This document shows positions 1-64,000 of a stretch of DNA of 64,000 nucleotides, one piece after another. The notes under the pieces are model-generated. The model was not told the DNA's origin, did not search any database, and saw only the letters and a program-made list of their open reading frames with translations. A program made the translations under genes and the position numbers. Source of the stretch: Haloferula sp. BvORR071 (GTDB lineage Bacteria; Verrucomicrobiota; Verrucomicrobiia; Verrucomicrobiales; Akkermansiaceae); the NCBI RefSeq assembly GCF_000739615.1, contig NZ_BATP01000059.1, positions 62,001 through 126,000 of the forward strand. The letters run 5' to 3'. How positions within the stretch are numbered: the first letter of the stretch is position 1; every line of letters begins with the position of its first letter.

Positions 1-1318
1 TGACGGTCGCGGCGAACTTCGGCCCCGAGGCCATCCCGACCTGCGCGAGAAAGAGCGTGAGGCCGAGATTGCGGATCACCAAGTTAGCGGAAAGCGGGAG
101 GGTCCAATTCATGCCGCCAGTGCGGCGCACTTTGCCGAGAATTAGCGCCATGATCAACACGCCGGCCAGCCCCACCGAGAGCTTGCCGATGCCGGGCAGT
201 GGAAGCTGGATCGCGCCAATGAGAAAGCCGAGCGCCATGCCGATACCGATCGAGATGTAGCTGAACTCCGCGGTGCCTTTGATCGAGTCACCGAAGAATT
301 TGCGCATCGCCGCGAAGTCATCGCGATGGGCAAGCACTCCGATGCGGTCACCGAATTCCAGCACAAGGTCGGGACGAGGCAAAATGTCGGTGTCGCCGCG
401 CCGGACTTGGACGAGGATGGACGGGTTGTCCCCGGGCAAGTCCAGGTCGGCCAAGGTTCTGCCCACCACGGTCGGCCGGGAGGCGAACACGCGCAGATAG
501 TCGAGGTCCCTGCGGTCTGCGAGGAGATCGCCGCGAGCGTCCTCGCCCAGAAGCGCACCCGCCTGCGCTAGAGCTTCGGTGGATGCCCCGGTCGCGAGCA
601 GGACATCGTTAGCAGCAAGAATGATAGTCGGCGCAGTTGGTTCATTGCGGCCCTCCCGCCGCAGGGCGACGATCTGTACTCCGGCGGGCAATGAGCGAGT
701 CACCTCACCGAGCGACTTGCCTGAGAGCTCAGGGTTGCGCACGGCGAATTCGCGAAGCTCCATGCCGGTACTCGTCGGCACATGGATTTTTGGCTTTAGG
801 ACCGCGAAGGCGATGTAGAGGAGCAGGATCGGCCCGGCCACGCCGAAGGGATAAGTGACCGAGTAGCCAACCGCGGGATCGTCGTTGCCAAGAGTCGCAA
901 TCGCGGCTTGGAGGGCGGAGGTGCTGGTGCCTGAGCCCGTGAACAAGCCCAATGCATAACCGAGCTTGAGATCCATCAGCTTCACGAAAAGCAGACTCAC
1001 CGCACCTGCCGACATGACCCCGGTCAGCGCCAGCAGGTTTGCCCGCAGGCCGGCACGGCTGGTCAGGCCGATGAAGAACTGCTTTCCGTATTGAACTCCC
1101 ACGCCGTAGAGGAAGAGCGCGAGTCCCAGCGTCCCGACCATCGGGGCCGGTGCTGACTTGGGCACGAGCCAACCCATACCGAGAGCGACGAAGAGCACAG
1201 CTCCCACACCGAGGGAGAAGCCCTTGATGTTGATCTCGCCCACGAGATAGCCGATGGCAATCGTCAGGAAGACTGCCATCAGCGGTTGTTGTTCGAGAAG
1301 GCTTTTGATCAGTTCCAT
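1..1318 (-). CDS. AspT/YidE-type putative transporter, partial (3' end outside window)
   Basis: Reading leftward from an ATG at 1318, an uninterrupted frame runs off the window edge, so about 439 residues are visible. The N-terminal half has several hydrophobic segments and the motif GSGTSTSALQAA. A central soluble part holds two RCK_C/TrkA-C-like segments (starting ELREFAVRNPELSG and DYLRVFASRPTVVG), and a second membrane half follows. That half-RCK-RCK-half plan is the plan of the AspT/YidE/YbjL permease family, usually about 550 residues. Some members are aspartate:alanine antiporters, but the substrate here cannot be read. The gene stands alone, divergent from nothing obvious. The start is preceded by about 240 bases of non-coding sequence. 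Confidence 0.85.
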   Translation of the reverse strand, partial: MELIKSLLEQQPLMAVFLTIAIGYLVGEINIKGFSLGVGAVLFVALGMGWLVPKSAPAPMVGTLGLALFLYGVGVQYGKQFFIGLTSRAGLRANLLALTGVMSAGAVSLLFVKLMDLKLGYALGLFTGSGTSTSALQAAIATLGNDDPAVGYSVTYPFGVAGPILLLYIAFAVLKPKIHVPTSTGMELREFAVRNPELSGKSLGEVTRSLPAGVQIVALRREGRNEPTAPTIILAANDVLLATGASTEALAQAGALLGEDARGDLLADRRDLDYLRVFASRPTVVGRTLADLDLPGDNPSILVQVRRGDTDILPRPDLVLEFGDRIGVLAHRDDFAAMRKFFGDSIKGTAEFSYISIGIGMALGFLIGAIQLPLPGIGKLSVGLAGVLIMALILGKVRRTGGMNWTLPLSANLVIRNLGLTLFLAQVGMASGPKFAATV

Positions 1319-1562
1319 GACTCTTCCTGGATCTTGATGGGGGTTACCTCCCAAGAATGGATGTGCTATTCTTCTGGAAGCTGATGGTGTAGAGGCAACT
1401 CTGCTTAAAGGAAGGTTATTTTACAGCGGCCGACGGGCGAGTAGTTGGTAGCCGGGCACTTCACCCCGGAGCGCTGCGCAGCCGTCGGGTTCGGCGTTGG
1501 CAACGACCGTTTGTGCGGACGGGGCTACCGTAGGTGTCGATCCATCGTTGAAGCCGGGCAAC

Positions 1563-1883
1563 TCAGTACGCTCCCTTCTTCGGTGTCATTCCGTCCGCAT
1601 CCGGGCACTTGCCATGCGTGAGCGCATTGTCGTCGCGGCAGAGCGCATCGTAGTGCCAGACGTGAATCGCATCACCGGGTCGCGTCTTGGTCTGCAGGTG
1701 CCCGACGAAATCATCATACTCCTCGAAGATCAAACGGTCGGGCGAGCACCCGCCGTGGAAGAACCAATGCTCGACGATAATCGGTGACTCCTCCAGCACC
1801 TGGCGAATCACTGAGAGTCGCTCCGGTGACGTGATGTTCGGAGCCTCGGTGCCCCACTCGTCCTTTTCGCTGCGTGTGTTCAT
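1563..1883 (-). CDS. small hypothetical protein, immunity-cluster neighbour
   Basis: Frame of 106 codons from the ATG at 1883 (MNTRSEKDEW...). A longer reading back to 2009 would overlap the gene upstream and has unnatural composition, so the internal ATG is preferred. The protein is acidic and soluble, with no signal peptide or membrane segment. Its end (GKCPDADGMTPKKGAY) and middle (EHWFFHGGCSPDRLIF) look like a conserved small-protein family seen in many bacteria without assigned function; this is from memory, not a search. It lies directly downstream of a broken Tdi1-like immunity gene and in the same orientation as three other small genes, so an immunity role is possible but unproven. 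Confidence 0.6.
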   Translation of the reverse strand: MNTRSEKDEWGTEAPNITSPERLSVIRQVLEESPIIVEHWFFHGGCSPDRLIFEEYDDFVGHLQTKTRPGDAIHVWHYDALCRDDNALTHGKCPDADGMTPKKGAY

Positions 1884-1918
1884 GGTGAGGTGCGAACGTA
1901 TCCTAGCGATGCCGAGCC

Positions 1919-2404
1919 TCAGTCGTCGTTCACGGTCGTGAACCCATCGATCTTCGTGCCTTCCGGCAAATGCTGAATCTTCCGGCCAACCTGCCCGAAC
2001 ATGCTGCAATGCACGAGCAAGTCGGTTGGTTCGAAATTGTCCAACTCCATCTTGCCGTTTAACATCGGCGGCAACTTGTAGCTATAACACTGCCCGGTGC
2101 TCAGTCGCTTGCCGCTGACGATCAGGTCGCCGATCAATTGCGGCACGAACCACTCATCCACCTGGTCGGGCTGCTGCATGAGACCTTGGAACTCTTCCGC
2201 CGACTCGGCCGCCAGTCTGACGCGTGCAGCTCCCACATCGAGTCAATGGATGCGCCCATCGCCATCTCTGAGAAATAAATCTCCGAGAGAGCTGACTAGG
2301 ACCAGTTCTGCGTCGTCAGCTACCAGCCACCGCCAATCGCTCAGGAGGGCATCGCCATCGTCCGGACTAAAGCCCACGGTCAGCTCGTTCCAGGTAATGC
2401 GCAT
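1919..2404 (-). pseudogene. T6SS immunity protein Tdi1-like (DUF1851), interrupted by in-frame TGA
   Basis: Starting at the ATG at 2404 the frame reads MRITWNELTVGF..., then meets TGA at 2245-2243 (codon 54). It continues in the same frame for 108 further codons to the stop at 1919. The two halves join as DGDGRIH-stop-LDVGAARV; homologues of the Tdi1/DUF1851 family have Trp there, so TGG to TGA is the simplest explanation. The C-terminal part (QCYSYKLPPML, FEPTDLLVHCSMFGQVGR, LPEGTKI) fits that domain, which neutralises type VI or polymorphic toxins. No toxin gene is adjacent. The downstream part alone could be translated only from a poor start, so the gene is probably inactive unless the base is a sequencing error. 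Confidence 0.75.
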
Positions 2405-2474
2405 GGTGGTTAGATCTGAGGATGGCGGTATTCGGGGGCAGCCACGACCTGCGGAGCGCTTCTACAGCGATTGC

Positions 2475-2810
2475 TCACGTGTCATGGCCGAAATTCTGGT
2501 CAACAAACATGTAGGCAAAATCGAGCGGCGTCAGCGTCACGCTGTTAGCGGCTGCGATCCCCTGATTCTTCTGCCAGATTTCACGAATGTCGGCCGCCAT
2601 AGTTGGAGGAAACTGCATCTCCGCCTCAAGGACCTCGTACCATTGCTCCTCCTTGCGATTCCAGGCCCGCTGCAAGTTGGGGGTCATTTCAACCAAGGAC
2701 GCCTCTTGCTCGGTCGGAAGCGCACCGATGATCCACAGCACGTAGGCATCAAGAAGCCGCAAGAGCGGCTTTCCCGCGTATCGACGTTGTAAATCAATCG
2801 GTGGATTCAT
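2475..2810 (-). CDS. hypothetical protein in immunity-like cluster
   Basis: A 111-residue soluble protein starting at an ATG (2810) that overlaps the stop of the upstream gene by four bases (ATGA), so the two are translationally coupled. It is rich in Trp, Tyr and acidic residues, with helical-looking stretches (LLRLLDAYVLWIIGALP and EQWYEVLEAEMQF). No signal peptide or catalytic motif is visible and I do not recognise the family. Coupling to a SUKH-like gene upstream and to the Tdi1-like gene downstream suggests a co-transcribed set of immunity proteins. Confidence 0.6.
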   Translation of the reverse strand: MNPPIDLQRRYAGKPLLRLLDAYVLWIIGALPTEQEASLVEMTPNLQRAWNRKEEQWYEVLEAEMQFPPTMAADIREIWQKNQGIAAANSVTLTPLDFAYMFVDQNFGHDT

Positions 2811-3364
2811 GGGACGCCAAGCTCGGTTGGCAAAAATGACGACCTGTCAGCCGCCCTCGGGTCGAAGACTCGCACGTGCTCAGCGAACTCAGCGTGGGGA
2901 AGGATGTATGAGATCAGCAGCGCGTGGGCTAGAGTGGCAACGCTGGATGCAACAAAGGTCCGGCTGCGAAACTGGTCCTCATGGTCCAGCATCACGATCT
3001 CACCATCGCGCGCGGAATCCAGGCACAGCGGATTTCCCGCGCCGTCCGAGCCGATCACGCAGAAGGATGCCAAGCGTGACTGGTCCTCCGGGCTGAACTG
3101 ATGGGCGCCGTAGAGCTGAACAAGCGATGATGGGCCGCGAGCAACTGCCTCGAACGAAAGAAATGGGGCGCAACTTCCCGGGAGTCCGGCTTCGACCAGG
3201 AACCGTGCCGCCTCCGCGGGAAACGCAGGAACATCTAGGATCTCACGCGGTGCAGGGACGAGGATTATCTCGTCTGCAACTTCGGGAACTCCTGCCGCTT
3301 CCGCCATTTCCCGCTTCCGTTCAACGACAGCTTCCCATCGGGATTTGAATTCGTGCGCTGTCAT
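2807..3364 (-). CDS. SUKH-like immunity protein (tentative)
   Basis: The ATG at 3364 gives MTAHEFKSRWEAVVE..., 185 residues. A further upstream start (3391) is possible but adds an unconvincing MASLAHRAI leader. The first third is helical. The centre (FLVEAGLPGSCAPFLSF, followed by GSDGAGNPLCLD and VMLDHEDQF) follows the order of the SUKH/SMI1-KNR4 immunity fold, nearest SUKH-4 by eye. Such proteins are cytoplasmic antidotes to secreted nuclease or deaminase toxins. The gene heads the minus-strand cluster and overlaps the next gene by ATGA. The family call is by motif order only and could be wrong. Confidence 0.55.
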   Translation of the reverse strand: MTAHEFKSRWEAVVERKREMAEAAGVPEVADEIILVPAPREILDVPAFPAEAARFLVEAGLPGSCAPFLSFEAVARGPSSLVQLYGAHQFSPEDQSRLASFCVIGSDGAGNPLCLDSARDGEIVMLDHEDQFRSRTFVASSVATLAHALLISYILPHAEFAEHVRVFDPRAADRSSFLPTELGVP

Positions 3365-3433
3365 GATGGCTCGATGCGCGAGGCTAGCCAAAACCGATGT
3401 GCCCGCAACCGGGTAAATTCATGGGTAATACCA

Positions 3434-4144
3434 TCACCCCTCCTTGCTAGCCTCCTTCATCGCCTTCTCCGTCATCGGCGCGGTCTTCGCCATCCCATTC
3501 ACCGTCTCCAGCGCCAAGGTCAGCACCAGCTTGTGATCGATCGCTCCCGCCACCTGCTGGAGAATCGCCGCAAGGGCCAATGTGGCGACGGTGACACAGC
3601 GCGCCTTGTCTTCCAGCACCGGACCCAAAACCTGATCCACAATACCCCGCGTCTCATATCCCACTCGCAGCGGCAGGATAAAAGGCTCGTGGTCCTTTCC
3701 GACCGAGAGCGGCGCGCGGCCCCATTCGATTCCCTCTTGGCTGATGCCGTTCAGGAAGGTGGTCATCGCCTCCTTCACATCGGGGAACTCCGAGTCGGCA
3801 TAAACGCCATTCAGGCAAACCCGCAGGGTCCCGACGACCGATTGCACCGGGATCTTCGCGAGCTCCAGCTCATCGCCGCAGATCCATCCGTTGATGGGAT
3901 CGGACAGCACCCGCGATCCCGGCGTCAATTCATGGTCCCGCAGCGGCGGAGTACCCACCGCATCGATGCAGCGCTCCGCCACGATCACCGCCGCGGCGCC
4001 TACGGCATCCTCCACGCGGATCCGGTTGTCCTCCGAACGCACGCCGGAAAAGACGAGATTCACCAGCTTGTCCCGCAGCGCCGCATTCTCCTCGGCAGTC
4101 GATGGGGCAGGGGGACTTTTCTTGAAGCGGTCGAAGAGACTCAT
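3434..4144 (-). CDS. hypothetical protein, 236 aa
   Basis: Soluble protein that begins MSLFDRFKKSPP, a short basic amphipathic start followed by a Pro/Ala linker and then a mostly helical body. No enzymatic motif or signal peptide is visible. The C-terminal 80 residues (from about VTVATLALAAILQQVAG) are Ala/Leu-rich helices. The start is the first ATG of the frame. It shares strand with the immunity-like cluster downstream (gap about 70 bases) and may belong to the same transcript, but there is nothing in the protein to assign a function. Confidence 0.6.
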   Translation of the reverse strand: MSLFDRFKKSPPAPSTAEENAALRDKLVNLVFSGVRSEDNRIRVEDAVGAAAVIVAERCIDAVGTPPLRDHELTPGSRVLSDPINGWICGDELELAKIPVQSVVGTLRVCLNGVYADSEFPDVKEAMTTFLNGISQEGIEWGRAPLSVGKDHEPFILPLRVGYETRGIVDQVLGPVLEDKARCVTVATLALAAILQQVAGAIDHKLVLTLALETVNGMAKTAPMTEKAMKEASKEG

Positions 4145-4440
4145 GGGGGGATGTGCTTGGATCTACTCCGAGTCTTGCCACTTGGAGCCGCCGATCAATG
4201 TCCGAAACGACATCCGGGGTAGACTTTCGGATAGCTAGTCCTGCGGGTGCCCGACCTCGTTTCCCGAGCAGCGGCACTGGAGATTGATGATTTCACCTCT
4301 CCCCTGATTGGGGGATTCAAAAACCCCGTCTCCCCGCCGTCGACTTCAGCGGCGCCGGGGAGTTCCATGATAAGTGAAACCCCCTCCTCAGGCAGCCTGC
4401 CCAAGCCACGTGAGGAGTTGTCCAACAACAAGTGAACCCA

Positions 4441-6474
4441 ATGAAGACCTCCTTTCTCCGCCCCGGTCTGGGCGTGACTTTTCTCGCGGTGCTTGCCGTG
4501 ACGAACGCTCGCGCCGGCCAGATCGCCAGCCTCGATGCCAGTGATCCCTCAGTCGTTCCGGATGCGACCGTGACGATGAACTACGTCGCGCCCATCACCG
4601 AAGGCACCGGCTGCGCCGAACTCACCGTGCCGGGTGCCTGGACCAATGCCCTGAAGATCGATGCCGCCAATGTCCTGCAGCAGTTGAAGCAATTCCAAGG
4701 CGCCGGAAAGGTGCTCATGGATGTCTCCATGGCCGCACCTCCTGCCGGCTGGTTCCAGATCCACATGAGCTTCCAAGGCGATGGCCTCGGTTGGACCCAG
4801 TTCAACGATGTCTTCGGCACCGGCGGCGCCTTCAATGGCACCGTCGAACTCGACTTCTCGCAGCTCAATCTCGCCAGCGTCCCGGACAATCCGACTTGGG
4901 GGCAGATGTTCGTGATCACCAATACCGGGCAACCGACCACGGTGAAGATCGATAACATCCGCGTCATTTCGCCCGTGCCGCCGAAGCCCTCCGCAGTTTA
5001 CACCTTCGACACTGGCACCGAGAGCTATGGCAAGCCCGCCGCCTCGCACTCAGCGCTCTTCGGTGGCTCCCTCGCCGTCTCGCCGACGGTCGCAACTTGG
5101 GACTGGCACACCGATCGTCAGAACATGGGCGCGGACATGACCGCCAAGCTGCAAGCCGCGGCTCTCAGCGGCGGCACCATGAGCGTGGATGTCTTCGGCA
5201 GCGCGGGCTCGCTGACGGGCTTCAACTTCTCGCTCTTCCTCCAGCCATGGAACACCTGGACCTGGACTCAGGTCGATGCCGCCGTTCCCTTTGGTGCGAT
5301 CGAGAGCTTGCCGGGCGGCATGGAAGTCGCCCGGGTCAAGATCCCGCTCGCCTCACTCGGCGCGGGCTTTACCAGCCAGCCTGGCTACAACTCGGGTTTC
5401 GGCTTCGAGCGCCCCGTCGGCACCACGATCTACTTCGACAACATCATGGTCACGCCATCGGCCACGACCAAGATCGACTTCAAGACCAACGCCTCGGTCT
5501 TCACTGAGGAAGGGACTAGCACGGTCTTTCAAGTCGGATCGATCGGAGGCGGCGCGCTCTACATGGAAAATCTCGCCGGCGCGGTCTGGGGCAGCAAGGC
5601 GAACTTCAACGCGGCCGCCAGTACCGAGGCCGCGGCTCTCTATGCCAAGCTGGTAAAAGCTTCGACTGCCGGCGGTAAACTTCGCTTCAAGGTCTACGAG
5701 CCTTTCCTTCTCACCAAGGGCGCGAACTTCTCCGGTGTGCAAGTGGCTGTCGCTCTGAATGGCACTACCTGGCAGCAGCAGTATCCCCTGTGGATTGACG
5801 ACTCCGACTTCACTGAAGGCTCGCTCGACACCACACCGCCGGGCTTCGTCAGAACTGTGGAGATCCCGCTTTATCCAGCGGGATCGCCGGAGACCGATGG
5901 CTTCGTGCTCGCGGCCAATGCGGCCAGCTACGAGTTCGTTCTCGGCACCAATCTGGAGCACGCCGCCTCAGTGGGCCTCTACATCGATGACTTCGAAGTC
6001 ATCACCGCTCCGGATCCCTCGATCATCCATCTCCCCACGATTCCCAGTGCCGCGGGCGGCATTATCGGCCGCGTGCTGACCAATGTCGAAGGCGAGTGCA
6101 CCTATGGTGCCCAGCATCTGCCGCCGGGCGTCACCATCAATCCCGACACCGGTCTGGTCGTCGGCACGCCGACAGCCGATGGGACCTATGAAGTTATCTT
6201 CTCCGTCACCGCCGACGCGGTCACCGTCAGTGAAAGCGCGACCTGGGTTGTGACTGGCAGCGGCACCAAGATCCGCGTGACCTCCTTCAGCCGCACTGTG
6301 TCCGGGGCCACCATCACTTGGTCGGGCGGACCCGCAGCGGTCAATGTCGAGCGCTCCACGACCATGCAGCCGGGAAGCTGGACCCCCATCAGTGTCGGCG
6401 ACACCGATGGCACTCATCTGGATACCACAGCGCCAGTAGGGAAGGCCTTTTACCGGGTGGTCGCTCCTAACTAA
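4441..6474 (+). CDS. secreted multidomain protein with C-terminal putative Ig (PIG) domain
   Basis: 677 residues from the ATG at 4441; a GTG at 4432 adds three residues and is the alternative. A signal peptide is clear (basic start, hydrophobic core GLGVTFLAVLAVT, cleavage after NARA). Three beta-rich segments of about 150-180 residues follow, each ending in a phrase of the type (V/Y)xIDN/DDFxVI (KIDNIRVI, YFDNIMVT, YIDDFEVI). This suggests repeated carbohydrate-binding-like jelly-roll modules. Near the C terminus, LPPGVTINPDTGLVVGTP is the hallmark of putative Ig (He_PIG) domains. The end resembles the FYRVVAPN tail common in verrucomicrobial secreted proteins. A function in binding extracellular glycans is inferred; no catalytic residues are visible. 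Confidence 0.75.
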   Translation: MKTSFLRPGLGVTFLAVLAVTNARAGQIASLDASDPSVVPDATVTMNYVAPITEGTGCAELTVPGAWTNALKIDAANVLQQLKQFQGAGKVLMDVSMAAPPAGWFQIHMSFQGDGLGWTQFNDVFGTGGAFNGTVELDFSQLNLASVPDNPTWGQMFVITNTGQPTTVKIDNIRVISPVPPKPSAVYTFDTGTESYGKPAASHSALFGGSLAVSPTVATWDWHTDRQNMGADMTAKLQAAALSGGTMSVDVFGSAGSLTGFNFSLFLQPWNTWTWTQVDAAVPFGAIESLPGGMEVARVKIPLASLGAGFTSQPGYNSGFGFERPVGTTIYFDNIMVTPSATTKIDFKTNASVFTEEGTSTVFQVGSIGGGALYMENLAGAVWGSKANFNAAASTEAAALYAKLVKASTAGGKLRFKVYEPFLLTKGANFSGVQVAVALNGTTWQQQYPLWIDDSDFTEGSLDTTPPGFVRTVEIPLYPAGSPETDGFVLAANAASYEFVLGTNLEHAASVGLYIDDFEVITAPDPSIIHLPTIPSAAGGIIGRVLTNVEGECTYGAQHLPPGVTINPDTGLVVGTPTADGTYEVIFSVTADAVTVSESATWVVTGSGTKIRVTSFSRTVSGATITWSGGPAAVNVERSTTMQPGSWTPISVGDTDGTHLDTTAPVGKAFYRVVAPN

Positions 6475-6485
6475 AACCTACTTGG

Positions 6486-6520
6486 GGAGGCGCGTTGCCG
6501 GGGTAGCGCGCCTCCTTCAT
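6486..6520 (+). terminator. intrinsic terminator after the secreted PIG-domain gene
   Basis: A 9-bp perfect GC-rich stem (GGAGGCGCG with CGCGCCTCC) encloses a 12-base loop, twelve bases after the stop codon. It is followed by TTCAT rather than a long T run, so efficiency may be moderate. Confidence 0.6.
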
Positions 6521-6740
6521 CCCTCATTCGCCGTAGCAGGGCAGGGGCGGAAAACTATCCTGCCAGTATCTGTAAGCCACGCCGAATGAGGAACAGTCAT
6601 CATTGGTGGCGTTTTTGATAGAAAGCCGCTCATGGCCTCCCCGAGAGATATCATTTTTGTAGAATGAAGATAGAAGGAACGTTTTTCCAAAAATTTAGGA
6701 TTAATTGAGCTTGCCCTATTAGATAATTTTGGGTTTTCTG

Positions 6741-7199
6741 ATGCGCATGACTGGGGGGTCAAAATTTACAACCAGTGAAACTGTGATCGTTCTGGAGCGT
6801 CCCACCGTGGATGCGAAGAGCGGTAAATGGGCTGTTTCCCTCTTTGTTTTGGTCTCCGCACTCCTGTTCGGCGGGGTCGCTGGCGACTGGTTCGCCGCGG
6901 ATCTGGTGGACGGTAGCTGGATTTCCCGGGCTCTCCAGATGTCGGGTGGCACTCTCGCCATGGCCGTCTTCACGGCCGGTTTGGGTTCCCTGATTTTCGG
7001 CCGCAACCCCGTCCGTTGGGGGATCGGTATGCCCTTTTTGGTTTACTTGGGAGGGGGTGCCCTGGCGGTCGTCACTGGCCGGGAAGGGGCGATGACCGTG
7101 CTCTACGGAGCCCCGCTTTTTCTCGGTCTGGCCTTCGCCGCCGGGATGATGAGCACCTTCCTGATTGACGGAGTTTTTCCCCGCGGATCGCGGGATTGA
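6741..7199 (+). CDS. hypothetical four-helix membrane protein (paralog A)
   Basis: About 152 residues from the ATG at 6741 (an upstream ATG at 6729 adds four). Four hydrophobic segments are visible: around VSLFVLVSALLFGGVAG, TLAMAVFTAGLGSLIFG, the stretch after WGIGMPFLVYLGG, and LYGAPLFLGLAFAAGMM. The pair GIGMPFLVY and GAPLFLGLAFAAG recurs almost unchanged in the next gene, so the two are tandem duplicates. No transport or enzymatic motif is seen. The function is unknown and the protein is presumably in the inner membrane. Confidence 0.65.
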   Translation: MRMTGGSKFTTSETVIVLERPTVDAKSGKWAVSLFVLVSALLFGGVAGDWFAADLVDGSWISRALQMSGGTLAMAVFTAGLGSLIFGRNPVRWGIGMPFLVYLGGGALAVVTGREGAMTVLYGAPLFLGLAFAAGMMSTFLIDGVFPRGSRD

Positions 7200-7289
7200 T
7201 TGGGACTTTCACCTCGGGTGGAGTTTCAGGAGTCGCCGATAGTTCGAGAAATTTGAAAATCGTGGCCCTCGGTCACGATTGGAACGGCG

Positions 7290-7787
7290 ATGACCATGAA
7301 ATTCCCCCATGCGCTCACTCTTTCGGGACGGAGTTCTTCCTTCCGCCGTGGCTCCGCGAATTCGGGCAATGATGCCTCGGAGGGTGATCGTGGTGGTTCT
7401 TCGGAGACTCCGGGGCTTTGGACGGGCAGTCGCGAGGGCATCGTCGCCAGCATTGTCGCCTTTGCCGGCGCGGTGGTCTTCGGTGGTGGCGCTGGCGTAT
7501 GGTTTGCGCCGGGCGCCTCCGGCTGGATGGGGCAGGCCTTGGCTATCGCGGCAGGCTCCATGGTGATGGCTGCTATCGTCTGTCTCACGGGCTCGCTGCT
7601 GGTCTCCCGCCGCCCGGTCTTCTGGGGCATTGGCATGCCCCTACTGGTCTATTCTACTGGCACCGTCTTCGCGCTGCTCTCCGGCTATGCGGGTGCGGGC
7701 ATGCTTTTCTTCGGGGCACCGGTTTTCATGGGCCTCGCCTTCACCGCGGGGGTTATGATCGCCTTCCTTCTGGATCGGGAGAACTGA
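7290..7787 (+). CDS. hypothetical four-helix membrane protein (paralog B)
   Basis: 165 residues. A Ser/Gly-rich polar N-terminal tail of about 45 residues precedes four hydrophobic segments that match those of the upstream gene in order and spacing (GIGMPLLVY, FGAPVFMGLAFTAGV). The gap to the upstream copy is 90 bases and both are on the plus strand. Divergence is concentrated in the N-terminal tail. No recognisable functional motif is present. Confidence 0.65.
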   Translation: MTMKFPHALTLSGRSSSFRRGSANSGNDASEGDRGGSSETPGLWTGSREGIVASIVAFAGAVVFGGGAGVWFAPGASGWMGQALAIAAGSMVMAAIVCLTGSLLVSRRPVFWGIGMPLLVYSTGTVFALLSGYAGAGMLFFGAPVFMGLAFTAGVMIAFLLDREN

Positions 7788-7862
7788 GGCCAGCCTCCCT
7801 CCGGCAATCCTGGCGGGTTTTCACTTTCGGATACGCCGCCTGAGGCGATGCTCGTCGGCACG

Positions 7863-8951
7863 ATGAGCACTTCTTGGCCTGACCGCCGGATACTCGATCT
7901 TCTCGCGATCGAATTACCCATCCTCCAAGCGCCCATGGCTGGCTCCGCCTTGGGCGATCTCGCGGTCGCGGTCTCCGCTGCCGGAGGCCTGGGTGCCTTG
8001 GCCTGCGCGTCGCTTTCGCCGGACCGGATCCGGGAGGAAGTCTCCTCGATCCGCCAGCGCGCTCCGGGCCCGCTCAATCTCAATTTCTTCAGCCATCCTA
8101 CGCCTCAGAGTGACTCCCAGCGGGAGGCCTCATGGCGCTCGCGCCTCGCTGCCTCTGGTGCCGCGCTCGGTGTGGAGCCCGCCGGTTCTTCCGGACCCGG
8201 AGGCCGTGCCCCCTTTGATGCCACCGCCTGCGCGCTGGTGGAGGAGTTGCTACCGGAAGTGGTGAGCTTCCATTTCGGCCTGCCTTCGTCCGATCTGTTA
8301 GAGCGGGTGCAGGCCACAGGCGCGAGAATCCTCTCCACCGCCACCACCGTGGCGGAGGCTCGCTGGCTGGAGGATCACGGCTGCGATGCCATCATTGCGC
8401 AAGGCATCGAGGCAGGTGGTCATCGCGGAATGTTCCTTACCACGGATCTCAACACCCAAAGCGGAACCATGGCGCTTCTGCCCGCAGTGGTGGATGTCGT
8501 GAGCGTCCCGGTGATCGCCGCAGGTGGCATCGCCGATGCCCGCGGGATCGCCGCGGCGTTGGGCCTCGGTGCCGCCGCCGTCCAGCTGGGCACTGCCTAC
8601 CTGCGTTGTCCTGAAGCGGCCTCCTCACCACTGCATCGTGCCGCGCTGCGCGAGGCGGCGAACCGGACCACCGCCCTCACCAATGTCTTCACCGGCCGTC
8701 CGGCGCGCGGGCTCGTCAATCGCCTGATGCTCGAGCTCGGCCCGATCGCCTGTGACATCCCGGAGTTCCCGCTGCCGGCGGTGATGCTTGCTCCTCTGCG
8801 CGCCAAGGCGGAGAGCATGGGCTTGGAGGACTTCTCGCCGCTGTGGGCGGGGCAGGCTGCCGCCATGGCGACGGAAATACCCGCCGCCGAATTGACCCGC
8901 CTCATGGCAGCGGCGGCCTTGGAAATCTCGCAAGCCTCCGTGATGGCGTGA
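7863..8951 (+). CDS. nitronate monooxygenase (NMO / 2-nitropropane dioxygenase family)
   Basis: 362 residues from the ATG at 7863 (MSTSWPDRRILD); the ATG at 7848 is an alternative. The fold is an FMN TIM barrel. It opens with LPILQAPMAG, the family's first strand, then AAGGLGALACASLSP. The active-site segment QGIEAGGHRG and the phosphate-binding end VIAAGGIADARGIAAAL...VQLGTAYL are all present. These enzymes oxidise alkyl nitronates, including the plant toxin 3-nitropropionate, using O2 and FMN; related members are enoyl reductases. The EAGGHRG version points to NMO. It ends in a shared terminator region facing the convergent gene at 9132. Confidence 0.88.
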   Translation: MSTSWPDRRILDLLAIELPILQAPMAGSALGDLAVAVSAAGGLGALACASLSPDRIREEVSSIRQRAPGPLNLNFFSHPTPQSDSQREASWRSRLAASGAALGVEPAGSSGPGGRAPFDATACALVEELLPEVVSFHFGLPSSDLLERVQATGARILSTATTVAEARWLEDHGCDAIIAQGIEAGGHRGMFLTTDLNTQSGTMALLPAVVDVVSVPVIAAGGIADARGIAAALGLGAAAVQLGTAYLRCPEAASSPLHRAALREAANRTTALTNVFTGRPARGLVNRLMLELGPIACDIPEFPLPAVMLAPLRAKAESMGLEDFSPLWAGQAAAMATEIPAAELTRLMAAAALEISQASVMA

Positions 8952-9074
8952 TGGCGGAGCGGGGTAAAATCGGACATTCTGCTCTTGTAAGCAAGGTCAC
9001 ATCCCCCCGCGGCCGAGCTTGCGAAATCCCAAACTCGTCTCCCCCCAAGGAAGCATCCCCCGAGAGAACAGGGA

Positions 9075-9120
9075 AACCCGCCCGCAGCATCCCCCCGCGC
9101 TGCCGGCGGGTTCTTGTTTT
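9075..9120. terminator. bidirectional terminator between convergent genes
   Basis: A long imperfect stem (AACCCGCC.GCAGC pairing with GCTGC.GGCGGGTT) is followed by CTTGTTTT on the plus strand. It lies between the nitronate monooxygenase gene and the convergent secreted-protein gene, so it can serve both. Confidence 0.6.
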
Positions 9121-9131
9121 CGGAGTGCTGC

Positions 9132-10064
9132 CTATTCCTCGGCCGGGGTCGCAGCCGGCTTGTCTTTCACCGCGGCAGGATTGCGCACCAGTAGGTCCTT
9201 TTGGAAGGAATCGATCGCGCCGCTGATCTTCCATGAGCGCAACTTCGCGCTCTTGGGAAGCCCCAGCAATTCCAGGATCGGCGGGTCGATCCAAGCAAGC
9301 TTCGCCTCAGGGACGTCGATCGGCTTGGCCGGCACTTCGATCGCTTCGCGCGAGATCCCGATTAGGTCTTCCTTGTTGAAGAGAACGTTGGTGAGGATCG
9401 AGAGCGAAACCGTAGTGCCACCTTTCTGCACCCGCGTGTTCCGCATCGGATAGTAAAGCTGCTCCGTGGCGAAGCGGATCTTCAGCGGGGTCTTCTTCGC
9501 TTCCTGTTGGCTCAAGTCCACGACGTCGAAGAGATACCATTTGAAGCCATCCTTGGCGTAATCATTGATCACCGCCAGCATCGGCTCTGGAACCGTGAGT
9601 CCGCCTTTGCCGGTGCTGAACTCCTTCGCGACCCAGTCGGAGAATGCCTTCGCGTCGTGCAGCTCCACGATCCGCAGGTCGTGGGCACCGATCAATTTCC
9701 GTTCGACCTCTTCCGCCGCCCCGACCGGGTCCACACTGCCGCCGAAAGGATCATCCCCACCCGCGGCCGCCATCGCTTCCGGCGGCTTCGGCAGCAGGAA
9801 GCCGCAACGTTTGAAAACGCCCGGAGCGCATGCCTCCACGCTCGGACGGCTTGGCAGTGGCATCATTTCCAGCACCTTGGTGTCCTTGGAGGACGATAGG
9901 GTGGTCTGGAGATAGAGCAGCTCATCCTTGCCGTTCCAAGCGATGATCGCGTCCTGTTTCGGTTCAGAGATGGTGGCGCTCTGGTCGAAGGGAATGCTGC
10001 CCATGTCCGCCTTGCCAGAGAGCGGCCAAGCGAGAAGCGCGAGGAGTAGGGGAATCCGACTCAT
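9132..10064 (-). CDS. secreted DUF2330-like protein (tentative)
   Basis: 310 residues with a signal peptide (SRIPLLLALLAWPLSGKA). The mature start QSATISEPKQDAIIAWNGKDE, followed by a strand-rich region and a Cys pair around EACAPGVFKRC, recalls DUF2330, a family of exported proteins of unknown role that share the opening 'do not trust the input' beta domain and a hydrophobic-proline segment. The middle section has an acidic helix (EEVERKLIGAHDLRIVELHD). The C terminus ends in a Lys/Ala/Pro-rich tail. The start is the only ATG with a proper signal peptide. The family assignment is by resemblance only. Confidence 0.6.
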   Translation of the reverse strand: MSRIPLLLALLAWPLSGKADMGSIPFDQSATISEPKQDAIIAWNGKDELLYLQTTLSSSKDTKVLEMMPLPSRPSVEACAPGVFKRCGFLLPKPPEAMAAAGGDDPFGGSVDPVGAAEEVERKLIGAHDLRIVELHDAKAFSDWVAKEFSTGKGGLTVPEPMLAVINDYAKDGFKWYLFDVVDLSQQEAKKTPLKIRFATEQLYYPMRNTRVQKGGTTVSLSILTNVLFNKEDLIGISREAIEVPAKPIDVPEAKLAWIDPPILELLGLPKSAKLRSWKISGAIDSFQKDLLVRNPAAVKDKPAATPAEE

Positions 10065-10194
10065 ACCATAGAATCAACATTCCCCGGCGGCCGGTGCAAA
10101 TCCTATCGCAACGGATCCGTTGCGGTTTTGCTTGGGTGGATGCGGAGGATCGGGATGATGTTATTGGAGTAACGCTTCAAATAACTTGCCCGCC

Positions 10195-11196
10195 ATGATC
10201 CCCGTCGCCTTCTACGATACCAAGCCTTACGACCGCGAATACTTCAGCCCGCGCGCGGTGGATTCGGGAGTCGAGTTGCGCTTCCATGAGTTCCGCTTGG
10301 ACGCCTCGAATGCGGCCTCTGCGACCGGCTGCCGCGTGGTCTGCGTCTTCGTGAATGACCGCTTGGATCGCGCCTGCTTGGAGATCCTCAAAGGGCTCGG
10401 CGTCGAGCTCATCGCGCTGCGCTGCGCGGGCTTCAACAACGTGGACCTCGCCGGCGCCCGCGAGCTAGGCATGAAGGCCGTGCGCGTGCCAGCCTACTCG
10501 CCCTATGCCGTCGCCGAGCATGCGGTGGCTCTCCTGCTGGCCCTCAATCGCAAGATCCATCGCGCTTTCAACCGCGTCCGCGAACTGAACTTCTCGCTCG
10601 GGGGCTTGGTCGGCTTCGATTTGTACGGCAGGACCGTCGGCATCATCGGCACTGGCAAGATCGGCCGCATCGCCGCGCAGATCTTCCGCGGCTTCGGCTG
10701 CGAGGTGATCGCCTACGATCCCTTCCCGATGGACGATTGGGCGGCGCAGACGGGTGTCCGCTACGTGGCAATGGAGGAGCTGTTAGGCGGCAGCGACGTG
10801 ATCAGCCTCCACTTGCCGCTAACCCCGGAGACCTATCACCTCGTCGATGCCGCATCGATCGTACGGATGAAGAAGGGCGTCTATCTGGTGAACACCAGCC
10901 GCGGCAAGCTGGTGGACACGGCTGCGGTGATTCATGCCCTCAAGACCGGTCACCTCGGCGGCGTGGCGCTCGACGTCTATGAAGAGGAAGAAGGAGTCTT
11001 CTTCGAAGACCACTCCGGCTCCGCGCTGTAGGATGATGTCCTCTCCCGCCTCCTGACCTTTCCTAATGTGCTGGTTACCTCGCACCAAGCCTTCCTCACC
11101 AAGGAAGCCCTCACCGCAATCGCCGACGTGACCCTCGATAGCATCTGCCGTTTCGCCGAAGCCGCCGAGCCCGTGGCGGAGCGAGTGGTCGTGTGA
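10195..11196 (+). pseudogene. D-lactate dehydrogenase / 2-hydroxyacid dehydrogenase, interrupted by in-frame TAG
   Basis: From the ATG at 10195 the protein shows the D-2-hydroxyacid dehydrogenase plan: a catalytic-domain start (VAFYDTKPYDREYF), the NAD Rossmann motif GTGKIGRIAAQIF, and the substrate signature ISLHLPLTPETYHLV then KKGVYLVNTSRGKLVDT. TAG at 11029-11031 (codon 279) stops translation just before the last segment. The same frame continues as [22 protein letters not shown], which contains the catalytic His (SHQAF) every active member needs, and ends with TGA at 11196. A CAG to TAG change explains the break. The truncated product would lack the acid-base His and should be inactive. 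The intact enzyme would reduce pyruvate to D-lactate. Confidence 0.88.
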
Positions 11197-11260
11197 CGAT
11201 CGATCTTATCTCCATCCAGCTGACAGGGATGACGCGGAAGCCCAGGGCCTCACTCAAACC

Positions 11261-11512
11261 TCAAAAATCCACCATCGCCGAGGCTCCCACCTCTCCCCGG
11301 AAGCTGTTCCCCTCATCGCTCGCTACCGCGCGCTCATGGTTCTCCGCTTGGAACATCTCATCCTGCTGGCGCGATGGACTGGAGCTCGGCGACCGCAATC
11401 CCGCGGCCGAAGCCTGAGCTGAATTCAAAGGATCAGCCCCACCCACCGGGCTGCAATTGCACAAGGCCACGGCGAGCGCGGCGACAGCGGTCCAACGGAA
11501 GCAGGGGATCAT
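11261..11512 (-). CDS. small putative lipoprotein, 83 aa
   Basis: The ATG at 11512 gives a clean lipoprotein leader: IPCFRW, then the hydrophobic AVAALAVAL and a Cys in ALCNC (probable lipidation Cys about residue 20). A short polar Ser/Gln-rich body of about 60 residues follows. It lies antisense to the gap between the broken lactate dehydrogenase and rsuA, so the rsuA promoter may overlap its 5' end. Without a recognisable domain the call rests on the leader alone. Confidence 0.45.
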   Translation of the reverse strand: MIPCFRWTAVAALAVALCNCSPVGGADPLNSAQASAAGLRSPSSSPSRQQDEMFQAENHERAVASDEGNSFRGEVGASAMVDF

Positions 11513-11604
11513 GATCCGCCATCCCAGCAAAACCGCGCCGTGCTGGCCACTTTGAAATGCCTGCGGCTTCCATGCCGCGGATTTACCCGCCAAGCTCCCG
11601 CCGG

Positions 11605-12318
11605 ATGAAGCTGGAACGCCTGCTGGCAAAGCACGACTCGCTGGGGCGGACCCGGGCACGGCTGCACATCCTCGCGGGGCGCGTCCGCGTCGATGGAGTG
11701 GTCGTGCTGCGACATGATCTTGAGGTCGACCGCTTCGCCCAAGTGGAATTCAACGGCGAACTCCTTCGCGATACCGAGCGCCTGCTCCACTTCATGGTGA
11801 ACAAGCCGCCGGGCATCGTCAGTGCAACTCGCGATCCCGAGCACCGCACCGTCGTCGACCTCATGAATGATCCCGACCGCCACTGCTTGCACATCGCGGG
11901 ACGCTTGGATCGGAATACTTCCGGCCTGGTCCTGCTCACCAACGATGGCCGCTGGTCCAAGCGCCTTATGGCTCCGGACGCCAAGGTGCCGAAAGTCTAC
12001 CGCGTCGAAACCCGCGACCCCATCTTACCGGAAGCGGTGGACGAGTTCGCGCGTGGCTTCTATTTCCACACCGAGGACTTGGTCACACGGCCGGCTCGCC
12101 TCGAAATCCTCGGCGAGAAAGAAGCCCGCCTCACGCTCCACGAGGGTCGCTATCACCAGATCAAGCGCATGTTCCATCGCACCGGCAATCTGGTCGTCCG
12201 CTTGCATCGCGAAAGCATCGGCGGAATCGCCCTGCCTGCGGACCTTCCGGAAGGAGCATGGCGGCCTCTCACGGAGATGGAGATCGCCGGCGTATTCGAT
12301 TCTCCGGCGATCCTCTGA
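11605..12318 (+). CDS. rsuA: 16S rRNA pseudouridine synthase, RsuA/RluB/E/F family
   Basis: 237 residues from the ATG at 11605 (MKLERLLAKH); upstream ATGs add a non-conserved leader. An N-terminal S4 RNA-binding domain (residues 1-50) precedes the catalytic domain. The family signature GRLDRNTSGLVLLTNDG holds the catalytic Asp (D102), and the later segment EGRYHQIKRMF is characteristic of the RsuA subfamily. These enzymes convert uridine 516 of 16S rRNA, or a nearby 23S site in RluB/E/F relatives, to pseudouridine. The exact target base is not decidable from sequence alone. The gene is convergent with the glutaredoxin gene that follows. Confidence 0.87.
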   Translation: MKLERLLAKHDSLGRTRARLHILAGRVRVDGVVVLRHDLEVDRFAQVEFNGELLRDTERLLHFMVNKPPGIVSATRDPEHRTVVDLMNDPDRHCLHIAGRLDRNTSGLVLLTNDGRWSKRLMAPDAKVPKVYRVETRDPILPEAVDEFARGFYFHTEDLVTRPARLEILGEKEARLTLHEGRYHQIKRMFHRTGNLVVRLHRESIGGIALPADLPEGAWRPLTEMEIAGVFDSPAIL

Positions 12319-12325
12319 CTGGATC

Positions 12326-12574
12326 TTAGATTACGCCCTTCTCTTCCAAAAAGGGTCGCAGCTCCTCCACGCCGAAGTCCGCCAGCACCTCGCCGTGCCA
12401 ATCCATGGTCGGCGCCTTGGTCTGGCCGGATAGCTCCACCATCTCCTTCATTGCCGCCGGATTCCCGGAGACCACGCTGACCTTCACCGCGACCTTCTTC
12501 TTCTTGAGGAAAGTGACGACGTCTTCGCACCACGGGCAACCGGGCTTGATGTAGAGAATGGGTAGCTCAGGCAT
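12326..12574 (-). CDS. glutaredoxin-like protein
   Basis: 82 residues from the ATG at 12574, chosen because it places the redox motif CPWC at residues 13-16 as in classical glutaredoxins. A longer frame upstream (to 12676) adds an Arg-rich non-homologous leader. Strand-helix order (LPILYIKPGCPWCEDVVTFL, KVSVVSGNPAAMKEMVELSG) and the cis-Pro segment KAPTMDW match the thioredoxin fold. It reduces disulfides or glutathione mixed disulfides in the cytoplasm. The gene is convergent with rsuA, leaving only a few bases between stops. Confidence 0.85.
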   Translation of the reverse strand: MPELPILYIKPGCPWCEDVVTFLKKKKVAVKVSVVSGNPAAMKEMVELSGQTKAPTMDWHGEVLADFGVEELRPFLEEKGVI

Positions 12575-12707
12575 GGACGGCGGGAAACTTGAACGCGGAA
12601 AGCCGGGTGTCGAACGGAAAGGCCATGGCCTCGCTAAATTACGGAGTTCTCGTCGAATTCCCCGTGGATTCATCAAGCCTGCTCCGGGTTATGTCTGGTT
12701 TGCTCCG

Positions 12708-13346
12708 ATGAATTGCGCACGAATCTTGGCTCGCCGAACATCGGCCCTGATTGTCGGCTTGGCCTCCGCGCTTTTTGCGCTGGCACTTGTAGTAGTCTTC
12801 TTGCGCTTTTTCCCGGCGAGCCGTTTGGAAGTATTTTCACCGGGACCAGAGCAGTTCCGGGCCTTCACCCTGAACGAGGGCTTCGTGGACGTGTCGATCA
12901 ATCTCGATGCCTCCGATTGGCCGTACACCTTCTTTGCTCCGGCTTGCATCGGTGATCTCTATTGGCCGGAGATATATTCGGCCTCAGCCTGTTGGAGCAG
13001 GGATGGATCGGTGGTCGCGGTTTTCAAGACTTGGAATACAGGGCCGGAAACCTATTTCACCGAGGCCTACGACTTCCGCGAGCACCGCCACCTCCGTCCT
13101 GAAGGCTATTCGGATGGCGTGGAGATCCATCGGCGGATCACTAGTTTGGTCGAAGCACGTGGAGGCCTTGGGGCCGGGATACCTAAGGAAGAGGGAAAGG
13201 GTGGAGAGCACCCTTACACGTCGTTTCCCATGGGGATATGGATACTCCCGGGAGCCGTCACCGTCCTGGGTTTGTGGGGCGCTGCCCGTTTGTGGCGGAG
13301 AGCGCCAGCGGTCCGTCCGCTTGGGATTCGAGGCGCCTTCAGATGA
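12708..13346 (+). CDS. hypothetical membrane protein
   Basis: 212 residues from the ATG at 12708; a frame extending back to 12558 overlaps the glutaredoxin start region and lacks natural composition. One strongly hydrophobic segment near the start (ALIVGLASALFALALVVVFL) and a second near the C terminus (GIWILPGAVTVLGLWGAA) flank a soluble, aromatic-rich middle of about 130 residues. That middle should lie outside the cytoplasm. The stop overlaps the 3' end of tyrS on the other strand by eight bases. The family is not recognised. Confidence 0.6.
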   Translation: MNCARILARRTSALIVGLASALFALALVVVFLRFFPASRLEVFSPGPEQFRAFTLNEGFVDVSINLDASDWPYTFFAPACIGDLYWPEIYSASACWSRDGSVVAVFKTWNTGPETYFTEAYDFREHRHLRPEGYSDGVEIHRRITSLVEARGGLGAGIPKEEGKGGEHPYTSFPMGIWILPGAVTVLGLWGAARLWRRAPAVRPLGIRGAFR

Positions 13347-14520
13347 ATCGCACCGCGTGCTTCTTGGAGAGCTTCAGCACGTCGCCTTCCTTCACCGCCA
13401 CCGCCGCGTTGGGATCGGTCAACTTCTCACCATTGAGCTGAACCGAGCCGGTGGTGATGAACTGCTTGCGCAGCTCGCCGTTCGATTTCTCCAGGCCGAA
13501 GGCTGCCTTGAAGCCATGAGCGGTCAGCGACAGCACATTCAGATCCGCGGGAAGCTCACCGATCGGTAGCTCCGGCAACTCCGCTGCAGCGAGATCCTTC
13601 TTCGAGAAGCGGGTATCCCAATCAGCACGCGCAGCGGCACCCGCCTCCACGCCGTGGTAGCGGGCGGTGATCTTCTCTGCGAGCGACTTTTTGGAATCCA
13701 TCGGATGGATGTCGGCAGCCAGCGCCTCGCCTAACAGAAGCTGGTAGTAGCGCACCATCAGCGTGTCGGACACGCTCATGATCTTGCCGAACATCTCGTT
13801 CGGAGCCTCGGTCACGCCGACGTAGTTGCCGTACGACTTCGACATCTTCTTCACACCGTCGAGTCCCTCGAGCAGCGGCATCGACAATACCACTTGCTGC
13901 GCCTGGCCTTCCTCCTTCTGGAGGTCGCGGCCCACGAGCATGTTGAAAAGTTGGTCGGTTCCTCCGATCTCGACATCGGCGCGGATCTCCACCGAATCCC
14001 AGCCTTGCATCACGGGATACTGCAGCTCGTGGAGGCGCACTTCCTGGCCCGCCTCGATGCGGTTGCGGAAGTCCTCGCGCTGCAGCATCTGCTGGAGCGT
14101 CACGCGGGAGTTCAGGCGCAGGATATCCTCGTAGGACATCTTCCGGAACCAATCGCCGTTGTAGACGATCTCGGTCTTCTCCTTGTTGAGGATCTTGAAT
14201 GCCTGGTCGGTGTAGGTCGCCGCGTTCACCAGCACCTCGTCGCGGGTCAGCGGCGGGCGGGTCACCGAACGGCCGGAAGGGTCGCCGATCGTCGCGGTGA
14301 AATCGCCGATCAGCAGCACCGCCTGGTGGCCGAGCAACTGGAACTGGCGCAGCTTCTCCAGCGCCACCGTGTGGCCCAGATGGATGTCCGGGGCAGTCGG
14401 ATCCACGCCGAACTTGATCCGCAGCGGTCGGCCGAGGCGGAGCTTTTCGAGAAGTTCCTTTTCGGAGAGGACCTTGGCGGTGCCAGCGGTCAGGATCTGG
14501 AGCTGTTCTTCCGGAGTCAC
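13339..14520 (-). CDS. tyrS: tyrosyl-tRNA synthetase
   Basis: 393 residues, the expected length for bacterial TyrRS. The class I signatures are plain: HLGH at residues 47-50 (HIGH box) and KMSKS at 225-229. The specificity helix segment GGTDQLFNMLVGRD lies between them. The C-terminal 60 residues (SVQLNGEKLTDPNAAVAVKEGDVLKL) form an S4-like RNA-binding domain. It charges tRNA-Tyr in the cytoplasm. The ATG at 14520 is the natural start (MTPEEQLQIL). The gene is monocistronic and its 3' end overlaps a convergent gene by eight bases. Confidence 0.95.
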   Translation of the reverse strand: MTPEEQLQILTAGTAKVLSEKELLEKLRLGRPLRIKFGVDPTAPDIHLGHTVALEKLRQFQLLGHQAVLLIGDFTATIGDPSGRSVTRPPLTRDEVLVNAATYTDQAFKILNKEKTEIVYNGDWFRKMSYEDILRLNSRVTLQQMLQREDFRNRIEAGQEVRLHELQYPVMQGWDSVEIRADVEIGGTDQLFNMLVGRDLQKEEGQAQQVVLSMPLLEGLDGVKKMSKSYGNYVGVTEAPNEMFGKIMSVSDTLMVRYYQLLLGEALAADIHPMDSKKSLAEKITARYHGVEAGAAARADWDTRFSKKDLAAAELPELPIGELPADLNVLSLTAHGFKAAFGLEKSNGELRKQFITTGSVQLNGEKLTDPNAAVAVKEGDVLKLSKKHAVRFI

Positions 14521-14724
14521 GGGGCGCGAACCCTAGGGGCGCGGCAGCCCGGTGGCAAGCCGGTTGGAGTTGAAAGGCGAACGCTGAACCACGAAGTTCG
14601 GACGCCGAAGTTCAAAGGTGAGGGTAGGTGGAGTGGCGGTGCCGACCCGTGAGGGTTCAGATCTCCAAGATTGAGTTGGACGGATTGATCTTGAACACTT
14701 TACCCGGATTTCGCATTTGGAGTC

Positions 14725-15858
14725 ATGAAGTCGTCCGGCCGTCTCGTGCCAAGGCATCGAGGGGCGTTGCTGGAGGCTGGCAAATGGTTGGCGCTGGGAG
14801 GAGGACTTGCCTCCTTGTTGATCGGCTTGCTGTGGCGATCGGATCGCGCCGACGAGGATAGGGCGGACAGCGGTTCGTCCGTGGCTCACGACGCGAGAGC
14901 GGGGCTGAGGCCGGAAGGAGCGCCGGATACGGCAAAGGAGCGAAAGCGGATGCTTGAGTCGCTGAAGGCTAGATGGCTGAAGGAAGATAATTCAAAGGCG
15001 CTGTCACGGGAGTCCGTGGATTTGCTTCTCTGTAGCGAGGAACTCGTGGACCTGATCGATTTCCTGCGCGAGCGGGATATTCACAACGAGATCGAGAAAT
15101 CGGCTGCGAGCATCTTCCAATCCGAGCGAGCGGCTGAAGGCCGGGACCTCCTGATCGCGATGAAAGAGCCGTATCCGGAAAACAGTTGGCGGTTCAGCTA
15201 TCGGCAGCACTGGAGCAAAACGGCGGGGTTCTTTTGCCCGCCTGAGCACTTTGAGGAGTTTCACAAGGCGCTTGGCGGAGGGATGAGTTCTCAGGAAGCA
15301 CTACTAGGCTTCAACTTGGCGCGGATGAAGACGGATCCAGCGGCGGCGGTGGCCTCAACGATGGAGGCGTTGAGGAAGAGCTTGGACTCGCAATCGCGCG
15401 ATCAATGCCTGGTGGAGCAAATGGGAGAACTCCAGAAGAACGCGGATTTCGGAGCAATTGAAGGGCTGCTGCCATGGGACCAGCCTCCATTCCCGGGTTC
15501 CCCTTGGTACAAAGGCCGAGAGGCCTTGCTGGCGAAGTGGGCGGAGGTGGATGCGGCAGGAGCTGCGAACTATATCATCCAACACCCGGAGAGGTTGGGA
15601 CCAGAAATGATCAAGCCGGTGACGAAGACCGTGGTCTCAGTGGACTTCGAATCCGGAATGGAATGGGTGCAGGGTCTGCCGAAGGGAGAGTATTTCGATG
15701 ATGCCACGAGTGAGGCGACGCTATTCCTCCTGATGATGGAGGACAAAGGCAGGGCAAAGCAACTGGCGGGAAAGGTCGGCAGCGAGGAATTGAGGCAGCA
15801 TCTCATGGAGGCCCTGTCCGAAGCGGAGACACCCGTGGGAGAGCTGGAAGAGCCTTGA
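14725..15858 (+). CDS. hypothetical membrane-anchored helical protein
   Basis: 377 residues. A single N-terminal membrane segment (WLALGGGLASLLIGLLW, about residues 20-38) is followed by a charged linker. A long body of repeated helical pairs resembles the Verrucomicrobia-type helical-repeat hypotheticals (segments such as KTDPAAAVASTMEAL and WAEVDAAGAANYIIQHP recur at intervals). The phrases 'A-x-x-DPAAA' and 'W-x-x-x-DAAGA' suggest a lineage-specific TPR-like repeat family. Function is unknown. It probably sits in the periplasm, anchored to the inner membrane. Confidence 0.65.
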   Translation: MKSSGRLVPRHRGALLEAGKWLALGGGLASLLIGLLWRSDRADEDRADSGSSVAHDARAGLRPEGAPDTAKERKRMLESLKARWLKEDNSKALSRESVDLLLCSEELVDLIDFLRERDIHNEIEKSAASIFQSERAAEGRDLLIAMKEPYPENSWRFSYRQHWSKTAGFFCPPEHFEEFHKALGGGMSSQEALLGFNLARMKTDPAAAVASTMEALRKSLDSQSRDQCLVEQMGELQKNADFGAIEGLLPWDQPPFPGSPWYKGREALLAKWAEVDAAGAANYIIQHPERLGPEMIKPVTKTVVSVDFESGMEWVQGLPKGEYFDDATSEATLFLLMMEDKGRAKQLAGKVGSEELRQHLMEALSEAETPVGELEEP

Positions 15859-15873
15859 GGCAAACGGCGGTGG

Positions 15874-16887
15874 TCATTGCAGCGTCGTCCGCGGCCCCGG
15901 AGCAAAGGGGCTCATCCCCGCGATATACTGGCTCATCTCCCGCGGCAGGGGATTCCAATACTGCCCGGCATACTTCTCCTTCACGTGGCAGAGCAGATCC
16001 TCGTAGAGCGAGGCGTCGAACTCGCTGATCTCTGGCTTCCGGCCATCGAAGGCGAGGTAGTCCGGGTGGACATTCACCAGCACCATGCCGCCGCGTTCGG
16101 CCAGCCAGTCGGTCTTCGCCTTCCAGATGTGGTTCGTCTGCTCCCGCAGGATCAGGTAGAGGGTGGCATCCTGGGGCAGGGTATAAGGCAGCTCGACGTA
16201 GCCCTCATCCGGCGTGCGGCCCCGGACGACAAAGGGGAAGATGGTGCCCGCCCCGTCCGGCTGCGGCTCAAAGGGATCGGTGTCGAAAGTCGAGGCGTCG
16301 TAATCGATCTCCAGGCTCTTCAGCCACTCGAGATTGTGGAACATGAAACCGGCCCGGAAGCCGACTGCATCCCAATCGCGCAGGTGCGAGTTGATCGCCA
16401 CGGCGCATTCATCGAAGGACTTCCGGTTCCGATACAGCGAGCCATCGTGGCGCAGGTCATGCACGCCGATCTCGAAGCCGGACTCGGTCATAAAGTCCCG
16501 GAATTCACGGGTGACGGTATATTCGCCCTCCGGGATCAGGTTGAAGGAGGAACGGAAGCCATGCTTCATCTCCAGCTCGGCAAGCTGCTGGCAGCGCTCA
16601 AGGCCGACCTGGCCCTCGACATCGTGGGTCAGCACCAGCGCGAACTTCTTCCCATCCGGCCAGCCCGGCCAGCCGGGAGGCTTTTCACCGGCCGACTCCA
16701 TGATCGGCCAGTCCTTGGCCGTCTGCAGCTTGTAGTTCGCCCGCAGCCTCCGCATCGTGTAGCGCGCCGACTGCGGCAGGAAGGGTTTGAAGAAGTAATA
16801 CATCGCGTTGAGCATGCTCATGCCGCGGCCGCCTTCCTCGGGGGCGTAGGAAGCGATGGCGGTCGGAGACTCGTCGGCGATGTCCAT
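15874..16887 (-). CDS. polysaccharide deacetylase-like protein
   Basis: 337 residues from the ATG at 16887 (MDIADESPTAI); the frame extends to 16944 but adds only a short Pro-rich leader. The core follows the NodB-homology order. LTHDVEGQVG carries the metal-binding Asp of motif 1 (usually TFDDG), ELEMKHGFRSSFNLIPEGEY is the start of the barrel, EIGVHDLRHDGSL holds the motif-2 His residues, and VGFRAGFMFHNLEWLKSL is motif 3. No signal peptide is visible, so it is probably cytoplasmic or acts on a lipid-linked glycan. Such proteins remove N-acetyl groups from polysaccharides. Confidence 0.78.
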   Translation of the reverse strand: MDIADESPTAIASYAPEEGGRGMSMLNAMYYFFKPFLPQSARYTMRRLRANYKLQTAKDWPIMESAGEKPPGWPGWPDGKKFALVLTHDVEGQVGLERCQQLAELEMKHGFRSSFNLIPEGEYTVTREFRDFMTESGFEIGVHDLRHDGSLYRNRKSFDECAVAINSHLRDWDAVGFRAGFMFHNLEWLKSLEIDYDASTFDTDPFEPQPDGAGTIFPFVVRGRTPDEGYVELPYTLPQDATLYLILREQTNHIWKAKTDWLAERGGMVLVNVHPDYLAFDGRKPEISEFDASLYEDLLCHVKEKYAGQYWNPLPREMSQYIAGMSPFAPGPRTTLQ

Positions 16888-16947
16888 GGTCGTGGGGGGA
16901 GTCGGTAGCTGGCTAACCTGAAGGGCGGGGCAGGGTTGCGCCATGCT

Positions 16948-17625
16948 TTAATTCCGTATGACAATCGGCTTCCGGGTCAGGCGCTCGAGCACAGCCGTCA
17001 GGGGCACGAAAAATCCGTAGATGAAGAAGAACACCAGCAGCAGGCCCTGCACCCCAAGCAGGATGTGACAGAGCCGGATGATCTGGGCGCCGCCACTCTT
17101 GGCCTCCTCGGCATTGTGTTTCACCAGTTCGCCCAAGGCTCCTGCGTAGGCGTGGAACTTCGGCACGCACTGGGACTCGAACAGCAGGGTTGCTTCCGTG
17201 GTTTTGTTCTCGCTCAGGAGGCCCACGACCGTTTTCCGGGTCGCGCGGTAGTCGGTTTTGCAAGCATTCAGGCGTTCAAAGACGCTGCGCTCCTGCTCGT
17301 TCATCGCCGTCTGTTGATAGCTGGCATACTGGGCGTCCACCTTGGCGCTGCTCGCTTCCAGCCAGGCTCCCAGCTCGGCCCCCGGCATGCCATTACCGTC
17401 CACCGCCCGGGCGGTTTCCAGGAACCCTTCCGAGGCCTGCATCGTGGCCAAGCTGCTGCTGGCAAGCCCCTGCAGGGGATCGGTGACGATGCGGGAGGCT
17501 TCCTTCCGGATCATCCACACGGTCAGGACCGGACTGGTGACGATGGCGAGCAGGATGACGACGGTAGCAGCGAGGGAGAGGCTTCTCAGAGGCCCGGGTT
17601 TCATGGGGGTGGGTGAATCGCTCAT
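16948..17625 (-). CDS. membrane protein with MCP-type four-helix-bundle sensor domain
   Basis: 225 residues from the ATG at 17625. An N-terminal membrane helix (SLAATVVILLAIVTSPVLTV) and a C-terminal one (ILLGVQGLLLVFFFIYGFFV) flank about 140 residues of heptad-rich helix (ASRIVTDPLQ ... MNEQERSVFERLNACKTDY). That is the 4HB_MCP sensor arrangement. The usual HAMP and methyl-accepting signalling domains are absent: the protein ends twenty residues after the second helix. It may be a decoy, a truncated chemoreceptor or a partner for another signalling protein. It lies a few bases from the deacetylase gene on the same strand. Confidence 0.7.
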   Translation of the reverse strand: MSDSPTPMKPGPLRSLSLAATVVILLAIVTSPVLTVWMIRKEASRIVTDPLQGLASSSLATMQASEGFLETARAVDGNGMPGAELGAWLEASSAKVDAQYASYQQTAMNEQERSVFERLNACKTDYRATRKTVVGLLSENKTTEATLLFESQCVPKFHAYAGALGELVKHNAEEAKSGGAQIIRLCHILLGVQGLLLVFFFIYGFFVPLTAVLERLTRKPIVIRN

Positions 17626-17814
17626 GGGGGAGTGGGGGGACGATCTAACCAAGAACTAGCAAGCGGGCACCGGGGTCGCGAGAAAATCGTCGCGGCGGGC
17701 CCAACCGGGCGATTTTGGGCCCGGTTCCAGGCCGGGCTGGCTCTGGAAGCCTACGCGAAAAATCCGCCCTTGGCACTTGGCAGGCGAGGGGGGCTGGGTC
17801 CACAGTAGCCGAAC

Positions 17815-18201
17815 ATGACCCCTCTCTTGAGGCAACTCGAAGGGCTGAGCGTCCGAGTGGACGACGTGATCTATATGCCCAGCTTGGATGCTCCGGACGA
17901 GCGTCCACACCCCTTCGTGTACTTCATTTCGATCAAAAATGAATCGGATGAGCAGGTCACCATCCGCGGCCGCAAGTGGATCGTGCGGGAAGACGACGGC
18001 GAGACCATCGTCGTCGAGGGGGATGGGGTCGTCGGCCAGAGCCCGGTCCTCGGGCCGGGCGAGCACTTCTCCTACAACAGCTACCACGTGACCCGCGGCG
18101 ACGGCGTTGCTGAGGGCTCCTTCTTCGGTGAAACCGCTGACGGCGAATGGGTTTTCGCCCGGATCCCCGAATTCCGCCTGCAGATTCCGGGCTGGGCTTG
18201 A
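17815..18201 (+). CDS. apaG: ApaG-domain protein
   Basis: 128 residues, the usual ApaG length, all one beta-sandwich. The signatures FVYFISIKNESDEQVTIRGRKW, EGDGVVGQSPVLGPGEHFSYNSY and GSFFGE are exactly in order. ApaG proteins have been linked to cobalt/magnesium efflux and to diadenosine tetraphosphate metabolism; the molecular role is not settled. The start is the only ATG of the frame. The gene is convergent with the cyclo-ligase gene, with only eight bases between stops. Confidence 0.93.
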   Translation: MTPLLRQLEGLSVRVDDVIYMPSLDAPDERPHPFVYFISIKNESDEQVTIRGRKWIVREDDGETIVVEGDGVVGQSPVLGPGEHFSYNSYHVTRGDGVAEGSFFGETADGEWVFARIPEFRLQIPGWA

Positions 18202-18208
18202 GGTTCGG

Positions 18209-18778
18209 CTAGCGGCACTCTTTCACGCCATCGGGCGTGGCCAGGAAGTGCATCGGCATGTCGTGGGGATCAACCAGGAGGTGGGGGTGGACCTGCTCGC
18301 GGAAGCAGACGCCGACGCGGATCGATTCGCTATCGGATTGGGCCAGACTGCGGTCATAGAAGCCCTTGCCGCGGCCAAGGCGCTTGCCGCAGGGAGTGAA
18401 ACCCAAGCCCGGGCAGAGGAAGATCTGGACTCCGTCGGTCGGGCAGAGGGGGGCAATCGCGGACGGTTCCGTGATCCCGAAGGGACCGGTTTCAAGCTCG
18501 GTCTGTGTGTGGTCGACGAAGTGAAAGTGCAGGCTGTCGCCTTCGATTCGTGGCAGGACCCAGCGGCGGTCCTTGAGCTCGGAGAGCAGAGGCAGCAGTT
18601 GCGGCTCTCCCGGGATCGCGGAAAATGCGGAGATCACCCTCTCGGCACGGTGGCTGAGCCAGTCGTGGAGCACCTGGCGGATCTCGATCGACTGGGCGAG
18701 TTGCGATAACGCGTCCGGCAGAGAAGCGCGGAGCACGCGGCGCAGGGCGGGTTTTGAATCGGTGTCGGGACTTGCCAC
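18209..18778 (-). CDS. 5-formyltetrahydrofolate cyclo-ligase
   Basis: 189 residues from a GTG at 18778, chosen because it gives normal family length. The frame remains open to 18853 with a GTG there too. The ATP-binding/active-site signature CGKRLGRGKGFYDR is complete, and the preceding segment VQIFLCPGLGFTPCG and final VGVCFREQV are as expected. The enzyme converts 5-formyl-THF to 5,10-methenyl-THF using ATP, salvaging the folate storage form. It is divergent from the secreted-protein gene starting at 18814, the two starts being 35 bases apart, so they probably share a promoter region. Confidence 0.88.
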   Translation of the reverse strand: MASPDTDSKPALRRVLRASLPDALSQLAQSIEIRQVLHDWLSHRAERVISAFSAIPGEPQLLPLLSELKDRRWVLPRIEGDSLHFHFVDHTQTELETGPFGITEPSAIAPLCPTDGVQIFLCPGLGFTPCGKRLGRGKGFYDRSLAQSDSESIRVGVCFREQVHPHLLVDPHDMPMHFLATPDGVKECR

Positions 18779-18813
18779 TTGCAAAGGAAAAACGGAACGG
18801 GAATCTAGCAGTC

Positions 18814-19425
18814 GTGATCCCTGCTTGGCAAGCTGTCCTCGTGGCCCTGGCACTTTCCGCGACTGCGGAAAGTGCGGATGAGGGGGCCGCCAAGTTCCAG
18901 TGGAACCCGCCGAACATCGGTGCGGGAGTCTTCACTTCGGAACTCGGCATGCTCGACCGCGAGCGCGACGAGTATGCCAACAGCCTCGCCGGCTACGCCC
19001 TGAACCGGGTGGCGATGGCCAAGGCGAGCGTGGCTTCCCTGAATGAGGCGCGGCGCCTGGTGGCGCTGGCGTTGCAGCTTTCCTCGCGCAACAAGAAGGC
19101 GATCGTCCTGCGCTATCAGCTTTCCAAAGGCTCGATCCCCGAGGCCGTGCCTGGCGACTATCAGCCGGATGTGCTGGCGCGTCTGCTCTTCGAGCGCAGT
19201 CTGGAACTGAAGAAGCAGGGCGGGGTGGAGAACACCCTGCTGGCGCGGATTTTCACCGAACTCTCCGCGGAAATGGACCCCAAGAACGAGGATGCCGTCT
19301 ACGCCAGCGAGATCCAGCGCCTCGATCACGGCAGCGTGAATTGGAACAGCCTGACGGATGCGAAGGGGGAGGAAGGGAAGAAGGAGGAGGCTTCGAAGCC
19401 GGAAAAAGGCGACGTGCCGCCTTGA
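18814..19425 (+). CDS. hypothetical secreted protein with TPR-like helices
   Basis: 203 residues from a GTG at 18814 that opens a signal peptide (IPAWQAVLVALALSATAESA). The mature part is helical, with TPR-like pairs (SLAGYALNRVAMAKASVASL, LNEARRLVALALQLSSRNKKA). It finishes with a strongly charged Lys/Glu-rich tail. No catalytic motif is seen. Divergent and very close to the cyclo-ligase gene. Confidence 0.6.
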   Translation: MIPAWQAVLVALALSATAESADEGAAKFQWNPPNIGAGVFTSELGMLDRERDEYANSLAGYALNRVAMAKASVASLNEARRLVALALQLSSRNKKAIVLRYQLSKGSIPEAVPGDYQPDVLARLLFERSLELKKQGGVENTLLARIFTELSAEMDPKNEDAVYASEIQRLDHGSVNWNSLTDAKGEEGKKEEASKPEKGDVPP

Positions 19426-19566
19426 GAGGCTGCTTTAAAGAAGCAGTGACCGCGCCCGTTTCGATGGTGAAGCGGGGGCCGGCCACAGCTTTCGTAGCCG
19501 TGGCCAAGATGCTCCGGGCGGCGGCTCGGCTTCAGGATCGCCGTGTTCTCATCCGCTTTCCAGGGC

Positions 19567-20760
19567 TCACGCCCTTCCAACCGGAGCAGCCCCAAGCACC
19601 TCTCCGCCTTCAATTGCAGTGACCGGGTTGCCGTCGCTTCGGCGGGGTAGCCTCACCACGAATACGGTTTCATTATCATCTGACCGAACATTGATGGTGC
19701 CTCCGTGGGCCGTGGCGACCTCTCGCGCGATGTATAGTCCTAGCCCGATGCTTCCCGGCGGCCTCGCGAGTTCTTCGCTGGCGTTGCGGCGGAGAGGATC
19801 GAAGATCAGGGCAAGGGAATCCCGCGGGATCGGCGTTCCTTGATTGCGCACTCCCAAGAGAATATCATCACCGTCTCCGCTCAGGAACAGACTGATCGGC
19901 GTAGTCTCCGAGCCATGCTGGACAGCATTCCCCAGAAGATTGGAGATCAGTTGCCTCAATCGCGCCGAGTCCCATTCTCCTGTCGGCTCCACATCGCATT
20001 CGAAGGAGATGGTCCTTGCTGGATGGACCGCCCGCATTTCCTCAACCACCTCGCGGCAGAGTTTTTCCAAATCCATGGTTTCGCGCGAAACGATCATTCT
20101 CGCCCCCAGCCGCGTGCCCGTGAAGTCCAGCAAGTCAGCAATCATCTTTTCCATCGCACGGACCGAGACAGCGATCTGCGCTGCCATCTTTAGGGCGAGC
20201 CCCGAGAGATCGCCATGTTCCTCCAGCAGACCTGCGACCATTGATACGGCATGCAGGGGCGTTCTCAAATCATGTCCAAGGATCCCGAGGAAAATTTCGC
20301 GGGAGTGGTCGATCCGCTCGGTATAATTCTCGATCGACTCTGCCAGAAGCTGGTCTACCGCTTCGTTGAACCTCGTCATGTCCTCCACCCGGTGAGCGGG
20401 TTCTTGGTCGGGCTCCAGGCTCCAGAGATGCAGCACGCTGGCGCGAAGCGACCGATATTCCGCGACCAGTGATTGAAGGTCGAATCCCGACTCCACCCGG
20501 CTCACCGCGTGCCTTGCCGAGGAGCGGTCCACCAAGGTGCTTTCCCAAGTATTCGTGTCCTGGCCGATGGCTTTCTTGCGCTGCTCGCGAGGAGACTGCG
20601 GACGCTGCATGTCCTTTACCATCGCGAGGAGCATCTCCTCCGCGTGATCGCGCAGAAGCCGGGTGCTGGGCTCGTCGCCGGGCCATATCATCCGGGCGAA
20701 TTCTTCCCACTCCTGAAGGATAGGCTCCACGTTCTCCGCGATGAACTCATAAAGCCGCAT
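19567..20760 (-). CDS. orphan histidine kinase with RsbRD-type N-terminal domain
   Basis: 397 residues from the ATG at 20760 (MRLYEFIAENVEPI). The frame extends to 21003 but adds a leader of poor composition. Residues 1-150 look like the RsbRD N-terminal (RsbT co-antagonist) domain, a haem-free globin-like sensor fold. The HisKA H-box GHDLRTPLH has the phospho-acceptor His at 163. The HATPase follows: N-box LISNLLGNAVQHGSE, G1 GVRNQGTPI and G2 SIGLGLYIAREVATAHGG. There is no membrane segment, so the kinase is cytoplasmic. No response regulator gene is adjacent; its partner must be elsewhere. Confidence 0.82.
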   Translation of the reverse strand: MRLYEFIAENVEPILQEWEEFARMIWPGDEPSTRLLRDHAEEMLLAMVKDMQRPQSPREQRKKAIGQDTNTWESTLVDRSSARHAVSRVESGFDLQSLVAEYRSLRASVLHLWSLEPDQEPAHRVEDMTRFNEAVDQLLAESIENYTERIDHSREIFLGILGHDLRTPLHAVSMVAGLLEEHGDLSGLALKMAAQIAVSVRAMEKMIADLLDFTGTRLGARMIVSRETMDLEKLCREVVEEMRAVHPARTISFECDVEPTGEWDSARLRQLISNLLGNAVQHGSETTPISLFLSGDGDDILLGVRNQGTPIPRDSLALIFDPLRRNASEELARPPGSIGLGLYIAREVATAHGGTINVRSDDNETVFVVRLPRRSDGNPVTAIEGGEVLGAAPVGRA

Positions 20761-21561
20761 GCCACGCGATATGCCGGTGAAGGAGCTTGTTCGAGCAGAT
20801 TCGCCATTGTGCAAGGATGGGAAACCGCAGTGGCCTCTCGGTGGTGCGGCCTGGAAGGCATTGCGGCTCGCTATTCCACCCGCTTCCAAACCAGATCTTC
20901 CCCCTCGGAGGTCACATGAAGGACAGGCAAGAACATCCAAGGCTTCGAGCGGCGGTCGCCACTTGGGGGCTTGAGAGGCTGCGTGGCCTTTCGTCCTGTC
21001 CACCTGGGTGCTGCTTCCGAGGTTACCCAGTCGCCCAACTGGCAGTCCAAGGGATGATCGCGTTGTTCGCCGAAAGGGAGGGGTGTTTCTTGCTGGGGCA
21101 TTCTGGGCTTACAACGGTGCCGGGCCCGTCGCTCTGGGTTTGAGCATGACCACGAAGTCACTTTTGTCGGTAGCATCGAGCTTGATCGATTTCACGACGG
21201 CTTGGTCAATCTCGCCAAGTTCCTCCGCGTCCAACTGGATGGTGCGAGGGTGTCAGTCTCGAGGTCAGCTCCTCAGCATCGCACGATGCGCGGCAATCCC
21301 TAGGAAAATCCGCAAAAAGAAGGCGATCCAAGCTCGTCCGGCTCACCCGCTTGGGTCGAACTCTCTGCGGGAAGCTGCATGCCCTTCCAAGTAGAGGTGA
21401 AAATTGCCAAATCCTTCATGCCGATTGCGTATTTTGCGGGGGCGGCCGAGGAGGAAGCGTTCCGGGGCGGAGTGGCGGCGGTCGTCGGCGGGAGGTTTGA
21501 ATCGTTCTCACCGCGCGCTTGCCAGCCGGGGCGGGGTGACTAGGCTACGCGCTCTTTTGTC
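20761..21561. other. 800-bp stretch without a convincing gene
   Basis: Between the histidine kinase (reading left) and ilvE (reading right). Two fragments have coding-like composition. On the minus strand, about 21109-21258 encodes a short run (LDAEELGEIDQAVVKSIKLD ... SDFVVMLKPRA) with a stop at 21109 and no good start; it may be a gene remnant. On the plus strand, 21379-21543 could encode a 54-residue peptide (MPFQVEVKIAKSFMPIAYFAG...) with no recognisable features. Neither is strong enough to annotate as a gene. Promoters for the two flanking divergent genes must lie here. Confidence 0.4.
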
Positions 21562-22431
21562 ATGAAAATCTGGTTGGACGGCGAATTGGTGGATGAATCC
21601 GCGGCGAAGATCTCCGTGTTCGATCACGGCTTGCTCTATGGCGATGGCGTCTTCGAGGGCATCCGCTTCTACAACCGCCGGGTCTTCCGCCTGGAGGAAC
21701 ACATCCGCCGCCTCTTCGACTCCGCACGGGCGATCGTGCTGGAAATGCCGTGGACTCAGGAAGAGGTGATCAAGTTCGTGGTGGAAACCGTCGCGGCCAA
21801 TGGCCTCGATGACGGCTACATCCGTCTGGTGGTGACCCGTGGCTCCGGTGGCCTCGGTCTCAACCCCTACCTCTGCAAGCGCGCCAGCATGTTCATCATC
21901 GCCGGCACCATCAGCCTCTATCCGCAGGAGCACTACGAGAACGGCTTGGCTGTGATCACCTGTGCGACCCGCCGCCCGGCACCCGCCGCCCTGATGCCGC
22001 AGGTGAAGTCGCTGAACTACCTGAACAACATCATGGCGAAGGTGGAGGCGATCCAAGCCGGCGCGCTGGAAGCCGTGATGCTCAACGAACAGGGCTACGT
22101 GGCGGAATGCACTGGCGACAACATCTTCATCATCCGCGACGGCGTGCTGCACACCCCGCAGGTGAATGACGGTGCGCTGGATGGCATCACCCGCGACGTG
22201 ATCCTGGAGCTGGCCGACCAACTCAAGGTACCGGTGCTCGAGCGGCAGTTGACCCGCTACGATATCTACGTCTCGGACGAGTGCTTCCTGACGGGCACCG
22301 CCGCAGAGGTCATCCCGGTGGTGGAACTCGACCGCCGCAAGATCGGCGGCGGCAAGCCCGGCCCGATCACCAAGCGCTTCATCGAGGCCTTCAAGGCACT
22401 GGCTGGCAGCACCGGCACGCCGATTGATTGA
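21562..22431 (+). CDS. ilvE: branched-chain amino acid aminotransferase
   Basis: 289 residues, class IV PLP aminotransferase. The catalytic lysine is K149 in MPQVKSLNYLNN. Also present are the entry segment SVFDHGLLYGDGVFEGIRFY, the PLP-phosphate segment VAECTGDNIFII and the C-terminal SDECFLTGTAAEVIPV. This set is specific for IlvE rather than D-amino-acid transaminase or aminodeoxychorismate lyase. It carries out the last step of leucine, isoleucine and valine synthesis with glutamate as amino donor. The gene is followed by its own hairpin, so it is probably monocistronic. Confidence 0.92.
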   Translation: MKIWLDGELVDESAAKISVFDHGLLYGDGVFEGIRFYNRRVFRLEEHIRRLFDSARAIVLEMPWTQEEVIKFVVETVAANGLDDGYIRLVVTRGSGGLGLNPYLCKRASMFIIAGTISLYPQEHYENGLAVITCATRRPAPAALMPQVKSLNYLNNIMAKVEAIQAGALEAVMLNEQGYVAECTGDNIFIIRDGVLHTPQVNDGALDGITRDVILELADQLKVPVLERQLTRYDIYVSDECFLTGTAAEVIPVVELDRRKIGGGKPGPITKRFIEAFKALAGSTGTPID

Positions 22432-22448
22432 GAAGAAATTTCTGGTCG

Positions 22449-22478
22449 AAGCGCCGCTCTGCAAGGGGCGGCGCTTTC
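22449..22478 (+). terminator. probable terminator after ilvE
   Basis: A 9-bp stem (AAGCGCCGC with GCGGCGCTT, 22449-22457 and 22468-22476) ends in only three T residues, eighteen bases after the ilvE stop. It is a plausible but weak intrinsic terminator. Confidence 0.5.
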
Positions 22479-22692
22479 GCGTTTATAGGGGAAAGGAGCG
22501 GGGATCTTACTGTCTCCGGAGCGGTCTCCAAGGGCTGCTTCTCCGGCCAGTGCCAGCGACAGCAAGGTGGCGGCTCCTTATGGCTTGGCCGCCCTGTGGC
22601 ATCCGTGCTTTCCCCCGTCTTTCAGAAATCCGCTCCGGAGCCAGAGATTTCGTTTCGCATTCCGTTTTGGCGCTCTTAGCTTGGGGCTGTCA

Positions 22693-23244
22693 ATGGACTG
22701 CGACATCTGCGGCAAGAAGGCGAAGGTGCACCTCACCCAACTGGTGGGCGGGCAAATCAAGAAAATCGCCCTTTGCGACGACTGCGCAAAGGAGAAGGGG
22801 GTGACTGACCCCACAGGCTTTGCGCTGGCGGAGATGCTACTCGGCAAGACGCCGGGCAAGCCCGTGGTCACTGCCCAGCAGGCGGTGGCGGCGCAAGTCG
22901 GCGGTGGTGGTAGCGGCGTTGGGCGGCGTTGCCCGGGCTGTGGCTTCACGCTGGACGACCTGCGGCGGATCCGCCGTTTCGGCTGCGCGACCTGTTATGT
23001 GACTTTCAAGGAAGAGGTGAACGCGATGCTGCGCGGAATGCACAAGGGTACCAAGCATTGCGGCAAGGTGCCGGCCGGGCTGATGGAGCTGCATGAGCGC
23101 ACGCAGCGGCTGGAAGAACTGCGTGGCCGCCTCGACCAAGCGATCACCTCGGAAAATTACGAAGAGGCCGCCGGCCTGCGCGACGAGATCCGCCAGATCG
23201 AAATCCGCGCCACGGGCACCCCGAAAACCAGCGAGTCGCCATGA
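22693..23244 (+). CDS. mcsA: McsA-like activator of protein arginine kinase
   Basis: 183 residues from the ATG at 22693, immediately opening MDCDICGKKAKV. Four CxxC zinc pairs are seen (CDIC, CDDC, CPGC, CATC), matching the two zinc fingers of McsA. The C-terminal UVR motif (ELRGRLDQAITSENYEEAA ... LRDEIRQIE) is the segment that contacts McsB or ClpC. In Firmicutes McsA activates the arginine kinase McsB and modulates the CtsR repressor. Here it is first in a translationally coupled operon, its stop overlapping the mcsB start by four bases (ATGA). No CtsR gene is visible. Confidence 0.9.
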   Translation: MDCDICGKKAKVHLTQLVGGQIKKIALCDDCAKEKGVTDPTGFALAEMLLGKTPGKPVVTAQQAVAAQVGGGGSGVGRRCPGCGFTLDDLRRIRRFGCATCYVTFKEEVNAMLRGMHKGTKHCGKVPAGLMELHERTQRLEELRGRLDQAITSENYEEAAGLRDEIRQIEIRATGTPKTSESP

Positions 23245-24359
23245 TGCGTTTCACCACTCTGATCAAAAACCCCGCCGACTGGATGACCGGTGAGGGCGCG
23301 GACAATACGATTGTCCTGACTTCCCGCATCCGGCTGGCGCGCAACTTGAGGGGCGAATCTTTCCCGGGTTGGGCGAAGAAGGAGCAGCGGCGTCGCACTC
23401 TGGAGATCTTGCGTCCGGCCGTAGAGGCACTGCCCTGCATGAAGGATGCCTTCTCCCAAGAGCTGGACGACCTGAACTCCGTGCAGAAGCAGGTGCTCGT
23501 GGAACGCCACCTGATTAGCCGCGAGCACGCGGCGCGCGGGGAGGGGAGTGCCGCGGTGATCGAGCGGCGGCAGTCGATTGCGCTCATGCTGAACGAAGAG
23601 GATCACCTGCGGATGCAGGCGATCCGCCCGGGTATGTCACTGCGCGCTGCCTACGATTCCCTGGCCGCGGTGGATGAAGAGCTGGAGCAATCGCTGGAGA
23701 TCGCCTTCGACCACGAGTTGGGCTACCTGACGACCTGCCCGACCAACCTCGGCACCGGTCTTCGCGCCTCTGCGATGCTGCATTTGCCAGCTTTGGTGCT
23801 CAGCGACCAAATCGGCCAAGTGCTGCAAGCGGTGAACAAGATCGGCTTGGCCGTGCGTGGCCTCTATGGGGAAGGCACGGAGTCACTCGGCAATCTTTTC
23901 CAGATCTCCAACCAGTCCACCTTGGGCGAGAGTGAAGAGACAATTTTACGCAGGCTGGAGCGCGTAATCGCCCAGGTTGCGACACATGAGCGCAATGCCC
24001 GGGACAAGCTGTTGGAGGATGACCCGGAAATGGTGAGCGATAAAATCGGTCGTGCCTATGGAGTGCTCCGCCATGCGTGGATCATTGATTCCAAGGAAGC
24101 TCTGAACCATTTGTCGCTGCTTCGATTGGGGGGTGACTTAGGGTTTTTACCTAATGAAACCGTAAAATCATGTGATGCGCTATTAATGGATATCCAACCG
24201 GCACACCTTCAGCTACACAGCGGACGGAAACTTTCACCGGAGGAGCGCGACTCAATCCGGGCGGAAATCGTCCGGACCCGGTTGCAAACCCTCCAAGCCC
24301 CTGATATTCGTTCGACAAGGAAAAAGGACGAAGACGACCAAAATCCTGAGATGCTATGA
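23241..24359 (+). CDS. mcsB: protein arginine kinase McsB
   Basis: 372 residues, guanido-kinase fold. Signatures include VLTSRIRLARNLRGESFPGW near residue 30 and the catalytic-Cys segment LTTCPTNLGTGLRAS around residue 168. The C-terminal RLGGDLGFLPNETV and HLQLHSGRKLSPEERDSIRAEI complete it. McsB phosphorylates arginine side chains; phosphoarginine marks proteins for ClpC-ClpP degradation. The gene sits between mcsA (ATGA overlap at 23241) and clpC (ATGA overlap at 24356), so the three are translated as a unit. Presence in a Gram-negative-type lineage is less commonly studied than in Bacillus. Confidence 0.93.
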   Translation: MMRFTTLIKNPADWMTGEGADNTIVLTSRIRLARNLRGESFPGWAKKEQRRRTLEILRPAVEALPCMKDAFSQELDDLNSVQKQVLVERHLISREHAARGEGSAAVIERRQSIALMLNEEDHLRMQAIRPGMSLRAAYDSLAAVDEELEQSLEIAFDHELGYLTTCPTNLGTGLRASAMLHLPALVLSDQIGQVLQAVNKIGLAVRGLYGEGTESLGNLFQISNQSTLGESEETILRRLERVIAQVATHERNARDKLLEDDPEMVSDKIGRAYGVLRHAWIIDSKEALNHLSLLRLGGDLGFLPNETVKSCDALLMDIQPAHLQLHSGRKLSPEERDSIRAEIVRTRLQTLQAPDIRSTRKKDEDDQNPEML

Positions 24360-26882
24360 ATAATTTCACACCCAGAGCCCAACAGGTGCTGGCCCTCGCC
24401 CGGAAGGAGGCCGACCGCTTCAACCACAGCTACGTCGGAACCGAGCATCTATTGCTCGGCCTGATCAAGCTGGGGCAGGGAGTGGCGGTCAACGTTCTGG
24501 AGCGCATGGGTCTGGACCTTGAGAGTGTCCGGATGGAAGTCGAAAAAGAGGTCGGAACCGGAACCGGCCAGAAGATCTCCGGCAGCATCCCCTACAACCC
24601 CCCGGGTGAAGAAAGTGCTCGCGCTGGCGAACAAAGAGGCGAAGGCCCTCAACCACAGCTATGTCGGCACCGAGCACATCCTGCTCGGCCTGCTGCGTGA
24701 AGGCGAAGGAGTCGCAGCACGCGTCCTGCGCCGCATGGATGTGGACATCCAGCGCACCCGCAACGAGATCCTGGCCGAGATTGATCCGAACTTCACCCCC
24801 GATGACGACGATGACGACGACACCGAGGAAGAAGACGAAAACTTCGAGGACGAAAGCAACGAGACCGAAGAGACAGAAGCCGAGGGTAAGACCAAGACCC
24901 CCGCGCTGCGCGCCTTCGGCCGTGATCTGACGAAGCTCGCCCGCGACAATGACCTCGACCCCGTGATCGGCCGCGAAGGCGAGATCGAGCGGGTGATCCA
25001 GATCTTGTGCCGCCGCACCAAGAACAACCCGGTGCTGATCGGGGAAGCAGGTGTCGGTAAGACTGCGATCGTGGAGGGCCTCGCCCAAGAGATTGCTTCG
25101 GGCAACGTGCCGGAGATCCTGCGCGACAAGAAGGTCATTACCCTCGACCTCGCGCTGATGGTCGCCGGAACGAAGTACCGCGGTCAGTTCGAAGAGCGGA
25201 TCAAGGCCGTGATGGACGAGATCCGGAAGGTGAAGAACGTGATCCTTTTCATCGACGAGCTGCACACCATCGTGGGTGCCGGCTCGGCGGAAGGAGCGAT
25301 GGACGCTTCCAACATCATCAAGCCCGCGCTTTCACGCGCCGAGCTGCAGGTGGTGGGTGCGACCACGCTGAACGAGTATCGCAAGTACATCGAGAAGGAT
25401 GCCGCCCTTGAGCGCCGCTTCCAACAGGTGAAGGTCGACGAGCCTTCCGTGGAAGATGCGATCAAGATCATGCGCGGTCTCCAGGAGAAGTACGAGGCGC
25501 ACCACAAGGCCAAGTTCACGCCGGAAGCTGTCGAGGCTTCGGTGAAGCTGACCTCGCGCTATCTCACCGGACGCTATCTGCCGGACAAGGCGATCGACGT
25601 TCTCGATGAAGCCGGCGCCCGCGCGCGCATCGGCCAGATGACCCGCCCGCCGGAGATCAAGCAACTTGAAGCGGACATCGAACAGGTGAACCGCGAGAAG
25701 ATCGGCGCGATCGGCGAGCAGGACTTCGAGAAGGCAGCCTCTCTCCGTGACAAGGAGAAGCACATCAAGAAGACGCTCGACGAGACTCTGAAGAACTGGC
25801 GTTCCAAGTCCGAGGAGACGGTTGTGGAAGTCGGCGATGACGACATCATGGCCGTGGTCTCGAAGTGGACCGGTGTCCCGCTCCGCCGCATGGAGGAGAA
25901 GGAAGCCGAGAAGCTGCTGAAGATGGAAGGCGAGCTGGAAGGCCGCGTGATCGGTCAGGACGAGGCGGTGAAAGCCATCTCGAAGGCCCTGCGCCGCTCA
26001 CGTGCGGACCTCAAGGACCCGCGCCGCCCGATCGGTTCCTTCCTCTTCCTCGGCCCCACCGGTGTCGGCAAGACCTACCTCGCCCGCAATCTGGCGGAGT
26101 TCATGTTCGGGGATCCGGACGCGCTCATCCAGATCGACATGTCCGAGTACATGGAGAAGTTCACCTCCAGCCGCTTGATCGGATCGCCTCCGGGATACGT
26201 CGGCTATGAGGAAGGCGGCCAGCTTTCCGAAGCGGTCCGCCGCCGGCCTTACTCCGTGGTGCTCTTCGACGAAATCGAGAAGGCTCACCCGGATGTGATG
26301 AACCTTCTGCTCCAGATCTTGGAAGAAGGCATGGTCACCGACTCGCTCGGCCGCAAGATCGACTTCCGCAACACGATCATCATCCTAACTTCGAACGTCG
26401 GGGCTTCGATGATCAAGCGGCAGACGACACTCGGCTTCGGCGCGATGTCGGCAGACGACGCCGACTTCGAGGGCATGAAGGAGAAGATCATGGAGGAGTC
26501 GAAGCGCTACTTCAAACCGGAGTTCCTCAACCGCCTCGATGACCTGGTTGTCTTCCACATGCTGGAGAAGAAGGACCTCGACAAAATCGTGGACCTCGAG
26601 ATCGACAAGCTGCTCAAGCGCCTGCGCGAGAAGGACATCACGCTCCAACTCGAAAGCAGCGCCCGCGACCTGCTGGTCAAGAAGGGTTACGATCCGTCCT
26701 ACGGTGCGCGTCCGATGCGCCGTGCGGTGGAGCGCTACCTGGAAGACCCGCTGGCCGAAGCCCTGCTCCGCGGCGACGTGAAGCCCGGCGATACGGCCAA
26801 GGTCTCCTGCCCGGAAGGGAAGGAAGAGCTGGTCTTCGAGCCGATCGGCGAGAAGGCGCAGCCGGATAGTGCTGGGGTTTGA
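24356..26882 (+). pseudogene. clpC: ATP-dependent Clp protease ATP-binding subunit ClpC, +1 frameshift in a C6 run
   Basis: The start ATG at 24356 overlaps mcsB. The first Clp_N repeat (residues 1-about 60, [15 protein letters not shown]) and the second ([15 protein letters not shown]) are in different frames. The switch lies at 24598-24603, a run of six Cs. Reading five Cs gives YNPRVKKVLALANKEA, which restores one continuous protein of about 841 residues to the stop at 26882. The rest is complete: D1 Walker [14 protein letters not shown], a middle domain with UVR-like EKAASLRDKEKHIKK, and D2 Walker A GPTGVGKTYLARN. An acidic stretch of Asp/Glu follows the N domain. ClpC unfolds McsB-marked proteins for ClpP. 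A homopolymer sequencing error is a strong alternative. Confidence 0.9.
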
Positions 26883-26907
26883 TTCCCGCTCACAGATAGT
26901 TCAAACG

Positions 26908-26941
26908 AAAGGCGGCTTCCGGAAGGGAGCCGCCTTTTTCT
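26908..26941 (+). terminator. intrinsic terminator of the mcsA-mcsB-clpC operon
   Basis: Stem GGCGGCT with AGCCGCC (26911-26917 and 26929-26935) around a 10-12 base loop, followed by TTTTTCTTT, about 25 bases after the clpC stop. Classical Rho-independent shape. Confidence 0.8.
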
Positions 26942-26946
26942 TTAGA

Positions 26947-26990
26947 AGTAGTCCGCTCCAGTCCTCTGAGCGGATGAATGGTCCCCGGCG
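26947..26990 (+). repeat. REP-like palindrome, unit A
   Basis: Core GTCCGCTC-CAGTCCTCT-GAGCGGA is a hairpin with 7-8 bp arms. It is preceded by AGTA and followed by GGTCCCCGGCG. The unit recurs as B (27065), C (27184), D (27887), E and F. Arrangement around the transposase gene makes it a REP element. Confidence 0.8.
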
Positions 26991-27064
26991 GCGCGGCTCA
27001 CCTCCCAGGCTGGAAACTTTCAACACGGCCACTCTTCGGCAGACCTTCGGGCCCCTCTCGTGTG

Positions 27065-27105
27065 AAAGTAGTCCGTTCCGGTCCTCTGAGAGAAGGAACG
27101 GTGCC
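27065..27105 (+). repeat. REP-like palindrome, unit B (diverged)
   Basis: AGTAGTCCGTTCCGGTCCTCTGAG followed by AGAAGGAACGGTGCC. Same order as unit A; the stem uses GTTCC/GGAAC, so the two arms changed together, which supports selection for the hairpin. Confidence 0.7.
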
Positions 27106-27183
27106 TGCTCCCCCGTCTTGTGCTGCCCGGAGAGAAGCTTCCCAACTTGCTTCTTCGCGCTATAACTTTCGGCGTTGTTGAAC

Positions 27184-27236
27184 CGTTCGTCCGCTCAGAG
27201 GACTGAAGCGGACTACTTCTTCTCCGGACTACTTTT
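27184..27236 (-). repeat. REP-like palindrome, unit C (inverted)
   Basis: Reads on the minus strand as the same core with GTCCGCTTCAGTCCTCTGAG, preceded by a second half-copy (AGTAGTCCGGAG). It lies head-to-head with A and B and ends eight bases before the transposase start codon. Confidence 0.8.
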
Positions 27237-27243
27237 CCTCTCC

Positions 27244-27891
27244 ATGGAATTCCGTTTCTATGACCCGTCCAATCCGGCCACGGTTACGAAGGGGCATCTA
27301 CCTCACTGGGAGCAAGAGAACTCAACCTACTTCATCACTTGGCGAACTGCTGATTCGATTCCCAGAGAGAAAGCGGATTACTGGACCCAGCAGCGCGAGG
27401 ACTGGCTTCGGGCCCATGCGATCAATCCCGGTGATCCCGAGTGGAGAAAGAAGGTTGAGGTCTTGCCGGAAGACATCCGTCGCGAACTCCGCCGTTTCTC
27501 CCGGGCTGTAGATGATGAAATGGATTCCTGCCACGGTGAGTGTCTGTTGCGTGATCCTGACCTCGCTCGGATTGTTGCCAGGGCGCTGCACCACTTCGAC
27601 GGGGATCGCTACCTTCTCGGGGATTTCGTTGTGATGCCTAATCATGTTCATGTGCTGGTGGGAGGCATGGATCGTGGAAGGATGCAGCTTCAGGTAGGGT
27701 CGTGGAAGAAATGGACGGCGCTTGAGATCAACCAGCGGACGCGAAGAAAGGGACGGTTCTGGCAGACGGAGAGTTTCGATCACTTGGTGCGCAGCGAGTC
27801 GGCATTTGAGAGGTTTCGCCGTTATATCGGGGAGAATCCTGCCAAGGCTAAGCTACGGGAGGGCGAGTATGTTCTATGGCAGAGTAAGTAG
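27244..27891 (+). CDS. REP-associated tyrosine transposase (RAYT)
   Basis: 215 residues from the ATG at 27244 (MEFRFYDPSN). The HuH motif of Y1 transposases is in VMPNHVHVLV (H134, H136). The C-terminal segment has WQTESFDHLVRSE and YIGENPAKAKL, both typical of RAYTs. Many relatives have Tyr in the xxYDHxVR position; here residue 178 is Phe, so the attacking tyrosine may be elsewhere (for example Y191 in RRYIGEN) or lost. The enzyme nicks single-stranded REP hairpins. The stop codon TAG (27889-27891) is inside REP unit D, and unit C ends just before the start, so gene and repeats form one REPtron. Confidence 0.88.
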   Translation: MEFRFYDPSNPATVTKGHLPHWEQENSTYFITWRTADSIPREKADYWTQQREDWLRAHAINPGDPEWRKKVEVLPEDIRRELRRFSRAVDDEMDSCHGECLLRDPDLARIVARALHHFDGDRYLLGDFVVMPNHVHVLVGGMDRGRMQLQVGSWKKWTALEINQRTRRKGRFWQTESFDHLVRSESAFERFRRYIGENPAKAKLREGEYVLWQSK

Positions 27892-27930
27892 TCCGCTCCG
27901 GTCCTCTGAGCGGACGAGCGGTCCCCGTCG
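27887..27930 (+). repeat. REP-like palindrome, unit D
   Basis: AGTAGTCCGCTCCGGTCCTCTGAG followed by CGGACGAGCGGTCCCCG. Almost identical to unit A. The first bases include the stop codon of the RAYT gene. Confidence 0.8.
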
Positions 27931-28104
27931 ACTTTCTTGCGGGAAAGGATAAGGGCTGTCCACGGGGTTTATCGTTGGAGAATCTGAACAGCGTTGGAAA
28001 CCGCTATCGGCCTGGAGGGCTGGAGCGAACTACTTCTGTGCGGAAGAAGCCTCTTTGTTTCAGCATCCACCCGAGGGCCATTGGTGGAAGTCCGCCGTCA
28101 GAGC

Positions 28105-28156
28105 TACTTCGTCCGCTCAGAGGACTGGAGCGGACTACTTTTGGCGGACTACTTCA
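28105..28156 (-). repeat. REP-like palindrome, unit F (inverted), with partial unit E nearby
   Basis: On the minus strand it reads as the full core (GTCCGCTCCAGTCCTCTGAG) with an upstream half copy (AGTAGTCCGCC). A degenerate fragment E lies at 28020-28045 (GGAGCGAACTACTTCTG). F reaches into the stop codon of phoR at 28154-28156. D and F are head-to-head, mirroring A/B and C on the other side of the RAYT. Confidence 0.75.
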
Positions 28157-29443
28157 GTCCTGCCCGTTCAAGCTGCTCAGCTCTGGCAGGGCATTCGCCT
28201 CTGCTTCCGCTTGCAGCTTGGCCTCAGCTTCGCACGGCACCTCGATGGTGAACTTGGTCTCTTGTCCTGGAATCGAGCTGACGCTGATCGTGCCGCCGTG
28301 GGCTTCGATGGCGCGCTTGACGATGGAGAGGCCGAGGCCGGTGCCTTTGATCTCTTCCTGTGAGTGGTGTTTCTCCACGCGGTAGAAGCGCCGGAAGATG
28401 TGCGGGAGGTCGGCGCTGGGGATGCCCACGCCGTCATCGCTAACCCAGATCTTGGTGGAGAAGTTGTCACGGCTGCAGCCGATGGTGACGGTGAGGCCCT
28501 TGCGAGGGTTCTGCTTGAGGGCGTTCTCGACGAGGTTGAAGAGTACCTGGGTCCAGTAGAAGCGGTCGCCGGCAAGCGAGATGTCGATCTCCGGCATGTC
28601 GATCTTGATGATCGCTTGCTGGTTGCTGATGACCGATTCGAGACGCTCCAATACGTCGCTCACGCAGGAGCGCAGGCGGAAGGGTTTTACCTTGAGCGCG
28701 GCGGCTTCGCCGGACTCCAGGCGGGAGATCACCAGCATGTCTTCCACGATGCGCGAGATGCGCTCGGTGTGCTTGCGCATCACCTTGAGGAAGCGACGGG
28801 TGAGCTCCTTGTCGTCTAACAGATCGTCATCGATCAGGTTCTCCAGGTAGCCGTTGATGATGGCCAGCGGGGTGCGGAGTTCGTGCGAGGCATTCGCGAC
28901 GAAGTCTTTCCGGACCTGCTCGGTTTGATACTCGTTGGTCACGTCACGAATCACGACTCGGGTGGTGGGGTCGTCCGCCGGACTGTCGGAAAGCCGGGCG
29001 GCGTCGATGACCCAGGCGTTCATGCCGCGGCGTTCCTGGTCGCCGAGCGGTGAGGATTGTTGGCCGAGCACAGCGCGCGTCACGGTCGGCTCGCCGGTGT
29101 CCAGGCAGCGCATCAGCGCGGCGGCGAGGCGTTGGTCGAGGAAGGCCTCGTGAACTGTACGGCCGGTGAGGTCCCGACCGCGGAAGAGGGTGCGGGCCGC
29201 CTTGTTCGCGAAGAGAACGCGGGCATCCGCATCCACCAGCATGAAGGCATCGCCCAGCGCATCGAGCAGCAGGTCGCGCTCCTTGCGGGCATGCCGCAGG
29301 TCGAGATCCAGCTTCATTTTCCACGATGAGACTTCCTCGCGAAATCCCCTGCGCGCACGGCGCAGGCGCAAGGCGGTAACGCCGAGAGCCACGAAGGCGC
29401 AGAGCGCCGCGAGGATCGAGGCAATGGCAAGCGGATGGGTCAT
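28154..29443 (-). CDS. phoR: phosphate-regulon-type sensor histidine kinase PhoR
   Basis: 429 residues. One N-terminal membrane helix (ASILAALCAFVALGVTALRL) is followed by a PAS domain (LDALGDAFMLVDADARVLFAN), HisKA with the acceptor His at 187 (NASHELRTPLAIING), and HATPase boxes LFNLVENALKQNP, SDDGVGIP and GTGLGLSIVKRAIEAHGG. The architecture is that of PhoR, and the partner gene upstream is a PhoB-type OmpR-family regulator two bases away, so the pair forms an operon. PhoR senses phosphate transport status; no pst genes are in the window. The stop lies within REP unit F. Confidence 0.85.
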   Translation of the reverse strand: MTHPLAIASILAALCAFVALGVTALRLRRARRGFREEVSSWKMKLDLDLRHARKERDLLLDALGDAFMLVDADARVLFANKAARTLFRGRDLTGRTVHEAFLDQRLAAALMRCLDTGEPTVTRAVLGQQSSPLGDQERRGMNAWVIDAARLSDSPADDPTTRVVIRDVTNEYQTEQVRKDFVANASHELRTPLAIINGYLENLIDDDLLDDKELTRRFLKVMRKHTERISRIVEDMLVISRLESGEAAALKVKPFRLRSCVSDVLERLESVISNQQAIIKIDMPEIDISLAGDRFYWTQVLFNLVENALKQNPRKGLTVTIGCSRDNFSTKIWVSDDGVGIPSADLPHIFRRFYRVEKHHSQEEIKGTGLGLSIVKRAIEAHGGTISVSSIPGQETKFTIEVPCEAEAKLQAEAEANALPELSSLNGQD

Positions 29444-29445
29444 CC

Positions 29446-30123
29446 TTAGATGGACGACACGCAGTATCCGATGCCACGCACAGTTTCAACCATCGCTGCA
29501 TGTTCGCCCAATTTCTGACGGAGACGCTTCATGTGGGTGTCGAGGGTGCGGCTGTGCACCTCGTCGCTATAGCCCCACACGGTGCGGAGCAGGTCATTGC
29601 GGTCTTGCGCCTTGCCGGCGCGTTCCGTCAGGAAAAGGAGCAGCTTGAACTCGGTGGAGGTGAGCTCCACTGGCTGGCCTTGGAGGTAGAATTTGAGAGA
29701 GTTCTTGTCGAAGCGGAAGGGTCCGTAGGTCACCTCCACTGAGCCCGGCGGGCCGTCGCTGCGCTTGAGCACTGCCTGCACGCGGAGCATCAGTTCCTTC
29801 GGTGAGAAGGGCTTGGTGAGGTAGTCATCAGCACCGGCCTCGAGACCTTGGATGCGGTCCTCAGTCTGGGCGCGAGCGGTGAGCATGATGACCGGAATAT
29901 CGCGGCTGCGAGAGTCGCGGCGGATCTCCTTGAAGACGCCATAGCCGTCCTTGCCGGGTAACATCAGGTCGAGGATCACCAAGTCCGGGCGCTCGTGGAC
30001 TGCCAATTCCGCGCCCGTGATCCCGTCGTGCGCCTTGAGCACCGAGTAACCCGCGCGCTCCAGATTGAAGCCCACTAGGTCTGCGATGTCGCGCTCGTCC
30101 TCGACGATCAGGATTTTCTGCAT
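29446..30123 (-). CDS. phoB: phosphate-regulon-type response regulator PhoB
   Basis: 225 residues. A receiver domain has the phospho-acceptor at D52 (LVILDLMLPGKDG), acidic pair ED near residue 8, and the T/K switch residues in VIMLTARAQ and DYLTKPFSPKEL. A C-terminal winged helix follows (residues 130-225) with the OmpR-family phrases LTSTEFKLLLFL, TVWGYSDEVHSRTLDTHMKRLRQKLG and VRGIGY. It binds DNA as a dimer after phosphorylation. First gene of phoB-phoR, two bases apart; a possible Pho-box-like site lies upstream. Confidence 0.88.
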   Translation of the reverse strand: MQKILIVEDERDIADLVGFNLERAGYSVLKAHDGITGAELAVHERPDLVILDLMLPGKDGYGVFKEIRRDSRSRDIPVIMLTARAQTEDRIQGLEAGADDYLTKPFSPKELMLRVQAVLKRSDGPPGSVEVTYGPFRFDKNSLKFYLQGQPVELTSTEFKLLLFLTERAGKAQDRNDLLRTVWGYSDEVHSRTLDTHMKRLRQKLGEHAAMVETVRGIGYCVSSI

Positions 30124-30170
30124 GCGGGTTGAGCTTTAGGGCCGGGCCTCCCCGGCGGGAACGGGTGGCT

Positions 30171-30210
30171 TGTGACGAAAATGACAGGTTTGTAAGTCAT
30201 TTGCTGACAT
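30171..30210 (-). promoter_or_regulatory. possible Pho-box-like site upstream of phoB
   Basis: On the minus strand two TGTCA sequences 23 bases apart (TGTCAG and CTGTCAT) are followed by CGTCA. Pho boxes in other bacteria use TGTCA-type direct repeats at 11-base steps. The spacing here is only approximately right, so this is a tentative autoregulation site about 50-90 bases ahead of phoB. Confidence 0.3.
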
Positions 30211-30302
30211 GGACTCGCACTGCTGGAGCTGGTGCGAGACGTAAGATTCCAAGGGTGATAAGCGAGGAATCTGTCCGACCCCCGTGGGTCCATGGTGGAA
30301 TT

Positions 30303-30818
30303 CTAATCCTTCCGGACCGATTTTTCGAGCAAAGAGAGCCACTCGCGGAACTCCGGCGGGGCATCCTTGTCAGAAACCCCATAAATCTTACTGGAGGAGC
30401 CGGCAGCCGACTGCTCGGTGACGGTGATGATGTGGTGGGTCTCCGTGTCGGCTTCGCCAGAATTCTCCCCCAAGAGATGGGAGGAGATCGCGGGGACGTC
30501 GGTGGTCGCCTGAATCAGCTTCGCAAAGGTGGCGGGGGACATCTCCGCCGTGGTTTCCGACGGTCCGGTGGGCGAGTCGCGGGTGACGGTGATATTGCAG
30601 GCACCTGCAAAATTGGTCGCGAGGATGCCCAGCTTCCCGCCCCGGGAGCGGTAGGTGATGAACTCGGACTTCGCTTCCTGCTGTGATGCTGGTGGGGCGG
30701 CGGCGGGACCAGCCGATTTCGCGGGCGATTTCGGCGGCCCCGCTTGGTCGACTTGCTTGCGCGAGCAGGCGCTGCCAGCCACCAGCGCAAGCATGAACCA
30801 AGCGAGCTTTGGCTTCAT
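30303..30818 (-). CDS. putative lipoprotein, unknown function
   Basis: 171 residues from the ATG at 30818; the frame is open to 30959 but the extension is Ser/Arg-rich nonsense. A lipoprotein leader is clear (PKLAWFMLALVAGSAC, Cys about residue 18). A Pro/Ala/Lys-rich spacer and a folded part of about 110 residues follow (SKSEFITYRSRGGKLGILA-type strands, then EFREWLSLLEKSVRKD at the end). No known domain is recognised. It follows the siroheme-decarboxylase-like gene on the same strand with an 11-base gap and may be co-transcribed with it. Confidence 0.65.
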   Translation of the reverse strand: MKPKLAWFMLALVAGSACSRKQVDQAGPPKSPAKSAGPAAAPPASQQEAKSEFITYRSRGGKLGILATNFAGACNITVTRDSPTGPSETTAEMSPATFAKLIQATTDVPAISSHLLGENSGEADTETHHIITVTEQSAAGSSSKIYGVSDKDAPPEFREWLSLLEKSVRKD

Positions 30819-30828
30819 GGGAAGCGCT

Positions 30829-31929
30829 TCACTTGTGGCTTTCGTGCCACTGCTTGTAGACGATCGGTGAGATCTCCGACGGCTTGATCTCGGAGCGGCC
30901 ACCCCAGAAGACGTTGGTGTAGGAGACCGGGATGCCGATGGATTCCAGATAGCGATCAATGGCTGCCTTGTGCTCCAAGACGCGGGCCTTCTCGGTACCG
31001 TGGACGACGCCCATGATGTTGACGTTGCCGAACTGCGGGCCGCCTTCGCGCCAGTAGCAGTGGGTCATGCAGTAGTGGCGGCCGACTTCGGCACCGGCTT
31101 CCATCTCGCGGCCCTTCGGCACCGCCCAGTGGAACAGGCCATTGAAGCGGGTGACACGTTCACCGGTCGAGGAAGGTTTCACGTGCTCGAGGAAGGTGGA
31201 AAAGCGGCCGATGACCTTCTTGGCATTGAGCGTTTCCGCGATCTCGCAGAAGCGATCGACGGAGATGCCGAGCTTGGCGGCGCGGGCATCCCATGGATTG
31301 GCGACGATCTCTTCGGTGGTAAGCTCTTCCTTGAGGGCGAGCAGGGTGTCCCATTCTTCCTGGGTCAACTCGACCGGAACGGTGGTCATCATCTCCGCGA
31401 GGTCGTCGGCCTTGTCACCGGGCTCAAGGGCACGGCGGCGGACGTGGCCGACGCCGAGGGCGAAGACGCCATTCGCGGGCATGAGCAGATACTCCTCGGC
31501 ACCAGTCAGGCGCAGCAGGGCGGTGGCGTGCTCATCAAGCGACTCGCCGACGGGCACCTTCAGCGTGGTCCAGAGGCGATAGCCGGAGCCGGAGACTTCC
31601 GTGTCCGTCGAGCGGATCACGACGTGGCCGGAGAAGGGGTCCTCCTTGGACATGAAGTCGAACGCGGCGTTGAGCTTCTCTTCCGGGACGCGCCAAGCGA
31701 CGAGGGCACCGTGGGCCAGCTTGGTGGAAAGCAGGGTCTGGCGAACGCGGCGGATGATCCCGGCCTCAAGCATTGCCTTGATCCGCTCCAGCACCGTCTC
31801 CAGCGGCACGCCGCTCTGCTCCGCGATCACGTGGAAGGGCTGGCGCTGGAAGCCGGAGATGAGGTCTTCTGAAATCGCCAGGATCTTCGCGTTGATCGGG
31901 TCGCTGTGTTCGACGGGGACGGTCTGCAT
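30829..31929 (-). CDS. AsnC/Lrp-like protein of the siroheme decarboxylase (AhbA/AhbB, NirD/G/H/L) family, two-module fusion
   Basis: 366 residues from the ATG at 31929. Two copies of the same arrangement are visible: a winged helix (residues about 10-60, and again about 190-240) followed by an AsnC-type ferredoxin-like ligand domain. The second domain has the motif HYCMTHCYWREGGPQFGNVN, close to the HCYxRP segment of siroheme decarboxylases, and ends IPVSYTNVFWGGRSEIKP. Canonical AhbA and AhbB are separate proteins of about 150-200 residues; here both modules are in one chain. These enzymes turn siroheme into didecarboxysiroheme on the way to haem or haem d1. A regulator role cannot be excluded. 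No other haem gene is near. Confidence 0.72.
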   Translation of the reverse strand: MQTVPVEHSDPINAKILAISEDLISGFQRQPFHVIAEQSGVPLETVLERIKAMLEAGIIRRVRQTLLSTKLAHGALVAWRVPEEKLNAAFDFMSKEDPFSGHVVIRSTDTEVSGSGYRLWTTLKVPVGESLDEHATALLRLTGAEEYLLMPANGVFALGVGHVRRRALEPGDKADDLAEMMTTVPVELTQEEWDTLLALKEELTTEEIVANPWDARAAKLGISVDRFCEIAETLNAKKVIGRFSTFLEHVKPSSTGERVTRFNGLFHWAVPKGREMEAGAEVGRHYCMTHCYWREGGPQFGNVNIMGVVHGTEKARVLEHKAAIDRYLESIGIPVSYTNVFWGGRSEIKPSEISPIVYKQWHESHK

Positions 31930-31994
31930 GGGGAGAAGCCTAGGCGGCCCAAGACGGCCCCGCCATGCGGAAATTCCGGGAAATTCCGCGTGGA

Positions 31995-32381
31995 TTATCG
32001 CGGGGGGAGGGCTTGGGAATCAGCGGCTTGGCTGGCTTCGAGGGCTTTCTGGGTCGCCTCTGCCTTCATCCTGATTTGGTGGAGGGCGAAGAGGGTGAAT
32101 GCCGACAGCGCCACGCCCAAGGCGCAGCCGCCCAAGCCCTGCCGGAATTGCGGGCGATTTGTCTTCCGCCCGCTCCAAGCCACCCAGGCGGCGAAGGGGA
32201 TTGAGCCGAGCAAGAAGAGTCCCGCGGCGAAGAGGCACAAGTTTGCCAGCCATTCGGGAAGGCTGCCGAAGAGCATTGGGGCGGTCCCGATGACAAGGAA
32301 GGAAAAGACCGGCAGGAAAAGGGCCCTTCGTCCCAGACGGTTGGGGTAGAGGGCTGGTGTCACGATTGCCTCCGAGTCCAT
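31995..32381 (-). CDS. small hypothetical membrane protein
   Basis: 128 residues. Three hydrophobic segments are visible: LFLPVFSFLVIGTAPML, WLANLCLFAAGLFLLGSIPFAAW and a third near LGVALSAFTLFALH. A basic loop (SGRKTNRPQFRQG) lies between the second and third, and a polar helical tail ends the chain. Start is the only ATG of the frame. No family recognised. Confidence 0.55.
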   Translation of the reverse strand: MDSEAIVTPALYPNRLGRRALFLPVFSFLVIGTAPMLFGSLPEWLANLCLFAAGLFLLGSIPFAAWVAWSGRKTNRPQFRQGLGGCALGVALSAFTLFALHQIRMKAEATQKALEASQAADSQALPPR

Positions 32382-32469
32382 CAGTCGGGAGCTTATGCGA
32401 TCCTCGGTGGTGGGTCACGTTCCAACTCCGATCTCCCTACGACGGCCAGTCGGGGGTGGGGCACATGAT

Positions 32470-33105
32470 TCAAGAGGCTCCCATATCCTCCCCGAGCTGT
32501 TTCACGAATTCCTCACGGGCGAGCTGGTCCGCGGCCGCTTGGATTTTTTCCGCCCGTGCCGCGCTGCGGCTCAGCCAGCGGGTGAGCACTGCCAATGGAT
32601 GGAAGGACGATCCTGCTCCTGAATAGTAGTCCTGCCCGAATGAGAGCGCGCAGAGTTTGGGGATTTCGGAGGGTTCATGCTCCGCACGGAGGGCTTGAAG
32701 CAGGAGCGAGTCGGTCAGGAACGCGAAGACATCGAACTGCGTGTGGCTGCCTTTCGCGATCTCCAACAGGCGGGTGTGCGGGAAGAAGACGAGGCGCGGG
32801 TAGCCGTCAGTGGGCCCGCCGATGGCAAACTGGCCGGCGATCGGTTCCAGCCAGCGGATCTCGGTCAGGTGGACCATCGCCTGGGCCCAGATGAGGGCGG
32901 CGAGGCGGTAGTCATCGTCCGGGAACCCCAGCTCATAGACGCAGTAGTAGAGTGCTTGGAGATCGGCTTCCGAGCCATCGAAGTGGACATTCCAGCCCTT
33001 GGAGTTCAGGCCCCGCTCGCTCCAGAAAGAACGATAGATGGCGACCGCCTCTTCCAGCCCGGCGGGCGGATGCGATGCGTGGCGGACGGTGGGGAGAGCC
33101 TTCAC
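32470..33105 (-). CDS. hypothetical protein, tandem paralog 2
   Basis: 211 residues. It shares the same plan as the gene just upstream: an N-terminal LPTVRHAS-type start, a middle phrase LALIWAQAMVHLTEIRWLEPIAGQ, and FFPHTRLLEIAKG then LLLQALRAE. The shared core (ALIWAQA-V-LTE-WLEPIAGQ-AIGG-DG) is almost identical, so they arose by tandem duplication and then diverged in the last 60 residues. There is no signal peptide. Its start overlaps the stop of its neighbour by four bases. Length, solubility and neighbourhood (an Imm21-like gene upstream) suggest an immunity-like role, not proven. Confidence 0.6.
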   Translation of the reverse strand: MKALPTVRHASHPPAGLEEAVAIYRSFWSERGLNSKGWNVHFDGSEADLQALYYCVYELGFPDDDYRLAALIWAQAMVHLTEIRWLEPIAGQFAIGGPTDGYPRLVFFPHTRLLEIAKGSHTQFDVFAFLTDSLLLQALRAEHEPSEIPKLCALSFGQDYYSGAGSSFHPLAVLTRWLSRSAARAEKIQAAADQLAREEFVKQLGEDMGAS

Positions 33106-33734
33106 GAGAGCAGGTCGGAATCACCGGGGTGCTGATACTTCTCCCTGAGCTTCTCGAAATGCTCCTTCAAGCATTCCCGTCTGGCTCGTCTTGCTCCTCG
33201 CCTCAGGTGGCGGCTATGGACAGCCAAGCAATCGAAATGGGAAGATCCGGATATGGCGGCTTCCGCGAATGATAGTTCGCTGAGACGTGGAAGGTCCTCC
33301 AGCCCGTAGCCTGCGCACAGGGCTTGTAGAAGCAGTGCGGCGGTCAGTTCGGAAAAGGTCTCATCCTGGGAATAGTGGCCCGCGACGAGTTCCAGCAGGC
33401 GCGCGTGCGGGAAGAAGGCGAGTTCGCCCGGACCGTCTCCCGGCCCGCCAATGGCTATTTGCCCAGCAATCGGTTCAAGCCAGGACATCTCCGTCAGATT
33501 GACGATGGCTTGGGCCCAGATCAGGGACGCGTGGCGGTAGTCGCTTTCCGGAAAGCCGATCTCATAAACACAGTATCCGAGAGCGTCCAAGTCGCCCTTT
33601 GAGCCATCGAAGTTCGCGGGGAAATCATGCTCCTGCATCCGCAGCCGGGCCCAGAAATCGCGGTAGGTCCGGACCGCTTCCGCCAATTCGGGGGGCGGGC
33701 TTTCGGCGTAGCGGACGGAAGGATGTTTGCTCAT
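33102..33734 (-). CDS. hypothetical protein, tandem paralog 1
   Basis: 210 residues from the ATG at 33734 (MSKHPSVRYAESP). Acidic, soluble, with the same core as the following gene (SLIWAQAIVNLTEMSWLEPIAG, FFPHARLLELVAG). The C-terminal part is Arg/Lys-rich and different (RHLRRGARRARRECLKEHFEKLRE). The stop overlaps the next start by ATGA, so the pair is translationally coupled. I do not recognise the family; the core is probably a helical binding fold. Confidence 0.6.
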   Translation of the reverse strand: MSKHPSVRYAESPPPELAEAVRTYRDFWARLRMQEHDFPANFDGSKGDLDALGYCVYEIGFPESDYRHASLIWAQAIVNLTEMSWLEPIAGQIAIGGPGDGPGELAFFPHARLLELVAGHYSQDETFSELTAALLLQALCAGYGLEDLPRLSELSFAEAAISGSSHFDCLAVHSRHLRRGARRARRECLKEHFEKLREKYQHPGDSDLLS

Positions 33735-33755
33735 GGGGACCGGCGGGTGAATGCT

Positions 33756-34400
33756 TCAGGGCGCTGGGCTTGCCGCCGCTGAAGGCACCAAGCGGTAGAC
33801 GTCCACTTCTTCGGGACCCGGTCCCTTGTAGCTCGCGGTGTGGATGGCGTAAGTTCCCGGAGCGATCGTGAGCTTTGCGACGTCATAGCTGGGGCTCGCC
33901 GGGTCATCGCTTGCGAAGAAAAGCAGTGCGTCCGCTTGTTCGAAGCGCGGGGTCTTGCCGCTATCGGTAAAGCTGGTGGCCGGCGTGGCCGCGAGTGCTC
34001 GGTCCAAGAGGTCGTCCAAGCTCGTGGAAGCCATTTGCTGTAGCACGAAGATGTCCGGAGGTCCGGGGTCGCCCTTGAGGCGGCAGGCGCTGATCGGAGG
34101 ACCTGTCATGATGAGGGCGCTGCCCTTGCCGACGGGAAGGATATCCCATTTGCCCGTGATCGAGCTGGCCCGGCGATAGTCGGTGGATCGAATCATCCTG
34201 TGCCCTTGCCAATCACCCGTGGTAGACACTGCGAGGAGAGTGTGCGGGCCGCCATCACAGGCGACATATTGATATTTGCTCATCCCCACCACCGTGGGTG
34301 GCGGTGCCTCTCCCTGATTCTCCGCTCCCGCGGGCTTTCTGCTGTCGCAGGAAGAGAGCAGCGCGAGGAGAGCAAGGAGCGGAGTTCGCTGGAATATCAT
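33756..34400 (-). CDS. Imm21-like lipoprotein
   Basis: 214 residues from the ATG at 34400, which opens a lipoprotein leader (IFQRTPLLALLALLSSC; lipidation Cys in LSSC). After a Pro-rich linker, the body matches the Imm21 immunity pattern by eye: CDGGPHTLLAVSTTGDWQG, then TDYRRASSI, GKWDILPVGKGSALIMTGPP and finally DIFVLQQM. Imm21 proteins neutralise polymorphic toxins. A lipid-anchored version would act at the membrane, outside the cytoplasm. It heads the tandem-paralog pair on the same strand. No toxin gene is adjacent. Confidence 0.6.
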   Translation of the reverse strand: MIFQRTPLLALLALLSSCDSRKPAGAENQGEAPPPTVVGMSKYQYVACDGGPHTLLAVSTTGDWQGHRMIRSTDYRRASSITGKWDILPVGKGSALIMTGPPISACRLKGDPGPPDIFVLQQMASTSLDDLLDRALAATPATSFTDSGKTPRFEQADALLFFASDDPASPSYDVAKLTIAPGTYAIHTASYKGPGPEEVDVYRLVPSAAASPAP

Positions 34401-34414
34401 GCCGATGAGGCATG

Positions 34415-35728
34415 TTAGATTATCTTCCTTACCCACTCAAGCGCACCTTCGCGTTCCGTCAGCCGTCCCTCGAGCTGCTCCGTCTGCACCGCTTCCAGGA
34501 TCTCCGTGAAGCGCGGGCCGGGAGGGACGCCGAGAGAGATGAGGTCGTGGCCGGTGACCAGTGGCTTGGGAATGAGAGGCTCGGCGGCGAACTCCTCGCG
34601 CTTGGCGAGGAGGTAGTGGAGGTTGCCGGTGAAGCCGTTGGATGAGCCGCAGTCCACGCGGTGGAGTTCCAACTCTTGGGTAAAAGTCGGAGCGGACATG
34701 AAGCGCTTGAGCTTCGAGATCCGCATGTTCTGCACGTTCATGAACTGCATGTGGCGCGAGACCATGAAGGCCACGTTCTCGATCACATGATTCGGATACC
34801 TGAGACGGCGCAGGATCTCTTCCGCCATGGCGGCACCCAAGGCATCGTGGCCGTTGAAGCGGATGCGGTCTTCCGCTGCGTCGTAGGTGCGTGTGGGGGG
34901 CTTGGCGATGTCGTGGAGGAGGACGGCCAGGCAGAGCTCGAGCGAGGCCTCGGGGCCTAACATCTCCAGCATGATGAGCGTGTGGATGTAGACATCGCCC
35001 TCCGGGTGCCATTGGGGCGGTTGCTCACAGCCAATCAGCGGCAGGACCTCGGGGAGGAAGTATTGGATCAGGCCGGAATCGATCAGCAGCTCGAGCCCGC
35101 GACGCCGGTCCGGCAGCACGATGATGCGCGAGAACTCATCACGGATGCGTTCCGCGGAGATGCGCTGCAAGCCCATTGCATGCTCGCACATTGCGGCCCA
35201 GGTCCCGGCCTCGATCTCGAAGTCCAGGGTGGTGGCGAAGCGCACCGCGCGCATCAATCGCAGCGAGTCCTCTGCGAAGCGGTCGGCAGGATTTCCGATC
35301 GCCCGCAGCACCTTGGCCTGGAGGTCTGCCTGTCCGCCGGTGAAGTCGATCACCTCGCCGCTGTCCGGATCCTCGAAGAGGCCGTTGATGGTGAAATCAC
35401 GGCGCTGGGCGTCTTCCTCCGGTGTCGAGAAGGTCACGCCTTCCGGCCGGCGGCCGTCCTTATAGGAGCCGTCGGTGCGGAAGGTTGCGATTTCGACGTG
35501 CACACCGCGGTCCTTGGCGATGACCACGCCGAAATGGGCTCCGACCTCATTCGAGCCGGGAAAGAGCCGGATCACTTGGGCGGGGGTGGCGGAAGTGGCG
35601 ATGTCGTAGTCTTTTGGCTCCTTGCCAAGCAGGCGATCGCGGACGCAGCCGCCGGCGAAATAGGCCGTGTGGCCCGCAGCCTTGAGACGGCGGGCGAGGG
35701 AACTGGCGATTTTGCGCGGGTGGGACAC
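34415..35728 (-). CDS. CCA tRNA nucleotidyltransferase / poly(A) polymerase family
   Basis: 437 residues. The class II nucleotidyltransferase head is complete: AYFAGGCVRDRLLGKEPKDY with the DYD metal-binding pair (KDYDIAT), then FRTDGSYKDGRRPEGV and RRDFTINGLF. The neck/body has RLMRAVRFATTLDFEIE and an HD-like region (VLLHDIAKPPT). Such proteins add CCA to tRNA 3' ends. Consistent with need, the initiator tRNA at 41.4 kb has no encoded CCA. The poly(A)-polymerase role is the alternative. Start at 35728, divergent from the lipoprotein gene at 35866. Confidence 0.88.
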   Translation of the reverse strand: MSHPRKIASSLARRLKAAGHTAYFAGGCVRDRLLGKEPKDYDIATSATPAQVIRLFPGSNEVGAHFGVVIAKDRGVHVEIATFRTDGSYKDGRRPEGVTFSTPEEDAQRRDFTINGLFEDPDSGEVIDFTGGQADLQAKVLRAIGNPADRFAEDSLRLMRAVRFATTLDFEIEAGTWAAMCEHAMGLQRISAERIRDEFSRIIVLPDRRRGLELLIDSGLIQYFLPEVLPLIGCEQPPQWHPEGDVYIHTLIMLEMLGPEASLELCLAVLLHDIAKPPTRTYDAAEDRIRFNGHDALGAAMAEEILRRLRYPNHVIENVAFMVSRHMQFMNVQNMRISKLKRFMSAPTFTQELELHRVDCGSSNGFTGNLHYLLAKREEFAAEPLIPKPLVTGHDLISLGVPPGPRFTEILEAVQTEQLEGRLTEREGALEWVRKII

Positions 35729-35865
35729 TCCGCCCGTCGTTAGGCGAAGGGAGGCCGCGGTGCAAGCAAGGGCAGGGGACAGAGGCGGGAAAATGGCATA
35801 TCTTCACCGGGATTTCATATCCAGTCGCTTGACCCTGTTCTGCGCAGAGGAGCATCCTGCGGCCT

Positions 35866-36210
35866 TTGAAACCTCCCTTGATATCCTTGGTGCTGCTGGC
35901 CGTGGCACTCTTGGCAGGTTGCCGCGGTGACTCGGCGGAGGCCTCCTTGCGGGCACGGCAGGCGCGCAAAATCGCTGACTTGGAAAGCCGCCTCAAACGT
36001 TTCCAAGCGCAGGCTGGTGATCCGGCCACGGCGACGGCCGCACAGGCCGAGGAGTCCCGGCAACTGGCGGAGGTGGCCGAGGCGTATGTCAGGACCAAGC
36101 AGGAAGAGCTGCTCACACTCGAAGGTGACCTGGAGAAGGCCACCCGGGAGGATGAAGTCTACCGTCGCAAGTATGTGGTGGAACCCTCGCGCCTGAAGGA
36201 GAAGCCATGA
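35866..36210 (+). CDS. putative lipoprotein with coiled coil
   Basis: 114 residues from a TTG at 35866 (the only start that keeps the leader). Lipoprotein leader PPLISLVLLAVALLAGC with the Cys at about residue 19. The rest is helical with heptads (ARKIADLESRLKRFQAQ, EELLTLEGDLEKA) and forms a coiled coil. Its stop overlaps the start of the next gene by ATGA, so the two are expected to work together at the membrane. Function unknown. Confidence 0.65.
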   Translation: MKPPLISLVLLAVALLAGCRGDSAEASLRARQARKIADLESRLKRFQAQAGDPATATAAQAEESRQLAEVAEAYVRTKQEELLTLEGDLEKATREDEVYRRKYVVEPSRLKEKP

Positions 36211-37097
36211 AGTTTTTCGACGATCTCTTTATCAGCTATCGCGGTGCGGGCGTGATCGGCACCTGCATGGCCGTCTTCGTCCTGGCTTCCGTGATTGGTC
36301 TCTCGCTGTTTGCCTTCGACCCAAGCCTGAGCGGGATCGGGGGGCATGAATCCAATGCTGCGGTGATCGCCCGTCAGGAAAAGGAGATCGGCCACCTGAC
36401 TCACGATTTGGAGGACGCGGAAAAGAATTACTACGAGTCCGGACGACTCGCCGATGAGATCAACCGGAATAGCGCCCGTCAAAACGCCGCGGACGCGAAG
36501 TTGAAGGAGATCACCGCCAAGCTCGATCAGACCCAAGCGGCTTTGACTTGCCTCCAGACGCGCGGCGTGGCTTACGCGAAGGCCTACCGGCAGCAGGTCC
36601 GCGAGAAGGCGGTGGGGGAGGTGCTGCCCACCATGGATTTGCCCGGCGGCCGCCACTTGGAGGCTGCGGTTGTGAAGAAAGTCGATCCCGCGGGGATCCA
36701 GGTAAGCTTCAGGGACGGTAGCATCCGGATCATGGCCATGGATCTGCCAGAGAAGGTGCGCGAGCGCTTCCAATTCGACTCGGAAGAGATGGAGGCCTTC
36801 CTGGAATCGGAGAAGAAGCAAAACAGGCAATTCGCGCAGGAAATGGATCGCGGCCTGGAGGTGGCGAAGACAAAGAATCACCAAGACAAGATCTCCCGGG
36901 TGGAGAAGCAGATTGCCTTCCTGAAGGACCGGGTGGCCGCCTGCGCACAGCAATATGCGGTGCTTCGTCCGAACCAGAATCGCAACTACAACACTCTGGT
37001 GGCGCTGATTCAACAGGTGGATGCCGACCAGAGGGCAATCCAGAAGGCCGAAGCGGAGCTGGCTGGACTGAAGCGGGACGAGGCCGCCAAGAAGTGA
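36207..37097 (+). CDS. hypothetical membrane-anchored coiled-coil protein
   Basis: 296 residues. One membrane helix (GVIGTCMAVFVLASVIGLSLF, about residues 14-34), then two long coiled-coil regions (EKEIGHLTHDLEDAEKNYYE ... KLKEITAKLDQTQAAL; and RVEKQIAFLKDRVAAC ... RAIQKAEAELAGLKRD). Between them sits a small beta-rich domain of about 60 residues (LEAAVVKKVDPAGIQVSF, IRIMAMDLPEKVRERF). The arrangement resembles coiled-coil scaffold proteins with an SH3-like insert. Coupled to the preceding lipoprotein; 47 bases before the prepilin peptidase gene, so a role in pilus or secretion assembly is a guess from position only. Confidence 0.6.
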   Translation: MKFFDDLFISYRGAGVIGTCMAVFVLASVIGLSLFAFDPSLSGIGGHESNAAVIARQEKEIGHLTHDLEDAEKNYYESGRLADEINRNSARQNAADAKLKEITAKLDQTQAALTCLQTRGVAYAKAYRQQVREKAVGEVLPTMDLPGGRHLEAAVVKKVDPAGIQVSFRDGSIRIMAMDLPEKVRERFQFDSEEMEAFLESEKKQNRQFAQEMDRGLEVAKTKNHQDKISRVEKQIAFLKDRVAACAQQYAVLRPNQNRNYNTLVALIQQVDADQRAIQKAEAELAGLKRDEAAKK

Positions 37098-37143
37098 GGG
37101 GGGCGGGCTGTCCAGTCCGGAAGCGAAATTTCGGATTTCCGAA

Positions 37144-38349
37144 ATGGTTTTGATGGGGTTGAATGGCAGCACCTTGATCTACCCCTTCCTGAACCATCTC
37201 ATTTGGTTCGTGCCGGCCTTCCTGATCGGCGCGTGCATCGGCTCCTTCCTGAACGTGGTGATCTACCGCGTGCCGCTGGGCCTCTCGGTGAATGAGCCAA
37301 ACCGCTCCTTCTGCCCGAAGTGTAAGTATCATATCCCGATGCGGCTGAATATCCCGCTGGTGAGCTGGCTGTGGCTGCGGGGGAAGTGCAAGAACTGCAA
37401 GGCGCCGATCGCCTTCCGCTATTTCGGGGTGGAGCTGCTCACGGCGCTGCTCTTCGCGGCAGTGTGGTGGTTCGTGCAGGGCAATCTGAGCCCTTGGGAG
37501 CTGGCCAATCCCAGCCTGAAGCTGGCCACTGTTCTGCCGCTGTGGATCATGGCGGCGCTCTTCGTTTCGATCACTTTCATCGATGCGGAGCATATGGTGA
37601 TCCCGCTGTCTTTCACTTGGGCCACTTCCGTGGCGGGACTGGTGGCCGCCGCGCTGTGGCCGCGCTTGCCGGATCTGGCGAACTGGGCGACCGCGGGGAT
37701 GTTCGCGCCGGACTGGAAGGAAGGGCTGAAGCAGTCGGTGGTGGGATGGGTGATCGGTTTCTGCGGACTCTGGCTGGTGGTGCGTTTGGGCAAGCTGGCC
37801 TTTGGCAAAAAGAAGATGGAGTTCCCGAATCCGGTCGACTGGCGCCTGATCGAGCCGGAGAGCGACGAGGATCCGATCTGGTTCGAGATGAACGGCGAGA
37901 AGCTCGGCTGGTGGGACATCTTCTACCGCAAGACCGACCGCCTGATCGTGGAGTGCAGCGAGCTGCGCCTCGACGGGGAACCGGTGCAGGCGGGCGTGCT
38001 GACCATCCGCGAGCACGGGATCGAGTTGCCCGACGGCCGCTCGATTCCGATCGAGGAGGTCAAGGCGTTGGAAGGCAAGTCCGCCCGGGCGGTGATCCCA
38101 CGCGAGGCGATGGGCGGGGGAGACGTCCACCTGATGGGCGCGATCGGTGCCTTCTTCGGCTGGGCCGGGGTGTTCTTCAGCCTCTTCGCTGCCTCGCTGT
38201 TTGCGATCGTGGCCGCGGTGCTGGGGCGCATAGGCTTCGGCGTGCGCTTGCCCTTCGGGCCCTTCCTGATCCTGGGTGCCTATGCGTGGATGTTCGGCGG
38301 CTGGAAGATCGCTCAGTGGTACTTCGAGAGCTTGGCGGGGCGCTTCTAA
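37144..38349 (+). CDS. prepilin peptidase (A24 family) with extra cytoplasmic domain
   Basis: 401 residues. The N-terminal methylase-type region has the zinc Cys pairs CPKC and CKNC flanking HIPMRLNIPLVSWLWLRGK. The two catalytic Asp residues are in TFIDAEHMVIP and GGGDVHLMG. Between the two, after WLVVRLGKLAFGKKKMEFP, about 105 residues (starting NPVDWRLIEPESDEDP, ending SARAVIP) form a soluble insertion not found in usual PilD proteins of about 260-290 residues. The enzyme cleaves and methylates type IV pilins or type II secretion pseudopilins. No other pilus gene is here. The stop overlaps the convergent gene by four bases. Confidence 0.85.
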   Translation: MVLMGLNGSTLIYPFLNHLIWFVPAFLIGACIGSFLNVVIYRVPLGLSVNEPNRSFCPKCKYHIPMRLNIPLVSWLWLRGKCKNCKAPIAFRYFGVELLTALLFAAVWWFVQGNLSPWELANPSLKLATVLPLWIMAALFVSITFIDAEHMVIPLSFTWATSVAGLVAAALWPRLPDLANWATAGMFAPDWKEGLKQSVVGWVIGFCGLWLVVRLGKLAFGKKKMEFPNPVDWRLIEPESDEDPIWFEMNGEKLGWWDIFYRKTDRLIVECSELRLDGEPVQAGVLTIREHGIELPDGRSIPIEEVKALEGKSARAVIPREAMGGGDVHLMGAIGAFFGWAGVFFSLFAASLFAIVAAVLGRIGFGVRLPFGPFLILGAYAWMFGGWKIAQWYFESLAGRF

Positions 38350-39239
38350 AAGCGGGCGACTGTTTCGGCCAAGGCCGTGATCAAGCGTTCCCGCAAGGGA
38401 GCGGCTTTTGCCGCGAGTCGCATCTGCTCTTTCTCATACTCGCGGCGGCCCTCGGTGGTCTCGATGGGGATGGGGACGACACCGAAGGCCGAGAGCTCGT
38501 AGGGGCTGGCGCGCATGTCGAGTGAGCGCAACTCGACCGCCAGCTCAAAGCAATCCAGCAGCAAGTCCGATCCCGGCCAAGGCATCGCCTTGAAGGCCCA
38601 CTTGTAGAGGTCCATGTTCGCGTGGACGCAGCCAGGTTGTTCGAATTCGGGGCGAGTTTCCAAGCTGGGTTGAAGCCGGTTCAGCGGCTGGGCATCACGA
38701 TGGAAGAAGCGGAAGGCATCGAAGTGGGAGCAGCGGATGGGGCGCGACTCGATCAGCGCGTCGATCTCGGCTTGCGGCAGGCGGAGGGCGACGGTGCCGT
38801 CGTGGCGGATTTCGGCACCGCGATAGACCATCGCCCACTCGTGCAGGCCGTGGCAGGTGAAGAGTGGCGGACGGTCCCGCGTGGCGACCAACAGCGCGTG
38901 AGTCCAGTATAGGCGGGCGCGCTCCTTGTCATCGAGCATGGCAGGGTCCGCGAAAATCCGGCCCTGCTCATGGCGGTAGGGAGCCTTCGTCCAGCACCCG
39001 GGGAGGGGAGAAGCATCCTCAAGCGCAACCCCGACGCCCGGGTGCCACTCCTCGATCTTCGCGTAGGAGAAGCGGTAGTAGGTAAAGAGGAAGTCGTCCA
39101 CCGGGTGCGGCTTGTTGGCCGCGCGGCGATCGCGCGCGGGGACGGTCCAGCGTTCCGCGCGGGCACGATGCGCCGCAGCTCTTTCCTGCCAGAGGCTGGC
39201 GGGTAGAAGAGGAGTGGTAGCGGCCGGCGCGGACATCAT
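38346..39239 (-). CDS. protein of the family annotated as 3-methyladenine DNA glycosylase
   Basis: 297 residues from the adjacent ATGs at 39239/39236 (MMSAPAATT); the frame reaches 39302 but adds an unnatural leader. The phrases LWQERAAAHRARAERW, HPVDDFLFTYYRFSYAKIEEWHPG and HANMDLYKWAFKAMPWPGSDLL match a family of about 300 residues found in Actinobacteria and Verrucomicrobia, often labelled 3-methyladenine DNA glycosylase. The label has little experimental support that I know of, so the function should be treated as unknown. Convergent with the prepilin peptidase gene. Confidence 0.65.
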   Translation of the reverse strand: MMSAPAATTPLLPASLWQERAAAHRARAERWTVPARDRRAANKPHPVDDFLFTYYRFSYAKIEEWHPGVGVALEDASPLPGCWTKAPYRHEQGRIFADPAMLDDKERARLYWTHALLVATRDRPPLFTCHGLHEWAMVYRGAEIRHDGTVALRLPQAEIDALIESRPIRCSHFDAFRFFHRDAQPLNRLQPSLETRPEFEQPGCVHANMDLYKWAFKAMPWPGSDLLLDCFELAVELRSLDMRASPYELSAFGVVPIPIETTEGRREYEKEQMRLAAKAAPLRERLITALAETVARF

Positions 39240-39370
39240 CGCGGCGCCAGCGAAGCATGCGGAGCCCCGAGTGGCGAGCCTTTGGCTGGGGAGTGGAACC
39301 AAGGGGCGAGTTTGGAATCCGCCTTGGATTGACGGGATATGTAAATCCGAGATAACTTGACCGGACTCCC

Positions 39371-40123
39371 ATGAAACGACGCAACGCGATCATCCGACCT
39401 GCCGGGATACTTTGCTGGTCCACGGCCTGCCTGATCGCAGGCCTGGGGCTCAGCGGCTGCGAACGCAGCTATACGGCAACGGCGCAGGATGAGCAGATGG
39501 CCAAGACCCAGAAGGAAATCGAGCAGATGGACGCGCTGAAGAAGACGCTGACGGCTGGCGATGTTCCCAATAACTTCAAGCTTGAAGGGGTGGGTTATTA
39601 CCATGCGGGTGCGCACGATTTCTTCCCGGAGCCCTATGGCACGGCCCGCGACGGCAAATGGTTCATGAATGGCGTCTGGCAGACGACTCCGCCGCCGGTG
39701 GAGGAGATCCCGCCGAGCCGGCCTTCGCCCGAGGCCTTGAAGAAGGTCCTGGCTGCCCTTGAAAAGGAGCAGAAGGAGGACGAGCAGGGAGGCTCAGGCG
39801 GCGGCACCATCGTGCACAATCATCACAGCGGCTTCGGTATGGGTAACGCCCTGCTGATGTATTGGATGCTCTCGGGCAATCGCAACAGCTTCACCCCGAC
39901 GGCTGGATTCAACCGTGCGGCCACCCAGGCTCCGGCTTGGCAGGGTGAGATCGAGAGCGAGCGTAGCAAGGTTAGCGCCCACGCGGCGGCCAACCCGGGC
40001 TATCGGCGCATGGTCGAGCAGAGCAAGGCGAGCGGCTCGCCGGTGACGGCCGGCAAGTCAGTGCGCGGTGGCTTTGGCTCCAGCCGGAGCAGCAGCGGCA
40101 GCAGCAAAAGCTTCGGCAGCTAA
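39371..40123 (+). CDS. putative lipoprotein with Ser/Gly-rich tail, YgiB-like position
   Basis: 250 residues. Leader ILCWSTACLIAGLGLSGC (lipidation Cys about residue 30). The mature part has a charged helical region (QDEQMAKTQKEIEQMDALKK), a Gly-Ser-rich turn, a short HNHHSG metal-like segment, a hydrophobic stretch (GNALLMYWMLSGNR) and a low-complexity tail (SSRSSSGSSKSFGS). It is directly ahead of the YgiC-like ATP-grasp gene, the same neighbour relation as ygiB-ygiC in Enterobacteria. The tail is a lineage feature. Function unknown. Confidence 0.6.
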   Translation: MKRRNAIIRPAGILCWSTACLIAGLGLSGCERSYTATAQDEQMAKTQKEIEQMDALKKTLTAGDVPNNFKLEGVGYYHAGAHDFFPEPYGTARDGKWFMNGVWQTTPPPVEEIPPSRPSPEALKKVLAALEKEQKEDEQGGSGGGTIVHNHHSGFGMGNALLMYWMLSGNRNSFTPTAGFNRAATQAPAWQGEIESERSKVSAHAAANPGYRRMVEQSKASGSPVTAGKSVRGGFGSSRSSSGSSKSFGS

Positions 40124-40135
40124 GAGCGAGCGATC

Positions 40136-41275
40136 ATGAAGACACCGGTGCGATTGGAAGTGCGCGCGCCGCGCACGAATTGGCGTGGGCGCGTGGAGGA
40201 AGCGGGCCTGCTCTGGCATACTGACAGCGGGGATCCGTACTGGAGCGAGGACCGCAACCTTGTCTTCACCCTGGAGGCAGCGGAGGTCCTGGAAGATGCG
40301 GCCAATGAACTGCACGCGATGTGTCTCGTCGCTTGCGATGAGATCGTTCGCCGCGGCTGGTGGGAGCGCTTGGCAATCCCGGACTCCGCCGTGGGTATGA
40401 TCCAGACTTCCTGGCTGGTTCGCGATCCATCTCTCTACGGCCGTTTCGATCTCGCATGGAACGGCAGCGGCACGCCGAAGCTGCTGGAGTACAATGCCGA
40501 TACACCGACCTCCCTGTTAGAGGCGGCAGTGATCCAGTGGCAGTGGCTTGAGGATGTGGCGGCGTCGGATGACCAGCTCAATTCGCTGCACGAAGCCTTG
40601 GTCGAGCGCTGGAAGATTTTTCCCGAGCCGATGATCCACTTCGCTTGCAAGTTGGACCACTTGGAGGACCGCCAGACGATCGCCTACCTTGCCGAGACCG
40701 CGGAGCAGGCAGGCAAGGATGTCGAGTTGATGGATATCGAGGAGATCGGCTTCTCCGAGGAGGGGCGCTTCACGGATTTGTCGGAGCGGCCTATCGAGCG
40801 GCTCTTCAAGCTCTACCCATGGGAATGGATGGTGAATGAGCCTTTCTTTGCAGAGATGGGCCAAGAGCGGGCGCGATTCACCGAGCCGGCGTGGAAGATG
40901 ATGCTCTCTAACAAGGGCCTACTGCCGATCCTCTGGGAGCTGAATCCCGGACATCGTCTGCTACTGCCGGCCGCATACTCACGGGAAGGCTTGGGGAATG
41001 TCGACCGTTGGGTGGCCAAGCCATTCTTCGGTCGTGAAGGTGCTGGGGTCACTCTGCACTCGCGCGGGCCCTTCCATTCGCCGCCGCCACTGCCGACAGA
41101 GGACGGACCGATCGTTTACCAGCAGCATGCGGATCTCTTCCAAGCCAGTGGCCAGCACATCGTATGGGGCCTCTGGATGGTGGGCGACGAATGCCGGGGA
41201 CTCTCCGCGCGTGGTGATCAAGGCCCTGTGACCGGTAATATGAGCCGCTTCCTGCCGCATCGGATCGAGGGCTGA
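40136..41275 (+). CDS. glutathionylspermidine synthase-family ATP-grasp ligase (YgiC/YjfC-like)
   Basis: 379 residues, the usual YgiC length. Family phrases are present in order: WYTDSGDPYW-like WHTDSGDPYWSED, LVRDPSLYGRFDLAWNGS, LLEYNADTPTSLLEAAV, PWEWMVNEPFF and VAKPFFGREGAGV. These form the ATP-grasp fold that joins a carboxylate to an amine, in the C-terminal synthase part of glutathionylspermidine synthase. Single-domain YgiC homologues have no proven substrate. It starts 12 bases after the upstream lipoprotein, so both are in one transcript. Confidence 0.8.
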   Translation: MKTPVRLEVRAPRTNWRGRVEEAGLLWHTDSGDPYWSEDRNLVFTLEAAEVLEDAANELHAMCLVACDEIVRRGWWERLAIPDSAVGMIQTSWLVRDPSLYGRFDLAWNGSGTPKLLEYNADTPTSLLEAAVIQWQWLEDVAASDDQLNSLHEALVERWKIFPEPMIHFACKLDHLEDRQTIAYLAETAEQAGKDVELMDIEEIGFSEEGRFTDLSERPIERLFKLYPWEWMVNEPFFAEMGQERARFTEPAWKMMLSNKGLLPILWELNPGHRLLLPAAYSREGLGNVDRWVAKPFFGREGAGVTLHSRGPFHSPPPLPTEDGPIVYQQHADLFQASGQHIVWGLWMVGDECRGLSARGDQGPVTGNMSRFLPHRIEG

Positions 41276-41306
41276 GCTCCTGCGGAAAATATTCTCCAAA
41301 AATCCC

Positions 41307-41334
41307 TTGCGCAGACCGGATCTCCGGGTAGTGT
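41307..41334 (+). promoter_or_regulatory. candidate sigma-70-type promoter of the initiator tRNA
   Basis: TTGCGC (41307-41312), 16 bases, then TAGTGT (41329-41334), with a GC-rich discriminator (CGCGGCCC) as is usual for stable RNA genes. The tRNA begins about 30 bases further on. Confidence 0.4.
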
Positions 41335-41367
41335 CGCGGCCCGCGCCGAAAGGCGCACAACACAAAT

Positions 41368-41441
<74 letters not shown>

Positions 41442-41450
41442 CCTCTTTCA

Positions 41451-41484
41451 AAGCCCTGCAAATCAAGGATTTGCGGGGCTTTTT
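41451..41484 (+). terminator. intrinsic terminator of the tRNA
   Basis: A 14-bp stem (AAGCCCTGCAAATC with GATTTGCGGGGCTT) and TTTTT, ten bases after the tRNA. A textbook Rho-independent hairpin. Confidence 0.85.
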
Positions 41485-41828
41485 GTTACTCTGTATGCTC
41501 GGCTGGAGTTTCGGTCCTGATGCAGGGAAATGCGGGTTTTTACCCGATCTATTGCACGGTTTGTTGCACGGAAAATCGTGCCGACTGTGCCGTCTATTTG
41601 GCCTTGGGGGCGGGTGCGACAGAAGCTTCGGTTGGAGACCCACTCGCTCTAACAATATCCAATTGTGGTTCCGCAATTTGTTCCGGAGGGGAGCTTCCTG
41701 AGGCGAAGGATATGGGAGCGGGTTTGATGCGCATGGAGCCGGACTTGGAGAGATAGGTGGTTCAAACTTCCCATGGGCCAGAAAATCGTTAGAAACCGCT
41801 CAGTTCTTGAATCCTGCGGCTGCCCACC
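41485..41828. other. 344-bp gap between tRNA terminator and hsdR
   Basis: No convincing gene. On the minus strand a frame ending at about 41604 encodes a short hydrophilic stretch (MRIKPAPISFASGSSPPEQI...) of about 46 codons that looks coding-like, and might be a relic of an integrase tail. A minus-strand frame through the tRNA (to 41401) is a known artefact. The position beside a tRNA is typical for an island border; no repeat of the tRNA 3' end was found elsewhere in the window. Confidence 0.35.
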
Positions 41829-44800
41829 GTGTCCACCTCTGCCCGATCATCGCTCCAAGCGCAGAGCAACTTCGCCCATCTGCGAGCACACGATGAGCAG
41901 CTCTTGCGGCTGGGCATGCTGGCGGAGCGCTACTTCGCGGAGGATCCGAATACCTGCCTGCTCAAGCTCCGCCAATTGACGGAACTCCTCGCGCAGGTGG
42001 TAGCCGCCAATACGGGCCTCTTCCTGCGGCCGGATGAGGCCCAGTATGATCTCCTCGGGCGGCTCCGCGACCAGCGGATCCTGCCCCACGAGGTCCACCA
42101 GCTCTTCGGCGAAGTCCGCCGCACGGGCAATGCTGCCAACCATGCCTTGGCCGGCGATCACCGGACGGCGCTCTCCACCCTCAAGATCGCGTGGCAGCTC
42201 GGGGTCTGGTTCCATCGCACTTTCGGGGTGCCGCAGTTTAAGCCGGGGCCCTTCATCCCGCCGCAGGCGCCGATGGACGAGAGCAAGGAGCTGCGGGCGG
42301 AGCTGGAGAAGCTTGCAGGGGATCTCGCCACTTACCGCGCCAACCACCATGAAGCGGCCCAGCAGTTGGAGTCGATCCAGCAGGAACTTCGTGCGGCGAA
42401 GGATGGGCAATCCTTCTGGGAGCAGATGGCTGCCGAAGTCGAGGCGGAGAAGGCAGCGCTGCAGGAGCGCTTGGCCGCGAAGCAGGCGGAGGTGGCTGCT
42501 GATCCGGTCGCGCCGCAGGCGGTTTCGGCCGTTGTACTGGCATCCGCGGAGGCGGCCAGCTTGGTCGAACTCGATGAAGCGGCCATCCGCCTTTTAATCG
42601 ATGGCCAGCTGCGTCAAGCCGGCTGGGAGGTTGACTCCGAGGTGCTGCGGCATTCCAAGGGCGCGCGGCCGCAGAAGGGCAAGAGTATTGCCATCGCTGA
42701 GTGGCCGGGGGCCAGCGGGCCGGTGGACTATGCATTTTTCATAGGGTTGGAGCTGGTGGCGGTGGTGGAGGCGGTGGTGGAGGCGAAGCGGTTCAAGAAG
42801 GACCTGCCCTCGGTCCTCGGGCAGGCGAAGCGATACGCCCGTGACATTGATCCGAAGGGATATGCATTGCCCGCGTCGGGGCCGTGGGGTGAGTTCAAGG
42901 TGCCCTTCGTCTATGTGGCGAATGGGCGGCCCTACTTGCGCCAGATCCAGGAGAAGAGCGGCATCCATTTCCAGGATCTGCGGAAGCCCACCAATCATCC
43001 GCATGCCTTGGATGGCTGGCCGAGTCCGGAGGGCTTGCAGGCGGCGCTGGCGGCGGATGTCAGTTCTGCCGACGAGACCCTGGCGGAAACCCCGGTGGAT
43101 CTGCCCGGTCTCCGCTACTATCAGGTCAATGCGATCCGCGGGGTGGAGGAGGCGATTGCCGCCGGGCAGCGGGAGCTGCTGCTGGCCATGGCCACCGGCA
43201 CCGGCAAGACGCGCACAGCGATCTCACTGATCTACCGGCTGATCAAGTCGAAGCGCTTCCGGCGGATACTCTTCCTTGTCGATCGGACCGAGCTCGGGAA
43301 GCAGGCCTTCGAGAACGGTTTCGACCAGATCAAGCTGGAGCAACTCCAGACCTTCACCGAGATCTACGATGTCCGCGAGTTGGGCGAGGCGAAGGTGGAT
43401 CCGGAGACGAAGGTTCACATCGCCACCGTGCAGAGCATGGTGCGCCGGGTCTTGCTTTCGGGGGATGAGCCGCCGCCGGCGGTGGACCAGTATGACTGCA
43501 TCCTGATCGATGAATGCCACCGCGGCTACAACCTCGACCGGGAGATGGCGGAGCATGAGCTGGCCTTCCGCTCGGAGGAGGACTTCATCGCGAAGTACCG
43601 GCGGGTGGTGGACCACTTCTTCGCGGTGAAGATCGGTCTAACAGCCACGCCGGCGCTGCATACGGCGGAGATTTTCGGGCGGCCGATCTTCACCTACTCC
43701 TACCGCGAGGCGGTCACCGATGGCTTCCTCTGCGACCATGATCCGCCGATCCGGATCCTCACGAATCTCACCGCCTCCGGGATCAAGTGGAAGAAGGGCG
43801 AAGATCTGCGCTCCTACGATCCCGGCAGCGGCACGATCGATCTGGTGCAGGCTCCCGACGAAGTGCTCAAGGAGGTGGACTCCTTCAACCGCGAGGTGAT
43901 CACGGAGTCCTTCAACCGCACGGTTTGCAAGGAGCTGGTCGCGCACCTCGATCCGGCGAATCCGGGGAAGACCCTGGTGTTCTGCGCCCGGGATTCGCAT
44001 GCGGATCTCTTCGTCCGGGTCTTGAAGGAGGAGATGGATGCGCACTGGGGGCCGCAGCCGGATGCCATGATCGCGAAGATCACCGGCAGCTCGATGCAGG
44101 GGGATGACAAGCTGATCAAGAAGTTCAAGAACGAGGCGCATCCACAGGTCGGCGTCACGGTGGACTTGCTGAGCACCGGCATCGACATCCCGGAGATCAC
44201 ACGCCTGGTTTTCGTTCGGCGGGTCCGGAGCCGCATTCTCTACGAGCAGATGCTCGGCCGCGCGACGCGGCTGTGCGAGAACCTGTTCGGCGAGGGCTTG
44301 GACAAGGAGGCCTTCGAGATCTTCGATGCGGTGGACCTCTATGCGATCCTGGAGGACTTCACGAACATGAAGCCGGTGGTGGTGAATCCGAAGGCCAGCA
44401 TCGCCGAGCAACTGGAGTGGATCAAGGCCAGCAGCGGGGATGCCCAAGGGCGCTTCAGCGCGGAGCTGGTGGTGAAGATCGGGCGCTTGCGGAAGAAGAT
44501 CACGCGGAAGGCGGCCGACATGGCGACGCGCTTCGGCGGGCTGACGCCGGAGGCGCTATTCGAGACCCTGCACGGCTCGCCGGAAGAGGTCCTCGCCTTG
44601 TTCGGGCAGCATCCGCAGCTTGCCAGTTGGCTGCAGAGCCTGCGCCAGCTGGGCACGGGCGGACGGCTGCTGATTTCCGAGCATGAGGACGGCATCCGGG
44701 AGGTCGGGCGCGGCTATGGCAGCGGGCGGCAGAAGCCGGAGGATTACCTCCAGAGCTTCACTTCCTGGATTGAAGAGAACCGGAACAAGAACATGGTGCT

Positions 44801-45245
44801 CTCCGCGGTGCTCACGCGGCCCTCGGATCTGACCCGGGCGGACCTGCGTTCGCTGGTGCTGGCGATGTCGGATGCGGGCTTCGTGGAGAACCATCTGCGC
44901 GAGGCCTGGCGCGAGGCGAAGCACCAGGACTGCCCGGCGCGTCTGGTCGGCTACATCCGCTCGCAGGCGCTCGGTTGCCCGCTGGTGCCCTTCGAGCATC
45001 GGGTGGATGCCGCGGTTCGCCGGATCGTGTCCACGAAGGACTTCCTGTGGACCCAGCCGCAGCGCAAGTGGCTGGAGCGCATCGCGAAGCAGATCAAACA
45101 GGAGGGCGTGGTGGATCAGAACTCGCTGCAGGCCGGGGCCTTCGCCGCAGCCGGCGGCTTCGCCACCATCAACAAGTCCTTCTCCGGCCGCCTGCCCGAA
45201 CTCCTGGAAAAGCTCCACGCCGAGATCTGGAATGATGCGGCCTGA
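41829..45245 (+). CDS. hsdR: type I restriction enzyme, R (restriction/translocase) subunit
   Basis: 1138 residues from a GTG at 41829. An N-terminal DUF4145-like helical region precedes a coiled coil (to about residue 210). The PD-(D/E)xK nuclease core is around E318-K320 (VVEAKRFKK, preceded by GPVDYAFFIG). The SF2 translocase has MATGTGKTRTAIS (Walker A, about 457-461), LIDECHRGY (DExx, about 561) and the helicase C motifs TVDLLSTGIDIPEI and EQMLGRATRLC. A helical C-terminal part binds the M subunit. It cleaves unmodified DNA far from the recognition site. First gene of hsdR-hsdM-hsdS; 91 bases to hsdM. Confidence 0.94.
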   Translation: MSTSARSSLQAQSNFAHLRAHDEQLLRLGMLAERYFAEDPNTCLLKLRQLTELLAQVVAANTGLFLRPDEAQYDLLGRLRDQRILPHEVHQLFGEVRRTGNAANHALAGDHRTALSTLKIAWQLGVWFHRTFGVPQFKPGPFIPPQAPMDESKELRAELEKLAGDLATYRANHHEAAQQLESIQQELRAAKDGQSFWEQMAAEVEAEKAALQERLAAKQAEVAADPVAPQAVSAVVLASAEAASLVELDEAAIRLLIDGQLRQAGWEVDSEVLRHSKGARPQKGKSIAIAEWPGASGPVDYAFFIGLELVAVVEAVVEAKRFKKDLPSVLGQAKRYARDIDPKGYALPASGPWGEFKVPFVYVANGRPYLRQIQEKSGIHFQDLRKPTNHPHALDGWPSPEGLQAALAADVSSADETLAETPVDLPGLRYYQVNAIRGVEEAIAAGQRELLLAMATGTGKTRTAISLIYRLIKSKRFRRILFLVDRTELGKQAFENGFDQIKLEQLQTFTEIYDVRELGEAKVDPETKVHIATVQSMVRRVLLSGDEPPPAVDQYDCILIDECHRGYNLDREMAEHELAFRSEEDFIAKYRRVVDHFFAVKIGLTATPALHTAEIFGRPIFTYSYREAVTDGFLCDHDPPIRILTNLTASGIKWKKGEDLRSYDPGSGTIDLVQAPDEVLKEVDSFNREVITESFNRTVCKELVAHLDPANPGKTLVFCARDSHADLFVRVLKEEMDAHWGPQPDAMIAKITGSSMQGDDKLIKKFKNEAHPQVGVTVDLLSTGIDIPEITRLVFVRRVRSRILYEQMLGRATRLCENLFGEGLDKEAFEIFDAVDLYAILEDFTNMKPVVVNPKASIAEQLEWIKASSGDAQGRFSAELVVKIGRLRKKITRKAADMATRFGGLTPEALFETLHGSPEEVLALFGQHPQLASWLQSLRQLGTGGRLLISEHEDGIREVGRGYGSGRQKPEDYLQSFTSWIEENRNKNMVLSAVLTRPSDLTRADLRSLVLAMSDAGFVENHLREAWREAKHQDCPARLVGYIRSQALGCPLVPFEHRVDAAVRRIVSTKDFLWTQPQRKWLERIAKQIKQEGVVDQNSLQAGAFAAAGGFATINKSFSGRLPELLEKLHAEIWNDAA

Positions 45246-45336
45246 GGCGGCGCGGGCGACAGCAGCCGCTTCCGGGGTTGTCATGCCTGCCTGCCATCCC
45301 TGAAGATCCTGCCCGCCCGCCCGATCGTCCTCATCC

Positions 45337-46806
45337 ATGGCCAACACCTTCGATATCGTCCAGAAGCTCTGGAACCTGTGCAATATCCTGCGGGATGACG
45401 GTGTGCTCTACTCGGACTACGTCACGGAGCTGACCTACCTGTTGTTCCTGAAGATGGCGGAGGAGACCAAGAAGGAGGAGCGGATCCCGAAGGACTACCG
45501 ATGGAAGTCGCTGACCGCGCTCGAGGGCATTGAGCTCTTGCAGCACTACCGGGAGATGCTGGTGAAGCTGGGCGCAGCGAAGAATCCTTCCGTCCAGGCG
45601 ATCTTCGCGAATGCGCAGACTTCCCTGCGCCAGCCGCGCCACCTGCATACCCTGGTGACGAATATCGATGCGCTCGATTGGTATTCAGCGCGCAAGGAGG
45701 GGCTGGGCGATCTCTATGAGGGCCTGCTGCAGAAGAACGCGGAGGAATCGAAGTCCGGCGCCGGGCAGTATTTCACGCCGCGGCCGCTGATCGATTCGAT
45801 GGTGGCGCTGATGAAGCCGCAGCCGGGCGAGCACGTGCACGATCCCGCCGCCGGAACCATTGGCTTCCTGGTGGCCGCGGACCGCTATGTGAAGGAGCAC
45901 AGCGACGATCTTTTCGACCTCAGCGAGGACATGCAGGAGTTCCAGCGCAACCAAGCCTTTACCGCGATGGAGCTGGTGCCGAGCACCCACCGGCTGGCGC
46001 TGATGAATGCGCTGCTGCACGACATCCACAGCCCGATCCTGTTAGGCGACACGCTGTCCGCCGATGGCCAGAAGCTCGATGATGCGGATTTGGTGCTATC
46101 GAATCCACCCTTCGGCACGAAGAAGGGTGGGGGAGGCTCGACGCGGGATGACTTCACCTTTGCCACCGGCAACAAGCAGCTCGCCTTCCTCCAGCACATC
46201 TACCGCTCCCTGCGCAAGCCCTCCAAGGGCAAACCCGGCGGGCGCGCGGCGGTGGTGCTGCCGGACAATGTGCTCTTCGAAAGCGGGGTGGGGAAGGAGA
46301 TCCGTCGTGACCTGATGGACAAGTGCAACCTTCACACCATACTCCGCCTGCCGACGGGAATCTTCTATGCGCAGGGCGTGAAGACGAATGTGCTGTTTTT
46401 CACACGTGGGGCGACGGAGACGGGAAACACGAAGGAAGTCTGGGTCTATGACCTGCGCGCGAACATGCCTAGCTTCGGCAAGCGCAGCCCGCTGACGCGC
46501 GAGCACTTCGCAGAGTTTGAGAAGGCTTTCGGGGGAGATTCACGTGGTGGGGAGTCTGCGCTGAAGAAGCGGAAGGATGGTTGTGCAACAGGGCGCTTGC
46601 GGAAGTTCTCCCGGGAAGGGATCGCGAAGCGGGATGACTCGCTGGATATCTCTTGGCTGAAGGATGAGAACGCGGAAGCGCATGATGAGCTGCCCGAGCC
46701 CGCGGTGCTCGCGGCGAGTGCGATGGAGGAACTGGAGGCGATCATGGAGGATCTGCGGGGGATCTTAGCGGAGCTGGGAGAAGATGTTGAGGAGGTAAAG
46801 GCGTGA
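45337..46806 (+). CDS. hsdM: type I DNA methyltransferase, M subunit
   Basis: 489 residues. The N-terminal HsdM_N helices (LWNLCNILRDDGVLYSDYV ... LTYLLFLKMAEE) are followed by the methylase domain. AdoMet motif I is DPAAGTIGFLVAADRY, with GQYFTPRPLIDSMV before it. The catalytic NPPF motif lies at N256-F259 (LSNPPFGTKKGG), giving N6-adenine methylation. The last 60 residues are charged and helical. Its stop overlaps hsdS by ATGA. Confidence 0.94.
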   Translation: MANTFDIVQKLWNLCNILRDDGVLYSDYVTELTYLLFLKMAEETKKEERIPKDYRWKSLTALEGIELLQHYREMLVKLGAAKNPSVQAIFANAQTSLRQPRHLHTLVTNIDALDWYSARKEGLGDLYEGLLQKNAEESKSGAGQYFTPRPLIDSMVALMKPQPGEHVHDPAAGTIGFLVAADRYVKEHSDDLFDLSEDMQEFQRNQAFTAMELVPSTHRLALMNALLHDIHSPILLGDTLSADGQKLDDADLVLSNPPFGTKKGGGGSTRDDFTFATGNKQLAFLQHIYRSLRKPSKGKPGGRAAVVLPDNVLFESGVGKEIRRDLMDKCNLHTILRLPTGIFYAQGVKTNVLFFTRGATETGNTKEVWVYDLRANMPSFGKRSPLTREHFAEFEKAFGGDSRGGESALKKRKDGCATGRLRKFSREGIAKRDDSLDISWLKDENAEAHDELPEPAVLAASAMEELEAIMEDLRGILAELGEDVEEVKA

Positions 46807-48119
46807 ACGGCGAAGCGATTGACCCGAGCTTGCCGAAAGGATGGCAAGCTGAAAAGCTGGGCGACGTCACAACTCTAAAGACAGGCCCTTTCGGGAGCAG
46901 TCTTGGAAAGAAAGACTATGTTCAGGGCGGCGTTCCGTTGGTGAATCCGATGCACATCAGAAACGGGAGAATTGTTCCGAATGGGTCTGCGCTCGTGGCA
47001 CCAGTAACCATTGAACGGCTGTCTGAGTTCAAACTGGCCAAGGGGGATGTTGTGCTCGGTCGGCGAGGCGATATGGGCAGGTGTGCGGTCGTGGGAGAGA
47101 CAGAGTCGGGATGGCTTTGTGGCACCGGTTCACTGATTGTCCGGCCTTCGTGTAGGCTAGACTCGGATTACCTGCAGAGATTCTTGTCTAGTCCCTCGGT
47201 CGTGGCCGAGCTCGTGGGTGCATCGGTGGGTTCAACAATGGTGAATCTGAACCAAGGCATTCTCAGAGGCCTGATGATTCCTCTTCCGCCTCTCGCCGAG
47301 CAGAAACGGATCGCGGACAAGCTGGAGCTGCTGCTGGGCCGGGTGGACGCCTGCCGCGCCCGCCTCGCCCGCCTGCCAGCTCTCCTCAAACGCTTCCGCC
47401 AATCCGTTCTCGCCGCCGCCACCTCCGGCAAACTCACAGAGGAATGGCATAAAAGACATCACATCAAAGACCGATGGGGGGAGGAAACGGTTGGCGCGAT
47501 CGTTAGCAGGGTGGAAGCCGGTCTCAACGTTCGATGCAATGAGAGGCCTCCGGCTCAGCACGAGAAAGGTCTCGTGAAAATCAGTGCCGTTTCATGGGGA
47601 AGGTACAATGATGAAGAGAGCAAGACCCTTCTATCCGGAGCAGAAGTTGCGGAACGGACGAAAATCGAGGTGGGCGACTTCCTGATTTCCAGAGCAAATA
47701 CGATCGAACTGGTGGGAGCCTGCGTCATCGTCCATGAGACGACACGTCCTGTTTACCTCTCAGATAAGGTTCTTCGCTTAGTGATGCCCAACGAACTAAA
47801 GCCCTGGCTACTGATCGTCCTGCAATCGCCGCTTGGGCGAAAACAAATTGAATCGTTCGCCAGCGGCAACCAGTTGTCCATGCGCAACCTCTCGCAAGCT
47901 AACCTTCGGCAAATCTGTGTTCCTTGCCCGTCGCCTGAAGAACGCGAAGAGATCGTCCGCCGCGTCGAGGCTCTCTTCGCCCTCGCAGATCGCATCGAAT
48001 ACCGATTGGCCGAGACGCGCAAGACGGTCGAGCGCCTCACCCCTGCCACCCTAGCCAAAGCCTTTCGCGGCGAACTCGTCCCCCAGGAACCGAGCGAGGA
48101 ACCTGCCGGACTCTATTGA
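46803..48119 (+). CDS. hsdS: type I restriction-modification specificity subunit
   Basis: 438 residues with two target-recognition domains: residues 10-160 (LPKGWQAEKLGDVTTLKTG ... LRGLMIPLPPLAEQKRI) and 215-375 (WGEETVGAIVSRVEAGLN ... RQICVPCPSPEEREEI). Each is followed by a conserved coiled-coil arm: IADKLELLLGRVDACRARL and VRRVEALFALADRIEYRL, then QSVLAAATSGKLTEEW and AKAFRGELVPQ. The two arms set the spacing of a bipartite target. The two TRDs are unlike each other, so the target is asymmetric; the sequence itself cannot be read. Coupled to hsdM. Confidence 0.92.
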   Translation: MNGEAIDPSLPKGWQAEKLGDVTTLKTGPFGSSLGKKDYVQGGVPLVNPMHIRNGRIVPNGSALVAPVTIERLSEFKLAKGDVVLGRRGDMGRCAVVGETESGWLCGTGSLIVRPSCRLDSDYLQRFLSSPSVVAELVGASVGSTMVNLNQGILRGLMIPLPPLAEQKRIADKLELLLGRVDACRARLARLPALLKRFRQSVLAAATSGKLTEEWHKRHHIKDRWGEETVGAIVSRVEAGLNVRCNERPPAQHEKGLVKISAVSWGRYNDEESKTLLSGAEVAERTKIEVGDFLISRANTIELVGACVIVHETTRPVYLSDKVLRLVMPNELKPWLLIVLQSPLGRKQIESFASGNQLSMRNLSQANLRQICVPCPSPEEREEIVRRVEALFALADRIEYRLAETRKTVERLTPATLAKAFRGELVPQEPSEEPAGLY

Positions 48120-48146
48120 TGGAAGCCGTTCACAAAAGAAAATGAG

Positions 48147-49376
48147 ATGATGGGAGGCTACTGGAATTATTATCACGACGATTACGATTGGGATGATTCG
48201 CGAGAACCATGCCGATCGGATCCCCAAATGACGCTCGAAGAGCTGCAGAAAGCCGGAAGCTCAGAAGAGGAAGCACGAAAATACGTCGATTCGGGATATG
48301 TCTACAATGATACTTCAGGGACGATTATCGATAGGTATTATGGTGGACTGCTTTTGAGCACCGATCTGAGGACAAGATTCGAAATTGGTGAGTTCGGAAA
48401 GTGGCCGGCATGGTTGAACAACCGTGTTTGGGTGAAAGCGGCAGCTTCTTGGGCGGATGTATACCGTATTGCCGAGGAAGCCGCTTCAAAGACTCGCAAG
48501 CGACTTCTCTTTCGGGGGCAGGGCCGGCATTATTTGATCAATCGGGCTGCTCCCAATCCATGGTTCTTGGTGGATGGGATCGGTGAGATTTCGCTAGTCC
48601 CATCTTTGTGGAGGAAGATGTTGAGCAGATTTACAAACAAGTTCCCCTCATTTCAAGGTCTATCGCTCTTGGAATGGTCGTTGATCTTGTATAACGGTTT
48701 TGATCTGGAAGATATTAAGAGGCGGCATCAGGAGAAGGTCGATAAGGAGGGATGGGGGGAGATGTCTCTAGTGGCAGAGGCGACGGCCATGGAGGAATGC
48801 GATGACCCGGTCTTGGCGGAATTCGGTAAGTTTCGTTTGGATCTGCTTATGGGCATGGAGCACAACCTCGCAACACTATTGGCGACCCTCCTGCAGCACT
48901 ATGGACTTCTGTCCCCAGTTCTTGACCTCACCTCATCTCTTGAGGTCGCGAGGTTCTTCGCCACTCATAAATTCGAGAAAACGGAGGCTGGGTGCAGCTA
49001 CGAATTTAATGGTACCAATGGACGACAGGCCGTGATTTATGTGCTGCGGGAGGAGCATCGGGAGATGCAGGCCCACGAGTCGCAAGATCCTATCTTGAAA
49101 AAGCTAAAACCTCTGCGTCCTCAGCGACAGCACTGTGTTGTTTCGACCTCCAGCGCCTACGCGTTGAATCTACCTGCAGACTTCTTAGAGGGCGTGATTC
49201 TCCTCGATTTTGACGACGCTTCCAGCGGGTGTGAATATGGCACGCACTGCTTGCTTCCCGACGAATCGGAAGATCGGTTTCTCGATGCGCTGAAAAAAAC
49301 AAGATCCACAAAGGATCGGATCACCTGTTTCGGAAAGCAGAGCGAATCCCCATTGTCTCCGTCCAGGTTCACATGA
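48147..49376 (+). CDS. FRG-domain protein
   Basis: 409 residues. The FRG signature is KRLLFRGQGRHYL at about residues 118-130, with the matching LLQHYGLLSPVLDLTSSLEVARFFA from about 247. It starts with an aromatic/acidic tail (GGYWNYYHDDYDWDD), which is unusual. FRG proteins occur often beside defence systems; their activity is unknown. Base use is clearly AT-richer than the flanking genes, which suggests separate acquisition. It lies 27 bases after hsdS and 18 before the next gene, all on the plus strand. Confidence 0.85.
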   Translation: MMGGYWNYYHDDYDWDDSREPCRSDPQMTLEELQKAGSSEEEARKYVDSGYVYNDTSGTIIDRYYGGLLLSTDLRTRFEIGEFGKWPAWLNNRVWVKAAASWADVYRIAEEAASKTRKRLLFRGQGRHYLINRAAPNPWFLVDGIGEISLVPSLWRKMLSRFTNKFPSFQGLSLLEWSLILYNGFDLEDIKRRHQEKVDKEGWGEMSLVAEATAMEECDDPVLAEFGKFRLDLLMGMEHNLATLLATLLQHYGLLSPVLDLTSSLEVARFFATHKFEKTEAGCSYEFNGTNGRQAVIYVLREEHREMQAHESQDPILKKLKPLRPQRQHCVVSTSSAYALNLPADFLEGVILLDFDDASSGCEYGTHCLLPDESEDRFLDALKKTRSTKDRITCFGKQSESPLSPSRFT

Positions 49377-49394
49377 TCTCCCAAGCAGTTCACA

Positions 49395-50351
49395 ATGTCC
49401 GATCTCAAACTCTTCAAACTCCTTCCTGGCCAGGTCACGGAACTCCCGGTGTCCTCGATGGCGCTGGAGAAGTCGCTGCAAAGCCTGATCGAGAAGCATC
49501 TGGAGGTCTTCCTCGGGGTGAGCTTCCTGGCTTCCGAGTTCTCGACGGGGCCGAAGACGGGCGGGCGGATGGATACGCTGGGGATCGATGAGAACGGGGC
49601 GCCGGTGATCATCGAATACAAGAAGGCGACGAATGCGAATGTGATCAACCAGGGGCTCTTCTACCTGGATTGGTTGATGGACCACCGGGCGGATTTCAAG
49701 TTGCTGGTGCTGGAGAAGTTCGGGGCGGAGAAGGCCGCGGCGATCGATTGGGGCAGCCCGCGGCTGCTGTGCATCGCGGGGGATTTCTCGAAGTACGACC
49801 TGCATGCGGTCTCGCAGATCGGCCGGAACATCGAGCTGATCCGGTATGCGAAGTATGGCGAGGATTTGCTGGCGCTGGACCTGATCAACCGGACGACGGC
49901 GCCGGCTTCGTCGGAGGGGACGGGGATGGGTACTGGCACGGGGACCGGCAAGGGAAGTCCAGGCGGGACGACGGCGGTGAAGCCGGCGAGCGATTACAAG
50001 TCCGTGAGCGAGTATCTCCAGCAGGCGGACGCGGAATTGACGGATCGCTTCGAGAGCCTGAAGGCGATGATCCACGAGATGGGGGATGATGTGGAGCTCA
50101 AGACCCTGAAGTACTACTTCGCCTTCCGGCGCTTGAAGAACTTCGCCTGTGTGGAGGTGCACACGAAGACCCGCAATCTGCTGGTCTTCGTGAAGCATCC
50201 CGATCCGGCCTCGGTTGAGGAGAAGGGCTTTGCCCGGGATGTGACGAACATCGGGCACTTCGGCACCGGTAACCTGGAGCTGACCCTTCGGTCCAAGTCC
50301 GATGTGGAGAAGGCCCGATATCTGATCGAGCTATCCTACGAGGCGAACTGA
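49395..50351 (+). CDS. DUF91/DUF5655 putative nuclease
   Basis: 318 residues. The N-terminal half carries a PD-(D/E)xK-type core: RMDTLGIDENGAPVIIEYKK (Asp, then E74-x-K76), followed by NQGLFYLDWLMDHRADFKLLVLEKFG. This matches DUF91/NucS-like endonucleases. After a Gly/Thr-rich linker (GTGMGTGTGTGKG), a DUF5655 domain follows (DRFESLKAMIHEMGDDVELK ... FACVEVHTKTRNLLVFVK). The pairing is often seen near type I R-M. Probably DNA-cleaving; targets unknown. GC is high like the chromosome, unlike the FRG gene. Confidence 0.8.
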   Translation: MSDLKLFKLLPGQVTELPVSSMALEKSLQSLIEKHLEVFLGVSFLASEFSTGPKTGGRMDTLGIDENGAPVIIEYKKATNANVINQGLFYLDWLMDHRADFKLLVLEKFGAEKAAAIDWGSPRLLCIAGDFSKYDLHAVSQIGRNIELIRYAKYGEDLLALDLINRTTAPASSEGTGMGTGTGTGKGSPGGTTAVKPASDYKSVSEYLQQADAELTDRFESLKAMIHEMGDDVELKTLKYYFAFRRLKNFACVEVHTKTRNLLVFVKHPDPASVEEKGFARDVTNIGHFGTGNLELTLRSKSDVEKARYLIELSYEAN

Positions 50352-50381
50352 ACTTCTGCGAAAACCTATCCTCCACATCCG

Positions 50382-50783
50382 ATGCCCGCGATCCGAACGA
50401 AGTGCGTGACCGAGACGATGGACCGCAAGCATGACGGCCTGCGGATTCTGGTGACCCGCTACATCCCGCGCGGCGTGCGCGGCACCCGCTACCAAGTGTG
50501 GATGCCGAACCTAGCCCCAAGCGAGGCACTGCTGAAGTCCCTCCAAGGCGGGAAGATCCCATGGTCGCAGTTTGCGAAGTCCTACCAGGCGGAACTCTTC
50601 GAGGGCGGGACTATCGATAAGCGGAACCCGCGTATCAAGAACCACGGCCAGAAGTTCACCCTGCGTCTGCTGAAGGAACTGGCGGCCAAGCAGCCGGTGA
50701 CGCTGATGTGCAGCTGCGAGCCGGATGAGGAGAGATGCCACCGGCACCTTTTGAGGAAGGTCCTTGGCTCGTCAAAGATTTGA
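50382..50783 (+). CDS. DUF488-family protein
   Basis: 133 residues. The end has the DUF488 signature CSCEPDEERCHRHLL, with two Cys and a CH pair possibly binding metal. The preceding part includes KSLQGGKIPWSQFAKSYQAEL and TIDKRNPRIKNHGQKFTLRLL. The family is common near restriction and repair genes; its function is not known. It follows the DUF91 nuclease by 30 bases on the same strand, so it may be the last gene of the defence transcript. Confidence 0.8.
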   Translation: MPAIRTKCVTETMDRKHDGLRILVTRYIPRGVRGTRYQVWMPNLAPSEALLKSLQGGKIPWSQFAKSYQAELFEGGTIDKRNPRIKNHGQKFTLRLLKELAAKQPVTLMCSCEPDEERCHRHLLRKVLGSSKI

Positions 50784-50870
50784 TCGTGTGCTTCAACCTG
50801 TCGAGATCCGCGCGAGGGAAGAGCGCCTGGCGAGTGGCGACGTTGTCTCTTCTAAAAGCTCCCGTTCGAC

Positions 50871-51677
50871 ATGAATTGGCCCCCAGATGGAAAGAAAGAA
50901 GCTTCCTGGCTCCAGAGACCCGAGTATCGAGGTCGAGTTTCGATGGTGCCGATGCCAGGAGGCGGAGGGGTGTTTCTCGATCGCCGTGAAGCTACTTCGG
51001 GGATGCTTTTGTGGTATGGCCCTGGAAAGTTCGAGGCGTTCAGTCCGGTGCAAAACTACAAATTTAGTAGCCTGGCGAAGGGCAAATATCATGATCCGAG
51101 GGACAAGCCCATGGGTCCCGGGAAATGGCCGAAGAGCGATTTCTTGATGCTTCTTGCAGCGCGAGGGGGCCAAATCGAGGGTGAGTCTGACCACCCGGAG
51201 TTCGATGCTCGATCTTGGAGGCAACTTGCCGTCCTGACGAGGCTGGCTGAAGTCGAGCGAAGGCGCGGCGGCCCTGTTACCGACGCGCATCGAAAGGGGG
51301 CGTTAGAGATGGCCGAGAGCAAAGAAAAATTCGTCGAATATGTCGGCCACATGCTTGTAAGGCGATTGCGAGGTAAAGAGGCATCGAGTGAGTTTCAGCG
51401 GATAGCCGACTGGCTGGTAAAGATTGAGAAAATGGAGGAGGAGGGGGTACCGCCAGAGTACCAGCGATTTTTCCGAGCGGTCGAAACTGCTGCGAGAAAC
51501 ACCGCCGCTGCGGGCTTCACTCTCCCTGTGCCGGTTCAGAAGGACGTAAGATCGCTTTTTGAAGCCGGTCTTTCTGGGGATCAATTGGGAGCTGGCACCG
51601 GCTTCCGCTCGCTGTGTAAGCAACTGCGATTTGATTGGCTGCCGTCTGGGGGGCGAGGTCCCGAGCGGCCGGAATAG
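50871..51677 (+). CDS. hypothetical protein in the mobile module
   Basis: 268 residues, soluble, no recognisable domain. The first 110 residues are Gly/Pro/Trp-rich; the last 150 are helical (LAVLTRLAEVERRR, FVEYVGHMLVRRLRG, QRIADWLVKIEKMEEEG). Lower GC than the nuclease gene before it. It starts a same-strand run of five genes ending in a serine recombinase, so it is probably part of that element. Confidence 0.5.
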   Translation: MNWPPDGKKEASWLQRPEYRGRVSMVPMPGGGGVFLDRREATSGMLLWYGPGKFEAFSPVQNYKFSSLAKGKYHDPRDKPMGPGKWPKSDFLMLLAARGGQIEGESDHPEFDARSWRQLAVLTRLAEVERRRGGPVTDAHRKGALEMAESKEKFVEYVGHMLVRRLRGKEASSEFQRIADWLVKIEKMEEEGVPPEYQRFFRAVETAARNTAAAGFTLPVPVQKDVRSLFEAGLSGDQLGAGTGFRSLCKQLRFDWLPSGGRGPERPE

Positions 51678-51744
51678 GTGCTAAATTGTAGCTGATTTGC
51701 CACACAGGCATTTTTCTGCCGCTCGCTGCATCGTGCGCGGCGAA

Positions 51745-51972
51745 ATGAATAACAAAACGCTTGTTGGCGCAGAAGCCTGCATATCTGCGGTGTTTCCGGA
51801 TGAAGCATCGCGGCCAAGCCTGCGGAGTTTCCGGGAATGGCAGGCTCGGGGCTACATTCCATTCGTAAAAGTGGGAAGGCGGACCTTCTTTGACCCCCAA
51901 GAGGTAAGATCGGCAATTGATCGCCGCTTCCGTGTTAATCCGATGCCGGCTCAAGGAGGTAGCACGCCATGA
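51745..51972 (+). CDS. excisionase-like small DNA-binding protein
   Basis: 75 residues from the ATG at 51745 (MNNKTLVGAEA); a longer frame starts at 51697 without homology-like composition. The middle, SLRSFREWQARGYIPFVKVGRRTFFD followed by PQEVRSAID, is the winged-helix pattern of excisionases and MerR-like initiators: a recognition helix, then wing residues VGRR-FFD. Such proteins bend DNA at att or origin sites. The stop overlaps the next gene by ATGA. Confidence 0.7.
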   Translation: MNNKTLVGAEACISAVFPDEASRPSLRSFREWQARGYIPFVKVGRRTFFDPQEVRSAIDRRFRVNPMPAQGGSTP

Positions 51973-52715
51973 GCCCTAACGAAGAGATCCGTTCGGACGA
52001 GGTGGCGGCCTCCAGTAAGCTTGGCGACTCCGGCTGTGAGATTACCAGCGCTGTCAGTTTGCCCCGAAAAGCCGAGCCGCAGCTCAAGGACATCGCAGAA
52101 AGGGCCAATCGGAAATACAGGACGGCGAAGGACCAGCTTCAAAGCTTCTTGGGCCACGCTCGCGATTGTGGCCATGAATTGAACCACGCCAAGCAACTGG
52201 TGCCGCATGGCGAATGGGGAAAATGGGGGGAGGCGAACTTCGAGGGGTCCGACCGGTTGGCCCGTCACTACATGTTCCTTGATGCAAATTGGCATCGGAT
52301 TTCCGATTTGGATCTTGGATCCCTCGGGGAAGCGATCGCGACAATCCGCTTCCTAAAGTCGTCCCCGGACTCCTGCGAAGACGAGCTTGGGGTTATGGAC
52401 GATGAAACGCCGCCCTTTGCAGAGCTAGAATCAAACAAGGGGGAGACGCCAGAAATGCCGGCGGCGCAGGTGATGGAAGCGGTGGCGACCGTGGAGCGCC
52501 CTCCGGAACCGCTCCAAGTAACACCATGCAGCAAAGCGGCGCGCATACCTGTTGCTACGACGGCGAAGGTGATCGCAATTCTGGAAAAACGTATCGAGAC
52601 CGGCCCGACCGAAGCAGTGCGGGAGGAAATTCGCGTGATCCTGGCGTTTTGTCGCGATCGGATATCGCGGTTGCCCTCGCCCTTGATTGGGGATGCCGAA
52701 CTGCCTCTCTTTTAG
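51969..52715 (+). CDS. DUF3102-like protein
   Basis: 248 residues. Residues about 45-125 match the DUF3102 arrangement (FLGHARDCGHELNHAKQLVPHGEWGKW, then NFEGSDRLARHYMFLDANW): a helical domain frequent on plasmids and phages, of unknown role. The rest is an acidic linker with a C-terminal helix (VREEIRVILAFCRDRISRL). Coupled by ATGA to the excisionase-like gene, suggesting a joint DNA-binding job. Confidence 0.65.
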   Translation: MSPNEEIRSDEVAASSKLGDSGCEITSAVSLPRKAEPQLKDIAERANRKYRTAKDQLQSFLGHARDCGHELNHAKQLVPHGEWGKWGEANFEGSDRLARHYMFLDANWHRISDLDLGSLGEAIATIRFLKSSPDSCEDELGVMDDETPPFAELESNKGETPEMPAAQVMEAVATVERPPEPLQVTPCSKAARIPVATTAKVIAILEKRIETGPTEAVREEIRVILAFCRDRISRLPSPLIGDAELPLF

Positions 52716-52861
52716 ATCGAAAGCGCCCGCGGCGTTGGCGGCTGTCCTAAAGACGCTGTGACCGCGGCCATGGCTCCATTCGGGCTGGCTTCCCTTGCTG
52801 CTTCTCTCTGGAGCGGCAAGGGGAGCCGGAGGGGGAAAACGACAAACCATGTTTTGCGCGA

Positions 52862-54595
52862 ATGCAATTCGACGATTTCGAGGAACCGAACTCTTTCCGT
52901 GAGGAGCCGTACCCTTGGTCCGACCTCGAAGGCTGGGAGGACTTCTGGAACGAGGTCCGATCGGTTTACTCGATGGAACACCTCAGGCTTGTACTAGGGG
53001 TCCATCTCAGAGCCGGCGAGGCCGAAACATGGTCAGACGTGGTGGGGTTCGTGTCTCATTTCCTGACCGGGCAGGTTGTGAATCTGGGTGCTGCTAGAGA
53101 GTGGTTCCAAGAGCGGCTGATACAGGACCAAGCGCTCTGTGCGAAGGACAACGCGGGGACGTGTGACTCAATCATCGCACCACTCTGTGAGGCGATCACT
53201 GAAGGAGCTACATCGATGCCAGCCAGCCTGGCCGCGGATTCGCCCGGCACGGAAACGAGTGAAAAAATCACCGCCATAGAACCGGAACCGGAAAAGTCAC
53301 CGACATGGAATGGGAAAAAATCACCGACATGGAGCGAGGAAGAATCACCGTCCGACCAAGTACCAGTGGGGTTGTGGTTGGTGGTGGATCGTGAAGATTT
53401 AGAGAAGCGTTTGCGGCGATTCCAGCAAGGCGAGTGGTGTACGCGCGTAAGACTCAGCGGGCTGCTGCTGTTGATCGGCTTCATCGCGGCCAACACGACT
53501 CGACGCGGATTTTCCGTATCGGCAAACTTGGCTCAAAGCTACATCTCGGCGATCAAGCGGGCCCGATCGAGAACCACAATTCGCGAGCCCTTGGCGGTGC
53601 TAGAAAAGATCGGCGTGATCGAAATGGTTCGGGAGGCGGTGTTCGGGAAACACACCTGTAGTTCGGCGGCCTACCGGATCCCGGCTTCCTTGCTTAAGAA
53701 GAAGAGGCGGGGAGCGATCGTGGTGACTCCCAATTTGGAAGCTAAGCTTGCCATGGCAGAGCCTCGCAAGGAGCGCCGCTTGAGCGCGAAGCAACCATGG
53801 AGGGCACGACTCCGTGTAACGCTCGGGAGGGTGAGCTTGTCGGCAGCGTGTGAGAGACTCGCACTAGAGCTCGTTCTTGAGAAGCCGGCGGGGGCGAAGG
53901 GCGTGAAGCGCGTCTTGGAGATTTTGAAGGGGGCGATCCCCGCCAAGGTTGGCGCCGATCAAGCCGGGCACATCACCACGAGCTTCAGCAACTGCCCCAG
54001 GGAGTTGAAGCCGCACCTCCTCATTGCCGGGGAGGAGGTCGGGCTTTGCGACATCACGGCAGCCCATTTTTGCATATTGCCGCGGGTGATCCGGGACGGG
54101 CTTGAACAAGCCGGGGTGTCCGATTGCTGCGAGGGTGACACGCAAGCCTTGTGGGAGGAACACGGGCGTTTCGTCGAGTTGCTCAGCACCTCCGACCTTT
54201 ACCGAGAGTTCAGTGAGGATCCGCAGTCAGACGCCTCGCGGAGGGCCGCGAAGGAGCGACTTCTGAAGGTTCTGAATTTGAAGACTCAGTGGGCCCGAAA
54301 GGATCCTACCTATCGCCGCTTCCAGGAAAAGTTCCCGCTCATCGTAAAGTTCATTGAACAGGTGAAGCGTCAAGACCATCGGGCGATCCAGGCTCCGCTC
54401 AGGCACTACACCGCCATGGCGGTCAATCGAGCCCTAGTCCGCCTCCAAGAGGCGGGCGTGGATGCCATTCCCGACTCGGACTGCTTGATTTGCCCACAGC
54501 GGCATCGGGACCTCGTTTGCCGCATTTTAGGCAAGGAGATATTCCTTCTATCTGGGGTCCGGTGCATCGTCGGAGGACGAAGGTTCCAGCCTTAG
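52862..54595 (+). CDS. putative replication protein with family-A-polymerase-like motif order
   Basis: 577 residues. Residues 1-170 are acidic with a short internal repeat (KSPTWNGKKSPTWSEEESP). Residues 175-290 are basic and helical, winged-helix-like (LRRFQQGEWCTRVRLSGLLL, SAIKRARSRTTIREPL). The last 230 residues follow a polymerase-like sequence of motifs: FSNCPRELKPHLL, then LCDITAAHFCILP (candidate motif A Asp), RRAAKERLLKVLN, FPLIVKFIEQVKRQDH, and VDAIPDSDCLI (candidate motif C Asp). This order is found in uncharacterised plasmid and integrative-element proteins and recalls family-A DNA polymerases. That reading is by eye and unproven. Lower GC than the chromosome. Confidence 0.6.
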   Translation: MQFDDFEEPNSFREEPYPWSDLEGWEDFWNEVRSVYSMEHLRLVLGVHLRAGEAETWSDVVGFVSHFLTGQVVNLGAAREWFQERLIQDQALCAKDNAGTCDSIIAPLCEAITEGATSMPASLAADSPGTETSEKITAIEPEPEKSPTWNGKKSPTWSEEESPSDQVPVGLWLVVDREDLEKRLRRFQQGEWCTRVRLSGLLLLIGFIAANTTRRGFSVSANLAQSYISAIKRARSRTTIREPLAVLEKIGVIEMVREAVFGKHTCSSAAYRIPASLLKKKRRGAIVVTPNLEAKLAMAEPRKERRLSAKQPWRARLRVTLGRVSLSAACERLALELVLEKPAGAKGVKRVLEILKGAIPAKVGADQAGHITTSFSNCPRELKPHLLIAGEEVGLCDITAAHFCILPRVIRDGLEQAGVSDCCEGDTQALWEEHGRFVELLSTSDLYREFSEDPQSDASRRAAKERLLKVLNLKTQWARKDPTYRRFQEKFPLIVKFIEQVKRQDHRAIQAPLRHYTAMAVNRALVRLQEAGVDAIPDSDCLICPQRHRDLVCRILGKEIFLLSGVRCIVGGRRFQP

Positions 54596-55348
54596 CTGGC
54601 GAGTGCCCCGACCACGCCGACTAGCCTTTGGAACGATCATCCGACCGCAGAGGTGGTTCGGTGGCCCCTTGAATCCATCCTCGTAACCGCGTGCGGTCGG
54701 GCAATATGCACTATGAAGCACCTAATTTGGGCCGAATGAAGGGTTACGCTCGTCGAAAAGTCGTTCACGGGCGCCCGCGCCCCCGCGCGCGAGGGACGGC
54801 CTCGAGCACGGCCGGTCTGGTGAAGGGCAGTTTGCCACCTGCGGACGGTACCAGTGTCCACTTTCCCGCCGCTTTTGCAGACGTCGAAGAATGCAACGGA
54901 ACTTGGTCGAGAAACTGGGCTTTTGGGGCCTTTTGACGCGTCGGGGACATGTGGCCGGCGCACGCGCACCCGCGTGTGTGTGCGTGCGCGCGACGGAGAG
55001 GATTGGGGAGTGGCATTGGGAACCGTGATCGATCGTTCGATGCGTTGCAGGGACCCGCGTGCATCACCTCCAGGAGAGCGGCGGGACGTCGACCTTCTCG
55101 GGCTTCAGCTCGCAGGTGATTCGTCCGGCTCGTGCCACGGCTACCGCATTGAGGCCTCGTGAATCGGTGAGACCGCTCGCCATCGATTTTTGTGGGCTAG
55201 TTGGGTCCAAACAATGGGTTCTCCGTTTTTGGGCCGTCTTCAGCTTTTACTCCGTTCGCTTTTGCCGCTTGGCGAGGGTTCAAGAAACCATGTGATTGTT
55301 TGGACCTTTCGAATTGCCAAGTCCGTTGGCCTCGGCGAGGGTTTTGCG
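54596..55348. other. 750-bp gap with GC hairpin, Z-DNA-prone tract and inverted repeat
   Basis: No gene is convincing. It holds a GC-rich palindromic tract (54770-54795), an alternating purine-pyrimidine run at 54957-54993 that can also pair with itself (GCGCACGCGCAC against GTGTGTGCGTGCGC), and a perfect 12-bp inverted repeat at 55204-55215 and 55295-55306. Its place between a replication-like gene and a recombinase gene is where an origin or a res/att site would be. Confidence 0.5.
55204..55306. repeat. perfect 12-bp inverted repeat ahead of the recombinase gene
   Basis: GGTCCAAACAAT at 55204-55215 and its exact complement ATTGTTTGGACC at 55295-55306, 79 bases apart. The second arm ends 42 bases before the recombinase start. 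It could bind the recombinase or a regulator, or form a stem in RNA. Confidence 0.7.
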
Positions 55349-55975
55349 GTGGAAGTCCCCGTCTGCATACTGGTTCGAGTCTCAACCGATGAGCAGAACA
55401 ACGCCCGGCAGGTTTCCGAGCTGGAGGCAGTAGCTGAACGCCATGGCTGGAAGGTCGTGGAGGTGATCCGAGAAGATGGGGTAGGTGGGAGCAGTCGCAT
55501 CCGGCCCGGGCTTGCGCGAGCGCTACACTTGGCGGAGAGCAAGCTTGTGCGGAAGGTGATGGTGCACGAGGTTTCAAGGTTATCCCGACATCCAGCGGTA
55601 CTCCACGACGCGGTGGAGCGCCTAAATGAGGCCGGGGTTTCGCTCTATTGGCACTCACAGGCCGCCGAGACCCTCTTGCCTAGCGGGAAGCGCAATCCGG
55701 CTACGGGCATGATGTTGGCGATTCTGGGCGAAATGGCGCGCTACGAGAAAGAGAACCTGGTAGAGCGAATCCACTCCGGGCTTGCCGAGGCACGGCGGAG
55801 AGGTCGGAGGCTGGGACGTCCCGAAGGAACAACGCTTTCAGCTGCCGATCTTCTGGCCAAACACGAGGATATTGTGAGGGCCCTCCGGGCGGGCAAGCCT
55901 CTACGAGATATCGCAGCTCGAACAAAGAAGGGTTTGAGCACGGTGAAGCGCGTTAAGGCGGCTCTCGTCGGCTGA
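55349..55975 (+). CDS. serine recombinase (resolvase/invertase family)
   Basis: 208 residues from a GTG at 55349, chosen because it puts the catalytic serine at S12 (LVRVSTDEQN) as in resolvases; the frame is open back to 55190. The domain continues with EVIREDGVGGSSRIRPGL, VMVHEVSRLSRHP (Arg pair), GMMLAILGEMARYEKENLVERI (E helix). A C-terminal HTH follows (GRPEGTTLSAADLLAKH, LRDIAARTKKGLSTVKRVK). Small serine recombinases act on paired res or inverted sites, so it may resolve or flip this element. Last gene of the island on the plus strand. Confidence 0.9.
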   Translation: MEVPVCILVRVSTDEQNNARQVSELEAVAERHGWKVVEVIREDGVGGSSRIRPGLARALHLAESKLVRKVMVHEVSRLSRHPAVLHDAVERLNEAGVSLYWHSQAAETLLPSGKRNPATGMMLAILGEMARYEKENLVERIHSGLAEARRRGRRLGRPEGTTLSAADLLAKHEDIVRALRAGKPLRDIAARTKKGLSTVKRVKAALVG

Positions 55976-56044
55976 TCTCAGGCTTTGGTCTGTCGACTGC
56001 AGCACGCCCATTTGATTTCTCGGCGCTTGCGAGTGCGGACCAGA

Positions 56045-56581
56045 TCACGAGATTCGAAGGAGGCCGGATTGGACGACCCGCGCTCTGAGTCCACCGCGGA
56101 AATCGGACTTGAGGAATTGCTCAGCGCCAGGAGCAATAACCCGATCCATCCATTCGCAGGGGATGCACTCCTGCGCGCCTTCGAACTCCACGCCTTGGAA
56201 GCGGAAGCGCTTGCCCAGCCAATGGCGGAGATTGACGCCTTCGACTATCAAGTTGCGACGGAAGATGGATGCTGGAAGCTTGGGTAGCTTGAATTGCTCG
56301 CGGATCTGCTGGACCACACGCAGGTCAAAGAAGGTGACCTGTCCGCGGGCATTCGGGCGTTTGTTGAAGTAGCGGTCACCGCGCAAGCCCATCGCCGCGA
56401 CGCATTCGACCTCCGAGAGGGAGTTGATGCCATGCTGCATGCGCCCTTCGCCTTGCCGGCCCCAGTAGTCGTGGCCGGAGGAAGTGTAGATGTGAATCAG
56501 CCGGGCATTCCAAATGGGAGGGGCGCCAGAGCGGCCTGGCTCGGCTTCTGGAGTGTCAGGAGATGAAGTGGAGTCTTCCAT
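56045..56581 (-). CDS. MOSC-domain protein
   Basis: 178 residues. A polar leader of 25 residues is followed by a MOSC beta fold: ARLIHIYTSSGHDYWG, GLRGDRYF, QVTFFDLRVVQQI, LPASIFRRNLIVEGVNL, GVEFEGAQECIPCEWM (the conserved Cys) and LRARVVQSGLLRI. MOSC proteins carry a sulfur on the conserved Cys, in molybdenum-cofactor sulfuration or reduction of N-hydroxylated compounds. It is a housekeeping-type gene just outside the island, in the opposite direction. Confidence 0.85.
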   Translation of the reverse strand: MEDSTSSPDTPEAEPGRSGAPPIWNARLIHIYTSSGHDYWGRQGEGRMQHGINSLSEVECVAAMGLRGDRYFNKRPNARGQVTFFDLRVVQQIREQFKLPKLPASIFRRNLIVEGVNLRHWLGKRFRFQGVEFEGAQECIPCEWMDRVIAPGAEQFLKSDFRGGLRARVVQSGLLRIS

Positions 56582-56831
56582 GTCGGCGTCTGCGAAAGGG
56601 GAGGGGCAGCGGTCCTCGACTGACAGCGTGGTGGTGTGGACAGCAAGGGAAAAGCGGTCGAGAAAGCCTTGAGCTCTCGATAGCCGGCGCGAGGTCCGGG
56701 CATTGTGCGCGGTCTAGCAGCTGGCTCCCGGAAAAAACCGGGGCAACATCAGAAGCGGCCTTGCGCGCAACCTCTTTCGGGCCGACCGGACAGCCGATCT
56801 TCGTCGTTTGGCTAACTTTCCTCCTACCCTT

Positions 56832-58640
56832 ATGCCTCCCCAAGTGAACCTCGCCATTATTGGCAGCGGCCCTTCGGCAATCTACCTCCTCAAACATTTA
56901 CTGGATGAAGGAAAGTTTTTGAAGCGGTGGCTCGCCAGCATCTCGGTGTTCGAGAAGAGCCAGCTCACGGGCATGGGGATGCCCTACAACCCGCTGACGA
57001 CCGACCGCTTTAACTTGGCGAACATCTCTTCCGAGGAATTGCCCGAACTGCCCGTCCCGATGGTGGACTGGCTCGAAAGCCTGGACCAGGAGGACCTGCG
57101 GGGCTTGGGTTTAGAGGGAGAGGAGATCAGCGCTGAAAAGATCTACCCTCGGCTCGTGCTCGGGCAGTATCTACACTCCCAATACCGGGTGCTGCTGTCC
57201 GGACTCCAAGAGCGGGGGATTCACGTCCGCGAGTTTCCCGGTTGCGAGATCACCGATATCCAGGATCTGCCTGAGGAAGGCGCCGTTCGCCTAGTGACCG
57301 CGAACGGAGGAACCCATTCGTTCGAGAGGGTAGTGATCGCAACCGGCCACTATTGGACAAGCGAAGACCGCCCGGATCGGGGTTACTACGCGTCACCTTG
57401 GCCGATCCGCAAGCTCTTGCCGGGTGAGGGCGAGCATCATGACTTCACAATCGGCACGCTAGGTGCCTCCTTGAGCGCCTTCGATCTGATCACGTCGCTT
57501 GCCCACCGCCACGGTCGGTTCGCGGGAGAGCTTGGAAATCTCTGCTTCGAGCCCAGTCCTGAAGCCCCCAATTTCAAGATCGTCATGCATTCTTTTCACG
57601 GTTGGTTGCCGCATTTGCAGTGGGACCAAGAAGAAGCGATGCGAGTGATCTACCGTCACGTCGGCCGGGAAGTGCTGCTGGGATTGCGGGATCACGAGGG
57701 CTTCCTGAGGCTGGAGACTTACTTCGATGCGGTATGCCGCCCGGCGCTGGCCGACGCCTTCCGCAAGGACGGGATGACCGAAATGGTAGGAAAGCTGGCG
57801 GATCCCCACTTCAAGCTGGCCGACTTGGTGGAAACGATGAGCGACAAGCACGACTATGACAATGCCTTCGAAGGCATGCGCCGGGAGATGACGGAGTCGC
57901 GGCGCTCGGTGCTGGGGCACAAGCCGATCCACTGGAAGGAGGTCATCGATGACCTGATGTATACCTTGAACTTCCACGCCGAGTTGATGCCGGCGGAAGA
58001 TCACCTGAGCTTCCGCAAGACGGTGATGCCATTCCTGATGAACGTCATCGCGGCAATGCCGCTGGAATCTGGCGAGATCCTGCTGGCCCTGTATGATGCG
58101 GGAAAGATCGAGATCATCTCCGGCAAGGCGGTGGTCAACGAAGAGACGGGGAACGATGGCACCACCAGGATCACCATCCATGATGAAGACGGCAGCGAAA
58201 CCACCTCGAACTTCCGCATCTTCGTGGATTGTGGCGGCCAAAAGCCTTTGGAGCTGCCCGACTACCCTTTCCCGAGCTTGGTGAGGGCCGGGGTCGTGAG
58301 CAAAGGGCGGGTCCGTTTCGCTGATTCCTCGGTGATTTCATCCTTGGAGGATGAGGTGCGGGAGCATGTCTTCTCGGACAGGGGCGAGAGCTTTTACCAC
58401 GTCGGCGGCGTGGATATCGATTCCGCATGCCGCTTGATCTCGGCGGATGGTGTTAGCAGCCCCCGAATCGCTGACGTGGCCTTCTCCCACACTTCGGGTC
58501 TACGGCCCTACTCTTACGGCTTGCAGTGTTGCAGCGATACCGTGGCGATTTTTGTTCAGGCCTGGCTGCAGGAACTCCGCAGCAATGGAGAAATCGAGGA
58601 GGACTCCATCGAGCTTTCAAAGCTCTACGAGGAGATCTGA
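56832..58640 (+). CDS. FAD/NAD(P)-binding protein (HpxO/FAD_NAD_binding_9 type)
   Basis: 602 residues from the ATG at 56832 (MPPQVNLAIIGSGPSA); the frame is open back to 56808. The Rossmann motif GSGPSAIYLLKHLL starts at once. Conserved phrases include TGMGMPYNPLTTDRFNLANISSEE, VVIATGHYW, IGTLGASLSAFDLIT (second dinucleotide-binding segment) and FVDCGGQKPLEL. Such flavoproteins appear in many bacteria as uncharacterised oxidoreductases; some are acinetobactin- or hydroxylase-related. Substrate unknown, cytoplasmic. Confidence 0.78.
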   Translation: MPPQVNLAIIGSGPSAIYLLKHLLDEGKFLKRWLASISVFEKSQLTGMGMPYNPLTTDRFNLANISSEELPELPVPMVDWLESLDQEDLRGLGLEGEEISAEKIYPRLVLGQYLHSQYRVLLSGLQERGIHVREFPGCEITDIQDLPEEGAVRLVTANGGTHSFERVVIATGHYWTSEDRPDRGYYASPWPIRKLLPGEGEHHDFTIGTLGASLSAFDLITSLAHRHGRFAGELGNLCFEPSPEAPNFKIVMHSFHGWLPHLQWDQEEAMRVIYRHVGREVLLGLRDHEGFLRLETYFDAVCRPALADAFRKDGMTEMVGKLADPHFKLADLVETMSDKHDYDNAFEGMRREMTESRRSVLGHKPIHWKEVIDDLMYTLNFHAELMPAEDHLSFRKTVMPFLMNVIAAMPLESGEILLALYDAGKIEIISGKAVVNEETGNDGTTRITIHDEDGSETTSNFRIFVDCGGQKPLELPDYPFPSLVRAGVVSKGRVRFADSSVISSLEDEVREHVFSDRGESFYHVGGVDIDSACRLISADGVSSPRIADVAFSHTSGLRPYSYGLQCCSDTVAIFVQAWLQELRSNGEIEEDSIELSKLYEEI

Positions 58641-58677
58641 AGCAATCCCCCTGGGCCTTTCAAAATCCCGAGGCACC

Positions 58678-59040
58678 TCACGGCGGGTCGCATTCCGGGT
58701 GCAGGACAGCGTCGTCGATGCCGTTGAAGAACTCTGCATCGGAAATCGAACTGCGGGGTATCACGGTCGACCTGAAGGTGGCCACGGTGGGACCGCGCGT
58801 GCAGACCAAGTAGTCGCAGGCTGTGGGAAAGATCGCCAAGACCTCCGCAGCCTCCGGCCCGGGAGGATGAGGAACGCCGACCTGCGCCAGATACTCCAGA
58901 CCCTCGAAGCGGTATCGGATTGCAAACAAGGCGGCGGGGGTCAGCGGCTTGCCATATCGCTCGGCACATCCCTTGGCGAGTTCCCGGTAGAACTTCAGCG
59001 CCTGATCACGGTCGGAGAAGCCGGGGACGAAGAACTTCAT
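58678..59040 (-). CDS. hypothetical protein
   Basis: 120 residues, soluble, with a helical start (GFSDRDQALKFYRELAKGCAERYG) and a strand-rich middle (FAIRYRFEGLEYLAQVGVPHP). Its start overlaps the stop of the HD-domain gene by four bases, so they are translated together. Family not recognised. Confidence 0.6.
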   Translation of the reverse strand: MKFFVPGFSDRDQALKFYRELAKGCAERYGKPLTPAALFAIRYRFEGLEYLAQVGVPHPPGPEAAEVLAIFPTACDYLVCTRGPTVATFRSTVIPRSSISDAEFFNGIDDAVLHPECDPP

Positions 59041-59591
59041 GGATCCACGACTCCCTCGGCCCAGGCATCGATGGCAGCGGTGAGCGCAGCCGACGCCCGT
59101 TGGATTTCCGGTTCGGCGGAAGAAGCAAGTTCCAGCGCCTTGCGCGCCGACTTCAAGCGGTCAGTCAGATATTGGGGCGGACCATTGAGATGGTCCAGTG
59201 CATCGGCCATCTTGATCAACCGCGCCTGCCACGGCGCCTGCCTGAGACCCTCCCAGTATTTGCCTTTGTCCGATGAGGGGGACTTTGAAAGCCACTCCAC
59301 CCATTGCGCCACTTTCGGGCCCATGGTCATCGCTAGGCCCTCCCGGGTCAGCGGGGTCTTTTCGAGTGCATCGTGAAGGTAAGCAGCTGAGAGCACCTCG
59401 GCGTCATGGCAACCGAAAACCGCAGAGACCAGCATTGCCACCCGCGCGGGATGGGCGAAGTACGGCATCGGTGATCCGGGAGGATTCTGGCCCTCATGTG
59501 CCTCGGCCGCGATTGCCGCCGCATACTGCCACAGATAGGCCTTGGGCGGCGGGTCCAGCAGCGGGTTCAGGGGTGTAGGGGACTCCTGCAT
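59037..59591 (-). CDS. HD-domain protein of the SpoT/RelA hydrolase kind
   Basis: 184 residues. The HD residues follow the SpoT-like single-domain plan: AAEAHEGQNPPG, MPYFAHPARVAMLV (first His), LSAAYLHDALEKTPLT (HD pair), then LIKMADALDHLNGP (the second Asp). These small alarmone hydrolases break (p)ppGpp or related nucleotides; this one lacks a synthetase. It is between two unknown small genes, all on the minus strand. Confidence 0.75.
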   Translation of the reverse strand: MQESPTPLNPLLDPPPKAYLWQYAAAIAAEAHEGQNPPGSPMPYFAHPARVAMLVSAVFGCHDAEVLSAAYLHDALEKTPLTREGLAMTMGPKVAQWVEWLSKSPSSDKGKYWEGLRQAPWQARLIKMADALDHLNGPPQYLTDRLKSARKALELASSAEPEIQRASAALTAAIDAWAEGVVDP

Positions 59592-59600
59592 GGCAACGAA

Positions 59601-59870
59601 TCAATCGGCGAGCTTGGCGAAATCCTCCCGCCAATCCCGGTTGAACTGGTCCTTGTAGTCAGGATGGAGCGGCCCGAATGCTTCGATGAACTTTTCCGCC
59701 TTGTGCTGCCGAATCTTGAATTGAGGGCGGACGCCGTCTGAATAGACCACCTCGCCCTCGCCCGAATGTTTTTGCCTCCAGGTCCGCAGGTTCTCGGCGA
59801 TCGTCAGATCGTCGGTGGCCTGAGGACCGGACACCTCTTTCTGCTGCTGTTCTGAAAGGTCGCCTGTCAT
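59601..59870 (-). CDS. small hypothetical protein
   Basis: 89 residues, hydrophilic, with a Trp/Lys/Asp-rich C-terminal half (FIEAFGPLHPDYKDQFNRDW). No known domain. It begins the minus-strand trio and lies ten bases before the HD gene. Upstream of it is the 3' end of the catalase gene. Confidence 0.55.
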   Translation of the reverse strand: MTGDLSEQQQKEVSGPQATDDLTIAENLRTWRQKHSGEGEVVYSDGVRPQFKIRQHKAEKFIEAFGPLHPDYKDQFNRDWREDFAKLAD

Positions 59871-59891
59871 GGTTCGAGATGGCTCGAAAGC

Positions 59892-61991
59892 TTATCCAAT
59901 GCTGCGGAGGGTAGGCTCGCGGTCCCAGCGCCGGCCCTTCTTGGCCACGGCGATGAACGAGCGTTGCCCTTTCGCGTCATCCACCGTGACGGTGCCGTCG
60001 TCCGGCTCGACCGCAGCGGTATCCAACAAGGGTTTCGCGGAAGCGGTATAGCCGATCACCTTGAGATGGCCGAAGGCATCGCGGACCCAGTTCACCGCGG
60101 CAGCTTCTTCCACCAGAATTTCGATAGCCTCTGCGGAAGCGACCACCGCTACCACGTCGAACAGCACGGAGGGCCCGCCGGAAAGGGAATGGTGCACGGC
60201 GAGCGGGGTGCCATCCGAAAGCGTGACTCCGCCGATCTTCGGTGCAATGAGTTCCACGGCTGATTTCTCTTTCTTGAAGGCTGCGGTGAGCGCGGTGATC
60301 ACGGCGGCATCCGCTCCGTCCGTCACAAAAATCCCGGCCTTGCGTCCCTTGAGGATGCCGGGATCCTTTGCGATGAGGCTCAGCGACGGGGATGCGGGAA
60401 GATCCCGCGGAGCGATTGCGGGAGCGATCTTCATTCCGCCCTTCGCCGGCATCCCGAGCGCGTCCGCCACCGTCTGATGGAGTTCTTCCGCGATGTTCGC
60501 CAAGTGTCCGAGCATGCGCTCGCGAATTGCCACCACTTCGACCTTGGCCAATTCGAAGGCGAGTGCGCTGGCGATGTGGTTCTGCTCAGGCGGAGTCATC
60601 GACCGGAAAAACATCCGCGCTTGCGAATAGTGATCCGCGAAGGTGTCCGAACGCTTGCGGATCTTCTCGCCGGTCTCCGTCTCCGGATGTGTGCGGAAGC
60701 CGTGCATGGGGCACTCGCGTGGAGCGGCCGGGGGCGAGATCTGGCTCGGCTCATAGGCGACGCGCCCGGGGTGCACATGCATTTGGCGCAGGCCGTCCCG
60801 CTGGTTGTTGGCGAAAGGACAGCGCGGCGCGTTGATCGGAATCTGATGGAAATTGGGACCACCCAAGCGGCTCAGCTGCGTATCGAGGTAGGAGAACAGG
60901 CGGCCTTGAAGCAGCGGATCGTCAGAAAAGCCAATGCCCGGCACGATGTGGCTGGGACAAAAAGCAACCTGCTCGGTCTCCGCGAAGTGGTTCACCGGGT
61001 TGCGGTTGAGCACCATCTTGCCCAGCATGCGGATCGGGATCACCTCCTCCGGGATCAGCTTGGTGGGATCGAGCAAGTCGAAGTCGAGGTCGGCAGCCTG
61101 GCTTTCCTCGATGACCTGCACGCCCAGTTCCCACTCCGGGAAGTCGCCGCGTTCAATTGCTTCCCACAGGTCACGCCGATGGAAATCCGGGTCAGCGCCG
61201 CTGATCTTCACGGCCTCGTCCCAGACCACCGCAGCGCTACCGATCGTGGGCCGCCAATGGAACTTCACAAAACGGCTTACGCCTTCTGCGGTGATAAAAC
61301 GGAAGGTATGAACGCCGAAGCCTTCGATCATGCGCAGCGACCGCGGGATCGCCCTGTCGGACATGGCCCACATGATCATGTGCATGCTCTCGGGCGTGAG
61401 CGAAATGAAGTCCCAAAATGTCGCATGCGCGGAGGCGGCCTGCGGGAAGCCGCGGTCCGGCTCCATCTTCACGGCATGGATGACGTCGGGGAACTTCATG
61501 GCATCCTGGATGAAGAAAACCGGGATGTTATTGCCAACGAAGTCGTAGTTGCCCTGCTCGGTGTAGAACTTCACCGAGAATCCGCGGACATCCCGCGGCA
61601 AATCAACGGATCCGGCACCACCCGCAACCGTGGAGAAGCGGGCGAAAACCTCGGTCTTCTTCTTCGGATCCTGGAGGAAGCCGGCACAGGTGATATCCGC
61701 GGCGGATTCGTAAGGCTGGAAGTAGCCGTGGGCACCAGACCCACGGGCGTGGACGATGCGCTCGGGAATCCGCTCGTGATCAAAGTGAGTGATCTTTTCC
61801 CTGAGGATGAAGTCCTCCAGTAGCAGTGGACCGCGCACGCCAGCTTTCAGCGAGTTCTGGTTATCGGAGATCGGCAGTCCCTGATTTGTGGTGAGGTGTG
61901 GGTCACTTTCGACAGCAGTCTGGTGGGTCTCTGCGGGTTGCGATAAGGGCTTGCTTGCTGAAGGGGTCGAGGGCGATTTCTTGGAGGCCAT
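59892..61991 (-). CDS. katE: large-subunit catalase (HPII-type)
   Basis: 699 residues from the ATG at 61991; the frame is open to 62147 but the leader is unnatural. A polar leader is followed by the catalase core: H81 in ERIVHARGSGAHGYFQ, N154 in DFVGNNIPVFFIQDAMKFPD, and the haem-Tyr segment LFSYLDTQLSRLGGPNF. Then come the linker and a C-terminal flavodoxin-like domain (KAGIFVTDGADAAVITAL ... LVEEAAAVNWVRDAFGHLKVI), which marks large catalases as KatE/HPII. It decomposes hydrogen peroxide in the cytoplasm. Monocistronic, divergent from the amylase gene. Confidence 0.93.
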   Translation of the reverse strand: MASKKSPSTPSASKPLSQPAETHQTAVESDPHLTTNQGLPISDNQNSLKAGVRGPLLLEDFILREKITHFDHERIPERIVHARGSGAHGYFQPYESAADITCAGFLQDPKKKTEVFARFSTVAGGAGSVDLPRDVRGFSVKFYTEQGNYDFVGNNIPVFFIQDAMKFPDVIHAVKMEPDRGFPQAASAHATFWDFISLTPESMHMIMWAMSDRAIPRSLRMIEGFGVHTFRFITAEGVSRFVKFHWRPTIGSAAVVWDEAVKISGADPDFHRRDLWEAIERGDFPEWELGVQVIEESQAADLDFDLLDPTKLIPEEVIPIRMLGKMVLNRNPVNHFAETEQVAFCPSHIVPGIGFSDDPLLQGRLFSYLDTQLSRLGGPNFHQIPINAPRCPFANNQRDGLRQMHVHPGRVAYEPSQISPPAAPRECPMHGFRTHPETETGEKIRKRSDTFADHYSQARMFFRSMTPPEQNHIASALAFELAKVEVVAIRERMLGHLANIAEELHQTVADALGMPAKGGMKIAPAIAPRDLPASPSLSLIAKDPGILKGRKAGIFVTDGADAAVITALTAAFKKEKSAVELIAPKIGGVTLSDGTPLAVHHSLSGGPSVLFDVVAVVASAEAIEILVEEAAAVNWVRDAFGHLKVIGYTASAKPLLDTAAVEPDDGTVTVDDAKGQRSFIAVAKKGRRWDREPTLRSIG

Positions 61992-62461
61992 GGCGGGAGA
62001 TGCGTTGTGTGAGACTATACCGGTTTGCCGATTCGCCCTCGCAGGAAGAATGCCCGAATCAGGAAGAGACGGCCCATGGCTGTACATCCGGAATCCATCC
62101 AATGTTACGCCCATAAATTGCGGGCAATCTGCATGACTCCACAGCACATTGCACGCGCTGACGCCTCTTCACCACACAGTCCAATCGCTCTACGGAACCT
62201 AAGCGGAAGAAATAAGCGCCGGCGGTGAGGGCAGGCTTCAGGGATAGGGGAGGCCTGTGGCGGGAAGTATGATGCGGGATCAACTTTTACACTTCTCTCG
62301 CTGCCGTTCTGGGTGCGGGTAAGCAGTTTTACAGCCAGCGGAACAGCCCGCCCGGCACTGAGAATGCTAAGGTGAGCCGATCCTCCCGAGCACGTGCCTC
62401 CTTCTGGTTACACGTCGGGTGGCATTTGCTTATCCTGAATCCAAGCACTTTGCGACCCTGT

Positions 62462-63936
62462 ATGGACAATATTGACGGCGTGATGATCCAATTTTTTCAT
62501 TGGTACAACGCCCCCGATGTCACGCTCTGGAATGAATTGAAGGACCGCGCCTGGCAACTTGGAGAGGCCGGTTTCACTTCGGTCTGGCTGCCTCCGGCGT
62601 ACAAGGGAAATGCCGGTGGATTGGACGCGGGCTATTCCGTCTACGATATGTATGGCCTGGGTGAATTCGACCAGAAGGGCTCGGTGAGGACCAAATACGG
62701 GACCCGTGACGAATTGATTGCCGCCGTGGCCGAAGCCCGCCTCTGCGGACTGCAAATCTACTGGGACGTAGTCCTGAATCATCGCATGGGCGGGGACGAG
62801 GAGGAGGAATTCACCGCCACTCCCTACTACAACGACAACCGGCACGAGCAGATTGGCGAGCCGCGCACGATCCGGGCGCACACGCACTTCACCTTTCCCT
62901 GCCGGCAAAAGAAGTATTCCGAGACGGAATGGCATTGGTGGCACTTCACCGCGACCGATACAGACAACAACAATCCCACGGCGAATGATATCCTCTTGTT
63001 CGAGGGCAAGAGTTTTGATGAAGCTGTGGATCTGGAGAAGGGCTCATTCGACTACCTGATGGGCTGTGATGTGGACGTGAAGCACGAGGAGGTACAAGCG
63101 GAGATTAAACGTTGGGGTGAATGGTTCTTCGACACGATCGGCATGGATGGCGTCCGCTTCGAGGCGGTGAAACACGTCGAGGCTGGTTTCTTCCCGGTCT
63201 GGCTGCAACATGTCCGGAACTACTCGAAGAGCCGGATATTCGCCGTCGGCGAGTATTGGTCCTACGAGATCGAAGCGCTGCATCACTTCATCTCCGTGAC
63301 GAGTGGCGCCGTGGCGCTCTTCGACGCGCCCCTGCACCTGAATTTCTCGGAGGCTAGCAAGGCGGGTAATTCCTTCGACATGTCGCGCATTTTCGAAGGC
63401 ACTCTAGTCAAAAATGAACCCGCGCTGGCGGTCACGCTGGTCGCGAATCACGATACTCAACCCCTGCGGGCCTTGGAGTCAGTGGTCGAAGAATGGTTCA
63501 AGCCGCTTGCCTATGCGCTGATCCTTCTTCGGCAGGAAGGTTACCCCTGCGTGTTTTACGCAGACTATTACGGCGCGAGCTATGAGGATGTGGGCCGGGA
63601 TGGAAACACCTATCCGATCGAAATCCTCTGCCACAAGAAGACGATCGATGATCTGAGGGGAGTTCGCCGCAACCATGCGCACGGTGATCAGTACGATTAC
63701 TTCGACCATCCGAATACCATCGGCTGGACCCGTCAGGGGACGGACTCCCATCAAGGCGGGGTGGCTGTCGTATTGAGCAACGGTGATGCTGGCACCAAGC
63801 GAATGCAGGCCTCCAGCCGAACCACGCCTTTTACGATGCCCTCGGCAACATCTCCGACATGATCCACACCGATGGCGATGGCTGGGGGGATTTCTGCTGC
63901 AACGCGGGCAGCGTATCCGTCTGGTTGCCGCAATGA
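62462..63936 (+). pseudogene. cytoplasmic alpha-amylase (GH13), -1 frameshift near C terminus and Asp to Glu at nucleophile
   Basis: From the ATG at 62462 (MDNIDGVMIQFFHWY) about 450 residues align in order with AmyS-type alpha-amylases: WLPPAYKGNAGGLDAGYSVYD, YWDVVLNHRMGGD, the general acid E264 in FAVGEYW and the third acid D331 in VANHDTQP. At the nucleophile position the usual RLDAVKH reads RFEAVKH, giving Glu at 234 (63161-63163). Around 63810-63826 the frame is lost. The native ending (NHAFYDALGNISD ... SVSVWLPQ) continues one base out of frame to TGA at 63936, so one base is missing. Without it translation ends at 63862. No signal peptide, so it would act on glycogen or cytoplasmic dextrins. 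Confidence 0.85.
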
Positions 63937-64000
63937 TCCCATAGGCTGCTTTTGGTTAGGCGGCCCCGTCCCATTACTACCCCAGCCAATGAAGCGCATC

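Follow-up and report, generated by a model that had tools for sequence, protein, structure and literature searches.

The polymerase gene and its surroundings

The window, the whole stretch of 64,000 nucleotides that was analyzed from Haloferula sp. BvORR071, enters an integrated island at a tRNA gene and includes the following main features.

41368-41443, + strand: tRNA-Met(CAT), the integration site and left end of the island (ARAGORN; Rfam RF00005)
41393-41442, + strand: left att repeat of 50 bp, the 3' part of tRNA-Met
51697-51972, + strand: small helix-turn-helix (HTH) protein, excisionase-like, conserved upstream of the polymerase gene
51969-52715, + strand: DUF3102-like protein between the HTH and polymerase genes (Pfam PF11300, E 2.1e-6)
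52862-54595, + strand: polymerase gene for a divergent TV-Pol of 577 aa, a putative initiator/primase-polymerase
55190-55975, + strand: serine recombinase of the resolvase/invertase type (Pfam PF00239, E 2.9e-30; PHROG 125, E 1.2e-35)

The open reading frame at 52862-54595 (+ strand) is real, forming an intact gene of 577 codons, and is present as a single copy in its own 7.8-Mb genome. No meaningful match of the protein was identified in Pfam, NCBIfam, and PHROGs, and weak matches to Suc_Fer-like, HSP90, and PDE2 entries were dismissed as noise. The search by tblastn against plasmids and phages gave no match, and neither the single-sequence pattern scans of viral and genome contigs nor a profile search of PDB detected a relative.

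Relatives and the link to TV-Pols

Relatives were found by genome searches within the order and family to which the window belongs. The subfamily is rare (four genomes of roughly 1,130 searched), and its four known loci include one without the polymerase part. Two relatives are full-length: the G037 protein (L002, identical with L016; 431 aa) is 34% identical to the window protein, and the G702 protein (L010, identical with L017; 433 aa) is 34-35% identical. The third, of G006 (L003), is truncated, with the pre-polymerase region 44% identical and the polymerase part lost. Within L003, the segment 1171-2130 retains the HTH-like region and the four DNA boxes described below, and a restriction-enzyme-like helicase reading frame begins where the polymerase part is lost. 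Two further candidates were dropped, L004 as a weak match antisense to an efflux gene and L015 as a chance pattern match.

In genome searches, the subfamily profile reached two canonical-looking TV-Pols, L012 in G714 (E 1.0e-5) and L031 in G707 (E 5.8e-7), both of which were identified as such from their own motifs. L031 carries DIKNSQP, RDKAK, LQRMEA, and HDG, and is adjoined by a tyrosine integrase. Upon comparison by hhalign, the subfamily matched the alignment of L031, L018, and L012 at 97%; the match extends over 345 columns and takes in the part preceding the polymerase domain. The window protein is about 17-19% identical to canonical-looking TV-Pols. The named founder that was searched for, that of Microcystis phage LMM01, was not reached by a thin profile. 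On the basis of these sequence comparisons, the window protein is a divergent member of the TV-Pol family. Since this family was described in 2008 (PMC2579912), the suggestion of an "undescribed" small polymerase in the original prediction does not hold.

L018 (2767-3960; LR756501.1) is an unannotated TV-Pol gene in a very large metagenomic phage genome, and five further phage genomes (595-735 kb) contain similar unannotated TV-Pol genes. L060 (2824-4398; NZ_CP060788.1), annotated as hypothetical, is a canonical-looking TV-Pol on a free Hymenobacter plasmid that possesses its own, separate gene for replication initiation as well as one for a recombinase.

Catalytic motifs and predicted fold

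The hallmarks of TV-Pols are the hairpin Arg, the motif-A Asp, RxxxK, and the motif-C Asp (Iyer et al. 2008; PMC2579912), together with a conserved Asp in the fingers module and a thumb of two antiparallel helices (PMC2579912). Features of the window protein are as follows.

53354-53797, + strand: helix-turn-helix/winged-helix-like region (aa 165-312), candidate box-binding domain
53744-54565, + strand: A-family polymerase domain (aa 295-568; model range 131-404 in VIA-align)
53999-54001, + strand: R380, beta-hairpin Arg, invariant in five sequences
54050-54052, + strand: D397, motif A Asp, invariant in five sequences
54239-54253, + strand: R460-x3-K464, fingers RxxxK motif, invariant in five sequences
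54479-54481, + strand: D540, motif C Asp, invariant in five sequences

CPRELKPHL is located at residue 378, LCDITAAHF (motif A) at 395, RRAAKERLL at 460, KFPLIVKF at 490, and PDSDCLI (motif C) at 537, in agreement with the places and the A-family-polymerase-like order proposed originally. Because the relatives at about 34% identity (L002/L016 and L010/L017) keep CPRELKPHL, D...AAH, RxxxK, FP, and PD[ST]D unchanged, these motifs are beyond chance. In an alignment of the window protein with four others, including the canonical-looking pair L012 and L018, R380, D397, R460, K464, F491-P492, and D540 are invariant. Motif C thus lies where it had been placed, while its catalytic residue is specified by this alignment as D540, the latter Asp in PDSD and the one aligned to the D of the usual HD. 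D445, the candidate fingers Asp, is shared by the three close relatives and missing from L012 and L018.

Residues 165-577 were modeled with AlphaFold2 without templates, from three sequences. The model is modest (pLDDT 58.6 overall, pTM 0.50), with pLDDT of about 70-84 (about 75) in the polymerase part and low confidence elsewhere. In the thumb region, two helices are predicted before the hairpin, where pLDDT is below 50. A-family polymerases ranked first in Foldseek, with the best E only 0.012, and the best match by VIA-align gave Z 10.6 over 233 residues at 3.9 A. Each of the 50 VIA-align rows was an A-family DNA polymerase or POLRMT, with Z of 9.0-10.6 over 226-250 residues; since these rows are Foldseek's own candidates, the result supports but does not prove the fold. 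An A-family-polymerase fold is supported by model and structure comparison for residues ~295-568, and the unrelated fold that had been named beforehand as refutation did not turn up. The fold match and the alignment together suggest that D397 and D540 may share one site.

The HTH-like region is kept in four relatives, one of them without the polymerase part. When this region was folded alone, pLDDT was 53 and its fold matches did not exceed Z 5.0, and the nuclear-receptor rows among them are not credible. This model did not confirm the winged-helix-like nature suggested for the basic region, which is still plausible.

Four DNA boxes inside the polymerase gene

A repeat search revealed 24-nt repeats within the polymerase gene, which were absent from the original prediction. 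Four boxes were recognized upstream of the region coding for the HTH-like part.

53264-53279, + strand: iteron box 1, AAAATCACCGCCATAG, in a codon phase unlike boxes 2-4
53293-53308, + strand: iteron box 2, AAAGTCACCGACATGG
53317-53332, + strand: iteron box 3, AAAATCACCGACATGG
53341-53356, + strand: iteron box 4, AGAATCACCGTCCGAC, the most degenerate, retaining the core AATCACCG

The same geometry (0/+29/+53/+77) was found at all four loci, namely the window, L003, L016, and L017, even though the proteins of the three box-bearing relatives are 34-44% identical to the window protein. The codon phases of the boxes are 2, 1, 1, 1 at each of these loci; the spacing of 29 is not a multiple of three, so that box 1 stands in a different frame from boxes 2-4. 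Since box 1 is out of frame in every case, the likeness among the boxes cannot be that of a protein repeat. In a recoding test, the protein was fixed, codons were redrawn from the same gene, and the columns identical across the four boxes were counted; the observed four-box identity was reached in 0, 1, 0, and 3 of 20,000 trials for the four loci. Judged by codon phase and recoding, the boxes are signals at the DNA level, and most likely they are iterons of an origin inside the polymerase gene.

Boxes 1-3 are alike at 12.7-15 of 15 positions within a locus, but at 8.7-10.3 between the two lineages, and the box sequences sort accordingly, with AAAATCACCGACATGG and AAAATCACCTACAAGG on one side and AAAAAGCCCCTTCAATGG and AAAARCCCCYTCAGTG on the other. 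This pattern is as expected for sites that change together with their binding protein; shared ancestry or repeat homogenization could also produce it. No second cluster of the window's box was detected anywhere in the 7.8-Mb genome, and an AT-rich unwinding element was not evident near the boxes (G+C 52-58%). The window gene carries four in-gene boxes, whereas two canonical-looking TV-Pol genes, L012 and L060, were checked for such repeats and gave none. What is new here is the in-gene boxes of a TV-Pol, the family itself being already known.

The integrated island and its relatives

The left att repeat is identical to a truncated tRNA-Met copy located beyond the window (G000:C8:158148-158197). 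The distance from att to att is 54,755 bp, and the island of ~54.8 kb thus spans from 41393 to G000:C8:158197 (window coordinate 96197, outside the window). Beside the truncated downstream copy, and oriented away from it, lies the gene for a tyrosine integrase of 440 aa, which is 44% identical to the integrase of G037; the same 42-nt tRNA-Met fragment precedes the G037 integrase. In G010, tRNA-Met is joined directly to the right flank of the island (91% over 91 bp). In G003 (L055), tRNA-Met is followed by a terminator similar to the left end of the island in the window, in contrast to G010, and either terminator may be the ancestral one; the G003 pattern suggests either that another element used the tRNA-Met site or that the ancestral order was the reverse. 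The att repeats and the tyrosine integrase explain the island ends better than integration by the serine recombinase alone, which was rejected, and they support an integrative mobile element, in line with the "integrated plasmid" of the original prediction.

In one relative, the G702 element, two perfect 50-bp copies of the 3' part of tRNA-Cys stand 5,529 bp apart; between them lie genes for an integrase, for a protein of 207 aa, and for an HTH protein, together with the TV-Pol gene, which is the only recognized replication gene of this 5.5-kb element. The small HTH protein of the window gave an HTH_17 match that was weak and below the cut-off; it is 54% identical over 59 aa to the protein at the same position in the G037 element.

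The island is large and may be composite. A type I restriction-modification system is part of its cargo, along with the serine recombinase and an FRG-domain protein, as are catalase and amylase-like genes and those for MOSC-domain-like and FAD proteins. The MOSC-like/FAD pair recurs in two genus mates in other surroundings. The FRG-domain gene (48147-49376) directly follows hsdS and is followed by a DUF5655 gene (49395-50351) with a weak NucS/Shedu-nuclease-like part; both are possible extra defense genes. The serine recombinase, ~600 bp downstream of the TV-Pol gene, probably has its true start internally, as the resolvase domain begins at about residue 58. Its catalytic domain gave a weak SCCmec CcrB match (E 6.5e-15), far below the family cut-off, and its possible function is to resolve dimers of the element after excision. 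No helicase was identified by Pfam among the neighbors at 48147-50783 and 50871-55975; small OB-fold partners would escape this sequence-based scan.

Proposed role of the polymerase and its boxes

Taken together, the replication protein of this tRNA-integrating island is proposed to be a divergent TV-Pol with an N-terminal HTH-like region, for which the boxes inside its own gene serve as origin iterons (rough probability 0.6). Homology, catalytic residues, the DNA-level nature and geometry of the boxes, and the element ends are all read from the sequence. The tyrosine integrase would excise the island, and the TV-Pol protein, through its HTH-like part, or a partner would then bind the four boxes and open the DNA there. 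The polymerase domain of the same protein, which is probably a primase-polymerase, would start synthesis at the boxes and make the first strand, perhaps by self-priming as observed for CCPol with MP (PMC7581432). As no helicase was recognized next to the polymerase gene, it would be supplied by the host. An origin within the polymerase gene would make a very small, testable replication system, with one gene plus integrase and HTH on a 5.5-kb element. A more far-reaching and tentative proposal, held with less than even confidence, is that the single gene constitutes a complete replicon core, combining initiator, primase-polymerase, and an origin with co-evolving iterons, the first for an A-family polymerase.

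A different role of the boxes, rather unlikely but the most serious competitor, is that of a regulatory operator or recombination-control site, used for autorepression or bound by the small HTH/excisionase or by the integrase, with the TV-Pol replicating from elsewhere or only repairing or filling in the element. In the elements of the window, G037, and G702, the polymerase gene is indeed closely preceded by a small HTH gene, and G006 has an analogous HTH. At the G016/G017 loci, no more than about 20 nt separate the boxes from the start codon, where an operator could be placed. The boxes are, however, ~400 bp into the gene in the window and ~330 bp in L003, which is a poor position for an operator, and their grouping by lineage parallels that of the HTH region in the polymerase protein, a correspondence confounded by ancestry.

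It is improbable that the polymerase domain is catalytically dead or a plain DNA-binding scaffold. The replacement by S/T of the usual His in motif C (PD[ST]D versus HD), the loss of the polymerase part in one relative, and the presence in related elements of A-family-like relatives without catalytic Asp (PMC10061031) are in its favor, but no change is seen in either Asp residue, in the hairpin Arg, or in RxxxK among sequences of about 34% identity. That the repeats arose at the protein level, as a K-S-P-T linker with the DNA similarity secondary, is highly improbable: boxes 2-4 do share one frame encoding K-[STA]-P-[TS], but box 1 is in another frame at all four loci, and the loss of DNA identity on synonymous recoding contradicts such an origin.

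Comparison with known systems

The proposed origin-containing TV-Pol gene resembles three described systems. As in the TV-Pol family at large (PMC2579912), a minimal A-family domain without nuclease domains follows a variable N-terminal domain, and the hairpin Arg, two palm Asp residues, and RxxxK are shared; the context is also alike, being a mobile element with a serine recombinase, a lambda-type integrase, and restriction-modification genes. The window subfamily differs in motif A, which reads D-[IM]-x-A-A-H where D-I-x-N-S-[QH]-P is usual, and in motif C, which reads PD[ST]D instead of HD.

CCPol of SCCmec, a distant TV-Pol member, is a demonstrated polymerase and, together with MP, a primase that synthesizes primers at an iteron origin (PMC7581432). 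As of 2020, the other TV-Pols were without biochemical characterization (PMC7581432), and no description of an origin for them was found in the literature searched. The SCCmec paper was the only one found to treat a TV-Pol and iterons together, in a search covering few subscription journals. The CCPol-MP-Cch2 module (PMC7581432) resembles the window system in that serine recombinases and an A-family polymerase occur on one mobile island, together with an iteron origin (a proposed one in the window), a likeness of organization, sequence similarity between CCPol and the window protein not being established. The SCCmec iterons are intergenic, downstream of the helicase gene, and bound by Cch2 (PMC7581432), whereas the window boxes are in the polymerase gene, and the helicase and MP of the SCCmec module have no recognized counterpart beside it.

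A parallel to the boxes is found in pSK41, whose rep gene harbors four Rep boxes and encodes a RepA_N-type Rep with a winged-helix N-terminal domain (PMC5703833), although RepA_N (PF06970) was not matched in the window protein and its three relatives (Pfam, E up to 1). In both systems, four boxes are in the coding region, a winged helix binds DNA (in the window protein, only as a candidate), and the rest of the protein provides, or is proposed to provide, the link to priming (PMC5703833). The boxes of the window gene precede the HTH region, unlike those of pSK41 Rep, and the window protein has its own polymerase domain where pSK41 Rep has a DnaG-binding domain (PMC5703833). If the proposal is true, this gene would be the A-family counterpart of the pSK41 arrangement, its own polymerase replacing the recruited host primase.
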